A stretch of 64,000 nucleotides of DNA from positions 72,704,305 to 72,768,304 of the forward strand of contig NC_089498.1 in assembly GCF_036850765.1 (NCBI RefSeq). Direction: 5' to 3'. How positions within the stretch are numbered: position 1 is the stretch's first letter; every line of letters starts with the position of its first letter. This document shows positions 1-64,000 of this stretch, in pieces. The translations under genes and the position numbers were made by a program. Under the pieces are notes generated by a model. That model saw only the letters and a list, made by a program, of their open reading frames with translations, ran no database searches and had not been told where the DNA came from. The DNA is from Saccopteryx bilineata. Taxonomy: Eukaryota; Chordata; Mammalia; Chiroptera; Emballonuridae.

Positions 1-1513
1 GCAAATGGATGAATCAACTTTGAGAGACAGTGAGGCAGTATTGATAACTTACGTAAGATATATTGATAAAGGACATTTTGCTGAAGAAATGTTGTTCTGT
101 AAAAGATTAGAAAGCACCACTACCTCCAAAGATATATATAATAAGCTAAAAAACTACTTAGATGTCAATGATATACCAATGAAAAATATAACATCTTGTG
201 CTGTAGATGGTGCTCCCAATATGATGGGCAAGAAAAGTGGCTGCTTACAATTGACGAAAGATGCGAATCCAGAAATGATTCTTGTGCATTGTGTTATTCA
301 TAGGGAAAACTTGGTAGCTAAAAACATCTCGCCTGTTCTGAATGAAGTATTACATACAGTAATAAAGTGTGTTAATGCTATTAAAGCTAGTGCCAAATGT
401 GAGCGTCTTTTCAAGCTATTTTGTGAAGAACAAAATGAAGACCATGTGAGACTTTTACTTCATACTGAAGTCAGATGGCTATCTAAAGGAAACTGTTTGA
501 AAAGATTTATGGAACTGTTTGATACTCTTAGTGATTTTTTAAGCGACAAACCTGAAATGAAGTATCTGTTAACAATAGATGGTAAAGCATTTGCGAGTTA
601 TTTAGCTGATATCTTTGAAAAACTAAATATATTAAATAAGCAACTTTAAGGAACAAATAAAACTCTTGTCGATGCAAAAGCAAAGATATTTGGTTTCATT
701 ACCAATATTGGTTATGTCAGAAACATATTAACAACAAAAACTTTAAACAGTTTCATTGGCTCCAAAAATGTGAAGTAACTGATACCGCTTTACTTGTTAT
801 TGTCAATCATTTGAATATTCTATCAGCTGATTTAAAAGAAAGATTTTCTGATTTAAAACAAATTGATTTCCCAACATGGATGATGCAGCCAATGTTAGTG
901 GATTTGTCTGATATATCAAATATGCAGTATCAAGAAGAACTCACAGAATTGCAAAATGATGAGTCAGTTAAAGCTTTATTTAATATCAAAGGAGCGATGG
1001 CATGGCTTTGTGAGGAAACAGAAATCAAATACCCAAATTCAACCAAATGTGCAAGAAAACTATTGCTACCGTTTCTATCTTCATTTTTAGCTAAATGTGG
1101 ATTTAGTGCTGTAAATGATTTATTGGTAAAAAAAAGAAATCGGCTGGATATAACACAACGTGGAGACTTGAGACTAAAGCTAATCAAATTGAAACCTAAT
1201 ATAAAATCTCTGTGCAGCAAGCATCAAGCGCAAGGATCACACTAAATTAAAATAATAAATTAATATAGAAAAATCTGTATTAAAATTATTTGGAATTTAA
1301 ATTTCTGTTTTTCATTATATGTTTTGAAATTTTACTTACTGTGTTTTGTTAACAATTTCATAGTGATTTCTTCCTAGAACCTATCATTTATGTTTATTAA
1401 GTGAACAAATCAATTTTTTAATGTTAAAAATTATGTATGTTACATAGGGGGGGATATAAAAATTTTAGAAAGGTTAAGGTGGGGCATGGCACAAAAAAGG
1501 TTGGGAAACACTG
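1..1513 (+). mobile_element. 3' part of a hAT DNA transposon (Charlie/Buster-like)
   Basis: The segment carries a decayed hAT transposase (separate entry) followed by AT-rich sequence. It ends at 1513 in a motif reading GGTTGGGAAACACTG, the reverse of the typical hAT terminus CAGTGTTTCCCAACC. The 5' half and the other terminus lie outside the window, so the 8-bp target duplication (right copy would be 1514-1521) cannot be confirmed. It lies within the inferred LRRC20 intron 2. Confidence 0.8.
2..1245 (+). pseudogene. hAT-family transposase remnant, disrupted
   Basis: Open from the left edge, the frame begins Q-M-D-E-S-T, which matches the first catalytic Asp region of hAT transposases. Counting from the Met at base 5, it continues with C-A-V-D-G-A-P-N-M (Asp68, second catalytic region), a C-x2-H motif (Cys96/His99, in HCVIHRENL) and R-W-L-S (157-160). 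These blocks resemble domesticated relatives such as ZBED5, SCAND3 and FAM200. An in-frame TAA at 647-649 interrupts the protein, and the same frame stays open to a second TAA at about 776-778. The C-terminal part resumes in another frame at 811-1245, so at least one stop and one frameshift separate the halves. BED finger and N-terminus are off the left edge. It is not a functional gene. Confidence 0.8.
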
Positions 1514-1900
1514 CTCTAGAAGGTAAAAACCTTTCAGAGATGAGAAAATTGAGACACCAGCCACACCAGCACAGGCCTGGCACAGGGAAAGTACGGCTTC
1601 CCTGGTTTCCCTCTGGCCTCTCATCCATCCTGTGTCCAGCGGGGATCCTCCTAAAGCGCACCTGGCCCACGCCATTCCCTGCTCCGACACTGCCAGGGGC
1701 TCCCCACCGCTGCCCAGAGCAAGACCAGCAGAGGCAGCTCGGTCCCTCACTTAACTTGCTGAAATGCTGCTTCAGACGCTGTGTGTGATGCCAGTGTTTG
1801 AAGGCACGTGCTTCCCTACAACATGTGTTTGCTATCCACAAGCCAGTGCTTTCACTGGCTCCCTGCCATCAAGTCTGTCCCATGCTGTTGGTTACACAGG
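1514..1900. other. Intronic sequence without recognised feature
   Basis: No gene, RNA or clear repeat is recognised. Short open frames on both strands overlap each other and show no domain. Confidence 0.5.
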
Positions 1901-2130
1901 GTGAAAACGTGGACCCTATAGTCACAGAGCCTGCGTTTAAACCCCTCTCTTGGGGAAGTTGCTCAGCCTTTCTGTGTCTCAGTTTCCTCCTCTGGAAAAT
2001 AAGGATAACAACAGCAGCCACCTCTCAGTCGGAGCGGTGATTAAATCACAGGGTTGTGATGAGGCCGAATGAGACCTATGTAAAGCAGTTGGACAGCTTA
2101 GCACAGGGTGAGTACTAAGGAAGTGTGACC
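1900..2130 (+). repeat. MIR SINE (ancient)
   Basis: The order of blocks is that of a sense MIR: a phrase like 'TTGCTCAGCC..TCTGTGTCTCAGTTTCCTC', then 'AAAATAAGGATAA', then a 'GGGTTGTGATGAGG' block and a terminal 'AGCACAGGGTGAGTACT' block. It is well diverged. Confidence 0.7.
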
Positions 2131-2214
2131 TTATTATTACTCTGGGTCATTTCGACTCTAGGTGATTTTCCCTTTTTAGGCTCTTTAGAACCTAATCCCT
2201 GTGCAAGATAAGTC

Positions 2215-2670
2215 TTCACTGCAGAAACTACTTAAGGCCCTTTGTGATCTGAAGCCAATCTCTGCCTCCTTCTCGCCTCAGCTCCCTTTTATTCTTGCAA
2301 GTCACAGCCTCGCCAGTGCTGTCTCAAGTGCTCCTGTGCTATCCAGCCTTTGCTCAGACACCCTCACCTAGAATGCCTTCCCCTCACTCCTGTCCCACAC
2401 TTGCACCCCTAGACCCGCCCCATCCTTTAAGGCTCAGCTGAAATGTCACCTCTTCCATGCAACTCCCTCAGCACGGATGCTAACGCACTGTGCAGTGGGT
2501 ATGCCACGCAAGACAACAGAAGAGGAACTCATCCTTCTTTAGTCCATTTTATGTTCTGCTAACACTTCACAACCCATGCAATCAGCTTGCTTCCCAGGGG
2601 ACTGTCTCCAAGGCTTATGTCACCTCCACAAGTCACTGTGTCATCTAGATCTGTCTCCTCACTGCACAGG
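2215..2670 (+). repeat. L2 LINE 3' fragment (ancient)
   Basis: It contains the L2 3'-end signature blocks 'AGAATGCCTTCCC', 'CCTTTAAGGCTCAGCTGAAATGTCACCTC' (shortened here) and 'CAACTCCCTCAG' in the sense orientation. Edges are approximate. Confidence 0.6.
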
Positions 2671-3399
2671 GGACTCCAGCACCTGCTGGGCTTCCCTGAA
2701 GACCCCTCAGCATTGGCCCAGTTCTCACAGCTGGGCCAATTTCCACAGACAGAAGAATGACAAGCAAGGAAAACGAAAAGAGGAAGACAGTGATTTCACC
2801 CACGGGATGAGGCTGAAATCCACTCATCCAGCATCCTGAGCGCTGGCGCCTGCAGGGCAGCACCTCAGGGGACAGGAACCCAAGGAGCAGGTCGGCTGAG
2901 CTGGAGGCTGCCCACCACTGACCCTACTCGCAGTCTCCCCCACCCAGGAGACTGAGGCCCACAGTGGTGCTGGAATGAGGGCAGGTGGGGCTCATGGCCA
3001 ACGGAGCTTCTGAAGTTCTAGAAGGAGATTCAGGGACCCCAACAGAGAGACCTGGGCCACAACCTTAGGGTTCGGAGGTCTTCTCCCACTATGGCTATAA
3101 ACAGTCCTGAAAAAGCCTCAAGACACCAGCTAACCATCCTCAATGTATCAATCCATGCCACTGCTCACGGACACCGAGGCTGTCACAGCAGCGCTCCATG
3201 GACATCCCTGAATGCATCCCTGATACACGTGTGCACACGCTTCTCTAAGGCCACACCCAACCCATAGTGTGCATCCTCCAGGAAAAGTGGCCTGGTGCTG
3301 GCTTCTTGGGGCACTGGAGGCAAAGGTAAGCTGGCAAGTGGCAGATGCCCCAGAGGCCCATGGATCCACTGTCGTGAGAGGACCATGGAGTGGCGAGAG
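2671..3399. other. LRRC20 intron, no recognised feature
   Basis: GC-rich unique-looking intronic sequence. Overlapping short open frames on both strands resemble no known protein. Confidence 0.5.
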
Positions 3400-3530
3400 G
3401 AGCCCTGACCTGGGAGTTAGGAGGACTGGACTTCACTCTCAGCTCCATGGCAGATTTCCTGGGTGACCTTGGCGGTCACCTTGTGCCTCTGTGGCTCAGC
3501 CTCCTCATCTGTCAAACCAGGCTATCGAGA
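3400..3530 (+). repeat. MIR-like SINE fragment
   Basis: Blocks like 'CCTGGGAGTTAGGAGGACTGG', 'TGGGTGACCTTGG' and 'CAGCCTCCTCATCTGTCAAA' follow the sense MIR order. Confidence 0.6.
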
Positions 3531-3836
3531 GGGCCAGCCCATTCTCCCGGACGCTTTCTGGCCCTTCATTTCTAGAGAGAGCAGGCTATGGGGCCAGCCA
3601 GGGTGGCGCAAGTGGTTAGTAAACACTGAGGGGATCAGGAGGCCTCGTATCTGCGGAATGTGCCAGAGCAGAGACAGGGGCAGATGGAGGTGAGGCCCTG
3701 GTGGGGAGTGAGGGGATGCTGAGGCCAGTAACCAGAATGGAAAAGAAAATCAGTGGTGGGCAGGCTTCCCTAGGCGCAGGCTGGCACAGCCTGGGCAGCC
3801 TGTGGAGCAGAAATACAGGGCCTGGGCCTGGGTGCC

Positions 3837-4443
3837 TATTGGGCAAATGAGTTTGTAAAATTTGTATTTTTTTTTAGTTTGCTCACTGTTATTGTTAGAA
3901 AATGGCGCTGAACAGCACCAGGTATATGTGGTCTGTGAAACTGTAAATTACCTTCCTGCTTAGGAAGGGCCATTGTTTTGCTAATGTTTGCTGGGAGAGG
4001 GATTTTGATTGCCCCCAGCCTGTTTTGGAGAGAAGAAGGAGAAGAGGCAGAGAGAAGCCATGTTTGCAGAGAGAGAGCAGAGAAATGCAGAGTGCTAAAG
4101 GAGAAGCCATGTTGACAGGGAAGGAGAAGGTGTGCAGATGAGGAACCTGAGCTGAGGGGCTTTGGGAGCCCTACTGAGGCTTGTGGGGGCCTCTGATTCT
4201 AGGAGAAACCAGAGAAGATTCTCCTAGAAACTGGTTGTGGAACCAGAGAATGCGTCAGTGGCTTTGGGAGCCCTGAGTGAAAGGGAAGTGTTTGTTCTGT
4301 GTGTTTGCTTGTTGGCCAGTGCACGACTTTAATAAAAAAAATGGCCCACCATTTTTTAGCTCCACTGTTTCTTTACTGTCTGTCTGAATTCAATGAAAAT
4401 CTGCGTGTGAATGGCCACAACCGCTGCAACTACTGGCCATACA
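3837..4443 (+). mobile_element. Solo LTR of an endogenous retrovirus (copy 1, 607 bp)
   Basis: The element is flanked by a perfect 5-bp target duplication GTGCC (3832-3836 and 4444-4448). It ends ...CATACA and starts TATTGGG, apparently decayed from TGTTGGG. A polyadenylation signal AATAAA lies near 4331. The stretch from there, including GGCCCACCATTTT, matches copies at 31277-31669 and 33632-34406. No internal retroviral genes are present. The middle of this copy differs and is longer than copy 2. Confidence 0.85.
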
Positions 4444-4448
4444 GTGCC

Positions 4449-5933
4449 CTTGACAATTCAGAGGTGAGTGATTGCTGTCAGACCCACCCAGGGCATTTGT
4501 GGAGTCCTGCTGCTTCTGAACTGGCCCCAGAGAAGCAGACACAGAGGGCTGTGTCCAGGGGGTGCCACTGAGCCCACTGTTCAGGCAGATGAGGAGGGGG
4601 CTGGGTGGCCGTTTCTGCAAACATTTCACACCAGGCTATGGTCTGGCTTCGCCTCCTTGTGCTCAGGTCAGCATAGGGCTCAGTGAGGGCCTGTCTGAAC
4701 CCCAAGCCTCAGGTACAGAGGGGACATGGAGGGAATAAGAATGGCTCAGTAGTGAAGGCAGCTCTGGGATAGAGAGAAAATCTGCTTTATGGCGCCAGCC
4801 CAGGCATTTGCAATTGAAGGAATACTTTTTTAAAATATGCACATTTACTTTTTAAAAAATGGTACTACATGTCAAGAGTGACAAAGATGAGGCCCAAAGG
4901 GTGAACAATGAGGCCAGGCTTCCCCCCACCTTGTCCTCTGGTTCCCTGTCCCTTGCCTCCCTGGGACAGAGTCTCAGGGAGCTAAAGGTGTAGTTGTGGG
5001 CTCTACTAGGGTTATCCTGGGTTACTCTAGAATTGCTATACATGAAGCCAGCCCCAATCTAGAGAACACATCTAGAGATGGTTTTAGACAGAGCCTTCTA
5101 ATCACTTCCTCCAGTCCCCTTGCACAGGAAGCAAAGTTAGGAGAGCAGCAGGGGGCTCTGCAGGGGGCAGAGCTGTTCCCCTCCCCCACTGCCAAATTCC
5201 CATCCTGCTCTTTCAGCTGAGAGGTGAGCAGACAGGCAGCCCTGGCTGGGGGCTGCCCTGTGAGAGCCTATTACCTCCTCTGCACCTGCAGAGCGGAACT
5301 GTGACTGGCTGACCTCCGAACTCCCAGGCCTGGAGACATTACAGTAAAACACACACCCCTTGTGCCCACTAGCACCAGGCTTCTGGCTGCCCACCTCCCT
5401 CACGGTGGGGGTGTGTGTGGGTGTGGGTGTGCCTCCACCGCCAGACTGGACACTTGGGTCCTCCAGGTGGAGCACACAGTCGGTGCTCAATGTGTGTATT
5501 TTCAAGGAAAGCTTATCATTCCGCTTTGGCGAGTATGTATTAAGTGCTTCTTGAGTACCCTGACTCAAGAAGGGGGCTGCAAAATGAGATCCTTGTGGGG
5601 GCCAACCAGGAATGAAAACACAGGATGTGAGTTGGGCTGCGCCTGGAAGCCCTTGTCAGGAGCTGAGCACTCACCCAGCAACAGCCTGGTCAAAGCCCAG
5701 TCTCAACTTCCTGTTACCAGCTTGGCTGATGACAGGGCGCCATCTGCTGGCAAGTACAAAAGAAGATGAGCACTCGGCCAAGGTGCGGGTGAGCCTGGCA
5801 GGGAAGGGAAGGAGGAAAGGCAGCAACATGTCCCTTCAGTCACTAGCTCTGGCCTCCCACTTGATTTTCTCACAGCTCCCAGCCTGCTGCTAAGTCCCCT
5901 GGGGATAGAGCATATCCATGTCCATATTCATAT
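4449..5933. other. LRRC20 intron, no recognised feature
   Basis: No coding exon or clear repeat is recognised here. Open frames such as the minus-strand one at 5137-5568 carry no domain. Confidence 0.5.
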
Positions 5934-5969
5934 TCTCTCTCTCTCTCTCTCTCACTCACACACACACAA
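5934..5969 (+). repeat. (CT)n/(CA)n microsatellite
   Basis: About ten CT units are followed by about seven CA units with one interruption. Confidence 0.95.
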
Positions 5970-6089
5970 TCCAAATACCTGCCCAGACAATGCCCTTCCC
6001 CACCAAGCCCCTAGAAGCCACCAAGCAAAGAAAGATCCTAATTATTAATAGTAGCCAGTGAGTCTCAAAATTCAAGGTAGGGAAGAGTC

Positions 6090-6200
6090 ATACAGGGTTC
6101 GCATTAACTTGCAGATCACCAGGCTTACCCTGAGATCCCACTTTTAAAGCTCTAGAGTGGGGTCCACAGATCCGCATGTTTAACCAACACCAGACGATTC
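6090..6200 (+). repeat. MER5-like hAT fragment (ancient)
   Basis: Blocks resembling 'TTAACTTGCAGATCACC', 'TTTTAAAGCTCTAGAGTGGGG' and 'GCATGTTTAACCAACACC' fit the MER5-type non-autonomous hAT. Diverged and partial. Confidence 0.45.
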
Positions 6201-6805
6201 TGAAAGAAAGAAGTCTTTGTGACCTCAGTTTAGCAAAGCTTTCTTTGACTGTACACCAAAAGCACCATCCATAAAAGGAAAATGATAAACTAGACTCCAT
6301 CAAAAGTTAAAATGTCTGTTCCTCAAAAATCCCTGTTAAGAGAATAAAAAAACAAGTCACAAGCTAGAAAAAAATACTGGAAAACACATATATGATCAAG
6401 GACATGCATCTTGAATAAATAAAGAACCATCAAAATTTAGTAAGAAAAGAAACAATCCATTTTACTTAAGGTACAAAAGATGTGAATAGACATTTCACCA
6501 AGGAAAAATATGTGGATGGCAAATAAGCACATGAGAAGCTGCTTAGCATCATTACTCATCATAGAACTGTAACATAAAACTATAATGAGAACAATTACAC
6601 ACCTGTAAGAATGTACAAAATTAAAAACCATATGGAGTATTGACAAGGATGAAGAGGAATGGAAATTCTAAACCACTTTGGAAGAATATGGCAGTTTCTT
6701 ATGCAATTTAAACATATACTTAACATACACAATCCAGAAATCCCATTCCTGGGTATTTACCCAAGAGAAATAAAAACTTTCACTCATGCAGAAACCTATT
6801 TGTGG

Positions 6806-6999
6806 TTTTTTTTCTTATTGATTGATTTTAAAGAGACAGAGAGAGGAAGGGAGAAGAACCGGGGGGAGGCATTCATTTGTTGTTCCACTTAGTTGTGTGT
6901 TCATTAGTCACTTCCCGTGGGTGCCCTGACCAGGAACTAGACCCACAACCTTGGTGTTTTGGAATGAAAAGCTAATCAACTGAGCGAACCAGCCATGGC
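6806..6999 (-). repeat. tRNA-derived bat SINE, old VES-like subtype
   Basis: Reading in reverse, a head ending ...CCTTGGTGTTTTGGAATG and a GTGCCCTGACCAGG block match other copies at 29510-29697, 39615-39778 and 58625-58808. The A-rich tail lies at the left, so the element is on the minus strand. It interrupts the L1. Confidence 0.7.
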
Positions 7000-7010
7000 T
7001 GTATATAGAT

Positions 7011-7374
7011 TTTTTTTTTTTTCATTTTTCCGAAGCTGGAAACAGGGAGGCAGTCAGACAGACTCCCGCATGCACCCGACCAGGATCCACCCGGCATGCC
7101 CACCAGGGGGCGATGCTCTGCCCATCTGGGGCGTCACTCTGTTGCATCCAGAGCCATTCTAGCGCCTGAGGCAGAGGCCACAGAGCCATCCCCAGTGCCC
7201 GGGCCATCTTTGCTCCAATGGAGCCTTGGCTGCCGGAGGGGAAGAGAGAGACAGAGAGGAAGGAGAGGGGGAGTGGTGGAGAAGCAGATGGGTGCTTCTC
7301 CTGTGTGCCCTGGCCGGGAATCAAACCCAGCACGCCAGGCCGACGCTCTACCACTGAGCCAACCAGCTAGGGCC
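7011..7374 (-). repeat. tRNA-derived bat SINE, long 'GCCCTGGCC' subtype
   Basis: The head (GGCCCTAGCTGGTTGGCTCAG in reverse) lies at the right and the poly-T tail at the left. The target duplication TGTATATAGAT flanks it at 7000-7010 and 7375-7385. It sits directly beside the older SINE at 6806-6999. Confidence 0.9.
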
Positions 7375-7779
7375 TGTATATAGATATTTATAGGCTTTAT
7401 TTATCACTTTAAAAAATTAGAAACAATTCAAAGATCCTTCAATAGATGAATGAATAAACAATGTCACTTCCATACAATGTAACACTATTTAATAATAGAA
7501 AGGTACAAACTACTGATTCACACAAAACATGGGCTAAAATGAAAGAAGTCAGACTCAAGAAGTTATATTCTGTATAATTCCATTTGCATGACATTCTAGA
7601 AAAGGCAAAGCCATAGGGATGGAAAAGAGATCAGACCAGTGGCTCTCAGGTATTGGGGACTGGGGGAAGGCACAGGGATTTTTTTGGGGGGGTGGGAGTT
7701 CTGGATCTTGTGGTGGTGATTACACAGTTGTATGTATTTATCAAAGCTCATAGAATTGTACACTAAAAAGGGCAAATTT

Positions 7780-8154
7780 GGCCCTGGCCAGTTGGCTCAG
7801 TGGTAGAACGTCAGCCTGGTGTGTGGAAGTCCCAGGTTTGATTCCAGCCAGGGCACACAGGAGGAGCGCCCATCTGCTTCTCCACCCTTCCCCTTTTCCT
7901 TTCTATCTCTCTATCTCTCTCTTCCCATCCCATAGCCAGTGCTCCATTGGAGCAAAAGTTGGCCAACTGAGGATGGCTCCTTGGACTCCAACTCAGGCAC
8001 TAGAATGGCTCTGGTTGCAAAGGAGCAATACCCCAGATGGGCACAGCATCGCCCGCTAGTGGGCATGCTGGGTAGATCCCAGTCGAGCGCACATGGGAGT
8101 CTGTCTCTCTGCCTCTGCTTCTGACTTCAGAAAAAAAAAAAAAGTAAAAAGGGG
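7780..8154 (+). repeat. tRNA-derived bat SINE, long 'GCCCTGGCC' subtype
   Basis: The head shows Pol III box-A and box-B-like motifs (TGGCTCAGTGG, GGTTTGATTCC), the body follows, and the A-rich tail is at the right. The target duplication AGGGCAAATTT is at 7769-7779 and 8155-8165. It interrupts the L1. Confidence 0.9.
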
Positions 8155-8528
8155 AGGGCAAATTTTATTTATGCAATTTATGCCCTGATAAAATAAATAA
8201 TCTATCTCAATTGAGGGACATTCTTTAAAATACCTGACCAGTACATCTCAAAATTGTCAAAACAGGTCATCAAAAACAAAGAAAGTCTGAGAAACTGTCA
8301 GTTAAAAGAAGTCTAAGGAGACCTGACAACTAAGTGTAATGTGGTACTCCTTAAACTAAAAAGGCTATTAATTCAATACTGAGGAAACCTGAATAAAAAT
8401 GATGGACTTCAGTTAACAATAATGTATCATTGTTGGTTCATCAATTATAAAAGTTGTGCCTAACTAGTGTAAAATGTTAATAATAAGGGAGACCAGTGTG
8501 AGGTGCATGAGAATCTACTACACGATCT

Positions 8529-8865
8529 TCTTTTTGTTTTTTTCAGCACACACGAGCGAATGAGAGAAAGAGAGAGAGAGATATAAATAGGGACAGACAG
8601 ACAGGAAGAGAGAGAGATGAGAAGCATCAACTCATAGTTGTGACACCTTAGTTGTTCACTGATTGCATTCTCATATGTGCTTGACCGTGGGGCTCCAGGT
8701 GAGCCAGTGACCCCTTGCTCGAGCCAGTGACCTTTGGGCTCAAGCCAATGACCATGTGCTCAAGCCGGATGAGCCGGCACTTAAGCCAGCAACCTCAGGG
8801 TTTCAAACCTGGGTCCTCAGCATCCCGGGCCAACGCTCTATCCTCTGCTCCACTGCATGGTCAGG
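8529..8865 (-). repeat. tRNA-derived bat SINE, 'AAGCC-AGTGACC' repeat subtype
   Basis: The body has degenerate tandem units of the type 'CTCAAGCCAGTGACC', seen reversed here, and a head ending ...CATGGTCAGG. Same subtype as 18275-18613, 27328-27590, 48288-48571, 56520-56838 and 61628-61932. Confidence 0.85.
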
Positions 8866-8944
8866 CTGTACTATACAATTTTCTTATAAATCTAATCTGG
8901 TTCTTAAAATAAAAACATTATTTAAAGAACAAAATAAATAACTA

Positions 8945-9120
8945 AGTTCAAAACATGGATCATCTGGGAGGCTTGTTAAAATGCAGATTATCATGCCCCA
9001 TCCTCAAACATTCTGTTTTCAAAGCTCTGGAGTAGAGCCCATGAATAGGCATTTTTAACCAGTATCCCATGACCCTGATGCAGGTGACACAGGACCCACC
9101 CTTTAGGAAGCCCTGTACAA
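8945..9120 (+). repeat. MER5A-like hAT fragment
   Basis: The order 'ATCATCTGGGAGGCTTGTTAAAATGCAGATT', then 'TTCAAAGCTCTGGAGTAGAGCCC', then 'GGCATTTTTAACCAGT' is that of MER5A (blocks shortened in meaning, not exact consensus). Confidence 0.65.
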
Positions 9121-9399
9121 GAGGACCTGACCGAGGATATCTGCTTTATGGGGGACTGTCCCTACTTTCTTGTTACCACCTAAGACATCTTCAACGTCCA
9201 AGTAGATATTAGCCCCTGATTATTTTCCTCCTTTTCTAGGAGCAGGGTAGGCCAACAATGGATCCAGGAAGGCTTGAGAGGAGAGGCCAGGGTAAGGGTG
9301 GGAGGAGGGAGTTTCAGGTTGCTCAGACCTCCTCCCGCACAGAGCGCATGGGGCACAGGGGGTGCACAGGGTGCATGGGGAGAGGCAGGGCTAGGGCCA

Positions 9400-9700
9400 C
9401 ACACCCCCGTGATGAACCCTGGCTCCGCCTGTAAACAGTGGTGTCACCAGCAAATCACTCGCAGCCTCAGCCTTGGCTCCAGCACCTATAAAACGGCAAC
9501 TCCTACTCCAAAAGCAACATGGCCTAGGAGACGAGCTGAACGCTCTCATGCTACAGAGCACCTAGAAACCTTGGAGAGCCAAGTCCCATGCTTTCGCCTC
9601 TCCGGCTGTAAAATGGGGATATTGCTATTACCTGAGTCACAGGGTTGTTGTGAAGATTGAGTCCAAACTGTAAAGTGCTTACAATATTCTGAGGAAATAC
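9400..9700 (+). repeat. MIR SINE fragment
   Basis: Blocks 'CTATAAAACGG', 'TGTAAAATGGGGATATTGC', 'CACAGGGTTGTTGTGAAGATTGAG' and 'GTAAAGTGCTTA' follow the sense MIR order, with an insertion in the middle. Confidence 0.6.
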
Positions 9701-12529
9701 TGATAGAGAAAGAGAAAGGAAATACACAAGAGTGATGGAGGTCCCAAATGAGACAGCCCAAGAGGAATTCTAGGCGAAAGAGACTGGAGGGATGGGGAGT
9801 GCAACATGCCAAGAGCGAATGGCTCAGAATTTTCTAGAAATGAACACAGACATGAATCCTCAGAATCAAAAGTTCAAGAGACTTTAGAAAAGATGGAATG
9901 TGATATCAAATGTCCAAGCCCCACATGACGCCTGACACACAGCAGGCCCCAGACAAACGCCGGCCCCTCTCCTTCCGGGTCCCGCGGTCTCTCCTTCTCC
10001 CCATCTCTGCAGCTGCTCTCCCCGCCAGCCGTGCTGCCCTGCCTCCATTTCCAAATCTGTCCCTGCTCCTCTGCAGTGACGATCGCTTTCTAGGTCACTC
10101 CCAAACACACAGCAGACCTGGGATCCTCTCCCGGGAGATGACTGAGGTGCAGAGTGGCCTGGTCTGACAGTCCACTGGCCAGACACGCAATTATCGGAGG
10201 CTAGGGAGGGAAGGGTAAGGTCAGTCAGCCCCCTTGGGGGTGTGAGGACCCAGGGAGGCCCAGATGGGCATGAGACCTTTACAAAGAGCGAGCACTAACT
10301 TGGGGAGACAAGAGGTGGATGGAGAGGAAAGGAGAGCCAGGTTCAGGGAAGGTGTGGAGTCCCCAACTCTGTGCCAGCTGGTTGGAAGAGTTTATGAGAT
10401 GAGGCCGAGGAGGAGTGGGGGGCAGGAGGAAAGCAGCTTGGACACAGCTCAGGGGCATGCCAGGGGCCAGGTGGGAAGGAGCCCACTTCTCAGGGGATGA
10501 AGGGGCCTGAAGCTGCAATAAGGGCTAGGATCCAAAGCTCAGGTTACAGGAGGATCTAGCCTGACTGGGAGGCACACCTCCAAGTGCCTGGGGGAGCGAG
10601 TGATGTGCACCAGGGTGACCTGCCTGAGTAAGGTGAGAACAGCCTGTAACTGAGCCCTTCCCAGACCAGTCTGGGCATCTCTGCAGGATCGCCCACTGTG
10701 CAGCAAGACACCTGTGGCTGCTCCACAGTCCCCCCCTCCACCTGTGCCTCTGGCCAGGTACAGGGAAGCAGCAAGGGTGGGGTAGGGGGGGCAGTTCACT
10801 CCTGGGGCGGGGGGGGGGGGCTTAGAGCAGGGGCTACTCCTGTCACTCTCTCCCGTTAGGAAGGAAGGTGCTTTACTTCCTTCCCTGTTCTGTAGTGGTA
10901 GGCGGTCCTTTCCCTAAAACTCATGCTTGCCTATTTATAAGGGTAAAATGTTCATCACAGAACATTCACAAAATGCAGAACACTATTTTCTAACATAAGT
11001 TTGCAGCTTGTTTTATTTCCTTCTACATTTTTTCTATGTACACATACACATTTAGCATAACGGGCATCTTACTATATAGATAGAGTTTGGGGTGCTTGAT
11101 TTGTTTGTGTCCCCCCTCCCAATTCATGTCATACATGCGAATTTGTCCATCTTCATTCAAGCATAGGATGAAATGTTATGCACCACTGTCCATAGCAACA
11201 TAAATTGTGTTGTATAGCTGCAGCGAAATTTATTTAAGCAATTGTGTGGTGCCGCTTCAGACTGTTTGCTATTTTACATGAGAACTAAACCCTTCACTAC
11301 TTCAACACCCAGCAACACCTCCTACCTCTGAATTACACCGCCTGTGGCCTGTCCAACATGGCTAGGCATGGAGCCATGCACCACTGGCTGCTGTCTGACC
11401 GTCACAGAGGCAGAGACTCTACTGCACATGTCCCTGAGAGCCCCCAGCACCTTGCACACAGCAGGTACTGATAAATACTGACTGTTTGAGCCCCAGACCC
11501 CTCAGGCTATACAGACCTGATACGTTTCAGCTGCCAAAGGTCAGGACTGCACATGCCCACAGGGGCCTAGTCTGATGCTGTGCTTCTTCTCTGGGCCCTG
11601 AAGAGGTGAAAGGTCTCTACCATCCAGCCCTAACTTTAAAGACCCTATCACCTCCACAACACATGAAATTTAAGCTCCAACCACAACTGCTATGGCTTAA
11701 TGGTTTAACTCGCCCCCAAGTTGACTACAGCCATCACTGTGCTCATGACCCTGGTAATCCCCAACCCTCTGCCCACAATCCCAGGACAGCACGGTGGGCC
11801 CCTGACTCTGGTACCAGGTAGGCAGGGCTCCAATCCCAGGTACTGCAGTGATCTGGCAGGGCGGCCAGAGGACTGGCTTGGGTTCCTCGATGGGCATGGC
11901 CCCTGGGCAGAGCAGAGGAGCTGGTCACAGCCTTCCCTACCCTAGTGGCCTTGCACTCTTCACCCCAGGCAGTGTCTAGCCTTCAGCCCACAGAAATCCC
12001 CACTTGGCCTACAGAGGCAACTGAGTGTGCAATCTCTGGTCCACAGACACTGAAATCTAGATTCCTAGATTCCACATGGCCTTCCAGGCTCTCCAGCTGC
12101 GGGGTGCTATCCCTCAACCGCTCCCCATGCCACAGAGGCAGCTCTGCCGTGGTCTCCCTCCGGCTATGGTGCGGGTCCTGCTAGGGACACCTGCCTCCTT
12201 CCTTGTGAGTACAGAAGGCCTCTCTCAAACAGCACCTCCCCAGGAGGTCAGAAGTCTGCTCTCCTTCCTCTGTTGTCCCTCCACGTTGCCCCATTCACAC
12301 ATCTGGGTGAGACTGAGCTGCCTATGTCCCTCTCCACCATGACACTTTAAAGAAGGGGTAGGTTATTCACTGCAGAGATTTGTCGATTTTCACTGAGCTC
12401 CCCATTCAAAGGCAATAAAGACACCCAGAAAAGACCTGGCTGGCTGACACCTAGAGAAGGCATGCTTGTGCTGGCGGGATGGGGAGAGAAGGGGCTTAGG
12501 CCTCCACCTCCAGCCCTTAGGAAAAAATA
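9701..12529. other. LRRC20 intron 2, mostly unannotated
   Basis: No coding exon is recognised on either strand. A G-tract lies at about 10807-10820. AT-rich sequence at 10930-11290 may be a diverged LINE fragment but I cannot name it. Short open frames overlap on both strands. Confidence 0.5.
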
Positions 12530-12765
12530 AAAGAAAAATAACAGCTGCCATTTATCGAGCTACTTACATGCCAAGCACCTTACATTATAATTCCTCCTAA
12601 TCACCTTGATGAGGGAGACACAATTACATCCCCATTTCATAGATGAAGAAATCAAGGCCCAAAAAGGTTAAGTAACCTGCTAAGGTAGCAGACTGGTAGG
12701 TGGCAGAGTGGGGATTCAAATCCAGGCCTGTGTGACACAAAGCCTGGCTCTCAGCCACCACATTA
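12530..12765 (-). repeat. MIR SINE, antisense
   Basis: It reads as the reverse of MIR: 'GCCATTTATCGAGC', 'CCAAGCACCTTACATT', 'CCCATTTCATAGATGAAGAAA', 'AGGTTAAGTAACCTGC' and 'GGGATTCAAATCCAGGCC'. Confidence 0.8.
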
Positions 12766-13219
12766 GTGGGAAAGAGCCCTAAGCACTGGGGTGAGTACAA
12801 CCATGTTAGTGACCACAGCCAGTACCAAAATTCCTTTACTTACCAGCTGAAGGCTCCCCCCCAGAGACTTCCGTTTAAAATCAGTGACAGTCTTCAAGTC
12901 TGTCTGCTGATAGAGGAGATGCTCCTCTTACCTTAGCTCAATTCAGCCAACACCTCCACGTGCTTACAAAGTGCCTGACACTGTGCTGGCTCTTGGGGGC
13001 TGGGGGACAAAAGACCACAGGATTATTGCCCTCTAGGGACACTAAATGGGTGCTACAGAGGAGGAAGAGAGCAAAAGGGGAACAGGGTAAACCTGAGGGC
13101 TTCCTGGAAGAAGTGGTGACCAAGCTCATCCTGAAGGCTGAGTGTCCCTCCACTTCCTGGGCCACCACCCCTGACCCAGAAGCCTACATTCCAGATACAC
13201 CCTGACTAACAGCTACCAC

Positions 13220-13400
13220 TAAGATATGCTCCACCTTCCCAGTCTTTGGGTCTTTGCTCAGGCAGTGGCCTCCATGGAAATGCTCCTTCCTGAAACAGAC
13301 AGACACAGGTACACACAGCCCTATCTATCTGTGAAATTCCTCTCTGTGTACCAAAGGCCCAGCTCAAATCCCACTGTCCGCCAGCACAATCGCCCACAAG
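13220..13400 (+). repeat. L2 LINE 3' fragment
   Basis: A phrase like 'GGTCTTTGCTCAGGCAGTGGCC', then 'GGAAATGCTCCTTCC' and 'GGCCCAGCTCAAATCCCACTGTCC' is typical of the sense L2 3' end (blocks shown in part). Confidence 0.55.
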
Positions 13401-14155
13401 ACAAGACGGTGCTCTCTTCCTCTGGGTTCCCATAACCCGCCTGTGGCTCTAAGATGCTGTTCACCTTCCAGCGAATGAGACGCACATGCACACTCGCGCA
13501 TACACACATAATTGCACTATATCCCCTGCTAATTCTTACACATGGCAGAATAGTTAATTCAGCAGATATTTATGCTATGACCAGCTAAAAGCAAAAAACA
13601 TAGAAGACACAATTCAAGTAAACCAGTGGAGAGAAAAGGGGCCACCCGGCTGGGTGACCCAGAAAAGGCCCCCCTTGCCTTTGACTCTTCCTCTCCTCCT
13701 CACCCAAACACCACAGCTACTCGTGCCTGGCAGGGGTCCTCTGGCACAGGGAGGTTGTGAAAATTTAGTAAGGCAACATTCATGCACCAGCACAGGGCCT
13801 GGCACACGGAAGGACTCAGCAGTGCTAGCTATTGTCACCTGGTCCAAGGCACGTACAGACTCAGAGCCAGGCGTCATCCACAGTCTAAGGGCAGGCAGAC
13901 AGGCTCCCAGCAGGTGGAACCCCTGGGAGCTGTTTTTCAAACCTCTTTGAATATGACGACTATGACCTATAGCAAGTCTTACGCTGGGACCCAGTATGCA
14001 TGCCAACTAAACACAACTGCAGTAAAAGTCTCCTGAAACATTGCTCCTCATGACAAGGATCACACACTGATACTGTCTCTTTCATCTTCTCTTTCCATTT
14101 CATTTCACAAACCACTTCCAGGGCCCTGCGGCTGGAACACCATGCCCTCACTCAC
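13401..14155. other. LRRC20 intron 2 next to the coding exon
   Basis: No further exon or repeat is recognised with confidence. The open frames in both strands here carry no domain. Confidence 0.45.
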
Positions 14156-14237
14156 CCAGGGTGTCAGAGCCGCTCTCCACCGTCTCATTGACCTTCCTTG
14201 CAACTCTGGCCACCGCCTCACCCATCTTCCTCAGCAT
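14156..14237 (-). CDS. LRRC20: LRRC20, first coding exon (residues 1-27)
   Basis: On the minus strand an ATG at 14237-14235 opens 27 codons plus one base. The peptide begins MLRKMGEAVARVARKVN and ends near SGSDTL. This matches my recollection of the N-terminus of LRRC20 (leucine-rich repeat containing 20), a small cytosolic-type leucine-rich repeat protein of unestablished function. A strong donor (G|GTGAGT, exon ending at 14156) follows directly. A good acceptor lies upstream (pyrimidine-rich TCCTCCCCAG, exon from 14300), leaving about 63 nt of 5' UTR in this exon. Exon phase after the donor is 1, fitting a following Asp codon. No leucine-rich repeat exons were found at 1-14155, so they lie beyond the left edge after a long intron. 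A near-identical 60-bp copy of this exon sits at 15116-15175. Confidence 0.88.
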
Positions 14238-14300
14238 GCAGACTCGGGTGTCCTGCTGCCAGCCACCAGGCCGGTCTGCTGCTCACAAGGGGGCCTGCAC
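14238..14300 (-). other. LRRC20: LRRC20 5' UTR part of exon 2
   Basis: The inferred acceptor AG is the complement of 14301-14302 and is preceded by a pyrimidine tract on the minus strand. The exon then runs through untranslated sequence to the ATG at 14237. The boundary is inferred from splice consensus only. Confidence 0.6.
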
Positions 14301-15058
14301 CTGGGGAGGACACAGGACCATGAATTGCCTTCCCACCAGCCAGAGACTCACCTCTGAATCTACCCTTCCAGGAGACCCAGGCTGCTAGAAGCCTGGAGGG
14401 AGAGCCGCAAGCTACTCACCTCCTCCTGAGGGGCCCAGAGCCCAGACCACACACAGCTTGGCCTTCAAAGCAGCTGGTATGCCCATCAGAGGGTGGAGAC
14501 AGCCTGCCCTACCAGTTTCCTGGGAGGATAGACACATATGACCTCACTAGACACGAAGCCAGGTCCTGAACCAGTGGCCAGGCAGGTATGAGGACTCAGG
14601 TATGCGCTGGCCTGTGATTCCCTTAACAGGTGAGGCAGAAAGGAGGTAGAGACAGCCAACTGCAAGGAAAAGACGCTGTCCCTCCCTTCCACTGCCTGTA
14701 AGCTGGTGCCCTGGGCAACTCCTCAGCTCCCTGTTTGCAACACCTACTTCTGTCAGGTACCTCCTGCGTGTTGGGAAGTAGGGACATAAAGGCGAATGAA
14801 ACACAACCCTACCTGATCAGAGCTCACAGTCCATAAGTGGCCGGTTCCCCAGCATCAGTATGGAGGGAAGTTACCTGTTTAGCCTGCAGACCTGATTAAC
14901 AGCCTGATGCTGAATATATCTTCAAGACCCCAAGGGAAAAGGGCTGGGGTGGGTAGGGAAATGAAAGAAGGGAAATTGGATCACTAGAGAGAAGCTTAAA
15001 GAAGGGCAAAGAATACAATAAAAAGTATAAGATGTTAAAGACATAAGAGACACTAAAG

Positions 15059-15404
15059 CCTGACCAGGCGGTGGCGCAGAGGATAGAGCGTTGGCCTGGG
15101 ATGCTGAGGACTTAGCATTAACCTTCCTTGCAACTCTGGCCACCACCTCACCCATCTTCCTCAGCATGCAGACTCAGGTTAGAAACCCCGAGGTTGCCGG
15201 CTTGAGTGCAGGGTCGCTGGCTTGAGCGTGGGATCATAGACATGACCCCATGGTGGCTGGCTTTAGCCCAAATGTCGCTGGCTTGAAGCCCAAGGTTGCT
15301 GGCTTGAGCCCAAGGTCACTGGCTTGAGCAAGGGGTCACTCGCTCTGCTGGAGTCCCCCAGTCAAGGCACATATGAGAAACTAATCAATGAACAACTAAC
15401 TTCC
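15059..15404 (+). repeat. tRNA-derived bat SINE carrying an inserted LRRC20 exon copy
   Basis: The head (CCTGACCAGGCGGTGGCGCAG) and the repeated 'GGCTTGAGC' body are those of the sense subtype seen intact at 52642-52972. After GATGCTGAGGAC the SINE is broken by about 64 bp of foreign sequence, then resumes at about 15176 with AGGTTAGAAACCCC. The 3' end is truncated after CAATGAACAACTAA, where a MIR begins. Confidence 0.85.
15116..15175 (-). pseudogene. Partial copy of the LRRC20 first coding exon inside a SINE
   Basis: These 60 bases match 14186-14245 at an offset of exactly 930 bp with two differences. One is a G-to-A at a CpG; the other turns ATTG into ATTA. On the minus strand the copy contains a few 5' UTR bases, the ATG and codons for MLRKMGEVVARVARKVN, with one Ala-to-Val change relative to the exon. 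It lacks the exon's acceptor and donor, and the frame runs on into SINE sequence. I infer a non-coding templated insertion and not a second exon. Confidence 0.85.
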
Positions 15405-15510
15405 TGTTTATTACAGAGAAGGAAACTGAGGCACAGAGAGGGACTAAATGACCTGACCGAGGTCAAAGTGAGTAAGTGACAATGGCTCAGCCAGCTCCGC
15501 ATTCAGTGCT
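15405..15510 (-). repeat. MIR SINE fragment, antisense
   Basis: Blocks 'AGAGAAGGAAACTGAGGCACAG' and 'CTAAATGACCTGACCGAGGTCA' (partial) are the reverse MIR core, abutting the truncated SINE. Confidence 0.7.
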
Positions 15511-15914
15511 CACTTCTTTACTCACATCACCAATAGCAAAACCCCACAATGAAAACGAACTTGAGGCCAAGGTCAAAGCCCCCCTTTGCCCTCAAATCCC
15601 AATCCAAGCTTTGCACACAGCTCACAGAGCTCTAATGAACTCAGTCTGAGGGTCACAGGCAGAAGACTATAAAGAGCAGAGGAAAAGGGGTGAGAATAGA
15701 GCTCAGAGCTGCTAACAAATACCAAGAAAAAGTCCCCCAGTGCTCAGGCAGGGCAGCCAAGGCCAAGTTGGGCGCTGGCCGACCCGCCCATCTGCCTCCG
15801 TGCTGAGCTCAGTGTGTATGTGCATCTCACCAGGGAGGCTGACGAGGAAGGCGTAAGACATGCTGCAGTGGGATAAGACTGTTTTTTGGGACAGGCCTAA
15901 TGCCTAACTGCTAA

Positions 15915-16085
15915 TTATCAGTTGAGAAGCCTTGGAAAAGTGTCTTAACTACTCTGAGCCCCATTTTCTTCATCCGAAGAAACCCACTAATAACTTCACT
16001 GGGTTCATACAAAGATTGAACAAAATATATATACCTTTCTAGCCCAGAGCCCAGGACACATAGATTCCCAATAAATGCTAATGGA
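15915..16085 (+). repeat. MIR SINE, sense
   Basis: 'TAACTACTCTGAGCCCCATTTTCTTCATC', then 'TGGGTTCATACAAAGATTGAA', then 'CAATAAATGCTAATGG' follow the MIR order (blocks partial). Confidence 0.7.
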
Positions 16086-16301
16086 GAGTACAAGACATGT
16101 GCAGACATGATGTCGGCATCAGTTTCATACACATGTGAATTTGAACAAACAACTCAGTGGGATTTATCTTTAAGGAATGTGTAGAATTTTCATCTCACCA
16201 CCTTCAGGAAATCTTTCTTGATTGTCCCAGCCCTGAACGTTCCCTTCTCCTGAGTTTCAGAAGCACTTAATGCCCTAGCACAAGCCACTTGGGTTGTTGT
16301 T

Positions 16302-16642
16302 GTTGTTTGTTTCTTTTTAAGTGAGAGGAGGGGGAGATAGAGTCCCATAGGCAGCCCAATCAGGATCCACCTGGCAACCCCCAACTAGGGCCGCCACTCA
16401 GACCAACTGAGTTACCTTCTGCACCTGAAGCCAACACTCACACCAACTGAGCCATCCTCAGAGCCCCGGGCTCACACTCGAACAAATTGAGCCACTGGCT
16501 GCAAGAGGAAAAGAGGAGAACGGAGAGAAGGAGGGGGAGAGAAACAGATGGTCACTTCTCATGTGTGCCCTGACCAGGGATCAAACCCAGGACATCCATA
16601 CACAGGGGCGACACTCCATCCACTGAGCCAATCGACCAGGGC
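16302..16642 (-). repeat. tRNA-derived bat SINE, 'AGTGAGAGGAGG' subtype
   Basis: The minus-strand head is at the right (CCTGGTCGATTGGCTCAG in reverse). It is flanked by imperfect duplications around GCCACTTGGGTTGTT (about 16286) and GCCACTTGGTTTGTT (about 16644). Confidence 0.8.
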
Positions 16643-17011
16643 TGCCACTTGGTTTGTTTATAAGCTTTTTAAATGATACACACCTGTCTCCCCAGTTGGC
16701 CTACAGGCAGCTTAAGGCAGGAAGCAGATACGTATTATGCCTTCCGCCTGCACTCTACACCACACACTGAAAACAGATATCCAGTTATTATCCCCCAACG
16801 GCAGTGATGATGATCAACAACCATTATTTGTGTTTCAAATCTGAATAGAAGTCAACTGACTCTTGAAATAAATCTAAGACACTATCTAATTGAGAAGGGT
16901 CATAAATTCAAATGCCTACCAGTGCCAAGTGGGCAGTCAGTACCAGGTGAGCCATGGGAGGACAGTGAGGACTATTACAAACGAGACCCAACACCTTCAT
17001 CATGCTACCTT

Positions 17012-17208
17012 TTTTTTTTTCATTTTTAGAGAGGAGAGAGAGACAGAGAGGGAGAGAGAGGAGAGAGAGACAGAAAGAGAGAAGGGGGGAGGAGCTGGAA
17101 GCATCAACTCCCATATGTGCCTTGACCAGGCAAGCCAGGGTTTCGAACCGGCGACCTCAGCATTTCCAGGTCGACGCTTTCTTTATCCACTGCGCCACCA
17201 CAGGTCAG
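17012..17208 (-). repeat. Short bat SINE, 'CCTGACCTGTGGTGG' subtype
   Basis: The reverse of the short subtype, with the CTGACCTGTGGTGGCGCAG head at the right, a (GA)-rich tail and poly-T at the left. The target duplication ATGCTACCTTT is on both sides. Confidence 0.9.
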
Positions 17209-17913
17209 AATGCTACCTTTAAGACCATCACCCTAAGCCTGAGTAACAGCAGTGCTGCTAGAATCTTAATAACTTAGCCTACCCCTTTACAAAAAAAAAA
17301 ACCACACCAAAAACCTGAGGACCCAAGAAGGGAAGTAAATCAGAAAGATGAAAACAAAAAAAACCCATTAGCTCTTCCAACTCCTAAACCAGGTCTTCCT
17401 ACAATACCATACCCCCTCCTTTCCCCATTTCCAATATTTATCATCAATAATCACAACCACGTATTGAGCATCTACTAGGTATATAGCAAAAAATGAAGAG
17501 GAAAGAAATAGAGGAAATAGCTCTGACTTGTGATTCCAATGAGGAAATGCTTTCCAAGAAACATCACAGAGGCAATCCTGGCTTCTCACAAAAGGTAAAG
17601 AGAAGGTAAATCTCCAACCTTCCCTGGGTCTGTGCTAACCCTGGTGGGACTGTCTAGGTTGATTCCTTTCACAAACTACACCTGCAATTCTTCCATATGC
17701 CACCAGGTAGGGGTGGTGGTGCCCTTAGCCTATAGAACCTCTTCATGAAAACTAGTCATATTAAAAGCCTCACCCCTGCTGGCAAGCTCAGACATCCTAT
17801 AGTATGCATCAGAGAATGGACATGGAGGCAGGAACAGAGCAACCTGTAAAGTCTGTGAGTCAGAGCAAGTCACTAGGAAGAGGGGCCCCTTACATTTCAA
17901 AGGATGCTCTGGG

Positions 17914-18150
17914 CCTGACCTGTGGTGGCGCAGTGGATAAAGCGTCAACCTGGAAACACTGAGGTTGCCGGTTCAAAACCCTGGGCTTGCCTGGTCAAGG
18001 CACATACGGGAGTTGATGCTTTCTGCTCCTCCCCCCTTCTCTCTCTCTCTCCCCTCTCTCTATAATGAATAAATAAAATCTTAAAAAAAAAAAAGTCAGC
18101 TATTTTAAATAAAATTAAAAAAAATAAAAAAAATAAAATAAAATAAAAAA
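17914..18150 (+). repeat. Short bat SINE, 'CCTGACCTGTGGTGG' subtype
   Basis: Sense head, GGTCAAGGCACATACGGGAG block, CT-rich and AAATAAAA tail. The target duplication GGATGCTCTGGG is at 17902-17913 and 18151-18162. Confidence 0.92.
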
Positions 18151-18274
18151 GGATGCTCTGGGTGCAGTACAAATATGCCCTAGCTCCCCAAGAGCTTCCC
18201 ACTGCCTAAAATCATCAACCTCACTAACTGGCTAAGGAACTACCCTTCTTTCATCTAAAACTCCTCTTCCCTCT

Positions 18275-18613
18275 TTTTTTGTTTTTGTAACAGAGAGACA
18301 GAGAGAGGGACAGATAGGGGCGGACAGACAGGGAGGGAGAGAGATAGGAAGCATCAATTCTTCACTGAGGCACCTTAGTTGTTCATCAATTCCTTTCTCA
18401 TATGTGTCTTGACCGGGGGACTCCAGCAAAGCGAGTGACCCCTTGCTCAAGCCGGCAACCTTTGGGCTCAAGCTAGCAACCATGGGGTCATGTCTGTGAT
18501 CCCACACTCAAGCCAGCAACCCTGTGCTCAAGCCGGTGACCTCGGGGTTTTGAAGCTAGGTCCTCTGTGTCCCAGTCCAACGTTCTATCCACAGCTCCAC
18601 TGCCTGCTCAGGC
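18275..18613 (-). repeat. tRNA-derived bat SINE, 'AAGCC-AGTGACC' subtype
   Basis: Antisense copy with several 'CTCAAGCCGG' units. The imperfect duplication AAAACTCCTCTTCCCTCT lies at 18257-18274 and about 18615-18632. Confidence 0.88.
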
Positions 18614-18902
18614 TAAAACTCTTCCTCCCTCTAAGGGAGAGTTCCTTGATAAAGTTCAGTTGACGATCTCTTTCCCAGGTCAGATGACAATGGTCTGTCA
18701 CTCTTAGGCAGAGGCAGGGCTATGAGATGGGATGGTGGCAGGACCACATGCGATATAAGACCCAAGATGGGGTAAGAGGGCTCCAAAAATGAAGGAAGAA
18801 CTTGGGATGATAGGAGTCTAGAGTGTGTCCCCAAAAGGGCTCTTACAAGGCTGCCCAACTTCACTACTTTCAGCCCCAACCCAACTCAGGGCTTCTTTGA
18901 TA

Positions 18903-18932
18903 AAAAGTCAAACAAACAAACAAACAAACAAA
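18903..18932 (+). repeat. (AAAC)n microsatellite
   Basis: About six AAAC-type units in a row. Confidence 0.85.
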
Positions 18933-19292
18933 AACCAAAAATGTATGTATTTAGCATGGAAGAGGAGCCCAAAAAGAAAGGAAGTTTGGGGAGGGAGGGA
19001 AAAATAAGGACAGCTGCTCCTCTTCCTTTCTTTTGTTTTAAACTGTTTTTGAGAAAAATGGATAGTTGTGATGGAGTGCAAATCCCTGTAGGGAGGGACA
19101 CCTCTAGGAATGCAGGGCCCCTATCTATATAAACAATTTCAGTGAACCAAAATCGACATGTCAGCACCATTCTAGCTGCCCGATCCTGCGTAGTCCCATG
19201 AAATAAATATCACACTGGCCAGTAGGAGCAATCAATATGCAAGGCAGCCCTTCTGGAACCAGAATCCAACTCCATAGGCCCAAGTTCTAGAT

Positions 19293-19664
19293 CAGGGGTC
19301 CCCAAACTACGGCCCGCGGGCCGCATGTGGCCCCCTGAGGCCATTTATCCGGCCCCCGCCGCACTTCCGGAAGGGGCAACTCTTTCATTGGTGGTCAGTG
19401 AAAGGAGCACATTGACCATCTCATTAGCCAAAAGCAGGCCCATAGTTCCCATTGAAATACTGGTCAGTTTGTTGATTTAAATTTACAATTTACTTGTTCT
19501 TTATTTTAAATATTGTGTTTGTTCCCGTTTTGTTTTTTCACTTTAAAATAAGATATATGCAGTGTGCATAGGGATTTGTTCATAGTTTTTTTTTATAGTC
19601 CGACCCTCCAACGGTCTGAGGGACAGTGAACTGGCCCCCTGTGTAAAAAGTTTGGGGACCCCTG
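19293..19664. mobile_element. Non-autonomous hAT element (372 bp)
   Basis: Terminal inverted repeats CAGGGGTCCCCAAAC and GTTTGGGGACCCCTG are perfect. A perfect 8-bp target duplication TTCTAGAT flanks it (19285-19292 and 19665-19672), the hallmark of hAT insertion. Related copies are at 50589-51115 and 54425-54751. Confidence 0.95.
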
Positions 19665-20186
19665 TTCTAGATCCCTTGAGGAACCGTTCAATCTTACAAG
19701 CAGGGGAGGTGGTTGCAGAAAGCCAGAGTGTCCCAAAGGGGAAAACAGGAACCAGCACCCCACATGAGTCTAGTCTGGGCTTGTGTACCCAAATCTGATG
19801 GCTTTTCTAAGGCATCAGCCTTAGAAAATTTCAAGAAAGGAACTCCAAATCCTGGACACTCTTAGGCACAGGGTCCAAACTGATAATTCACACTTGCTGT
19901 TGTCCCAGCAATACAACCCTCTCCACACAAGCCCCACTCCCCTATCCTCAGCGTATATCCTAGTCCCAGGAATGTTTAAATCCAACAGACATCTCCTGGG
20001 CACCTCCTACAAGGACTATAGCTACACTCAGGGAGTAAAGGTACAGAGACAGGGCATGGGCCAGAATGAGCTTCCTGTTGGGTAAGAGAGACTCAGTGAC
20101 AAGAAGCTGGATAAGCCAGACACTAGTAGAGCAATGACACCAAGCCAAAAGAGTATGTGTGTCCTCTGCTTTAAAAGCAAATGGCA

Positions 20187-20558
20187 GCCCTGGCCGGTTG
20201 GCTCAGTGGTAGAGCGTTGGTCTGGCGTGCAGGAGTCCCGGATTCGATTCCTAGCCAGGGCACACAGGAGAAGCGCCCATCTGCTTCTCCACCCCTCCCC
20301 CTCTCCTTCCTCTCTGTCTCTCTCTTCCCCTCCCACAGCCAAGGCTCCACTGGAGCAAAGTTGGCCTGGGTGCTGGGGATGGCTCTATGGCCTCTGCCTC
20401 AGGCGCTAGAATGGCTCCGGTTGCAACAGAGCATCGCCCCCTGGTGGGCATGCTGGGTGGATCCCTGTCGGGCACATGCGGGAGTCTGTCTGACTGCCTC
20501 CCCGTTTCCAACTTCAGAAAAATACAAAAATAAAAAATAAAAATAAAATAAAATAAAT
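20187..20558 (+). repeat. tRNA-derived bat SINE, long 'GCCCTGGCC' subtype
   Basis: Sense full-length copy. The target duplication AAAAGCAAATGGCA is at 20173-20186 and 20559-20572. Confidence 0.93.
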
Positions 20559-20796
20559 AAAAGCAAATGGCATGGGTAGGAGGAGGGAACAGAGACAGGT
20601 GCTGAGCAAAGGTACCCGAAATAATAAGAGAAAGAGGGAGACAGGCAGCCAGTCTGTCCCCAGATTACTGGGTGAGTGAGCTGAACACCCTTCTTTAAGT
20701 CTGTCCTCTGTTTTTCTGCCCGGAGCTGTGGAGTTTGAAAAGAGCAGATTAAATCAACCAAAGTTTTAGAAAGTTATCAGTGTTATAAACAGTCTC

Positions 20797-21172
20797 TTTT
20801 TTTTTCCCCCCTTAAGTGAGAAGCTGGAAGGCAGAGAGGCTCCCACATGTGCCCCAACCGGGATCCACCAGCAAGCCCCCTAGGGAAGGGGTGCTCTCTG
20901 CCCATCTGGGGCTGCTGCTCTGTTGCTCAACCACCAAGCTATTTTAGTGCCTGAGGCAAGGCCATGCATGGAGCCATCCTCAATGCCCAGGACCAACTTG
21001 CTCCAACTGAGCCATGGCTGCAGGAAGGGTAGAGAGAGATAGAGAGGGGAGGGAGGGGAGGGGTGGAGAAGCAGATGGTCACATCTCCTGTGTGCCCTGA
21101 CCAGGAATCGAACAGGAAATATACACATGCCGTTGGAGGGCTGCTCTACCACTGAGCCAACGCACCAGGGCC
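20797..21172 (-). repeat. tRNA-derived bat SINE, 'AGTGAGAAGC' subtype
   Basis: Antisense copy with the head at the right. The target duplication AAACAGTCT is at 20788-20796 and 21173-21181. Confidence 0.9.
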
Positions 21173-21879
21173 AAACAGTCTTGTTTGTAAAATGGATATA
21201 TTACCTTCCTCCCTGGATTGTTTTAAGCCGTAAAGGACATACAGCTTTTGAGAAAAGTCTATGCTCTTCCTACACAAGGCATTATTAATAGGTGATTACA
21301 CAGGTACAGTAAGTTAGGATATAATAAACTGAATGTTAGAAGAAAAAAAAAAGTGCCCTGCTTTATGAGAACTCCTGTACTTAATCTTATTTCACCTGGA
21401 GAGGAGGATGGGAGAGCGGGTGTTTTGCCCAAACCTTGACAGCAGCCCCTTCCCACGGATCCTGCCCTCACCAGTGAGAACTCTACCTTATCTGGAGCCC
21501 CAAGATCTGTGGAAAGGAGCTGCTGTAACACCCCGTCCACACCAGCTGCGCCTATATTTAGTTACTGGTGTGGTCACTTGGGAACTTTAGAGCCTGGCTC
21601 CGCTCAGAGGGGCAACCTGAGCCTTCTGAGCCATGTGTGCAAACTCCCCCACGGTTGGCTACAGCGGGTCTCCTGGACCATGCCAGTGGGGCAGCTGATG
21701 GGGAGGTGAGAGCCGGCGGGGTGGGTCGGACCCAAGGAGCCCAGGAAGGCACGTTCGAGGCCAGAACAGAGCTGACCCAGTTTTCCACCCAAGGGAAAGA
21801 AACCCGCTGGGGCGTGAGCAGGACCAGCTGGCGCCTTGTTTTTGAGCCATGGGGTTCGCAGCGTCTGCTCGTACTCCCC

Positions 21880-22850
21880 TATAGGCAACTAAGCATCCTC
21901 GGGCTGCGTCTCCCAGAACTGAGAGAAGTGGCCAAGCCAGGGTCCCCTCGCCTGGCGCAAGGGGCCAGCCTCACCCGTCTACCCCACCCCCCCCCCAAGC
22001 GCCCGCAGCCAATGGCTCCTCGTCGCCGGCCCTCCGCTCTCCCGGCAGGCGGGGACTGGGGAGAATAAAGCGGGCAGAGAAAAGAACGCTGTGATGACAG
22101 AGGGCCGGGGACTCCCGCGCCTTCCGGAGCCCAAGAGGCACCCTCTGGGGCACGCGTCTTCTGCTACCCAGAGCGGAAGCAAACCCCGAAAGTGTCATTT
22201 CAGGGATGAAGTACACAAAAGCTTCTCCCAGCAGGGGCGCCTCCCGCGGAGAATGGAGGCCCGCCCGGGACCGCTTTCCCGAGCTCCCTATTTCCTGGCA
22301 CCGCCGCTCCCACTACCCCGAGCCAGCCCCCGTCCAGCCGCAGTCTGAGAGTATAAGCCGGCGCGGCACCGGCCCCCAGGACACTGCAGAAGCTCCTGCA
22401 CCCGGTGACCTGGGGGAGGGGAGGGTACGCTGCAGAAAACCGGGACACTTTTCTCCCTCTCTCCCCCAGCCCCTCCAGCGCTTAGCCTCAGGCTACTTTG
22501 CGGGGCACGAAGCGTGGGGCCCCGCTCCGGGCCGCCTTCTGCTCCACTTACGGCGACAATGCCTCCTAGCGCCCTGCGCAGCGCAGTCACGCTCCCTCGG
22601 CCACCGGCGGCGCCCCATGTAACAGCGGCGTGTTGGAGCCGGCAGGGAGGGGCGTGCGGGGCCGGGGCTCTGAGCTTTCGGCCGCCCTGCCAATCGCAGC
22701 GCCAGGACAGGCTCCGGGGCGGGAGCAGACAGCCGGCCAGGCCTCGCGCAACCTAGCAGCGCGCGGGTCCTCATGCCGCGTCCGGGAGCGGCGCGCGCTG
22801 ATGGGCGGCTCGCGCGCTCTCGTGGGTGGATCCGCTTTGTGTACGACTTC
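21880..22850 (-). promoter_or_regulatory. CpG island, probable LRRC20 promoter
   Basis: CpG density rises sharply here compared with both flanks, and the region has CCAAT motifs near 22010 and 22689 and no TATA box that I can see. Its position upstream of the LRRC20 coding exon on the minus strand, divergent from EIF4EBP2, makes it the likely LRRC20 promoter. The transcription start is not determined. Confidence 0.7.
22552..22760 (-). other. LRRC20: Candidate LRRC20 non-coding exon 1
   Basis: On the minus strand the sequence GCATTGTCGCC is followed by a consensus donor GTAAGT (complement of 22546-22551), inside the CpG island. That would make the exon end at 22552 and splice to the acceptor near 14301. 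The 5' limit given is a guess. RNA data are needed to confirm it. Confidence 0.4.
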
Positions 22851-23116
22851 TGGAGGAAAAATGCTTGGGAGGGTGCAGTGTGGACAGGAACGCAGGACTG
22901 AAGTTCCAGATTTGTATTCTCAAGGGAATAGAGTTGAATTAGCCAGATCGGGGTACTTTGAGAAACGTGAAGATGGTGACTAGGAAATTTTTCACGTGAT
23001 GCCCTCAGGCACCCTTTCAGATTTTTAGAGACAATAATTATGGCTGCACTAAGTTACTTCACCTTTCTAAATCCTAATGTTCCCCTCTCTAAAATAGGAA
23101 TTAAAATATATAAATA

Positions 23117-23674
23117 CCGTATTTCCCCGAAAATAAGACAGTGTCTTATATTAATTTTTTTGCTCCTAAAGACACGCTAGGTCTTATTTTCAAGGGATGT
23201 CTTCTTTTTCCATGAACAAGAATTCACTTAAAAAAAATACTTTATTGATTTTACAGAGACAGGAGAGAAAGAGGAGCATGGAATGGGAAATAACAACTCA
23301 TAGTTGCTTCAGGCTAGTTGTTCACTGATTGCTTGCTGTATGTGCCTTGACCTGGAAAGCCCAGGGTTTCGAACCGGCAACCTTGGCATTCCAAGCTGAA
23401 GGTTTATCCACTGTGCCACCGCAGGCCAGGCAAGAATTCACTTTTATTGTTGAACAAAAAAATCAATATTTACTCCTATACTGTAGTCATGTTATCACAA
23501 ACATCAGCATAACCAGCCAAACTCTGAATTCCATCAAGAATTTCTTGTGACTATTTCAATGTACAACAATCTACCATTTCCTCAAAAATAAGACAGTGTC
23601 TTATATTAACTTTTGCTCCTAAAGACGCGCTAGGTCTTATTTTCGGGGGATGTCTTATTTTCAGGGAAACAGGG
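23117..23674. mobile_element. Tc1/mariner-like element with decayed transposase tail, SINE-interrupted
   Basis: The terminal repeats begin CCGTATTTCCCCGAAAATAAGA and its reverse, although the right end has decayed to ...CAGGGAAACAGGG. TA dinucleotides flank both ends (23115-23116, 23675-23676). The minus strand between holds an open stretch reading EILDGIQSLAGYADVCDN, which I take to be a transposase C-terminal remnant. A SINE at 23230-23430 splits it. Confidence 0.75.
23230..23430 (-). repeat. Short bat SINE inserted in the mariner-like element
   Basis: Antisense copy of the short subtype. The target duplication CAAGAATTCACTT is at 23217-23229 and 23431-23443. Confidence 0.9.
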
Positions 23675-24299
23675 TACCTACTTCATTGTCATTGTGAGGA
23701 TTAACACATGAAATATTGAGGTTGTGATGCCCAACATGAGAGCTCAGGGAAGGGTAGCAGCTTCACAGACCTTCATTTATAGAGGACTCACACTCTTCAC
23801 CAGGCTCTATAGGGATGATGAAAGAAATGAGGCCCCTAACTCAACCAGTGAGGATGATCAACGAGTCAAATGCTCTAATAAACAGAAACATGTATTAAAT
23901 GTGTGGGAGTCCTGAAGAAAGAACATTTAATTCTGCCTGTGGAGAACGGGAACACATTCCCTTGGGCTTTGATGACTCCTTCTCAGGAAGACTATGGAAG
24001 CCTTTCCTCAACCTCATCATCACTGTACCTCTGCAACATACCATATGTACCAGATACCAGACATAAATAAATGGATCAAGTCCTGTTATGCCCAAGCTAA
24101 GCTCCTTATTACTCTGGACAAAGCAGGCCCTGCTACTTCTGTTTCACTTATAATTGCCCTAACATTTCTGGCAAATTTCCACAAGTGGATGTCTTCTCTC
24201 CCCTGCTAGGCCAAATGCAGACCTGAGATAACCATTGCAGTGCTTCTGTGCATGTTGTAAGGGCTCAGTAATACCGCGGACTGATGGCCCCAACCTGGG

Positions 24300-24545
24300 G
24301 TATCCCACATTCATGCCTTACCTTACCCACTCCCCTTTCTCAGGAATTTCATCCTGGCCCTTCCAACTCCACAGGGACAAAACTCCTTTCCACCTCAAAT
24401 GCCACTTCTATTCCTTGTGTGCTTGTCTCTCCAGAGTACTTACCACATCATGGCCATTATTATGTCATCTCTGCACAAGTCTTTTCTGCCAAGGCTCTGC
24501 CTGATTTGAAATAGCCCAGAGCTTGGCACATGGTAAGTGCTTCTA
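24300..24545 (+). repeat. L2 LINE 3' end
   Basis: The order 'CCACCTCAAATGCCAC', 'ACTTACCACATCATGG' and 'AGCTTGGCACATGGTAAGTGCTTC' is that of the sense L2 3' end. Confidence 0.6.
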
Positions 24546-24554
24546 GTCAGCACT

Positions 24555-25000
24555 TTTTCTCCTGCATAATAAGACACCCCAAAATTTAGAAATGGCTTAA
24601 AGCAATAACTATTGAGTTGAAGATTTTATGGGTCAGCATTTTAGGTTGAGTTTAGTCGGGCAGTTCTTCTGGCCTCAGCTGGACTCCCAACATGCATCTG
24701 GGGTCAGTGGCTAGGCAGCCAGAGGCCTCTGCTTCTGGGAGCGGCTAGCTGTCGACTAGGTCATATGTCTCTCATCCTCTAGAAGGCTAGCCCAGGCTGG
24801 TTCACATGGAGCTTCAGGGTTCTAAGAGCAAGAATGGAATCCGGCAAGGTCTCTCTCAAGGTCTAGGCTCAAAACTGGCACTACATCACTTCCATAGTTA
24901 TATTGGCTAAACCAAGGTACAAATCCCACCCAGATCCAAGGGTGGGGAAATAGACTCCATGTTCTGATGGCAGGAGAAGCAAAATCACTTTGCAAGGAAC
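24555..25000. repeat. Ancient LTR-like interspersed repeat (family not named)
   Basis: The phrase 'AATAAGACACCCCAAAATTTAGAAATGGCTTAAAGCAATAAC' (shortened in sense) and later 'GGGTCAG' and 'CAGTTCTTCTGGCCTC' blocks recur in other mammalian genomes as I recall. Similar copies are at 26380-26700 and 29290-29905. I cannot assign the subfamily or orientation. Confidence 0.5.
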
Positions 25001-25760
25001 AGAAACACAGGGATGGGTAGAGAACTGAACGGTGCTAAATACATATTCCTGCAATACCTAGTGGGTGCTCAGTAAATAATGATGGACAGTTCTAAGATTT
25101 TCAGTCATGATGTTTATACATTTCATTGAACAATCAATTGGCAACACTTTATTTCTTATGTACAAAATATTCACGGTCACTTTCAGTTTCAGAATAACAA
25201 AGGAGGGCTCAGAAAGATAGAGCTGTGCAAGGGGAAGGCACACTAGGTCTTCGCAGCTGGCCCAAACAGTTTCCTCCAAACAACCAGAGCTTCTGTGCAG
25301 GCCTGGGACCTTTAGGGCCTTGGTCCAAGCTGGTCACCTGAGCTGGAAGCTATACACCATTCACCCATGAAAATAAAATGACTTAGATGTTTGCCAGGGC
25401 TTGCACACAGCCCCCTGTTGATGTCCGAAAGCCTTGCAAACTGCCTGCCAGATAGGAAACTTCTTGTGCAATGACAAAATTGTTATCTGGCTGTTTCCTG
25501 CAGGGTTTACCCCTTGCTGAGAAAGATTAATCCTCAGGGCACTTGTGGAAGGGGTATTATCCTGTGCGCAGAGAGAGAAGCTCAATTTCAATGACTGAGA
25601 GCCCGATGGAGACCACTTACCATTTAACAATTGCTAGAACCAATATCAAGACCTGTTTGTTGTTGGAGGTGAAGAGGGGAAGAATCGAGAAGGGCTATTG
25701 GGTTTGGTGATTTGAAAGTTGTTTGTGAACATGGCTAGGGCCTGGACAAGATGACAATAA
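25001..25760. other. Intergenic, no recognised feature
   Basis: No gene or repeat is recognised with confidence between the LTR-like repeat and the MIR/L2 cluster. Confidence 0.45.
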
Positions 25761-26310
25761 CCAAACATTAACAACGCATAGCCACTTAGTATATGCTTCG
25801 GGCACTGTTCTAAGCATTTACACACATTTATTCATTTAACTCTCACAACAGCACTAGTCATCCTACACTCCTTCCCCACCAAGCCTACTGAGTAATTCTT
25901 AGGCTCTAATCACAGAAGAAATAAGATACAATTTGTGGCTACTTTACTCTTTCCCTGAGCAGAGTTCTTCACCTGCACACCCTCTCTCTTTTAAGCCTTC
26001 ATACATATGGAAATCCCTTTAGGTCCTCCTGTGAAGCCCATGTTTTCCCTTTAAGGACTCCCCAATCAAGATAGCTCAGTGCTCCCCACAGTAGTGTATC
26101 TTAGCCTGAGGGAACTTCTCATTTCCTTCTACTGTCATTTTTTTTTTCCTTCTACTGTCTTTGAACAGCTGGAACACCTGCCCTAGAAATACACTCATCC
26201 TATTAAATTTTTAGATCCTCAAAAGGCATTAAAAGCTCTTTGAAAACAATAAGCAGGTTTTTTATTCATCCTTAAAACTCCCTGAGATGCCCAACAGTAC
26301 TTGCATCTCG
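25760..26310. repeat. MIR (antisense) and L2-type fragments
   Basis: 25765-25860 has reverse-MIR blocks ('GGCACTGTTCTAAGCATTTACA', 'TTTAACTCTCACAACAGC'). Downstream, 'CTTCATACATATGGAAATCCC' and 'TTTAAGGACTCCCCAATCAAG' blocks resemble a diverged L2 3' region. Edges are approximate. Confidence 0.45.
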
Positions 26311-26317
26311 AACTAGA

Positions 26318-26700
26318 TCAGTGTTTTTCAATTTACAGGTCATTACCATCAGCAGGTTGAGAAGTCAATTCAGTGCCTGTATGAGTTATCTGTGGCTGCA
26401 TAAGAAATTACACAAAACATAGTGGTTAGAAACATTTACTGTACCGTGGTTTATATGGGTCAGGAATCTAAGCATGGCTTAGCTGGGTCCTCTGGCTCTA
26501 CACTCTCACAGTCTTTAAAGGCTTGGCTAGGACGCATCCTTCTCCTAGTCCACTCGCATGGTTGCTAGCAGGATTCAGTTCTCCTGGGCTGTTGGTCCTC
26601 ATAAGCTGTCAGCAAGAGCCCTCCCTCAGGTATTTGCCATGTGGGTCTTTCCATAGAGGTTCCTGAGCAAGCAAGGTGGCAGGAAAGGACAAAGAGACAC
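26318..26700. repeat. Small hAT-like fragment plus LTR-like repeat
   Basis: 26321-26378 resembles the ancient hAT end CAGTGTTTTTCAA...GGTTGAGAAGTCAATT. From 26385 the repeat resembles that at 24555-25000 (GTTATCTGTGGCTGCATAAG, GGGTCAGGAATCTAAGCATGG in part). Confidence 0.45.
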
Positions 26701-27109
26701 AGAAGAGACCAGTGTCCAAAAATGCAAGGGAGGAGAAAGGGTTGAGAAAAAGAGAACAGGCAGATAAGGACCAAAGTGGCCACTGGATGGGGACATCCAA
26801 GTATCTTCTCTGCAATGGAGCCACCTGAAGTGACTGAGGAGTGAAAGAATGGGGATGAGAAACAGCAGCAAGTGCAGACAACTCCAGGAAGTGCAGCTGG
26901 AACGATGGGTCATGGGCCGGGAGCACGGCCAGAGCTAGGAAGCGCCTTAGCACCTGGGGAGGGATATTGAACGCTATAGAGACTTCGGCGTGTTTAACCT
27001 CTGATGGCCAAAAGTCAGGGGACACAGTTGGATACAGGAGAGCACAAGTCTAACCACTGAAGCCCCTCAACCTTGTTTTTATAGCATACAATAGAGCCTT
27101 TTGGATAAC

Positions 27110-27755
27110 CCTGTGTCTTAATCTGCTCAGGTGGCCATAACAAAATACCATAAATGGGGGGCTTCAACAACAGAAATTTATTTTATCAGCATTCTGGAGG
27201 CTGAGAAGTTCAAGATGAAGGTGCTAGGCGACTTGGTTTCTGGTGAGGTCTCTCTTCCTGCCTTGCAGATGGCCACCTCACTGTATTCCCACATGGAAAA
27301 GAGAGAGCTCTGATAGCTATCCCTCTTCTTTTTGTGACAGAGACAAAGAGAGGGACAGACAGACAGGAAGGGAGAGAGATGAGAAGCATCAATTCTTTGT
27401 TGCTGCACCTTAGTTGTTCCTTGATTGTTTTCTCATATGTGCCTTGACTGGGGGGGGGGGTACAGCAGACCGAGTGAACCCTTGCTCAAGCCAGTGACCT
27501 TGGGCTCAAACTGGCGACATCAGGGTTTCAAACCTGGGTCCTCCAGGTCCCAGTCCAACGTTCTATCCACTGCGCCATCACCTGGTCGGATGTTCTCCCT
27601 CTTCTTATAAAGGTACCAGCTCTGTTGGATTAGGGCTCCACCCTTCCAACCTCTTTTAACCTTAATTACATACTTAAAGGCCCCATCTTAACACACAGTT
27701 GCATTGTGAGTTAAAGTTTTAACATATGCATTTGAAAGAATATAATTCAGTATGT
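27110..27755 (-). repeat. MLT1/MST-type LTR (ERVL-MaLR), antisense, SINE-interrupted
   Basis: Reverse order blocks are 'AACAAAATACCATAAATGG', 'ACAACAGAAATTTATTTTATC', 'TTCTGGAGGCTGAGAAGTTC', 'TGGTGAGGTCTCTCTTCCTG', then after the SINE 'AGGGCTCCACCC' and 'AAAGGCCCCATCTTAACAC'. These fit an antisense MaLR LTR. Confidence 0.65.
27328..27590 (-). repeat. tRNA-derived bat SINE in the MaLR LTR
   Basis: Antisense copy of the 'AAGCC-AGTGACC' subtype. The flanking duplication CCCTCTTCTT is present on both sides (about 27321 and 27598). Confidence 0.85.
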
Positions 27756-28006
27756 AGCACCCACATATAGTACTCCCCTTTCCACCTTTTATTGGGCCAC
27801 TAAGCATTCTGTGGGTCTTACTGAAACTGCCAAGCTGGGGCTCCCTGCACCTAACTGCAACCTTCCCTTCTCCCCCACATTTTCCATCCTCTGTCTGGGA
27901 GGATGGAAAGTCATAGGAAGGATATTGTTAAGAGTTGCCTGGTGATCAAACTACAAGTTCTTCTTGAAGGAGAAAGGAGTCTGGAGTTTCCAAAAGAAAC
28001 ACATTT

Positions 28007-28417
28007 GGCCCTGGCCGGTTGGCTCAGCGGTAGAGCGTCGGCCTAGCGTGCGGAGGACCCGGGTTCGATTCCCGGCCAGGGCACACAGGAGAAGCGCCCA
28101 TTTGCTTCTCCACCCCTCCGCCGCGCTTTCCTCTCTGTCTCTCTCTTCCCCTCCCGCAGCCAAGGCTCCATTGGAGCAAAGATGGCCCGGGCGCTGGGGA
28201 TGGCTCTGTGGCCTCTGCCCCAGGCGCTAGAGTGGCTCTGGTCGCAACATGGCGACGCCCAGGATGGGCAGAGCATCGTCCCCTGGTGGGCAGAGCATCG
28301 CCCCATGGTGAGCGTGCCGGGTGGATCCCAGTCAGGCGCATGCGGGAGTCTGTCTGACTGTCTCTCCCTGTTTCCAGCTTCAGAAAAATGCAAAAAAAAG
28401 TAAAATAAATAAAAAAA
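28007..28417 (+). repeat. tRNA-derived bat SINE, long 'GCCCTGGCC' subtype, near-intact
   Basis: Sense copy with well-kept tRNA-like head (GGCTCAGCGG and GGGTTCGATTCCC). The target duplication AAAAGAAACACATTT is at 27992-28006 and 28418-28432. It has an extra internal repeat of the GGGCAGAGCATCG unit. High CpG retention suggests a young copy. Confidence 0.94.
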
Positions 28418-28674
28418 AAAAGAAACACATTTATGCCCAGTCCTGGGGAGGTGGCCCATTGTGACAGCTATATGGACATATATTATTCCCAAAACAAATG
28501 CCCCAAAATACACTTTTAGCTTCAGTTGTCCAGATACGTCACAATAAAAGTCAGTTCTTAGGACTACAATATGCACTCTCTCCCAAGGCTTTTTTTAGCC
28601 TCTAACCATTGAACAATCCAGCCCCTATCTATTCCTGCACTGCTCCTGACCCTGAATGTCCTGCCAATCATTTA

Positions 28675-28815
28675 TTTATTCAACAAACACTTACTGAGCA
28701 CCTACATATACCAGGCACTGTTCTGGTCTCTGGGGGGAACAGAGACATAATGGGCTGCTTTCATGGCAGTCTCGTGGAGAGGCAGATATTAATAATCACA
28801 ATTATAATGGTACAG
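28675..28815 (-). repeat. MIR-type SINE fragment, antisense
   Basis: 'CAACAAACACTTACTGAGCACC', 'CCAGGCACTGTTCTGG' and 'AATAATCACAATTATAATGG' blocks (partial) are reverse MIR-like. Confidence 0.55.
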
Positions 28816-28874
28816 GTCATGTGGAGGTGAGGCACACACTGGTTGAGGGCCTCTGATAAGAAGGTGGAGCCTTG

Positions 28875-29094
28875 CCTGACCTGTGGTGGCGCAGTGGATA
28901 AAGATTCGACCTGGAAATGCTGAGGTCACGGTTCAAAACCCTGGGCTTGCCTGGTCAAGGCACATATGGGAGTTGATGCTTCCAGCTCCTCCCCTCTGTC
29001 TCTCTCCCTCTCTGTCTATCTCTCTCCCTTTCTCTCTCCTCTCTAAAATGAATAAATAAAATTTTTTAAAAATTTAAAAAAAAAGAAAAAGAAA
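28875..29094 (+). repeat. Short bat SINE, 'CCTGACCTGTGGTGG' subtype
   Basis: Sense copy with a 17-bp perfect target duplication AAGAAGGTGGAGCCTTG (28858-28874 and 29095-29111). Confidence 0.95.
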
Positions 29095-29289
29095 AAGAAG
29101 GTGGAGCCTTGGCAGACAGGGTAGGAAAGGTCTGCCCTGGGACCATTCTCCCGGGTGGGATGAGAACAAGAAGAGATGAGTAAGAGTCAACTAGGTGGAT
29201 ATTAGGAAATATAGTTGTTTTCTATCCTGCATTTAGAAAATAGTAACAATTTTACACAGCCTTAACAAAAAACAAGAAAACAAACTTAG

Positions 29290-29905
29290 CATCTGAAAAC
29301 AATACATTTATTATCTCACAGTGTGTGTGAGTCAGGAGTCCAGGTGTGGCCTCGCTGGGTGCTTAGCAAGGCTGCAGGCGAGGTGCCAGCCAGTCCTGCA
29401 CTTCCACACAGAGCTCCAGCAGTGGAACTGCCAGGCCACTCCCAGGTTCACTCAGGTTGTTAGCAAACTCACTTCCTTGTGACTGGAGGACTCATACAGC
29501 TGCTTTCTCTTTTTCTTTTCAAAAAAAAATTTTAACTTTTATTTGTTGATCTGAGAGAAAGAGAGACATCAATTTGTTGTTTCACTTATTTATGCAGTCA
29601 TTGATTGACTCTTGTATGTGCTCTGCCAAGGAATTGAACCCACGACCTTGGTGGATGGGGACAACACTCTATCAAACTGAGCTACCCAGCCAGGGCCAGC
29701 AGCTTGCTTTTTCAAAGCCAGCAATGGAGGGGGAGACTAGTGAGCCTGTTAGCAAGATGGAGTCTTACATAACATAATCACAGAGGCAACTTTTCATCAT
29801 CTCTGCCTTATTCTATTGGTTAGAAGCAAGTCACAGGCCCCACCCCCAACTCAAGGATGTGAACACCAGGAAGTGAAGATCATGGGGGTCAGCCTAATGC
29901 CTGGT
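29290..29905. repeat. Ancient LTR-like repeat, SINE-interrupted
   Basis: 29290-29509 and 29698-29905 form one element related to 24555-25000. The right part carries 'TTCTATTGGTTAGAAGCAAGTCAC', a phrase I associate with an old mammalian interspersed repeat. Confidence 0.5.
29510..29697 (-). repeat. Old VES-like tRNA SINE, antisense
   Basis: Reverse of the subtype with GTTTCACTTATTTATGCA and AATTGAACCCACGACC blocks and a CAGCCAGGGCC end. Imperfect flanking CAGCTGCTTTCT/CAGCAGCTTGCT. Confidence 0.75.
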
Positions 29906-31055
29906 CACCACAGAGAAAAACCAGGCAGCAGGACTAGCATGTGCAAAGGCCCTGTGATGAGAGGGAACATGGTCCATTTGAGAAACAGGAGCACAGAAAG
30001 TAAGAGAAAGAAAGGTAAGAGATGAGGCCAGACCAGGGAGGGACTTAATCAAAATTCTGAGAGCAATGGAGTGCCATGGAAGAGAAGATGGTGATACAAT
30101 CCAAACATACTGTCAGCCGTTGCCACCCCAGGCTTCTGAGCCTAATTCAGCCTAATTCACTAAGGCAGGTGAATCCCATGGCTAGGTGGAAGCTCCACAA
30201 GGTCTGCCCTTGTTCACCTCTTAATCTAGAGCCAGGGTTATACTAGTTGGTGAGTAAATATTTCTGAATGAATTAGTCTGATGGATAGATGAAAACCAGG
30301 TAGCTTGCCAGAGCATAAATGGAGAATCAGATCTCCAGCAATCAAGTCAGAGTTTTCTACTCTGAAACGAACAGGGCACAGACAGTCATTACAAAGAATT
30401 CCCACTGAAAACCCTCAGCTCCACCCAAAAGAGGGCAGAAGCTCCTGAGTGCAGAGAGCCTGTCTCAACTTGGTGAGCAACCACTCTTGGCTCCCATGTG
30501 CTGTATACCATGTCCCTTGCCTCTGGGCTGTGCCTGGCACAGAGCGTGGTACACCATTCATTGTTTGGATGACATTGCATTTCCATTTCAAAAGTGCTCT
30601 CTCTGGTTGGAGCTCAAGCAATCAAAACCAGGCATAGGCCATAGGACATGGTGTGTCCTTAAGTGTATTATCCACTTTTACCTTGCAGGCCAGGGGTAAT
30701 AGAGGGAGTGTTGTACCCATGAAAAATCTTCTACTGAATACTGAGATAAAGAGAGCAGAGAAAGACAGAAACTAAGGTGCTGAATTGTAGTAAATATGCA
30801 GATAATAAATTGACTTCAGTGGAAGACTACATTATGCCTAAATAACTTTGAAAAAGCCATATCTTGTTTTCTAAAATCTGCAACTACAGACTTTTGATGG
30901 TATCACCTGACAAGACCTACAGAGTAGGAAATACTGAGGCTAAAAGCACAGGCTTTGGCATAATACTGCTTTCCTACCTGCCCCTCTTCTCCCAGCCTCA
31001 TGGCCCTTGGTAACTTCTTTTATCTGATTGGTGCCTACCTACCATTTCCATCAGC
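29906..31055. other. Intergenic, no recognised gene
   Basis: No recognised coding sequence. Possible ancient L2/MIR scraps occur near 30220-30270 and 30450-30560 but are too diverged to call. Confidence 0.45.
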
Positions 31056-31250
31056 CAGACCTTGGCTGGACCTGACATTGAGTCCTCAGGCAAGCACTCT
31101 ATGAATGAGAGGTTCCTGCTCTTAATTTTCAGATGCAAGAACATGTCCAGAGTTCATGGTCCTACAGCAGACAGGCAGGAGAGCCAGTATTTGAACCAAG
31201 GCATGTCTGATGTCAAAGCCTGTGCACAGTGGACTGAACTACAGTGAGAG
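31056..31250 (-). repeat. MIR SINE fragment, antisense
   Basis: 'TTTTCAGATGCAAGAACATG', 'AGCCAGTATTTGAACCAAGG' and 'GTCAAAGCCTGTGCAC' blocks are reverse MIR-like. Confidence 0.55.
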
Positions 31251-31276
31251 GCTAGAGAATTTCTAGAGATACAGCA

Positions 31277-31669
31277 TGTTGGGGAAACAAGTTTTAACAA
31301 GTGTTTAGGCTTGCTCGCTTGTATTTTGTCTGACTGGTGCATGAGCACAGGGCACTGCCATGAGTATATAGTCTATGTAAGGCTGCTGGTGCTTGCCCTC
31401 AGGGCAACAGATTGCAAATTGAGGATTTCCTTCCTGCTTGGGAGGGACCACTGTTTGCTATTGTTTGCCAGGGAAGAGGTCCCTCCACCCGCCTGTTTTG
31501 CTGAAGAGTCAGGGAAGTGAAAGAGAAACCGTCTTCCTTGCCTGCTTGCTGGTTTGCCATTGCAAGACTCTAATAAACGAAATGGCCCACCATTTTCTGG
31601 CTCCACAGTTCCTTTACCGTCTGCCTGAATCCAGTGTGAACCTGCATGGCCACAATCACCAGCCTTACA
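31277..31669 (+). mobile_element. Solo LTR of an endogenous retrovirus (copy 2, 393 bp)
   Basis: Begins TGTTGGGG and ends CCTTACA, with a perfect 5-bp target duplication CAGCA (31272-31276 and 31670-31674). It has an AATAAA signal near 31571 and the shared GGCCCACCATTTT block. No internal viral sequence is present, so it is a recombination-derived solo LTR. Confidence 0.9.
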
Positions 31670-31674
31670 CAGCA

Positions 31675-32240
31675 GGTGACCTTGGCAAGCTAGTTTCTCT
31701 GAGGTCACTTCCTCATCTGTAAATGGGCATAATAATACCTACTCTTTTTTAGAAGTTAGGAGTATTAGAGATAAGATCTCTAGAAGGCCTTGTACAGCAC
31801 CTGACTCAGCCTAGATGCCTATATAAGTTATCTATAATTATCATCACCTCTTGAACATATTCTGTCTCTTGTGTTTCAGGAGCTCAGGAAATGGATGCTG
31901 CTTATCCCCAAATGAGTTCAGCAGACATAATGACAAAGAGCGGGTGCCCGTGGGGCATCTGGCACTTTTTATAATGCAGGAGGCCAGCAGGTGCAGGAGA
32001 AAGTACATAGGATGGTCAGCCAGAAACTTGAGCACTTAGGCCCACCCAGCTCCATCTGTTCTGGCTATATGACCTCAGAAAAGTCATAACCTCTTTCAGC
32101 CTCAGCTTCTTTATCTGTATAATATAGATAAGAATAATAAGCAGCTTGCCTCCATCACAGGGCTGTGGCTTGGCTTACGTGAGATAATGGCCTGAAAGTG
32201 CTTTGTAAAATGAAAAAGTGTTATCCAAAGGTAAGGGGCT
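31675..32240 (+). repeat. Two MIR SINE fragments, sense
   Basis: 31675-31830 has 'GTGACCTTGGCAAGC', 'CCTCATCTGTAAATGGGC'. 32030-32240 has 'CTCAGCTTCTTTATCTGTAT', 'TCACAGGGCTGTGG' and 'GTGCTTTGTAAAATG'. Unrelated sequence separates them. Confidence 0.65.
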
Positions 32241-32589
32241 ATTATCCTTATGACAATACAGATCTAGTGTGGGTGGCCTCATTATAGAGCGTGGGGAACG
32301 ATCTTCCTCTCCCCTGGGAAAGACAGAACCAGAGGAGGGAATAGAGCACAAGGTGGCTACAGGGGAGTTAGAAGGAATGAGTTTTGGGAAGCCAGGGTGA
32401 CTAAACAGCGGAATAAGAGACTATAGGAGAAGCACATCTGGGTTGGAGATACCCTGCCCACTTTCATTTTTTAAAAAACTGAAGTTATATTAATAAATGC
32501 TAAAAGTTCCCAAAAAAAGGGCTGCCCAAATGTGGTATAATTTACATGTTCAATCCTAGGACCGTATCAAGTATGGATCTAGGGTACTG

Positions 32590-33630
32590 TGGCTGTGTGG
32601 TCACAACTGCATTGACAGGTTCCCAGTCCCCAAAGACCTAGAAAATATTCAGAGATAAGAGTCTTCTCTCAATTCCAATGTGTGGGTTTTTTCCTGACCA
32701 CCAAGCAAGTCTTCAATACCAGCTGGGTATCCTACAAGTCAACTCATTTCTGACATTAACTACCTGGAGTTAGTGTCAGATTCCTTAGGTTATGGGCTCA
32801 GTCCTATAAGACTACTCCCCCACTTCAGATACCAATTGCAAGCCCAAGTTGTCATTTGTGCTTCTGATCAACTTTTGCTATAGATCGGCAGTTCTAACTA
32901 CTTCCTCCTTGGGTTTGATTAATTTGCTAGAGCGACTCACAGAACTCAGAAAACATTTTACTTACTAGATTACCAGTTTATTATAAAAGGTTATAACTCA
33001 GGAACTGCTAGATAGAAGAGATACATAAGTCAAGATACTGCCTGACCTGTGGTGGTGCAGTGGATAAAGCGTCGACCTGGAAATGCTGAGGTCGCCAGTT
33101 CGAAACTCTGGGCTTGCCTGGTCAAGGCACATATGGGAGTTGATGCTTCCAGCTCCTCCCCCCTTCTCTCTCTCTGTCTCTCTCTCCTCTGTCTCTCTCC
33201 TCTCTAAAAATGAATAAATAAAATTAAAAAAATTAAAAAAAAAAATAAGTCAAGATACTGGATAAGGATGCAGAGCTTTCACACTCTCGCTGGGTGTGCC
33301 ACATTTCCCAAATCTCCAAGTGTTCATCAATCTGGAAGCTCTCCAAACTCCTCTCTCATCCCTCAGTTCTTTTTGGATTTTATAGAAGCTTCATGACAAA
33401 AGCATGATTGATTAAAATCATTGGCCATTGGTGATTGATCTCAATCCCTAGCCCCTCTGCCCTCCCCAGAGGTCAGGGGTGTGGGACTGAAAGTTCCAAC
33501 CCCCAATCGTGGTTGTTTTGACTCTCTAAGTGGTGAAATAGTAGCTGTTTTGTTTGGGCTAAACACTTATATCTCACCCTCAATTTCCTCATTCTCAAAA
33601 TGGGAAAATAGCTATGTTGATGGTACCCAT
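32590..33630. repeat. Ancient mammalian interspersed repeat (family not named)
   Basis: Phrases such as 'GAGTTAGTGTCAGATTCC', 'CCAAGTTGTCATTTGTGCTTCTGA', 'GAGCGACTCACAGAACTCAG' and 'CATTGGCCATTGGTGATTGA' (shortened) are ones I associate with a widespread old LTR-type repeat. A SINE at 33041-33244 splits it. Confidence 0.45.
33041..33244 (+). repeat. Short bat SINE, 'CCTGACCTGTGGTGG' subtype
   Basis: Sense copy. The target duplication ATAAGTCAAGATACTG is at 33025-33040 and 33245-33260. Confidence 0.93.
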
Positions 33631-33631
33631 G

Positions 33632-34406
33632 TGTTGGGCAAACAAGTGTATAAAAAGTGTGTTAGGGCCCTGGCCGTTTGGCTCAGTGGTAGAGCGTCGG
33701 CCTGGCATGTGGGAGTCCCGGGTTCGATTCCCGGCCAGGGCACACAGGAGAGGCGCCCATCTGCTTCTCCACCCCTCCCCCTCTTCTTCCTCTCTGTCTC
33801 TCTCTTCCCCTCCCGCAGCCAAGGCTCCATTGGAGCAAAGATGGCCCGGGTGCTGGGGATGGCTCTGTGGCCTCTACCTCAGGCGCTAGAATGGCTCTGG
33901 ATGCAACAGAGTGGCACCCCAGAGGGGCAGAGCATCGCCCCCCTGGAGGGTCTGCCAGGTGGATCCCGGTTGGGCTCATGCAGGAGTCTGTCTGACTGCC
34001 TCCCCGTTTCCAGCTTCAAAAAAATGAAAAAAGAAAAAAAAAGTGTGTTAGGATTGCTTGCTTGTATTTACCTTATTGGTGCACGAGAAAGGGGCAGCAC
34101 CATGTGTATATAGTCTATGTAAGGCTGTGGGTGCTTGCTCTCAGGGTGGCAGATTGCAAATTGCGGATTTCCTGCCTGCTTGGGAGGGACCATTGTTTGC
34201 CAGGGAAGGGGTCCCTGCCTCCCAGCCCGCCCTGCCTGTTCTGCTGGAGAGTCCATGGGGGGGGGGGGCGCCATCTTCCCTACTTGCTGGTCTGCCATGG
34301 CAAGACTGTAATAAATGGAATGGTCCACCATTTTTGGCTCCACAGTTCCTTTACCGTCTGCCCGAATCCAATGTGAACTTGCATGGTCATGGCCACTGGC
34401 CTTATA
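33632..34406 (+). mobile_element. Solo LTR (copy 3), SINE-interrupted
   Basis: Starts TGTTGGGC and ends CCTTATA (decayed from CCTTACA), with a perfect 5-bp target duplication CCATG (33627-33631 and 34407-34411). Apart from the SINE at 33666-34038 the LTR is about 400 bp and closely follows copy 2, including the AATAAA signal near 34310. Confidence 0.9.
33666..34038 (+). repeat. tRNA-derived bat SINE inside the solo LTR
   Basis: Sense copy of the long 'GCCCTGGCC' subtype. The duplication AAAAAGTGTGTTAG occurs on both sides. Confidence 0.93.
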
Positions 34407-34732
34407 CCATGATTATTTTTTCAATTCCATCTTGGGCACATTGTGGGCAGAGGCAATGCTGCCTAGAGCAGTGGTTCTCAAAGTGTGTTCTGGAGATCCC
34501 TGGAGGGTCTCTGAGACCCTGTCTAGGAACCTGTGAGGGTATCTCTTTTTCAACTATATATCTGTATGAATCTGAGTTTTCTTCACATCCTTAAAACAAA
34601 ACGTCACAACCAATTAAGTAGAGAAACAGAGGTGAGACTGCAGATGTCTTCTACTAAGCAGACACTAAAATGTTTGCAGAAGCGTAAAGCAGTACTTTTC
34701 TCACTAATTTTGTGGGATGGGGGAAAAATACA

Positions 34733-35110
34733 GCCTGGCCTGTAGTGATGCAGTGGATAAAGCGTGGACCTGGAATGCTGAGGTCACAGGTTGGAAACCA
34801 TAAGCTTGCCTGGTCAAGGCATATACAAGCAACAGCTATGAATTGGTGCTTCCAGTCCTGGGCGGTTGGCTCAGCAACAGTGTCAGCCCAGCGTTTTAAG
34901 TTCTGGGTTCAATTCTAACTCAGGGCACACAGAAGAAGTGACCATCTGCTTCTCCACCCACCCCACCCTTTCACATACACACACACACTCTCTCTCTTCC
35001 CCTTTCTCCCTTGCTAAAATTAATAATAAAAAAATAATGAATTGGTGCTTCCCCCTTCTCCACCACCCTTCTCCCTCTCTCTCCCCTCTCTAAAATCAAT
35101 CAATAAAATC
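34733..35110 (+). repeat. Short bat SINE split by a second SINE
   Basis: The head CCTGGCCTGTAGTGATGCAG at 34735 continues to 34853. The body resumes at 35053 with CCCTTCTCCACC and ends in an AATAAAATC tail. Confidence 0.8.
34854..35036 (+). repeat. Shortened long-type bat SINE, nested
   Basis: Head GTCCTGGGCGGTTGGCTCAG. The 16-bp target duplication ATGAATTGGTGCTTCC is at 34838-34853 and 35037-35052. It lacks the middle and 3' body. Confidence 0.85.
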
Positions 35111-35245
35111 TTTAAAAATAAAAATATATTAACAGGTAATGACATTTTATGAATTAAAGAACATTTTTAAACTTCTCAGCTTTAATTTTTTTTTCTTTTC
35201 AGCTTTAATTTTAATACAGTAATTATCAATAGATATCATTCACAG

Positions 35246-35590
35246 CCAGGGGTAGTCAACCTTTTTATACCTACCGCCCACCTTTGTATCTCTGTTAGTA
35301 GTAAAATTTTCTAACTGCCCACCAGTTCCACAGTAATGGTGATTTATAAAGTAGGGAAGTAACTTTACTTTATAAAATTTATAAAGCAGAGTTACAGCAA
35401 GTTAAAGCATATAGTAATAATTACCAAGTACTTTATGTCGAATTTTCGCTAAGTTTGGCAGAATAAATCTTTATAAAACAACTTACTATGGTTAAATCTT
35501 TTTATTTATACTTCGGTTGCTTCGCTACTGCCCACCATGAAAGCCAGAACGCCCACTAATGGGCGGTAGGGACCAGGTTGACTACCACTG
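35246..35590. mobile_element. hAT-type MITE (about 345 bp)
   Basis: The termini CAGGGGTAGTCAACC and GGTTGACTACCACTG are inverted repeats extending into a CTACCGCCCA/TGGGCGGTAG block. Flanks ATTCACAG and ATTCAAAC agree at 6 of 8 bases, a decayed 8-bp duplication. No coding capacity. Confidence 0.8.
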
Positions 35591-36280
35591 ATTCAAACAA
35601 ACCAATTCTTTGGGATCCTTAATAATTTTTAAGAATAAAAACTTTGAGGCCAAAGAGAAAAGAATAGGGTTCCAGATCTAGATTTTACAGGTACCTCGTG
35701 GTCTTAACCTTCCCCTGTGCTTCCATTTCTTTAACTCAATACTCATCCCTGTGACAGTTATTAATCTTTCTTTTCTTAATGTTTATATGTTGTATTATGT
35801 GTGTATTATGAAGACTGTTTCTAGAAGGATACACAATAAATTGGCACCAGTGGTTCCTCCTGCAAAGGGGAACTGGGAAACTGGGATGCCGTGACACCGC
35901 AAACCTTTCTGCTTAGATTTGTTTTTTAATACATCAGACATACACTGCTTATGTTTATTATTGAGCAATTAAAAGTAAAATACAATTTTGTTGAGATTGT
36001 TAGGAAGCACAAATCCGTTCAAGTAAAGTGGTGCTGACTGGAAATTTAAAAAAAAACAACCACCAGTAAAGTTTTTCGCACCCACTTTCGCTGGGCTCAC
36101 AATCACTTCGCACAGGTCCCACGCCGCTCGCGTCGGCCGGAGCTGGGGCGAGGGGTGGGGGGTGTTCTTCCCCGCCCACGGCCCGCCCCTTGCAACATCG
36201 GTCCCGCCCAGGGAAGCGTCACTTCCGGCAAGGCTGCTTCCCCAAACTCCCTCTGGCTCCCGCCTTCGCCCGCTTCCGGT

Positions 36281-36569
36281 CGTCGTCGTCGCCGCTGCTG
36301 CCGCTGCTCCTGGTGCTGCTGCTGCTGCTGTTGAGGCTGCTGGCGGAGGCCGAAGGATCGGGCGGCGGCAGCGGCGGCGGCTGAGACGGCAGCGGCGGGA
36401 GCGGAGCGGGACGAGGGAGCAAGAGGAAGCCTGAGAGGAGCGAGCGGAACGCACTCTGCCCCGCCCGCCCTTCCGCACGCCAAAAGAGCCGGAGTAGCCC
36501 GGGTCCCCAGCCGCCGCCGCCGCCGCCGCCCGCCCGCCGGACAAAGCCCGAGAGCCCGCGCCCAGAGCC
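36281..36569 (+). other. EIF4EBP2: EIF4EBP2 5' UTR with trinucleotide-rich tracts
   Basis: The leader has GTC/GCC/GCT-type triplet runs around 36281-36345 and about seven CCG units at 36511-36530. No upstream ATG is visible between these tracts and the start codon at 36570. The 5' limit is inferred. Confidence 0.6.
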
Positions 36570-36714
36570 ATGTCCTCGTCCTCCAGTAGCGGCCACCAGT
36601 CCAGCCAGAGCCGCGCCATCCCCTCCCGCACCGTGCCCATCAGCGACGCCGCGCAGCTACCTCATGACTATTGCACCACGCCCGGGGGGACGCTCTTCTC
36701 CACCACACCGGGAG
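36570..36714 (+). CDS. EIF4EBP2: EIF4EBP2 coding exon 1 (residues 1-48 plus one base)
   Basis: This exon encodes the N-terminus of 4E-BP2, which binds eIF4E and blocks eIF4G from joining the cap complex unless it is phosphorylated by mTORC1. The chosen ATG has a G at -3 and opens [10 protein letters not shown]. The RAIP motif is at residues 15-18, and the TTP sites with Thr37 and Thr46, the priming phosphosites, are both present. The exon ends GGAG|GTGAGC, phase 1, after residue 48. Length and frame agree with the other two exons to give 120 residues, the family's normal length. Antisense open frames at the same place are shadows of GC-rich sequence. Confidence 0.97.
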
Positions 36715-36978
36715 GTGAGCGCCCACCGCGGCCCCCGGCCCCGTGCGGCCCGCACCCTCTGTGCCTGCAGCTACCTTCTCCGTCGTGTCCCCTACTCTCC
36801 CTCCACGGTCCTTTAACTCAGGGTGTGTCCACGCTGGGCCGCTCGCTTGGGCCACCTCCCGACCCAACCCGCCTAGTTCCACCAGAGCCCCGTGGAACTG
36901 CTTTCCGGAACCTTAACTTCGCGTTCTCTCTTGCCCGCAACTCGATTGAGCGCGCGCCTAGTCTGGAAACGTGGCTTT

Positions 36979-37008
36979 CCTGTCGAAAAAAAAAAAAAAA
37001 AAAAAAAA
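36979..37008 (+). repeat. Poly(A) tract in intron 1
   Basis: About 25 uninterrupted A residues follow GTCG, with no SINE body attached. Confidence 0.85.
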
Positions 37009-37009
37009 G

Positions 37010-38315
37010 GCCTTGTTCCCGCTTCGTGGCAGGTTTATGCACTCGACCTAGTTTTCTCCCCCTTCTCCTGAGCAAATTCGTCTACACTTGGCCGTGCACT
37101 CACTCTGCATTAGCTCTGCCTCTTGCATATTGTGCATTTGTGCACATTAATGCTTGATTTTGGAGTTGTGTCCTAGACCTTTTTAGAAAGGAAGTTGGAG
37201 AGAGTAATTCGCTCTTGGGACCCTGAGATGACTTGTTTTGCTGCTTTTAGAACACAAGGAGGAGGCTGGAATGCGGAGTTGGGAAGCCTCGCCCAGCCTT
37301 ATCCTGCTTTGACAGCATTGTTTACTCTGCGGACGAGTCCCCACGGGTGGGGGTGGGGGGTCCCGAGGCAGGAAGAAAGAGTGATAAAGTAATAGCCAAG
37401 GGAAAGGGGGTGGGGGTCGTAGAGCCCTGGCAGCCTTAAGGGTAGGGTTTTGGCAGCGACGGTTTAGAGATAGAAGAGGCCATTAGCAATGAGGGCACCC
37501 TGGTCAGGGGATTGCTTGATTTTGAAGAAGGCATTGTGCAGGGCAAGGTTTCTGGACATTGCTTTTCAGGGTACAGCCAGGAACTGTTTACAGGGAAGAA
37601 CACTGGGGTAGAGGTGAAGCGTTGAATTGGTCTGGGAAAAGGGAGCTCAAAGGTTGCGTGTCCCCTGGCTGGGCTGTTCTCCAAAGGGAGGAGATGGAAA
37701 GCGATCCTGAGGGATCTTATTGAGGGGAACGGTGCTTCATTTTTAATTTCAGAACTCTGCCTTCTTTCAGTGCAGAGGTGCCCTGTCACTAGAGGGTTGG
37801 GACTGTGCTGGCAGTCCCTGCAGTTTCCAAGATTGCCAGATCGCTCCTGTAGGCTGGGCTCACCAGTTGGACTACAACCAATCCTGGCAGTTAGGCCTTG
37901 GCCATCCTTGAGTCGCTGCACAATAGCAAGGGATCTTAGAGTAGGAGATCTCTATTTCAACAAAAGATAAAAATCTAGGAGAGAGCTCTACAGAAAAATT
38001 GAGCAAGGCCACTCTAGGGGAGGGGTGGCCGGCTTGGAAAACTAAAAGGACCTAGGCTGGAGAAGTTCATAATATGTATGGAGAGCTGGGTTTAAGGAAG
38101 GTTTAACTGCAGAACATTGGAGTTGCTTAGTGATGTATGTGGCTTACCTCATTGGAGAAATCTCCTGATCTGATCTATTCAAGGCTAGCCCCTGAGCATG
38201 TTGAGATTTTTGCCTTTTTATCCCTCCAGTCAACAAAATGGAAACTTGAGTGAGGCCCCAGGGTCATGGGGTTCAGGCAGAAGGTCGCCCTGCCAGCGGA
38301 GAAGGTGGTAAAGGG
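37010..38315 (+). other. EIF4EBP2 intron 1, 5' part without recognised feature
   Basis: Unique-looking intronic DNA. Open frames here (for example on the minus strand at 37436-37921) show no domain. Confidence 0.5.
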
Positions 38316-38318
38316 GCC

Positions 38319-38702
38319 TTATTTAACCTTCTTGGGGCACAGGTTGTTGGTGTGACTGCATCTCTTCTTGTGGCAGTTGACAGCAGTGGGTTGCAGGCAG
38401 ATGTAACATTTGTGGCAGATTATCTTGTCACAGTTGCACTTCCAGGTTAGCTGGCAGAGGAAGGACTTGAAGCCACCCTGCAGATGAAGCATCAAGTGCA
38501 GGCTGGGCTCACTAAATATTGTAATCTGAGAGAGTGCAGCCATCCTTCAGCTGTTTGTCCACAAAAATCAAACACTGCTAGTCAGGCAGGATGCCCTCCT
38601 TGTCTTGGATTTTAGCTTTGACATTCTCAGTGGAGTCACTGGGCTCAACCTCAAGGGTGATGTGATGGTTTTGCCAGTCATGGTCTTCACAAAGATCTGC
38701 GT
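38319..38702 (-). pseudogene. Processed pseudogene of UBA52 (ubiquitin-RPL40 fusion)
   Basis: On the minus strand the sequence encodes ubiquitin followed by ribosomal protein eL40 with no introns. It runs [19 protein letters not shown] at the start and HTNN-PKK-VK at the end. The start codon has become ACG (38702-38700). An internal TAG falls in the ubiquitin part at the site of the ILPD-Q run, one C-terminal Lys codon is missing, and several cysteines of the eL40 zinc-binding part remain. The stop is at 38321-38319. The normal gene makes a 128-residue fusion. A poly(A) tail is no longer clear. It sits antisense in EIF4EBP2 intron 1. Confidence 0.92.
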
Positions 38703-38993
38703 CTCTGCACCTGCTGGGGAGGCTGCCTGCCACCTCATTGAAGAGAGAGCAAAACCTTTTTAATCACAAAAGATTTTGACAGACCAGCATCTGCTCCAGA
38801 TAATATTGTCTTGAATTTGAACTGATAGCTTTTAAGAAATGAATATTGTTTTCTTAGGTGATGGAAAGAAATTTATAACTTCCAGAATTCTTTGTGGTCA
38901 GTAAATGCCTGTGCTTCCAGCCGTTCAGAACATACATCATAGTAACAACTGCAATTCAGCTATTTGGGGAAGGAATTAAACTTTTAGTTATAG

Positions 38994-39244
38994 CAGTGAT
39001 TTTCAGCCTTTTTCATTTTGTAGCACACATAAACTAATTTCTAAAATTCTGCAGCACACCAAAAAAGTACTTTTTGCTGATCAGACCAAAAAACAGGTAT
39101 AATTGTGATTTATTCACACTGGGTGGCTATTGTTGGGTTGGCTGTTGTCATTTTTTGATAATCTATGGGAAAAGAGGTTAGTGCCCCTGACTAGTCAGGT
39201 GTTGCATGTTTTAAAGTCTTGTGGCACACCGGTTGAAATTTCTG
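38994..39244. mobile_element. hAT-like MITE, decayed
   Basis: It starts CAGTGATTTTCAGCC and ends GGTTGAAATTTCTG, with a paired GTAGCACAC/GTGGCACACC block internally. Target duplications are not clear. Confidence 0.6.
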
Positions 39245-39276
39245 CCATGTATATATTAATCATTATTCCCCTAAGG

Positions 39277-39461
39277 CAGTGGTTGGGAAACTGCTGCTCG
39301 TGAGGCTCTTCCACAAAATACAACGTGCGGTGCTACCTCGATAAGGAATGTACCTACCTATATAGTTTAAGTTTAAAAAATTTGGCTCTCAAAAGAAATT
39401 TCAATCGTTGTACTGTTGATATTTTGCTCTGTTGAGTAATGAATGAGTTTGCCAACCACTG
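39277..39461. mobile_element. hAT-like MITE (185 bp)
   Basis: Termini CAGTGGTTGGGAAAC and GTTTGCCAACCACTG are nearly perfect inverted repeats. The flanks do not show a clear 8-bp duplication. Confidence 0.75.
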
Positions 39462-39536
39462 ACTGCCCTAATGGAAGAGACAGAGGGGCACTCTTTGGCC
39501 TTCCTTTTTTCTTTTCTTCTTTTCTTCTCCCCTCCC

Positions 39537-39551
39537 CTCCTCTTTCTTTCT

Positions 39552-39611
<60 letters not shown>

Positions 39612-39614
39612 TCA
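39537..39614 (+). repeat. (CTTT)n microsatellite
   Basis: About 17 CTTT units with a few interruptions, adjoining the poly-T end of the SINE to the right. Confidence 0.97.
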
Positions 39615-39778
39615 TTCATTGCTTTTAGAGATTCAGAGAGAGAGAGAGAAAAGCATTCATTTGTTGTTCCACTTAGCTGTGCATTCATTGGTTGCTTACT
39701 ATATGTGCCCTGACCAGGGATTGAACCCACAACGTTGGTGTTTTGGGATGACACTGACTGAGCTATCTGGCCAGGGCC
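39615..39778 (-). repeat. Old VES-like tRNA SINE, antisense
   Basis: Reverse of the subtype with the GTTGTTCCACTTAGCTGTGC block, CCTGACCAGGGATTGAACCC and the GGCCAGGGCC end. Confidence 0.8.
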
Positions 39779-40349
39779 CTTTTGGCATATTTCAAAGAGC
39801 CAAGCTACCCTGCTTTTAAAATAAACTTTGATTTAAAGATAGAATCTAGTCTAATAGTCTGGATTAGTTCCTAAAATGCTTGAAAAGATTCTGCTAAAAA
39901 TACTGATTCATTTACCCTTCTTCCCAACATACAATCTCAAATATCATTTAACCTGTCTCCAGATAGTTTCTACACACACGGTTTTGTGTTTGTTTTGTTG
40001 CAGATTTAAATATTTGTCCTGTTAGCTCATCTATTATATTACGCCTGTATTTATTGGTAGAACACATTGTGATTTTTGGAATTTTAACCCGAAGACTTCC
40101 ATAACATGTTTAGAGGATATAGCACTGTTGGGATTGGATTTATTCACTATTGTGTAGTAGTTAACACAGTGCTGTTTAGGTGTTCAATACTTAATGATTT
40201 AATTTCTTCCTTTGAAATTTTCTGCCCTTGTGGTTTGTTCATTTCTCTTGTTACATTCCCCTTTCTCCTCCCATGTAATTTTATTTCCCAGAACCAGGGT
40301 AAGGTGGTTTGTTGTTATTTGGTCTCCTCCAGACATCTGAATTAATGTG

Positions 40350-40970
40350 GTTAGATATCTTTTTTAAAAATTTATTGTGTAGATAAATTCATAGATTTAG
40401 ACATAGACATAGATTCTAATGTCACCTATGTTCCCCAGTACATCCCCCCGTCCCCTTCCCTGTACCACCCTCCCCCCTTCCCTCCAGAATTTGCTTTTCA
40501 GCTCTCATCCCATCCTATCATTTCCTTTCCCTCTGTCCGCTTTCCCTCTGGATCCTCTGATCCCTCCTCTGTCTCTATTCCGTTCCTCAGTTCATACTGT
40601 TCGTCGGATTCCTCAAATAAGTGAGGTCATATAATATTTTTCTTTCTCTGCCTGGCCTATTTCATAATAGTTATCCAGGTCCACCCATGTTGTCGCAAAA
40701 AATAATATTTTCTTTTTCATGGCCCCATAGTATTCCATAGTATATATGTACCACCGCATTTTAATCTACTCCTCTACTGACAGGCACTTGGGCTGTTTCC
40801 ACATCTTCGCTATTGTGAACAATGCTGCCATAAACATGGGGGTGCATTTCTCCTTTTGAATCATTGATGTGGTGTTCTTGGGATATATTCCTAAAAGTGG
40901 GTGGCTGGGTCAAAAGGCAGTTCCATTTTTAATTTTTTGAGGAATCTCCATACTACTGTTTTTGTAGTTA
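40350..40970 (-). mobile_element. L1 LINE 3' end, antisense
   Basis: The plus strand reads as the reverse of the L1 3' UTR and the ORF2 C-terminus, for example CATAGTATTCCATAGTATAT and CCATGTTTATGGCAGCATTG in opposite sense. Related to the sense copy at 60475-61385. Frames are broken. Confidence 0.85.
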
Positions 40971-42594
40971 GATATCTTAAGTGAGTTTTATGGGCCCAGT
41001 GCAGTGCTTTGCTCTGATTGGTCTTAAAATCTTGGTGGGAGTTGAGGATGGGTAAGATTTTCATTCTAGAACAAAACACTTGTATCGAGTTAAGTGCTAA
41101 CATATATTTCAGACTTGAAAACATTTAGAAAAAGGAGTCAGTAGGCTTGTATTGGAAATCTTTATTTATAGGGAAGGGAGGAGATTAGTATTTCCTGTCT
41201 GAGATTTAAGGGTATCTGTACACATGTCAGAGCATTCCTGGGTAACAGTTGATGTGCTGAATGCCCTAAAGGATCAGACTGGGAAGGGACACTCACAACT
41301 TGGTGAACTTAATGATCTCTCCCTCCTTGAGTCTTTTATTCATTGGGAATCAGAGGATACAGCCAACCCTTGAAAAGGTTTCTCAAAATCGCCTTCTGGA
41401 GCTTGAGAAATGAGAGGTGGCTGAAAACACACTTGTCGCCACTTAGATTTCTCATTGTTTTTTTTCATTATTAGGGAAGAGGAAAATTTTTGTTAAATAA
41501 ATTCAAGGAAAAAAAAATGCCCTTGGATTTTACCTTATTTTGGTTCTTTGAGAAGCTACTTCTAGCCTCAGTGAAGGTAAAGGTATTGTCATTGGGTTCA
41601 CTTTCAAAACACACTGGTTAGCTGAGAAAAACAGACCCAGAGAAATTAACTGGTGAATGTCACACTGCTGATAATGGCAGCAGGTAGCCACAAATTTAGT
41701 GTCTTATCCCTATCCCAGTTTCTTCTCCACTATCATAAGATGCTTATTTTACTGAGAAAGGAAGTTTTCAGACATTTAAAGAAACTTCTCTACTTCGGGA
41801 ATGTTAGCTAATATCTAATTCTTTCTGTTACCTTATTTCTTTAAGTTCTCAACTGTCTCCTTCAGGGAGACTGCTGTGGGGAATGAGCAGAAACATAGAG
41901 ACCTCTTTTAGCCTTTCTTTCTCCTTTTTTCCCTGTGTAACAGCCTCATCAGCTGTGGAAAACTATGCTGTTGCCATAACAAGAGCACCAGAGGGGAACT
42001 AACTATTATGGTCTAAAATCTTGTTCATGCTTTTATTCTTTTTCTCGGCCAACTGGAGAGTTGCTGTGATTGGTCACTGGGCCAGAATTACCTGAAGGCC
42101 ACTAGGAGGTTCTTCTGTAAATAAAGGAGAAGGCAGGAAGAAGGGAAAAGAATTTGCTTGGAGTATTAATAAAATAAAAGTACTTTGGGGAAGTCCTGAG
42201 TTTTGTTTTTTGTTTTGTTTTGTTTTATTTTGGGGTGTCAGAGGAGTCCTGAGTTTTAATCTAGTTTCCTAGGAGGAAATAATAAAGCTCTGTGTAGATA
42301 TGGGGAAGAAAGGTAAGTTTCTGACTGTTGTAAAATTTCTAATTTTGTGACCTTGAGTGGAGTTTATTTTAGGCCAAAAAAGAAGTACTGTTTGGCTCTC
42401 CGGCTTTAGTTAATTAACCAAAGGGTTTCATTATTACATGTGATTGCATGAAAGGTGTTCATTTTGCCTGTGTTCAAGGAAGATGATATTTGTTTATTAT
42501 AGAGTAACACAAATTAACATGTGTTATTATTCCATGGAAGAGTCAACTTAAGTCTCCCACTCATCATTTGCCAAAGTACATATGTATTAAAGAC
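40971..42594 (+). other. EIF4EBP2 intron 1, no recognised feature
   Basis: AT-rich intronic DNA without a repeat or exon I can name. A poly-T/TTTTG-rich stretch lies near 42200-42230. Confidence 0.45.
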
Positions 42595-42770
42595 ATGTAC
42601 TTAATTTTTTTTTAAGAGAGAGAAAGTGTGTGTGTGTGTGTGTGAGGGGGAGCATTAACTTGTAGTAGTTACTTCTTGAATGTGCCTTGCCCCAGCAAGC
42701 CTGGGGTTTTGAACCAGCCACCTCAGCATTCCAGGTCAACACTTTATCCACTGAGCCACCACAGGTCAGG
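42595..42770 (-). repeat. Short bat SINE, antisense
   Basis: The reverse short subtype with the CACCACAGGTCAGG end at the right and a (GT)n-containing tail at about 42628-42644. Confidence 0.85.
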
Positions 42771-43467
42771 CTATACTTCTTTTTTTTTTTAATTGGGTGC
42801 ATTTTTGCTGATGAGAAACTTAATTCTGAGCTTGCTTGGGGAAGGCAGTGGTGCTCATTCTACTGGCACACAGCAGTGCTTAGTCTGCCAAGGGAAGGCA
42901 ACTCTTACAAGTTGGTAGTGCAGAATGAATGACAGGCCTGTGCCCAATCCCTTTCTCTCCTGAGGCCTCTCGTATGAAATAGGAAGAATGAAAAGTGATG
43001 AATCTGTAAACTAGCTCTCCCCGGGGTTATTTAGCAAAGACTTTGAGAACTGGAGTCCTAGAGACAATTTTATAGGAAGGGGGTCTTGCATGGTTTGCAG
43101 ACAGTATAGGCTTGATTACTTGTGTATGTAAAAGTTGGAGATCAGACAGGGTCAAGTTAATGTGGGGGAAGCTAGTTCATCTGGTTGGAGAGGAAGAGAG
43201 CCTGAACAGAATAATTTGTTGGTGAATGGCAGAACTTTTTCTTGACTCCCAAGACTTCAGATGAACAAATTAATATTTAAAAGATTTTTATTGCTTTATT
43301 TATACTAGGACAAAAGTCATTTGAAACTTGCAGTTATTGAACTTATTGAATAGGTGAAGCCTACATTACTATTCTCAAATTTTTTCATCATGGAACTTTG
43401 TTTTCCTTTAACATCTGTGTGCTCCTTACCACCCAACAGCTATATATCTGATGTGTGGCTAGTTTTT

Positions 43468-43845
43468 TGTTTTCGTTTTTTTTTTGTATTTTTCTGAAGC
43501 TGGAAACGGGGAGAGACAGTCAGACAGACTCCCGCATGCGGCCGACCAGGATCCACCAGGTACGCCCACCAGGGGGCAATGCTCTGCCCCTCCGGGGCGT
43601 TGCTCTGCCACGACCAGAGCCACTCTAGCGCCTGGGGCAGAGGCCAAGGAGCCATCCCCAGTGCCCGGGCCATCTTTGCTCCAATGGAGCGTTGGCTGCG
43701 GGAGGGGAAGGGAGAGACAGAGAGGAAGGAGAGGGGGGGTGGAGAAGCAAATGGGCGCTTCTCCTATGTGCCCTGGCTGGGAATCAAACCCGGGTCCCCC
43801 GCACGCCAGGCCGACACTCTACCGCTGAGCCAACCGGCCAGGGCC
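43468..43845 (-). repeat. tRNA-derived bat SINE, long 'GCCCTGGCC' subtype
   Basis: Antisense copy. The duplication TGTGGCTAGTTTTT is on both sides (about 43454-43467 and 43846-43859). Confidence 0.93.
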
Positions 43846-44044
43846 TGTGGCTAGTTTTTAAAGACCCCCTTCTTCTGGCTCAGGGACCACAGCCAAAAGC
43901 TCATAAATCGATGAATGTTGTACATCTAAACAAATTGTCTTTCATATCTCTAGGACAAATGCTCTGACAAACAGAAGCTGTTCATTTCACTGAATAGTTT
44001 TAAAAAGTAAAAACCTTAACAAGCAAGGGTGTTAACTAGAAAAT

Positions 44045-44700
44045 ACAATTTAATTTTTTGGATTTTCTATATATGGGATCACATCACTGAACAGAGACAG
44101 CTTTACATCTCTTTATCAGTCTGGGTGCCTTTTATTTTTCTTGGATAATTTCCCTGACTAGAACATTTAGTACAGTGTTGAACAGAGGTGGCAGGATACT
44201 GAGAATAACACCCTTGACTTGTTCTCAATAATAGGGAAAAAACAGTAGTTCTTGTCATCAGGTAAGATGTTAGCTGTGGGTTTTCCATAGATGCTCTTTT
44301 CAGGTTGAAGAAGTTCTCTTTATTCCTAATATATTGGGTGTTTTTATTATGAAAGGGTGTTGGGTTTTGTCAAATGCTTTTTTTTTTTTTTTTTTTTTGG
44401 CATCTCTTAAGATGATTGTGTGATTTTTAATTTTTTTTTTTTGTTGATGTGATGATCTTACAGTAATTGATTTTTGGATGTTGAACCAACCTCACATTTC
44501 TGGAATAAATCCCACTTGGTCATGGTGTATAATCCTTTTTATATGTTGCTGAATTTGGTTTTCTAATATTTGATTGAGGATTTTTGCATCTGAATTCATG
44601 AGGGATATTAGTCTGTATTTTTCTTGTGATGTCTTTGTCCAGTTTTATTTTCAAGGTACTACCTCATTTAATATTAATTTTTTTGGAAGTGGCCTGCTGT
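44045..44700 (-). mobile_element. L1 ORF2 fragment, antisense
   Basis: Blocks like 'TTGAACCAACCTCACATTTC', 'GGAATAAATCCCACTTGG' and 'TTTGCATCTGAATTCATGAGG' (shortened) are the reverse of L1 ORF2. Poly-T runs at 44381 and 44437 interrupt it. Confidence 0.8.
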
Positions 44701-44861
44701 TTATAGCAGGAGTGCTGATTATTTACTGATGAAGATAGATGTATAATTAGAAAGTGTTAAGAAGCTTGTGATTCTTCATTTTAAGATGTCATAATTAATT
44801 TTTTGACCATCAGAGAGGAGATCTCATCACCAGAGACTTTTAATGTTAGAGTTGAACTGCT

Positions 44862-45242
44862 TTTATTTATTTTATTTTTCTATTTTTTATTTTTAGTGAG
44901 AGGAGGTGAGGCAGAGACAGACTCCCTCTTGCACTCTGATCAGGATCAACCCAGCAAGCCCACTAGGGGGCAATGCTCTGCCCATCTGGGGCCCTTGCTC
45001 TGTTGCAGCTGGAGCCATTTTTTAGTGCCTGAGGTGGAGGCCATGCATCCTCAGCGCCTGGGACCAACTCGCTCTAATTGAGCCATGGCTGCAGGAGGAG
45101 AGGAGAAGAGAGAGAGAGAAGCGAGAGGGGGACGGGTGGAGAAGCAGATGGGCGCTTCTCCTGTGTGCCCTGACTGGGAATCGAACCTAGGACATTCACA
45201 TGCCAGGCTGCCACTCTGCTGCTGAGCCAACTGGCCAGGGCC
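44862..45242 (-). repeat. tRNA-derived bat SINE, 'AGTGAGAGGAGG' subtype
   Basis: Antisense copy with the head at the right (CCTTGGCCAGTTGGCTC in reverse). Imperfect flanking duplication around TTGAACTGCTTTTA/TTGAGCTACTTTTA. Confidence 0.88.
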
Positions 45243-45683
45243 TTGAGCTACTTTTACATTGAAATGAAACTGCTCTGGTCGTAGAAGTTCCTTAAATTAT
45301 TAGGCATAGGCGGTAGATACAAACATTGACCTAGACCAATGATCTTCCAGTAGACTTTTGCCTCTTCCATACTTTGTTGATAGAGTTCAAGCCCCTTACT
45401 GCAAGTAAAAGTGTTGTTGTTTTTTAAATGAGTGCCTAATACGAATTAACTGGGGAGGACAGCAGATAGTTGGAATGAAAGCCAGATGTGAATCTGAGTG
45501 CTTTCTTCATACCAATAGCAGTGATCCTCCATTAATTATTAGTATTTCAGAGACTGAGTCACAACATCTGTGAAATCTAGTCCAAAGAATGGATCCAGGA
45601 TACAGTCAGATCCAGTTGAATCCTGGCAGATCCAACCAGCATTTCCTAGAATTAGGGCTTGACATTTCTTGTGGAGAAATTTT

Positions 45684-46078
45684 TTTTTTTTCTTTTCATT
45701 TTTCTTAAGCTGGAAACAGGGAGAGACAGTCAGACAGACTCCCACATGCGCCCGACTGGGATCCACCCGGCATGCCCACCAGGGGCGACGCTCTGCCCAC
45801 CAGGGGGCGATGCTCTGCCCATCCTGGGCGTCACCATATTGCGACCAGAGCCACTCTAGCGCCTGAGGCAGAGGCCACAGAGTCATGCCCAGCGCCCGGG
45901 CCATCTTTGCTCCAATGGAGCCTTGGCTGCGGGAGGGGAAGAGAGAGACAGAGAGGAAAGCACGGCGGAGGGGTGGAGAAGCAAATGGGCGCTTCTCCTG
46001 TGTGCCCTGGCTGGGAATCGAACCCGGGTCCTCCGCATGCTAGGCCAACGCTCTACCACTGAGCCAACCAGCCAGGGC
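45684..46078 (-). repeat. tRNA-derived bat SINE, long 'GCCCTGGCC' subtype
   Basis: Antisense copy with a doubled CACCAGGGG-CGATGCTCTGCCC unit. The duplication GAGAAATTTT is on both sides. Confidence 0.93.
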
Positions 46079-46359
46079 GAGAAATTTTATTTCAAGATGA
46101 ATGTTCAAGTGTAAATAGAAGTGGACATATTTGATATACTTTATTTTGATGCAAATTTTTTGATGGTCAAGGCTAGACAGACTTAAAATCCAGTGGCATT
46201 TATTTAAAATTAGTTTGAGGCTCATATATAATTTTGGACCTGGTACTAGCTCAAAAGTTTAGCTTATTTTGCAGTGAAGACTTGAGAACCAGTTTTGCTT
46301 AGAGGACCTCACTTATTTGTGTTGATATCTAAACTCCTGTGTCACTGTGTGATCTTCCA

Positions 46360-46440
46360 CTAGTTTACTTCTCTGAACATTAGTGTCTTCATCTGTAAAA
46401 TAACAGGCATCCTGCATGCAGGTGCTCTCGAAGGCCTCTT
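46360..46440 (+). repeat. MIR SINE fragment
   Basis: 'TTACTTCTCTGAACATTAGTG' and 'TTCATCTGTAAAATAAC' blocks (partial) are the sense MIR core. Confidence 0.5.
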
Positions 46441-47054
46441 CTAGTACTGGACCTTCTGAATAGGAACAAAGTCATTATCAGCTTCCCTTTCAGCCCAGGT
46501 GTGTGTTCTGTTGTCACAGTGTCCAAAGTGACTGGGTATGAGCCGTCCTTTGACCTTAGTATCTTGGAAATCTTTACTCCCAGAAGTTACTGACTTAGTA
46601 GAATTGGCTTTACACAAACCTTGGATGTCTTCCATTTGCCACAAGAATTTAGTCATACTACAGTAAGTTATTAGATCCTGAGGCTCCAGTTGTGCCTTTT
46701 GTTGATGTAAGAATGTCCTTTCGTTGGTTTTATTAGCTCTTCAGGGATTTAGTGGTTACAGACACTGAACGTGTGTTGGCCACCATCAGCCTCCCCGGAG
46801 GATACTGAGTTAGGCAGCTTTTAGTTTCCTCTAGGTTATCCCGCATAGAGCTTTTAAGAGTCTGTCCTTTCATCCAGAGCCTCTATGAAGAACGGATGTT
46901 TAAAGCTGAAGTTTGTTTAGGAATGTTCTTTAACCTAGTCAGTCAAACACAGACTTCTATCACTTTCCCAAATTGGAAGAATAAAAAGCAGAGAAAACCG
47001 CTTTGTTTCATAAGTCCTTTCTGTATTTTCACCTCTCATTTTCTCTTTCTATGC

Positions 47055-47075
47055 GGGGGGGGGGGGGGGGGGGGG
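47055..47075 (+). repeat. Poly(G) tract of about 21 bases
   Basis: An unbroken G run follows CTATGC. Homopolymer length in the assembly may be unreliable. Confidence 0.9.
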
Positions 47076-47179
47076 CTTCCTTTCATTAGAAGCACTTTGC
47101 TGCTTGTTCATCTTCTATTTCTGATCTTGGTGGGCCCTGACATGAGGCATAAATGGAGAATTGTCAAGAATTCCTAATG

Positions 47180-47355
47180 GGCCTGACCTGTGGTGGCGCA
47201 GTGGATAAAGCGTCTACCTGGAACGCTGAGGTCGCTGGTTCAAAACCCTGGGTTTGCCTGGTCAAGGCACATAGGGGAATTGATGCTTCCTGCTCCTCCC
47301 TCCCCCTTCTCTCTCTCTGTCTCTCCTCTCTTAAAAAATAAAATAAAATAAAATA
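47180..47355 (+). repeat. Short bat SINE, 'CCTGACCTGTGGTGG' subtype
   Basis: Sense copy. The duplication AAGAATTCCTAATG is at 47166-47179 and 47356-47369. Confidence 0.93.
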
Positions 47356-47649
47356 AAGAATTCCTAATGAAATACTGAAGTTACTTGCCAAGTACTTTGT
47401 TTCTTTTTAATTCAATTTCTAGGTTTGAAGGATACCTTCCTTCCTCGTGGCCTGCTGCCTTAGTAGTGTCAGTCTGTTATGTATATATTTATATTTACAA
47501 GTACTTTGAAGTCACCATTTCCCTCAATTCCTTGTAAATTTTTTTTACACTGTCCTTGATCTTAAAAATATTTTTGTGGGGAGGGGGGCTCTAAACAGTG
47601 AAAATGTATTCTCTTGTTTTTGGAGGCTAGAAGTCTGGAGTCAAGTTTA

Positions 47650-47960
47650 TTTTTTATAGTGTTAAAATATACATAACAAAAGTTACCATTTTAACCGTTT
47701 TTAAGTGTACAAGTCCATGACATTAAGTGCTTTCACATTGTTTTGCAGCCATCTCCACCATACATCTCCAGGACTTCTCTGTCTTCCCAAACTGAAGCAG
47801 TAAGCCCCCTTACCTGTCCTCTCTCAGCCCCTGCAACCGCCATTCTACTTTCTGTCCCTGTGAATTTGACTACTCTATGTGCCTTATGTAGATGGAATCA
47901 TTCAATAATTGTTCTGTTGTGACTTGTTTGATTAGCATAATGTCTTCAAGATTTTTGCAG
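47650..47960 (-). repeat. L1 3' UTR-type fragment, ancient
   Basis: 'AAAATATACATAACAAAAG', 'TACCATTTTAACCGTTTTTAAG', 'CATCTCCACCATACATCTCC' (partial) are phrases of an antisense old L1 3' region. Strand is inferred. Confidence 0.55.
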
Positions 47961-48287
47961 TCACCCTTTTATTTTTATTTTACATTTATCTTTTATATCT
48001 ATGAAAATAAAGTTTGAAAGTGATAGTATTATTAGGCTAATAACAAAAAGCAACATTCTCATGCCCCATCTTCTCTCATCTCCGTTTCTACTCCCCAGAG
48101 AAACCATTTAAAACTCCTGTAGTTATTCTAGTGTTTACCTCTGGATTTCTGAAATAATGCTGTTTATTTCTCAGTTTTTGATATTAACAATTAGTTTCCT
48201 GCAGTGGAAGACAAGGATTTTGTTGCTATATACACCCTTCTTCCAGAATATATACTTCTACCTCCCAGCGTACTAATTTAATTTAAT

Positions 48288-48571
48288 TTTTTTTTGAGGG
48301 AGAGAGAGACAGGAAGGGAGCAGGGGGAGGAGAGAGATGAGAAGCATCAACTCGTAGTTGCTTCACTTTCGTTGTTCATTGATTGCTTTCTCATACGTGC
48401 CTTGACCAGGGGGCTCCAGCCGAGTCAGTGACCCCTTGCTCAAGCTGGCGACCACAATCCCACACTCAAGCTGGCAAAATCATTCTCTAGCCGGCGACCG
48501 GGGGATTTCCGAACCAGGGCCCTTAACATCCCAGGCCAATGATCATTCCACTACGCCACCACAGGTCAGGC
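48288..48571 (-). repeat. tRNA-derived bat SINE, 'AAGCC-AGTGACC' subtype
   Basis: Antisense copy with the CACCACAGGTCAGG end at the right and a GAGAGAGAGACAGG tail at the left. Confidence 0.85.
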
Positions 48572-49457
48572 CCTCCTAATTTAATTTTTAGCCCATTTTG
48601 GTTAAATTAGTAGTTATTAAATTTAAGTAAATATTAAACACAGATGTGGCTGGTACTTGTTGGTTTCCAACTCACTAGCCATTCCATTTGCTTTGCTACT
48701 TATTTTTAAAGGGGCAATGTGCCGGGGCCCAGGATATATACCATGACTATTCTGTGGCTTCCCCAGTGTTCATTCTGGTGGGCATCTGACCCAGTTCTGG
48801 GCCAAATGAAATATAGGGAGAAATTGGCTGGTTTTCTGAGAAAGATTTTTCTCTTTGATAGAGAAAATGCCCTGAGGGAAGCCCCATTTGACTCCATACT
48901 CTCCCTTCCTCCTGGGACACTGTTGTGTGAGGGTATAGGTCCATCACAGCCTTCTTGGAGGGTGTTGTGTATTTAAGCTGTGCAATTTGGGCAAGTTATA
49001 TTTCTGTTCTGAGATATTTGTGTGAGTGTATGCTTAATTCTGATTCTGTAAGAGGCTTAGTTAAACAGAACTTTATGATGGAGACCCTGTGAAAGTTAGA
49101 GTAACTATACACTACCTTGTCAATTAACCCTGTTACAGTGGACATTCTCTAAGTGGTTTTATTTCAAGTTATATAGTTTCTTAGGCGTACATAGCTTAAC
49201 ATGGATTAATTATCATTTAAACTAAGCTACTTGGCCTTCAAAGAGAGGCCCTTAGTCTGGAGTGGCCTTGTTTCTGTACTAATTATCTTGGCAAGCATAA
49301 TTTTGGCCCTCATTCATTGGCCTTCTTGTTCCCTGCTATTTGAAAATCACTAGTTTTTAGATTAACAGGTAGAAGCTTCTTCCTTCCTTTCTACTCTCCC
49401 TCAAATGGACTTGGTTTTACTCTGCTAGTAATGTCAGCATCAAGAACATGCTGGTTC
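48572..49457 (+). other. EIF4EBP2 intron 1, no recognised feature
   Basis: No exon or repeat that I can name. Overlapping short frames at 48706-48976 on both strands show no domain. Confidence 0.45.
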
Positions 49458-49706
49458 GGCCTGACCTGTGGTGGCTCAGTGGATAAAGCGTCGACCTGGA
49501 AATGCTGAGGTCGCCGGTTCAAAACCCTGGGCTTGCCTGGTCAAGGCACATATGAGAGTTGATGCTTCCAGCTCCTCCCCCCTTTCTCTCTCTCTCTCTC
49601 TGTCTCTCCTCTCTCTCTCACTCTCTCTCTTTCTCTCTCTCTCTCTGTCTCTCCCTCTCCTCTCTAAAATAAATACAAAAAAGCAAGTGAAAAAAAATAA
49701 TATTAA
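49458..49706 (+). repeat. Short bat SINE with expanded CT-rich tail
   Basis: Sense copy. The duplication AAGAACATGCTGGTTC is at 49442-49457 and 49707-49722. The CT tract before the A-rich end is unusually long. Confidence 0.93.
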
Positions 49707-49784
49707 AAGAACATGCTGGTTCAAGGTATTAGATTTATCCTAATATCTGGTCGCCAAGGGATGAAGAAAATTTATAAATATCTA

Positions 49785-50340
49785 CTGTGTTTCCCCATGT
49801 ATCATATAAGACGCTCCCATATATAAGAAACAACTTAATTTTGGGGCCCAAAATTTGGGAAAATAATTATCACATAAAGTTATTGAACTCAAGTTTTATT
49901 CATCATATATAATTCATACAACTCCTCATCACTGTCAAAATTCCCATCCAGCCTGACCTGTGGTGGTGCAGTGGATAAAGTGTCAACCTGGAAATGCTGA
50001 GGTTGCTGGTTCGAAACCCTGGGCTTGCCTGGTCAAGGCACATATGGGAGTTGATGCTTTCTGCTTCTCCCCCTTTCTCTCTCTCTCTCTCTCTCCCTCC
50101 CCCTCTCTATAATGAGTAAATAAAATCTTTATAAAAAAATTAAAAAAAAATTTCCATCCATTAGCTTGTCCTCATCTGTGTCTGGTGACGAATCACTGTC
50201 TTCAACAGTGAGCACAAAAACAAGTGTAAAAAAGCAGGAAATGCAAGTAAAAAATTCTACAACCACTGTATAGGATGCACCCAGTTTTTAAACCCCAAAT
50301 TTTTAGGGAAAATGGTGTGTCTTATACATGGGAAATACGG
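49785..50340. mobile_element. Tc1/mariner-like element with transposase tail remnant, SINE-interrupted
   Basis: TA dinucleotides flank termini of the type CTGTGTTTCCCCATGTAT and ATACATGGGAAATACGG. The minus strand, read across the inserted SINE, encodes acidic residues such as EDSDSSPDTDEDK and DSDEELYE. Such acid-rich C-termini are typical of pogo/Tc2-like transposases. The SINE is at 49951-50150. Confidence 0.75.
49951..50150 (+). repeat. Short bat SINE in the mariner-like element
   Basis: Sense copy. The duplication TTCCCATCCA at 49941-49950 pairs with TTTCCATCCA at 50151-50160. Confidence 0.9.
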
Positions 50341-50588
50341 TAATGCTAACCCTAGATCTAGAAGTTTTTAATTGTTCTGAAGTTCAGACATAAAGGCAAA
50401 TATACACATTTTAAAAACAAAATAGAAAAAGAAAAATTGAGCAGGAAAGAAGCACATAAAATGCAAAGTGTCAATTGACAACTGCCTTTTTTTTTTTTTT
50501 TTTTTTTTTTGACAGAGACTGATAGGGACGGACAGAGACAGAAAGAGAGAAATGAGAAGCATCAGTTCTTTGTTGCAGCACCTTAGTT

Positions 50589-51115
50589 CAGGGGTCCCCA
50601 AACTTTTTACACAGGGGGTCAGTTTACTGTCCCTCAGACCGTTGGAGGGCCGGACTATAAAAAAAACTATGAACAAATCCCTATGCACACTGCACATATT
50701 TTAAAGTAAAAAAAAACAAAACAGGAACAAATACAATATTTAAAATAGCCTGACCTGTGGTGGCGCAGTGGATAAAGCGTCGACCTGGAAATGCTGAGGT
50801 CGCCGGTTCGAAACCCTGGGCTTGCCTGGCCAAGGCACATATGGGAGTTGATGCTTCCAGCTCCTCCCCCCTTCCTCTCTCTCTCTTTCTCTCTGTCTCA
50901 CTCTTTCTCCTCTCTAAAATGAATTAATAAATAAATAAAAAAAAAATTAAAAAAAAAAATAAAATAAAGAACAAGTAAATTTAAATTAAAAAACTGACCA
51001 GTATTTCAATGGGAACTATGGGCCTGCTTTTGGCTAATGAGATGGTGGTGCCCCTTCCTGAAGTGCAGCGAGGCTGGATAAATGGCCTCAGGGGGCTGTA
51101 GTTTGGGGACCCCTG
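50589..51115. mobile_element. Non-autonomous hAT element carrying a nested SINE
   Basis: Termini CAGGGGTCCCCAAAC and GTTTGGGGACCCCTG with flanks CCTTAGTT (50581-50588) and TCTTAGTT (51116-51123), 7 of 8 identical. It inserted into the SINE around it and later received a short SINE at 50748-50965. Confidence 0.93.
50748..50965 (+). repeat. Short bat SINE nested in the hAT element
   Basis: Sense copy, nearly consensus (GTCGACCTGGAAATGCTGAG and GGTTCGAAACCC). Its flanks are AAAATA-rich, so the duplication is hard to delimit. Confidence 0.9.
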
Positions 51116-51381
51116 TCTTAGTTGTTCAGTGATTGCTTTCTTATATGTGCCTTCACCGGGGGACTACAGCAGAGTGAGTGACCCCTAGCTCAAGCCAGTG
51201 ACCTTAGGCTTCAAGCCAGCGACCTTTGGGCTCAAGCCAGCGACCATGGGGCCATGTCTGTGATCCCACGCTCAAGCTGGATGCTCAAGCCCATGACCTC
51301 GGGGTTCGAACCTGGGTCCTCTGCGTCCCAGTCCGGCACTCTATCCACTGTGCCACCACCTGGTCAGGCAATAGACAACTG

Positions 51382-52641
51382 CTTTTAATAGTTTCTGTTT
51401 TTAGTGCTTTTTATGGGTTATCACTGTTGGTATAAGTAATATACCAGTATGTATACCACAATTTCTTGATTTCTTAACATTAGCTAATACATTGACTCCC
51501 TGTTATGAAAGATGAGGAATCTAGATTCTAGGACACTTTCATTACTTTTTACCTCATTTTTCCTTCCCTCTCAGTTTACTAGTGTCTGTAATTTGTGTTA
51601 AATGTTTTTGGTTCTTCTGGGTGGTTACCATTAAAACTCTAAATAATATAGTTAAACCTCTGTGTCTCAATCTGTCGACTAACTCTCTTCTACCTAAGAT
51701 TATACTATCCACCTGTCTAACCTGTCCTTTGCTGGTAAGGTCCACCTTTCCATTATTTTTACAATGTCAGAGTCTATAACATTTACATTCTCTTCCTTTA
51801 CTATAATCCCTTTTATTATGGATTGATTATAAATATTGAAAACCAGTAAGTAGCATCCACAATTATGTAACTTTTATAACTTTTCAATATAAAACTGAAG
51901 GGTATGATTATTTTCATAGAAAGGGAAACGCAGTGGAAGGAAAAACTTTCTATTGTCAAGGTCAAATAGATTTTTTTTTGTTCTTATACATTCCATTAAT
52001 TGATCAAAATCATGCCCTATTTTAATATTGTAATATATGCAAGGCTGTGGATATCTTGTATGATCTTTTGTTTCTCTTCAGGAATTTAAGGTTGTTTCTA
52101 ATTAGTTGTAGATTAATTGGTTGACATTAAGTTGGGCTGACATAAGTGTGGCTGGCAGTTTGAAAGAAAAGTTAATTACTAGGAAGTTCTTGCTACAGAA
52201 AATAATATGTCTGCCTGCACTTATGTGAGAGACCTGGAGTATTTTAAGTTTTTTAATTGGTTGTCATGGCATTCATGTAATTTCACAGTAAACACAATAT
52301 CCAACAAAGGAAATAAAAGGGTTTTCTCCTGACATTTTAGTTATAGTTGAATCTTAATTTTTTAAAATAGATTTGGTTTTTTGAATGTCTACTTCTGAAT
52401 TATACCACAGACTCCTTAGTAACTAACAGGCTGGTTCACCTTTTTTACTGTATAGCTGCTACAATAGATTGTTTTTAGCTTGCAGTGATCTAAAATTCAA
52501 ACACTTAAAATACCATGCTTTTGTATTCATAGTTTCCTTGACTATATTTGAGAATATTATCAGCATCAGGTAATACCCTAGTTTTTCCAGGTGTCTTCTC
52601 TTCTGAATTGTCTACTTTTCTTGCATTCAAAACCATGAATT
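51382..52641 (+). other. EIF4EBP2 intron 1, no recognised feature
   Basis: AT-rich intronic sequence with no exon or repeat I can name. Confidence 0.45.
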
Positions 52642-52972
52642 TGCCTGACGGGGCGGTGGCGCAGTGGATAGAGCATCAGACTGGGATGCGGAAGACCCAG
52701 GTTCGAGACCCCGAGGTCGCCAGCTTGAGCGTGGGCTCATCTGGTTTGAGCAAAAGCTCACCAGCTTGAGCCCAAGGTTGCTGGCTCCAGCAAGGGGTTA
52801 CTCGGTCTGCTGAAGGCCCACGGTCAGGGCATGTATGGGAGAGCAATCAATGAACAATTAAGGTGTTGCAATGTGCAATGAAAGACTGATGATTGATGCT
52901 TCTCATCTCTCTGTCCCTGTCTATCCCTCTCTCTGACTCTCTCTCTGTCTCTGTAAAAAACAAAACAAAACA
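52642..52972 (+). repeat. tRNA-derived bat SINE, 'GGCTTGAGC' subtype, sense
   Basis: Near-complete sense copy that serves as local reference for the broken SINE at 15059-15404. The duplication AAAACCATGAATT/AAAAACATGAATT flanks it. Confidence 0.92.
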
Positions 52973-52975
52973 AAA

Positions 52976-54105
52976 ACATGAATTCTAGGAATCCACTAAA
53001 AATTATTAGAACTATTATATTAAATGAATTTAGCAAGATTACAGTATAAAAAATTGGTGTAAAAAAATGAATTGTAGCCCTGGCCGGTTGGCTCAGCGGT
53101 AGAGCGTCGGCCTAGCGTGTGGATGACCCGGGTTCGATTCCCGGCCAGGGCACACAGGAGAAGCGCCCATTTGCTTCTCCACGCCTCCGCCGCGCTTTCC
53201 TCTCTGTCTCTCTCTTCCCCTCCTGCAGCCAAGGCTCCATTGGAGCAAAGATGGCCCCGGGCGCTGGGGATGGCTCTGTGGCCTCTGCCTCAGGCGCTAG
53301 AGTGGCTCTGGTCGTCAACATGGCGACGCCCAGGATGGGCAGAGCATCGCCCCCTGGTGGGCAGAGCTTCGCCCCATGGTGGGCGTGCCGGGTGGATCCC
53401 GGTCGGGCGCATGCGGGAGTCTGTCTGACTGTCTCTCCCTGTTTCCAGCTTCAGAAAAATGAAAAAAAAAAAAAAAAATGAATTGTATTTCTACACACTT
53501 GCAATGAGCAATCCAGAAATTAAATCAGTAGATAATTCCATTTGTAATAGAATAAAAATAATAAAATACATAGAAATAAACTTAACCCAAAAAGCTCAAA
53601 ACATATACTGTGGAAACTGTAAAAAAACACTGTTGAAAGAAAGTAAAAGAGGCCATTGAAAGATATTCATGTTAATGAATCAGATGACTTTATATAGTTA
53701 GGGTGGTAAAACTTTCCATATTTATTTATACATTTAGCACAATCCCCATCAAAACCCCAACTGAAGTGTTTGTAGAAGTTCACAAGCTGACCCTAAAATT
53801 CATATGAAATTTTTTTTTCATATGAAATTTTGAGACCTAAAATAACCCAAAAAATCTTGAAAAAGAAAAACAAAGTTGGAAGATTCACATTTCCTTATTT
53901 CAAATGTTATTATAAGTCAAGACAGTGTGGTACTGGGTACTACCATAAGGATAGACATATAGATCAGTGGAAGTCCAAAAATAAGCCCTCAAGATTGTGG
54001 TTAATCAATCTCTGACAAGGATGCCAAGACAATTAAATGGAGGGAAAACAGTCTTTTCAACAAATGATGCCAGTGCAACTACATAGATATCCACATGCAG
54101 GGAGG
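52976..54105 (+). mobile_element. L1 ORF2 fragment, sense, SINE-interrupted
   Basis: Blocks such as 'TTAGAACTATTATATTAAATG', 'CACAATCCCCATCAAAACCCC' and 'GACAGTGTGGTACTGGGTAC' (shortened) are sense L1 ORF2. A SINE at 53077-53471 interrupts it. No intact frame. Confidence 0.82.
53077..53471 (+). repeat. tRNA-derived bat SINE in the L1
   Basis: Young-looking sense copy of the long subtype. The 16-bp duplication AAAAAAATGAATTGTA is at 53061-53076 and 53472-53487. Confidence 0.95.
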
Positions 54106-54208
54106 CATATAAATATAAGCACAGCCATGGCAATCTGAACTCTGTTTAGTGTAAGGAAAATAAAGAGTGTCAATTGAATAGGCCTTGAGACTTCTAGGTC
54201 GCAACATA

Positions 54209-55140
54209 TAGTGTGTCTGTAAAGTCATGGTGTACTTTTGACCAGTCACAGGAAAGCAACAAAAGACGATAGAAATGTGAAATCTGCACCAAATAAAAGG
54301 AAAACCCTCCCAGTTTCTGTAGGATGATGTAGCAGCATGTGCGCATGCGCAGATGATGACGTAACACCATGTATACAACGGAGCAGCCCACAGCCATGCC
54401 AGTCGAGATGTGGACGGTACAGAGCAGGGGTCCCCAAACTTTTTACACAGGGGGCCAGTTCACTGTCCCTCAGACTGTTGGAGGGCTGGATTATAAAACT
54501 ATGAACAAATCCCTATGCACACTGCACAAATCTTATTTTAAAGTAAAAAAACAAAATGGGAACAAATACAATATTTAAAATAAAGAACAAGTAAATTTAA
54601 ATGAACAAACTGACCAGTATTTCAATGGGAACTATGCTCCTCTCCCTGACCATCAATGAAAGAGGTGCCCCTTCTGGAAGTGCAACGGGGGCCGGATAAA
54701 TGGACTCAGGGGGCCGCATGTGGCCCGCGGGCCGTAGTTTGGGGACCCCTGGTACAGAGAAAAGTTCAGTGTGTTCTGTGGCTCGCTAAATTCAAATCTG
54801 TAACCAAAGTGCAACGTGAATATCGGCACGTTTATAACGAAGCACCACCACATAGGAATAACATTAGTTGGAGAGGGATAAGCAGTTGAAGGAAACCGGC
54901 AGTTTGGTGGAGAAACCCCGTTCTGGTAGGCCATAAGTCAGTGATGAGTCTGTAGAGGCTATATGGGATAGCTACCTAAGGAGCCCTAAAATGTCTGCGT
55001 GAGACCACATCGAACTGCACTGAATAGGTATGAAACTGGGAGAGTTTTCCTTTTATTTGGTGCAGATTTCACATTTCTATCATCTTTTGTTGCTTTCCTG
55101 TGACCAGTCAAAAGTGCACCATGACTTTACGGACACACTG
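54209..55140 (+). mobile_element. Mariner-family element with transposase N-terminal remnant
   Basis: Terminal inverted repeats of over 100 bp pair TAGTGTGTCTGTAAAGTCATGG with CCATGACTTTACGGACACACTG. TA flanks both ends (54207-54208, 55141-55142). Inside, the plus strand encodes transposase helix-turn-helix sequence such as QREYRHVYNEAPPHRNNI and, after a frame change, SLVEKPRSGRP, typical of mariner. The middle and C-terminus are deleted. A hAT element is inserted at 54425-54751. Confidence 0.88.
54425..54751. mobile_element. Non-autonomous hAT element inserted in the mariner
   Basis: Termini CAGGGGTCCCCAAAC and GTTTGGGGACCCCTG with a perfect 8-bp duplication GTACAGAG (54417-54424 and 54752-54759). 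It splits the mariner transposase frame. Confidence 0.96.
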
Positions 55141-55355
55141 TAGTATAAAAAGTTATTTTCATAATTATGTCCCTGATTCACCAAGAGAAGGTTGAATTGT
55201 TTTCTGTTTAAGGTAGTAAAAAGTTTTAAATCCATATTAGAAAATTTTTTATCCAAAATAATTAAAATTATTTACTTTTTGAAAGTTGAACTGTTTTCTG
55301 CTATACAAAATGACTCAATTTCCAGATGCCTTTTGAATTGTTACTCTAATTCTTA

Positions 55356-55747
55356 ATATTTTTCTTTTCTTTTTTTTTTTTTTAAAGTGAGAGGAGGGGA
55401 GGCAGAGACAGATTCCCACATGTGCCCCAACCAGGATCCACCCGGCAGGCTCCCTACCAGAGGATGCTCTGCCCATCTGGGGCTGCTGCTCGGTTGTTTG
55501 GCAACTGAGCTATTTTAGCACTTAAGGCAAGGCCACAGAGCCGTCCTCATGCCCGGGGCCAACTTGCTTGAATTGTTCAAGCCATGGCTGCAGGAGGGTA
55601 AGAAAGAGAGAGAGACAGAGAGAGAAAAACGGGTAGGGGAGGGGTAGAAGCAGAGGGTCACTTTTCCTGTGTGTCCTGATCAGGAATCAAACCTGGGACT
55701 TCCACACTCTGGGCCGATGCTCAACTGCTGAGCCAACTGGCCAGGGC
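55356..55747 (-). repeat. tRNA-derived bat SINE, 'AGTGAGAGGAGG' subtype
   Basis: Antisense copy. The duplication CTAATTCTTA is at 55346-55355 and 55748-55757. Confidence 0.92.
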
Positions 55748-56138
55748 CTAATTCTTATTTTTCAAAATAAAGAGGTTAAAGGTAAATTGCAACTTTTCAT
55801 CATCCTAAATTTATATTTGAAACAGGATATAAGACTTGTATCTTCTTTAAACAAGGAGTGAATGATTTCTAACTTTTCTAAATGTTCTGATGGATTGGAG
55901 GGAGGCATGTAAAACTGTTCTGTTAAGGTTAGGATCATGGTACAATCACAAATGTACTATGAGCCTTTGCACCTAAATATTCCTAACAATAAAAATAGGA
56001 AGCTAATTCTAGCCTACTTTCAGAGGACTAAAAGACTTCCTTTGTGAAGTTTTGGTCTTAACCTCTTTCCCTATGCCTTGTAGGTGAAAGAAGCACCATT
56101 AACAGAGCTGTTCCCTGGTTTTTGCCATGCTGCTCTTT

Positions 56139-56468
56139 TTTGGTGAGAGTAGGGGAGAGATAGTGAGGCAGACTCTCACATGAGCCCTGACCAGGATCCG
56201 TCCAGCAACCCCATCTGGGGCCAGTGCTCAAGTACCGAGCTATTTTCGCCTGAGGCTGATAGCTAGGCTCCAACCTAGCTATCCTCAGCACCCAGGGCCA
56301 CACTTGTACCAATCAAGCCACTGGCTGCAGGAGGGGGAGACAAGGGAGGGGCAAGAGGGAGGGGGTGAGAAGCAGACAGCCGCTTTTCCTATGTGCCCTG
56401 ACCAGGAATTGAACCTGGGACTTCCATATATCAGGCCAACTCTATCCACTGAGCCACTGGCCAGGGCC
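56139..56468 (-). repeat. tRNA-derived bat SINE, 'GTGAGAGTAGG' subtype
   Basis: Antisense copy. The imperfect duplication TTGCCATGCTGCTCTTT/TTGCTATGCTGTTCTTT flanks it (56122-56138 and 56469-56485). Confidence 0.9.
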
Positions 56469-56519
56469 TTGCTATGCTGTTCTTTAGAGATCATCATCCT
56501 CTCTACCAGCATCCTCTTT

Positions 56520-56838
56520 TCATTTTTTTTCTTTTCTTTTTTTTTAAGTGAGAGAGAGAGAGAGACAGAAAGGGAGAGAGATGAGAAGTATCAACTCGTC
56601 GTTGGGGCACTTTAGTTCATTGATTGCTTCTTATATGCGCCTTGACTAGTGAGGAGGACTCAAGCTGAGCCAGTGACCCCTTGCTCAAGTGACCTTGGGC
56701 CTAAGCCAGTGACCATGAGGTCATGTCAAGTAGGTGACGCCTTGTGCCCGCATTCAAGCTGGTGACCTTGGGGTTTCGTACCTGGGTCCTCAGCATCCCA
56801 GGTTGATGCTCTATCCACTGTACCACTACCTGGTCAGG
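56520..56838 (-). repeat. tRNA-derived bat SINE, 'AAGCC-AGTGACC' subtype
   Basis: Antisense copy with GAGAGAGAGAGACAGAAAG tail at the left and CTACCTGGTCAGG end at the right. Confidence 0.85.
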
Positions 56839-57219
56839 TTACATTCCCTTTTCTTACCAAATAATTTGTAATACTCCTGTAGTATTCTGAAATGAATTTC
56901 TTAGGTTATATGACCTACCTATTCACATCAGTTTTTAAATTGTACATGTAAAAAGAAATGCAAGGATTAAGTAATATATAAAATGTATAATTGCCAAACT
57001 AGAAAACCCCAAACCACCTTTACCACTTCCCCTCACCCTATCTTAAAAGGTAGTGCTTTAGGGCAAATGATTGGTGGTCTGTGTTGTATAAACTGCTTGC
57101 CATAACATGTGCTGTCTACTCTGTGATTATTATTAAGTAGTACTGTGTACCTTCCATCTCTTTTACTTTAAACAACTCACTTCCACTCTTGGAGATCATA
57201 GTGATTGTGAGGTAGACTG

Positions 57220-57335
57220 AAAGAAGGCTGGACTAGGAGTCAGGAGACCACAGGGTCACTACACATTTTGCCTCTGATTGGCTCTGTGACCCTGATTAAG
57301 TCACTTTTCTGAGTCTCAACATCATCCATCAAAGT
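57220..57335 (+). repeat. MIR-like SINE fragment
   Basis: 'GGACTAGGAGTCAGGAGACC', 'GGCTCTGTGACCCTGATTAAG' (partial) and 'TTCTGAGTCTCAACATC' follow the sense MIR order. Confidence 0.6.
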
Positions 57336-57489
57336 GATCTGTATTGACCCTTCACTTTCTTACTGATTCTTTGATATTTCATCTATTCTTAAAGCACTAT
57401 TAGGATTTTAGAATAAGGATGAAGTTGGGTTCTTTAATAAAACAGGGATGACTGAGGAACTTGAAAAAAATACGGATTTTTAGGTTCTA

Positions 57490-57590
57490 CCGTATTTCAT
57501 TAAATATTTTAACATGCCATTTGGTTCAGAATATTTTTTTTCTTATTTTCCTCAAAACCTTAGGTATGTCTTACGGAGCGAAAAATACGG
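57490..57590. mobile_element. Short Tc1/mariner-like MITE (about 101 bp)
   Basis: TA flanks CCGTATTTCATTAAA and GAGCGAAAAATACGG. Its inside is the reverse of the left part of the element at 59759-60080, so it is an internally deleted relative in the opposite orientation. Confidence 0.8.
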
Positions 57591-57639
57591 TAATTCCAAG
57601 GATTGGAATTCACTTGGAATGTGTTTTGTTGTGTTTTTT

Positions 57640-57872
57640 TTTGTTTTTTGGTTTTTTTCATATAAGAAGAATGGAGATAGATAAATTTTTTGCATGTGTC
57701 CTGACTGGGATTCACCTGGCCACCCACCCCCTTCTGGGGCTGATGGTTGAATTAGCTGAGCTATCTTTAGTGTCTGGGGCTGATGCTGGAACCAATCTAG
57801 CCCCTAGCTGCAGGATGTCCATATGTTGGGCTGATGCTCTATCCACTGAGCCATCCAGCCAAGGCCAGAATG
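57640..57872 (-). repeat. Degenerate tRNA SINE, antisense
   Basis: CCTGACTGGGATTCACCTGGCC and ATCCACTGAGCCATCC-type blocks (partial) mark an old SINE copy abutting the young one to its right. Confidence 0.6.
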
Positions 57873-58210
57873 GGTTTTTTTTGGGGGGGTTGTATTTTAA
57901 GTTGGAAAGGGGGAGGCAGTCAAACAGATTCCCGCATGCGCCCGACCGGGATCCACCCGGCATGCCCACCAGGGCGCAATGCTCTGCCCATCTGGGGCGT
58001 TGCTCTGTTGCAATCAGAGCCATTCTAGCGCCTGAGGCAGAGGCCATAGAGCCATCCTCAGCGCCCGGGCCAACTTTGCTCCAATGGAGCCTTGGCTGCG
58101 GGAGGGGTGGAGAAGCAGATGGGCGCTTCTCCTGTGTGCCCTGGCCGGGAATCGAACCCAGGAGTCCTGCACGCCAGGCCGACGCTCTACCACTGAGCCA
58201 ACTGGCCATG
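57873..58210 (-). repeat. tRNA-derived bat SINE, long 'GCCCTGGCC' subtype
   Basis: Antisense copy inserted at the head of an older SINE. The duplication GCCAAGGCCAGAATG is at 57858-57872 and 58211-58225. Confidence 0.93.
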
Positions 58211-58475
58211 GCCAAGGCCAGAATGTTTTTAAACAAGCATCCACGATAATTTTGATGCAGATATCTGCAAAATTCTTGTCTTAGTAGCTTCCCAAGTACA
58301 GCACAATATTTTTCTTAGTGTATTATGGAGAAGCTGAGAGCCAGATATTTTATTTTCATGTCTTATAAACTGTAAATATGATTGTGTGTGTAGTATAGTT
58401 GCAACAGAACTAGCTAGTAAAATAGAAAGTTGATATGCTTTAGAACTGATTTGAAAGCCTTAAAGGTGTTGTTTT

Positions 58476-58808
58476 TGTTTCTTTTTTGAGAGAGGCAGGG
58501 AAAGAGAGACAGGAACATCGAGCTGCTCCTGTATATGCCCTGACCAGGAAATCAAACTGGCTGGCAACCTGTGCTTTGGGACAATGCTCCAGAGCTATCC
58601 GTCCAGGGCTAAACTTCTATTGATTTTTAGAGGAATGGAGAGGAAGGGGAAGAGAGGGGAGGAGAAGGGGAAGCATTTGTTGTTCCACTCAGTCATGCAT
58701 TTTTTGGTTGCTTCCTGTATGTACCCTGACCTGGGATTGTATCCACAGCCTTGTTGGGACAGTGCACTCTTAACCCACTGTGCTAACCTGAGCTAACTGG
58801 CCAGGGCC
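58476..58808 (-). repeat. Two old VES-like SINE copies in tandem, antisense
   Basis: 58476-58608 and 58625-58808 each carry the reverse CCCTGACC(A/T)GG block and a CCAGGGC(T/C) end. The second has the TTTGTTGTTCCACTCAGTCATGC block (partial). Confidence 0.7.
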
Positions 58809-59686
58809 TAAAGGTTTTGTTTTAAAGTGTCTTCATGTGCCAACAGAGTGAGAATGTTCTTATTCTGAGACATTTGTCATTCTTTCCTGTGCCTGATTTG
58901 TGGTATTATTGAGAAGAGAGTATGCTTAGTGCTTAATTTTGATTGTTAAAGCCAGGATGGGGGAGGTAATTGATAAGTCTCTGTTGGCCATCTTCTCACC
59001 TAGTTTGACTCTTTTCCATCTAGTCAGAAGGAAATTATTTACTAGCATTTGCATAAATGTGTTATGGCAGCAATGCAGCTATTAATTCCAAGTAAATTAT
59101 TGAGTTTTTAACTCCTTTGCCACCTATTTAATGTTGATAATTGCTTATTTGGAGTAAATGTTAATTTTCTTCCTTTTTTGGGAAGATTCCAGAGTTTCTG
59201 TTCCTTTTGCAGTAAATGCCTTGCTTTTTTTTTCCTCTTCCTCACATTTCAACTAGCTGTTGTATTTGTTCTTCTGTTTCCATGGATATAGCTGTCATGT
59301 GTTATTTGAGGAAATTTGCCTGAACCAGACTTTCCTTATAATATGTTAACAGTATTCTTTCTTTTTACTAGGGGAGCATTGACCAGCAGGTAGTGTTTAC
59401 ATTCTGCCTCTTTAAACTGAGTAACTTTGTACACAATTTTATTTTCATATAATACTGCCCTTCATTGGATTGCTAAACCTTTAAAGCAGGTTTTTCTTCT
59501 CTGGGTTTAAGCCTAGTGTGAGCAAAATGCCTCCACACGACTGTATCCTTTTGTTACTTGAGCAGTAATGGCTAGTGTGCTGGGCTGCCATTCTCATTTC
59601 CAACTGACTTGTTTAACAGATTATCTCATGGTCACATTCTTTCTTCCTGAGCTTGCTGTAGTCTTAGAACCAGCAGCAGAGCTCCA
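58809..59686 (+). other. EIF4EBP2 intron 1, no recognised feature
   Basis: T-rich intronic sequence with no exon or repeat I can name. Confidence 0.45.
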
Positions 59687-59746
59687 GGCATCCACCACAT
59701 TAGGCCAACATCAGGCATCCACTACATTAGGCCAACATTAGGCATC
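59687..59746 (+). repeat. 27-bp tandem repeat, 2.2 copies
   Basis: Unit starting GGCATCCACCACATTAGGCC occurs at 59687-59713 and 59714-59740 with two differences, then six bases of a third copy. Confidence 0.92.
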
Positions 59747-59758
59747 TTTGAATTGTCA

Positions 59759-60080
59759 CTGTATTTTTCGCTCCATAAGATGCATCTGACCATAAGACGC
59801 ACCTAGGGTTTTAAGGAGTAAAATAAGAAAAAAAATATTCTGAACCAAATGGAGTGTTAAAATATTTTATAAAATATACCATAATAATATTCCAACAATG
59901 TAAACTCAACAGCAGTATTAACAACCATTAGCAGTGTTATTAACAAATGAGAAGAGACTTTAATGTTCAAATACTCTTTTAGTTGTCTGGGAACCACAGC
60001 AGCTAAAAAAAATGAACATTTGCTCCATAAGACACACTTTTTTTGGGGGGGGGAGTGCGTCTATGGAGCGAAAAATACGG
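59759..60080. mobile_element. Tc1/mariner-like MITE (322 bp)
   Basis: Termini CTGTATTTTTCGCTCCATAA and GGAGCGAAAAATACGG. The right flank is TA (60081-60082) and the left is CA, probably mutated TA. No coding sequence is clear. Confidence 0.82.
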
Positions 60081-60147
60081 TAGTTTTATGTCTTATTTTT
60101 AGTCATTAGTACTTAAGATGACCATGACAAAAGAAATGGACAGCAGG

Positions 60148-60470
60148 CCATGGATAGGTAGTTCAGTTGGTTAGAGTGAAGTCCTGATACACCAAGGTTG
60201 TGGGTTCTATTCCCAGTCAGGGCACATACAAGAATCATCTAATCAGGAATCAACCAGTTAATGTATAAATAAGTGGAACAACAAATTGAACTTTCTCTTT
60301 TTCTCTCTCTCTCCCTCTCCTTCATTCCCTCCATCTCTCTCTCCTTCCTATGTCTCTGATACCAATTTTAAAAAAGGAATTGACCAGTGAACACATAAAT
60401 AAGTAGAACAACACATCGATGTTTCTCCCTTCCTCTCCCTCTGATATTAGAGGGATTTTAATAAGTAAAA
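60148..60470 (+). repeat. Old VES-like tRNA SINE plus a partial second copy
   Basis: The head GGTAGTTCAGTTGGTTAGAG and GTTGTGGGTTCTATTCCCAG are tRNA-like. Both 60240-60290 and 60376-60425 carry the 'AAATAAGTGGAACAACAAATTG'-type tail block (shortened). Confidence 0.75.
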
Positions 60471-60474
60471 ATTT

Positions 60475-61385
60475 TTTACAAGAACTGAATAGATACTTCT
60501 CCAAAGAGGACATACAGGTGGCCAATAGAAATGAAAAAAAGTTCAGCGTCACTAATCATCAGAGAAATGCAAATTAAAACCACAATGAGATTTCACCTCA
60601 CCTGTCAGAATGGTGCTCATTAACAAATCAACACACAGTAAGTGCTGGCGAGGGTGTGGAGAAAAGGGAACCCTCCTGCCCTGCTGGTGGGAATGCAGAC
60701 TTCTGCAGTCACTGTGGAAAACAGTATGGTGTTTCCTCAAAAAATTAAAAATAGAACTGCCTTTTGACCCAGCTATCCCACGTTTAGGAATATATCCTAA
60801 GAATATCAAATCACTGATTCAAAAGAAGATATGCACCCCCATGTTTATTGCAGCATTGTTTACAATAGCCAAGATCTGGAAACAGCCCAAATGTCCCATC
60901 AGTGGACAAGTGGACTAAAAAGCAGTGGTACATATACACAATGGAATACTATGTGGCCATGAAAAAGAAGGAAATCTTACCTGTTGTGACAGCATTGATG
61001 GACCTGGCAATTATTATGCTAAGTGAAACAAGCCAGGCAGAGAAAGACAAATATCATATGGTCTCACTTATATGTGGAATCTAATGAACAAAGTGAACTG
61101 AGGAATGGAATAGAGGCAGAGGCAAGGTCACAAGGAGCAGAGGAATGGGGGATGAGGGGATGGGATCAGAGAAGGTGAAGAAATTAGTGAAATTATAAAT
61201 ACATGACACATAGATACAGATAACAGGACAGCAAATCCCAGTAGTAAGGGGTAGGGAGTTAGGGGGAGGAGGGCAAAGGGGGTGTAATGGGGGACATAGG
61301 GGTGGGGGTGGAGTGTTATATTGAGTGGGACGCTTGAATCCACGTTAACACAATCAAAATTAATTTTAAAAATGCAAAAAAATAT
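60475..61385 (+). mobile_element. L1 LINE 3' end, sense
   Basis: ORF2 C-terminal sequence runs from 60475 (CCAAAGAGGACATACAGGTGG) through an open stretch at 60610-60918, then shifts frame to 60902-61084 (WYIYTMEYYVAMK, typical of L1). The 3' UTR follows to about 61385. The right arm is a 5'-truncated copy with at least one frameshift. Confidence 0.9.
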
Positions 61386-61627
61386 TAAGACACGGTAAAA
61401 AATAAAAGGAGATGGATAGCAGTAGGTTTTCTTAATTATCGGGTAAAGTGAACCCTTCAGAACTATTATAAAACATTTTGGTAGCATGTACTGGTAAGCA
61501 GACTAGTTCATAAAAAAGAAGAGGGCTGCCAGTTTTAGCCTCTGCTACAGCTCTGTGTGGAAAGAATGTTGGTCTCAGTGCCTTTAACCCAAATGTGGCC
61601 ATATGTATCTATTGGCTACTTTTTCGC

Positions 61628-61932
61628 ATACTTTTTTTTTTAAGAGAGAGAGAGAAAGAGAGGGTCAGATGGGAATGGAAAGAGTTGAGAAGCATCAACT
61701 CATAGTTGTGGCACCTTAGTTGCTCGTTGATTGTTTTCTCATATGTGCCTTGGCCAGGGGGCTCCAGCCAAGCCATTGACCCCTTGCTTAAGCCAGCGAC
61801 CTTTGGGCTCAAGCTGGCAACCCTGCGCTTAAGCTGGTGAGCCCGTGCTCGAGCATGTGACCTTAGGGTTTCAAACCTGGTCCTCAGCGTCCCAGGCTGA
61901 CTCTGTCCACTGAGCCACCATGTGGTTAGGCT
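61628..61932 (-). repeat. tRNA-derived bat SINE, 'AAGCC-AGTGACC' subtype
   Basis: Antisense copy with four or more 'CTCAAGCTGG' units and a CACCATGTGGTTAGG end. Confidence 0.85.
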
Positions 61933-62334
61933 CTCGTAGTTATTTATAACTTTATTTAAACATATAAGTAAGTCATGGCCCTGGCATAGGGAACTCTCAC
62001 GGTTTAGAGTGGCAAATAGATAACAAGAGTCCTAATAGATAATTTGTATTAAGATGGGGGGGGCAAAGTATTTGAAGAAAAAAAAAAGTTTTGTAAAGGA
62101 AGCAATGTTGGAGCTGAGGCTTGAAGGGTAAGCAGGAATTTCCCCAGCTGGAAAGGAGGAAAGGCATTCCAGCTGGCAAAGGAGCCAGGGAGGTTAGAGC
62201 TAATCCTTTTTGCTTGAATTGTAAAATCCTTAAGGGTTAGAATTAGATGGGATTTAAAATAAATTCTTGGGTAATATTATATGTTGATAAACCCCTTCGT
62301 TTGTTCTCAGACTCTTTCCAATAATGTTTTCCAG

Positions 62335-62520
62335 GAACCCGAATCATTTATGATCGAAAGTTTCTATTGGATCGTCGCAATTCTCCCATGGCTCAGACCC
62401 CGCCCTGCCATCTGCCCAATATCCCCGGAGTCACCAGCCCTGGCACCTTAATTGAAGACTCCAAAATAGAAGTAAACAATTTGAACAACTTGAACAATCA
62501 TGACAGGAAGCATGCAGTGG
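62335..62520 (+). CDS. EIF4EBP2: EIF4EBP2 coding exon 2 (residues 49-110)
   Basis: The acceptor TTTTCCAG precedes GAACCC and the donor G|GTAAGA follows the Val codon. Joined in phase 1 to exon 1, it encodes the canonical eIF4E-binding motif YDRKFLL (Tyr54 to Leu60, YxxxxL-phi) and the mTORC1 sites Ser65-Pro and Thr70-Pro. It then gives the secondary binding region PGVTSPGT and an Asn-rich stretch ([12 protein letters not shown]) that includes the neuronal deamidation sites known in 4E-BP2 (Asn99/Asn102). All key residues are intact. The large intron before it begins at 36715. Confidence 0.97.
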
Positions 62521-62864
62521 GTAAGAGAATGCTGGTGTTGGGAATCAAGAGAGTGGCCCTGGAAATGTGAATGTCAGTTACCTGTATGTTGAAAAATGTT
62601 GATGCTTCAATTAACTAATGTTCAGTTAGTTATATGAGTTTAAGGTTCCCACTCCCCCCCACCCCTACTTCCTTCACCAAGGTTAATTGAAATGTTCTGG
62701 AAACCCTAAGTTCTAAATCATAATTGAAAACTAGTGGATGCAGAGGAAAAATCCAAAATCATGAAATGGTAAATTGCAAAGATGACTCCTTGAACTTGAA
62801 CTTTATGTGACAAGGGAAGACACACACAAAAACCCCAAAATAATTGTATAGCTCCCATTCCCAT

Positions 62865-63090
62865 CAATTTTATTTATTTATTTATTTAAGAAATATTTTA
62901 TTTATTGATTTTACAGGGGTTGGGGTAGAGAGAGAAATATCAACTCATAGTTGTTTCACTTTAGTTATTGATTGGTTGTCACATATGCTGTGGGCCTTGT
63001 GCCTTGACTGGGCAAAGCCGGGGTTTCAAACCAGTGACCTCAACTTTCCAGGTCGATGCTTTATCCACCACACCACTGTAGGCCAGCCTC
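62865..63090 (-). repeat. Short bat SINE, antisense
   Basis: Reverse of the short subtype, with GCCTTGACTGGGCAAAGCC and a CACCACTGTAGGCCAG end, and a (TTTA)n tail at the left. It is in EIF4EBP2 intron 2. Confidence 0.8.
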
Positions 63091-63681
63091 CGTTGTTTTT
63101 ATGTTGTGGGGAAAAGCAATATGTTTTTTCCTCTATTTGCTAGAATTGCCTATAATATTTATATAAATGGCCCCTACAAACACACATTTAGTAGTGACTT
63201 CTCAGTGCCTCTGGGAAGCAGAAGAGGGAGGTGGAAACAGCCAGCTCCTGAAATCCACCTCAGGTAGCACTCTGACTCTATAAATGGCCAGCATTCTGCC
63301 TCAAATTCCAAATCAGTTTTTAATGTATGAAGTGTTGATTCAAAGCAGAGCCAAAGTTCAGAGCCTCCAGGAGAGTGTGCTGACTTGCTAGATGGCAACA
63401 AGCACCCCAGGGGCTCCTGTCTGGTCAGCCTGCTGACAAAGGGGCACTGGTTGCATCGTTTCACTTGCATCCTTTTCTCAAATGCTCCTTCCCATCAGTG
63501 ATTTGGTTGCCTGTCTTCCCCCAGATTAAAAGACCAGCCAAAGCAAAGCAAAATAATTGTTTTAAGGCAGCAGAGAATGAGACAGTTTGAATTAATTTTT
63601 GTACCTTGTGCAGAGGGAATGACAAAGCTGTTTTGCTTTTCCTTTTTCTTTAAAACTTTTCATCTTTTTCCTTCTAACTAG

Positions 63682-63713
63682 GGGATGACGCTCAGTTTGA
63701 GATGGACATCTAA
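63682..63713 (+). CDS. EIF4EBP2: EIF4EBP2 coding exon 3 (residues 111-120, stop)
   Basis: The acceptor CTTCTAACTAG is followed by codons for G-D-D-A-Q-F-E-M-D-I and TAA (63711-63713). The final five residues FEMDI are the TOS motif that recruits Raptor and mTORC1. With the other exons this gives 145+186+32 = 363 nt, exactly 120 codons plus stop. Confidence 0.97.
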
Positions 63714-64000
63714 CTGTCCTGCAAGGATCAGAAGACTAGCAGCAACAAGGACACCTGTGTATACCTGATTTGGCCAATAGGATCAACAATGCAGATACAG
63801 AAGAGGCAGCACAGCAGTCCCCATTGCAGTTTCCACCTCCTCTTCCTCTGGGTGCCAAATGATGTGAAGATGAGCTTCATCTGACCATTTCTTCTCCCTC
63901 TTTCCTATTCTCCTTTCCAGTTAGACAGATTAGATTGAAGGCCCACGACATATTTCTGTAGAACTAAGCAGCCAGCAAAGGAAAACAGTTGAATGGTGGC
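63714..64000 (+). other. EIF4EBP2: EIF4EBP2 3' UTR (start)
   Basis: Non-coding sequence follows the stop to the window edge. No polyadenylation signal is seen in this stretch, consistent with the long 3' UTR of this gene continuing to the right. Confidence 0.8.

Follow-up and report, generated by a model that had tools for sequence, protein, structure and literature searches.

The closest described relatives of the insertion reported here are templated insertions and template switches. Class 2 templated sequence insertions, as characterized in the part of the work by Onozawa and Aplan used here (PMC5110952), are copy-and-paste patches that leave the donor intact and carry neither a poly(A) tract nor a target repeat of at least 5 bp; their donors are distant, and their experimental sizes are 73–414 bp. 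Templated insertions linked to MMBIR are short germline insertions from nearby DNA, and 'direct duplications' were the most abundant class in both subjects of that study (Osia et al., PMC8421209, in part). In the same part of that source, the search is built for inverted copies of templates no more than 100 bp away, the direct class lies in quasi-palindromes, and one mismatch in a join is tolerated. Short-range template switching in great apes also gives germline insertions from a nearby template, with a median of 12 and a maximum of 128 bases, in a model that copies in reverse orientation (Walker et al., PMC7954356, in part). Pol theta mediated end joining draws on templates that are adjacent or many kb off; the portion of PMC7454005 used here cites insertions of 2–35 bp from mouse class switching and treats microhomology as typical. 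For human recombination hotspots, germline template-switching insertions are reported together with an excess of structural variants up to the resection length of ~2 kb (PMC7615360, in part).

In a 64-kb window of the Saccopteryx bilineata genome (the whole stretch of DNA analysed, to which positions refer unless stated otherwise), 15116–15179 is a direct copy of 14186–14249 (61/64 identical, ungapped, E = 4e-24; blastn, plus/plus alignment). As the preliminary description had proposed, the copy is an exon piece lodged within a SINE, which resumes in register beyond the insert. The features of the locus are as follows.

14156–14252, minus strand: donor LRRC20 start-codon exon (reading frame, further exon matches, splice-site candidates)
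14186–14247, minus strand: copied donor stretch, 62 bp (within the 61/64 blastn match to 15116–15179, which extends to 14249)
15059–15115, plus strand: 5' portion of the host SINE, with TTAG as its last bases, most likely its own (consensus CCAG; alignment with 28 genomic copies)
15116–15177, plus strand: inserted exon piece of 62 bp, reduced to 60 bp should AG at 15176–15177 be a target repeat (blastn, genome searches, join analysis)
15178–15399, plus strand: remainder of the host SINE, in register from GTT onward and ending in AACAACTAA (genome search, alignment with 28 copies)

Donor end and copy start are separated by 867 bp, and on the LRRC20 strand the copy sits upstream of the start-codon exon. 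With donor and copy as queries, only two matching places were found in the 2.6-Gb genome, in searches that skip very common words. We rejected a larger old duplication, as the sequences flanking the two stretches show no alignment, and a processed pseudogene as the origin, as the genome searches gave no third match.

Judged from its sequence, the source gene is LRRC20, because a genome search found three further exon matches that share its contig and strand (C9, minus strand, contig positions 72689076, 72666799 and 72643926); their order is that expected of a minus-strand gene. The frame of the start-codon exon, MLRKMGEAVARVARKVNETVESGSDTL, matches the human LRRC20 protein at 26 of 27 residues. 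On the minus strand, the A of the ATG lies at 14237 and the splice donor GT starts from 14155. The 5' limit of the exon is uncertain, with candidates at 14252 and ~14300: the acceptor is ambiguous within 14237–14300, and the pyrimidine tract is best, judged by eye, near 14300, in which case the exon would extend past the limit listed above. The copied stretch falls within this exon with its ATG, which bears out its earlier identification as the source. Both ends of the copy stop inside the exon, and the exon's own splice sites are therefore absent from it, also as first described; an exon duplication with function, by contrast, is recognized by retained splice sites. On reading the sequence, the ATG of the copy opens an 81-codon frame that extends into the SINE and its flank, and no function is indicated for the copy.

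The sequence from 15059 to 15399 minus the insert was identified as a SINE in a genome search with the joined flanks as query. The SINE search gave 8,969 first-look candidates, the best 40 of which were scored. The 28 copies aligned here are the 30 loci of the joined-flank search minus the host locus (L013) and a 200-bp locus (L006); the loci of a separate search included the host locus (L001), places already among the 28 (L002–L005 and L008) and a short locus (L007). The host element, aligned here with its genomic copies, is a putative Ves-type bat SINE. Like the Ves-type SINEs in the part of PMC4436864 used here, it looks tRNA-type and has many genomic copies, and the LRRC20 insert is no part of that SINE. 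An origin of the insert in the SINE family itself, under which the first interpretation would have fallen, was rejected: the 60 bp are absent from all 28 copies (0/28), and the genome searches returned no third match. Internally, at 15243–15344, the SINE has about four arrayed 20-bp units, TGAGCCCAAGGTCGCTGGCT. At its far end the SINE stops at AACAACTAA and lacks the continuation that the consensus of the other copies has, and the sequence directly after it (15400–15520) is a putative MIR element.

At the insertion spot, the 28 copies read GAGGAC-CCAG-GTT(C/T)GAAACC, and the host locus reads GAGGAC-TTAG, followed by the insert and GTTAGAAACC. The four bases after GAGGAC are CCAG in 20 copies, TCAG in three, CTAG in two, and TTAG, GCAG and CCAT in one each; two pyrimidines followed by AG are thus present in 26 of 28. 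A random 4-mer would be TTAG with a chance of 1/256, against 1/28 for the SINE copies (1.5% if the two sites are independent), and would fit the pyrimidine-pyrimidine-AG pattern with a chance of 1/64, against 26/28. TTAG had been read as four filler bases; given its alignment to the consensus CCAG and the prevalence of the pattern, it most likely derives from the CCAG of the SINE through two C-to-T changes. Judged by the exact letters only, a SINE origin is favoured no more than about four- to nine-fold. The query that retrieved the 28 copies already contained TTAG, and copies with TTAG could be slightly over-represented; as the 28 are the copies closest to the host SINE, its divergence from their consensus is biased low. 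TTAG is uncommon in the family (1/28), and a filler origin, which additionally requires added bases and a 2-bp loss of SINE sequence, is nonetheless unlikely. An unrelated SINE copy (L041) likewise has TTAG at this consensus position and contains no insert, so CC can change to TT without one. If TTAG is assigned to the SINE, no break is left in the element to either side of the insert, and the insertion would be clean, without filler or loss. The 28-copy alignment, in register on both sides, agrees with the earlier observation that the SINE resumes past the insertion.

With TTAG counted as SINE, the insert is the 62 bp at 15116–15177, between TTAG and GTT; alternatively, it is 60 bp followed by a repeated AG, a 2-bp target repeat. 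Microhomology is 0 bp at the left join and 2 bp (GT) at the right, where AGGT of the SINE also faces GGGT of the donor if one mismatch is allowed, as it is for MMBIR-linked insertions. When 200,000 placements were drawn at random from the 11 kb around the site, 13% had microhomology of at least 2 bp on one side; the observed 2 bp are thus within chance (P = 0.13), and the joins prove no microhomology mechanism. The marks of retroposition are also lacking, as the preliminary description had noted: there is no A- or T-run of at least five bases in 15100–15200, and any target repeat at the insert is limited to 2 bp. LINE-1 retroposed copies are recognized by a poly(A) tract together with a target repeat of at least 5 bp, and the insert has neither. 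Retroposition of an LRRC20 RNA fragment by LINE-1, as a class 1 templated insertion or a processed pseudogene, would explain why the insert is fully exonic. This origin is nevertheless extremely improbable, given the absence of A/T runs, a target repeat of at most 2 bp where class 1 has at least 5 bp (PMC5110952, in part), and an insertion site only 0.87 kb from LRRC20's own exon.

The position of the insert within a SINE also suits a chimeric element, produced if reverse transcriptase switched templates while the SINE itself was inserting, and LINE-1 chimeras with other RNAs have been reported (PMC13174262, in part). Such a chimera would, however, require the SINE to insert 0.87 kb from the same exon that it had captured; moreover, read in the SINE's orientation, the RNA used as template would run antisense to LRRC20 mRNA. 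We consider this origin very improbable.

Up to 15177, copy and donor differ at three positions (15120, 15145 and 15176), all G-to-A. Two of the three fall at CpGs, and the donor stretch has no other CpG; the copy retains neither. The third difference (15176) counts unless AG at 15176–15177 is a 2-bp target repeat. The preliminary description was right about G-to-A change at CpG and, counting over about 60 bp, gave two differences with one at CpG. Its suggestion of some age holds: because of the three G-to-A differences and the loss of both donor CpGs, the copy is, on this sequence comparison, not recent. The same differences, and the exact fit of the insert into one position of the SINE, argue against an artefact of assembly or haplotype merging, for which we see very little probability. 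Outside CpGs, one of 58 positions of the insert has changed (1.7%, interval 0.04–9.6%), compared with 13 of 259 in the host SINE; the difference is not significant (Fisher P = 0.48), and the insertion therefore cannot be dated well after the SINE. In age it may be close to the SINE or clearly younger.

We conclude that the insert is probably a local patch for which the LRRC20 exon served as template while a break was repaired or templates were switched, with the donor left intact and nothing lost from the SINE. A break or stalled fork would have arisen inside the SINE, and a DNA polymerase acting in cis would have copied the 62-bp patch from the exon ~0.87 kb away on the same chromosome, either through synthesis-dependent end joining or through a template switch. 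The single local donor among the matches found, the direct orientation, the SINE in register, the lack of filler or loss and the absence of retroposition marks support such a patch, and the microhomology of 0 and 2 bp, at chance level, counts against it. Templated insertion in break repair, the explanation offered at the outset, thus still reads best, and TTAG, then taken as filler and a clue at the junction, drops out as most likely SINE. The distance to the donor would be on the same scale as the resection length at human hotspots.

An RNA template deserves separate consideration, since the copied piece is wholly exonic. A random 62-bp donor would be wholly exonic by chance for ~1.8–4.2% of 2,000 positions or 0.35–0.84% of 10,000 (the ranges reflect the exon's 5' limit). 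In experimental templated insertions, transcribed sequence is enriched, and reverse-transcriptase inhibitors cause a more than three-fold drop (PMC5110952, in part); PMC12065846 (in part) deals with repair templated by RNA in human cells. On this account, reverse transcription of nascent or spliced LRRC20 RNA close to the break could have produced the patch. It crosses no exon-exon junction, however, and a DNA template serves equally well. The coincidence with an exon is probably inflated, as exon copies would stay recognizable for longer than intron copies and would catch a reader's eye, and insertion as close as 0.87 kb to the exon of origin would not be expected of a free mRNA. RNA-templated repair is unlikely. 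Slightly less likely still is its specific form, in which LRRC20 RNA at the site of its own transcription was the template and the copy would be a germline relic of a break repaired in cis from RNA. If true, exon-only content beside its own gene would be a mark of such repair.

The preferred reading, a DNA-templated patch in cis, makes this an event of a known kind that matches none of the operational definitions above in full, the donor not being distant and the copy not inverted. Like class 2 insertions, the copy-and-paste patch has an intact donor, no poly(A) tract and no target repeat of at least 5 bp. It differs from them in its ~62-bp size and in its donor, 0.87 kb away with no other match in the genome searches; as for the end-joining marks of that class, namely small deletion, microhomology and added bases, TTAG is most likely SINE and the microhomology of 0 and 2 bp is at chance level (P = 0.13). 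It resembles the MMBIR-linked insertions in being short and from nearby DNA. That search was aimed at inverted copies from within 100 bp, and its direct class lay in quasi-palindromes, whereas this copy is direct and 0.87 kb from its donor, with microhomology not above chance. The nearby template recalls great-ape template switching, whereas the reverse orientation required by the four-point template-switch model is lacking (plus/plus alignment). Its template distance suits Pol theta mediated end joining, whereas 62 bp exceeds the cited 2–35 bp, and the microhomology typical of that pathway is here 0–2 bp. By analogy, the LRRC20 copy would work like published templated insertions and template switches. 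We would place it in the broad class of short local non-tandem duplications.

Other local pairs were surveyed in 33 records (168,623 bases), comprising the window, the 28 SINE loci (L014–L041), L006, L007 and two LRRC20 exon loci (L042 and L043). Pairs were kept at 30–300 bp, at least 80% identity, a gap of at most 10 kb and a median depth of at most 2 among the records on at least one side. Five of 283 non-overlapping local pairs passed, counts from which no rate is derivable because the event was the reason for choosing the window, and SINEs the reason for most of the other records. Among the five, none but the LRRC20 pair is confined to two genomic places; the other four (three in the window, one in L017) have at least 40 genome matches each, self included, and are therefore interspersed repeats. 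The inverted pair at 54207–54317 and 55032–55142 (94% over 111 bp, 715 bp apart) is a young interspersed repeat, since its listed genome matches (at least 40) are 96–100% identical, and is possibly a DNA transposon. A direct pair at 23121–23208 and 23576–23661 (90% over 88 bp) is an interspersed repeat by the best 40 of 877 first-look candidates, and an inverted pair at 57493–57576 and 59790–59876 (86% over 87 bp, 2.2 kb apart) has at least 40 genome matches.

The LRRC20 copy is a well-resolved single example of a short local copy-and-paste insertion, for which the SINE host gives the empty-site sequence. Its lesson is that 'filler' at a junction should be compared with the consensus of the host repeat before it is used as a mark of repair. 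Collected genome-wide, insertions of unique sequence in SINEs would offer clean breakpoints and could show whether exonic donors exceed chance.
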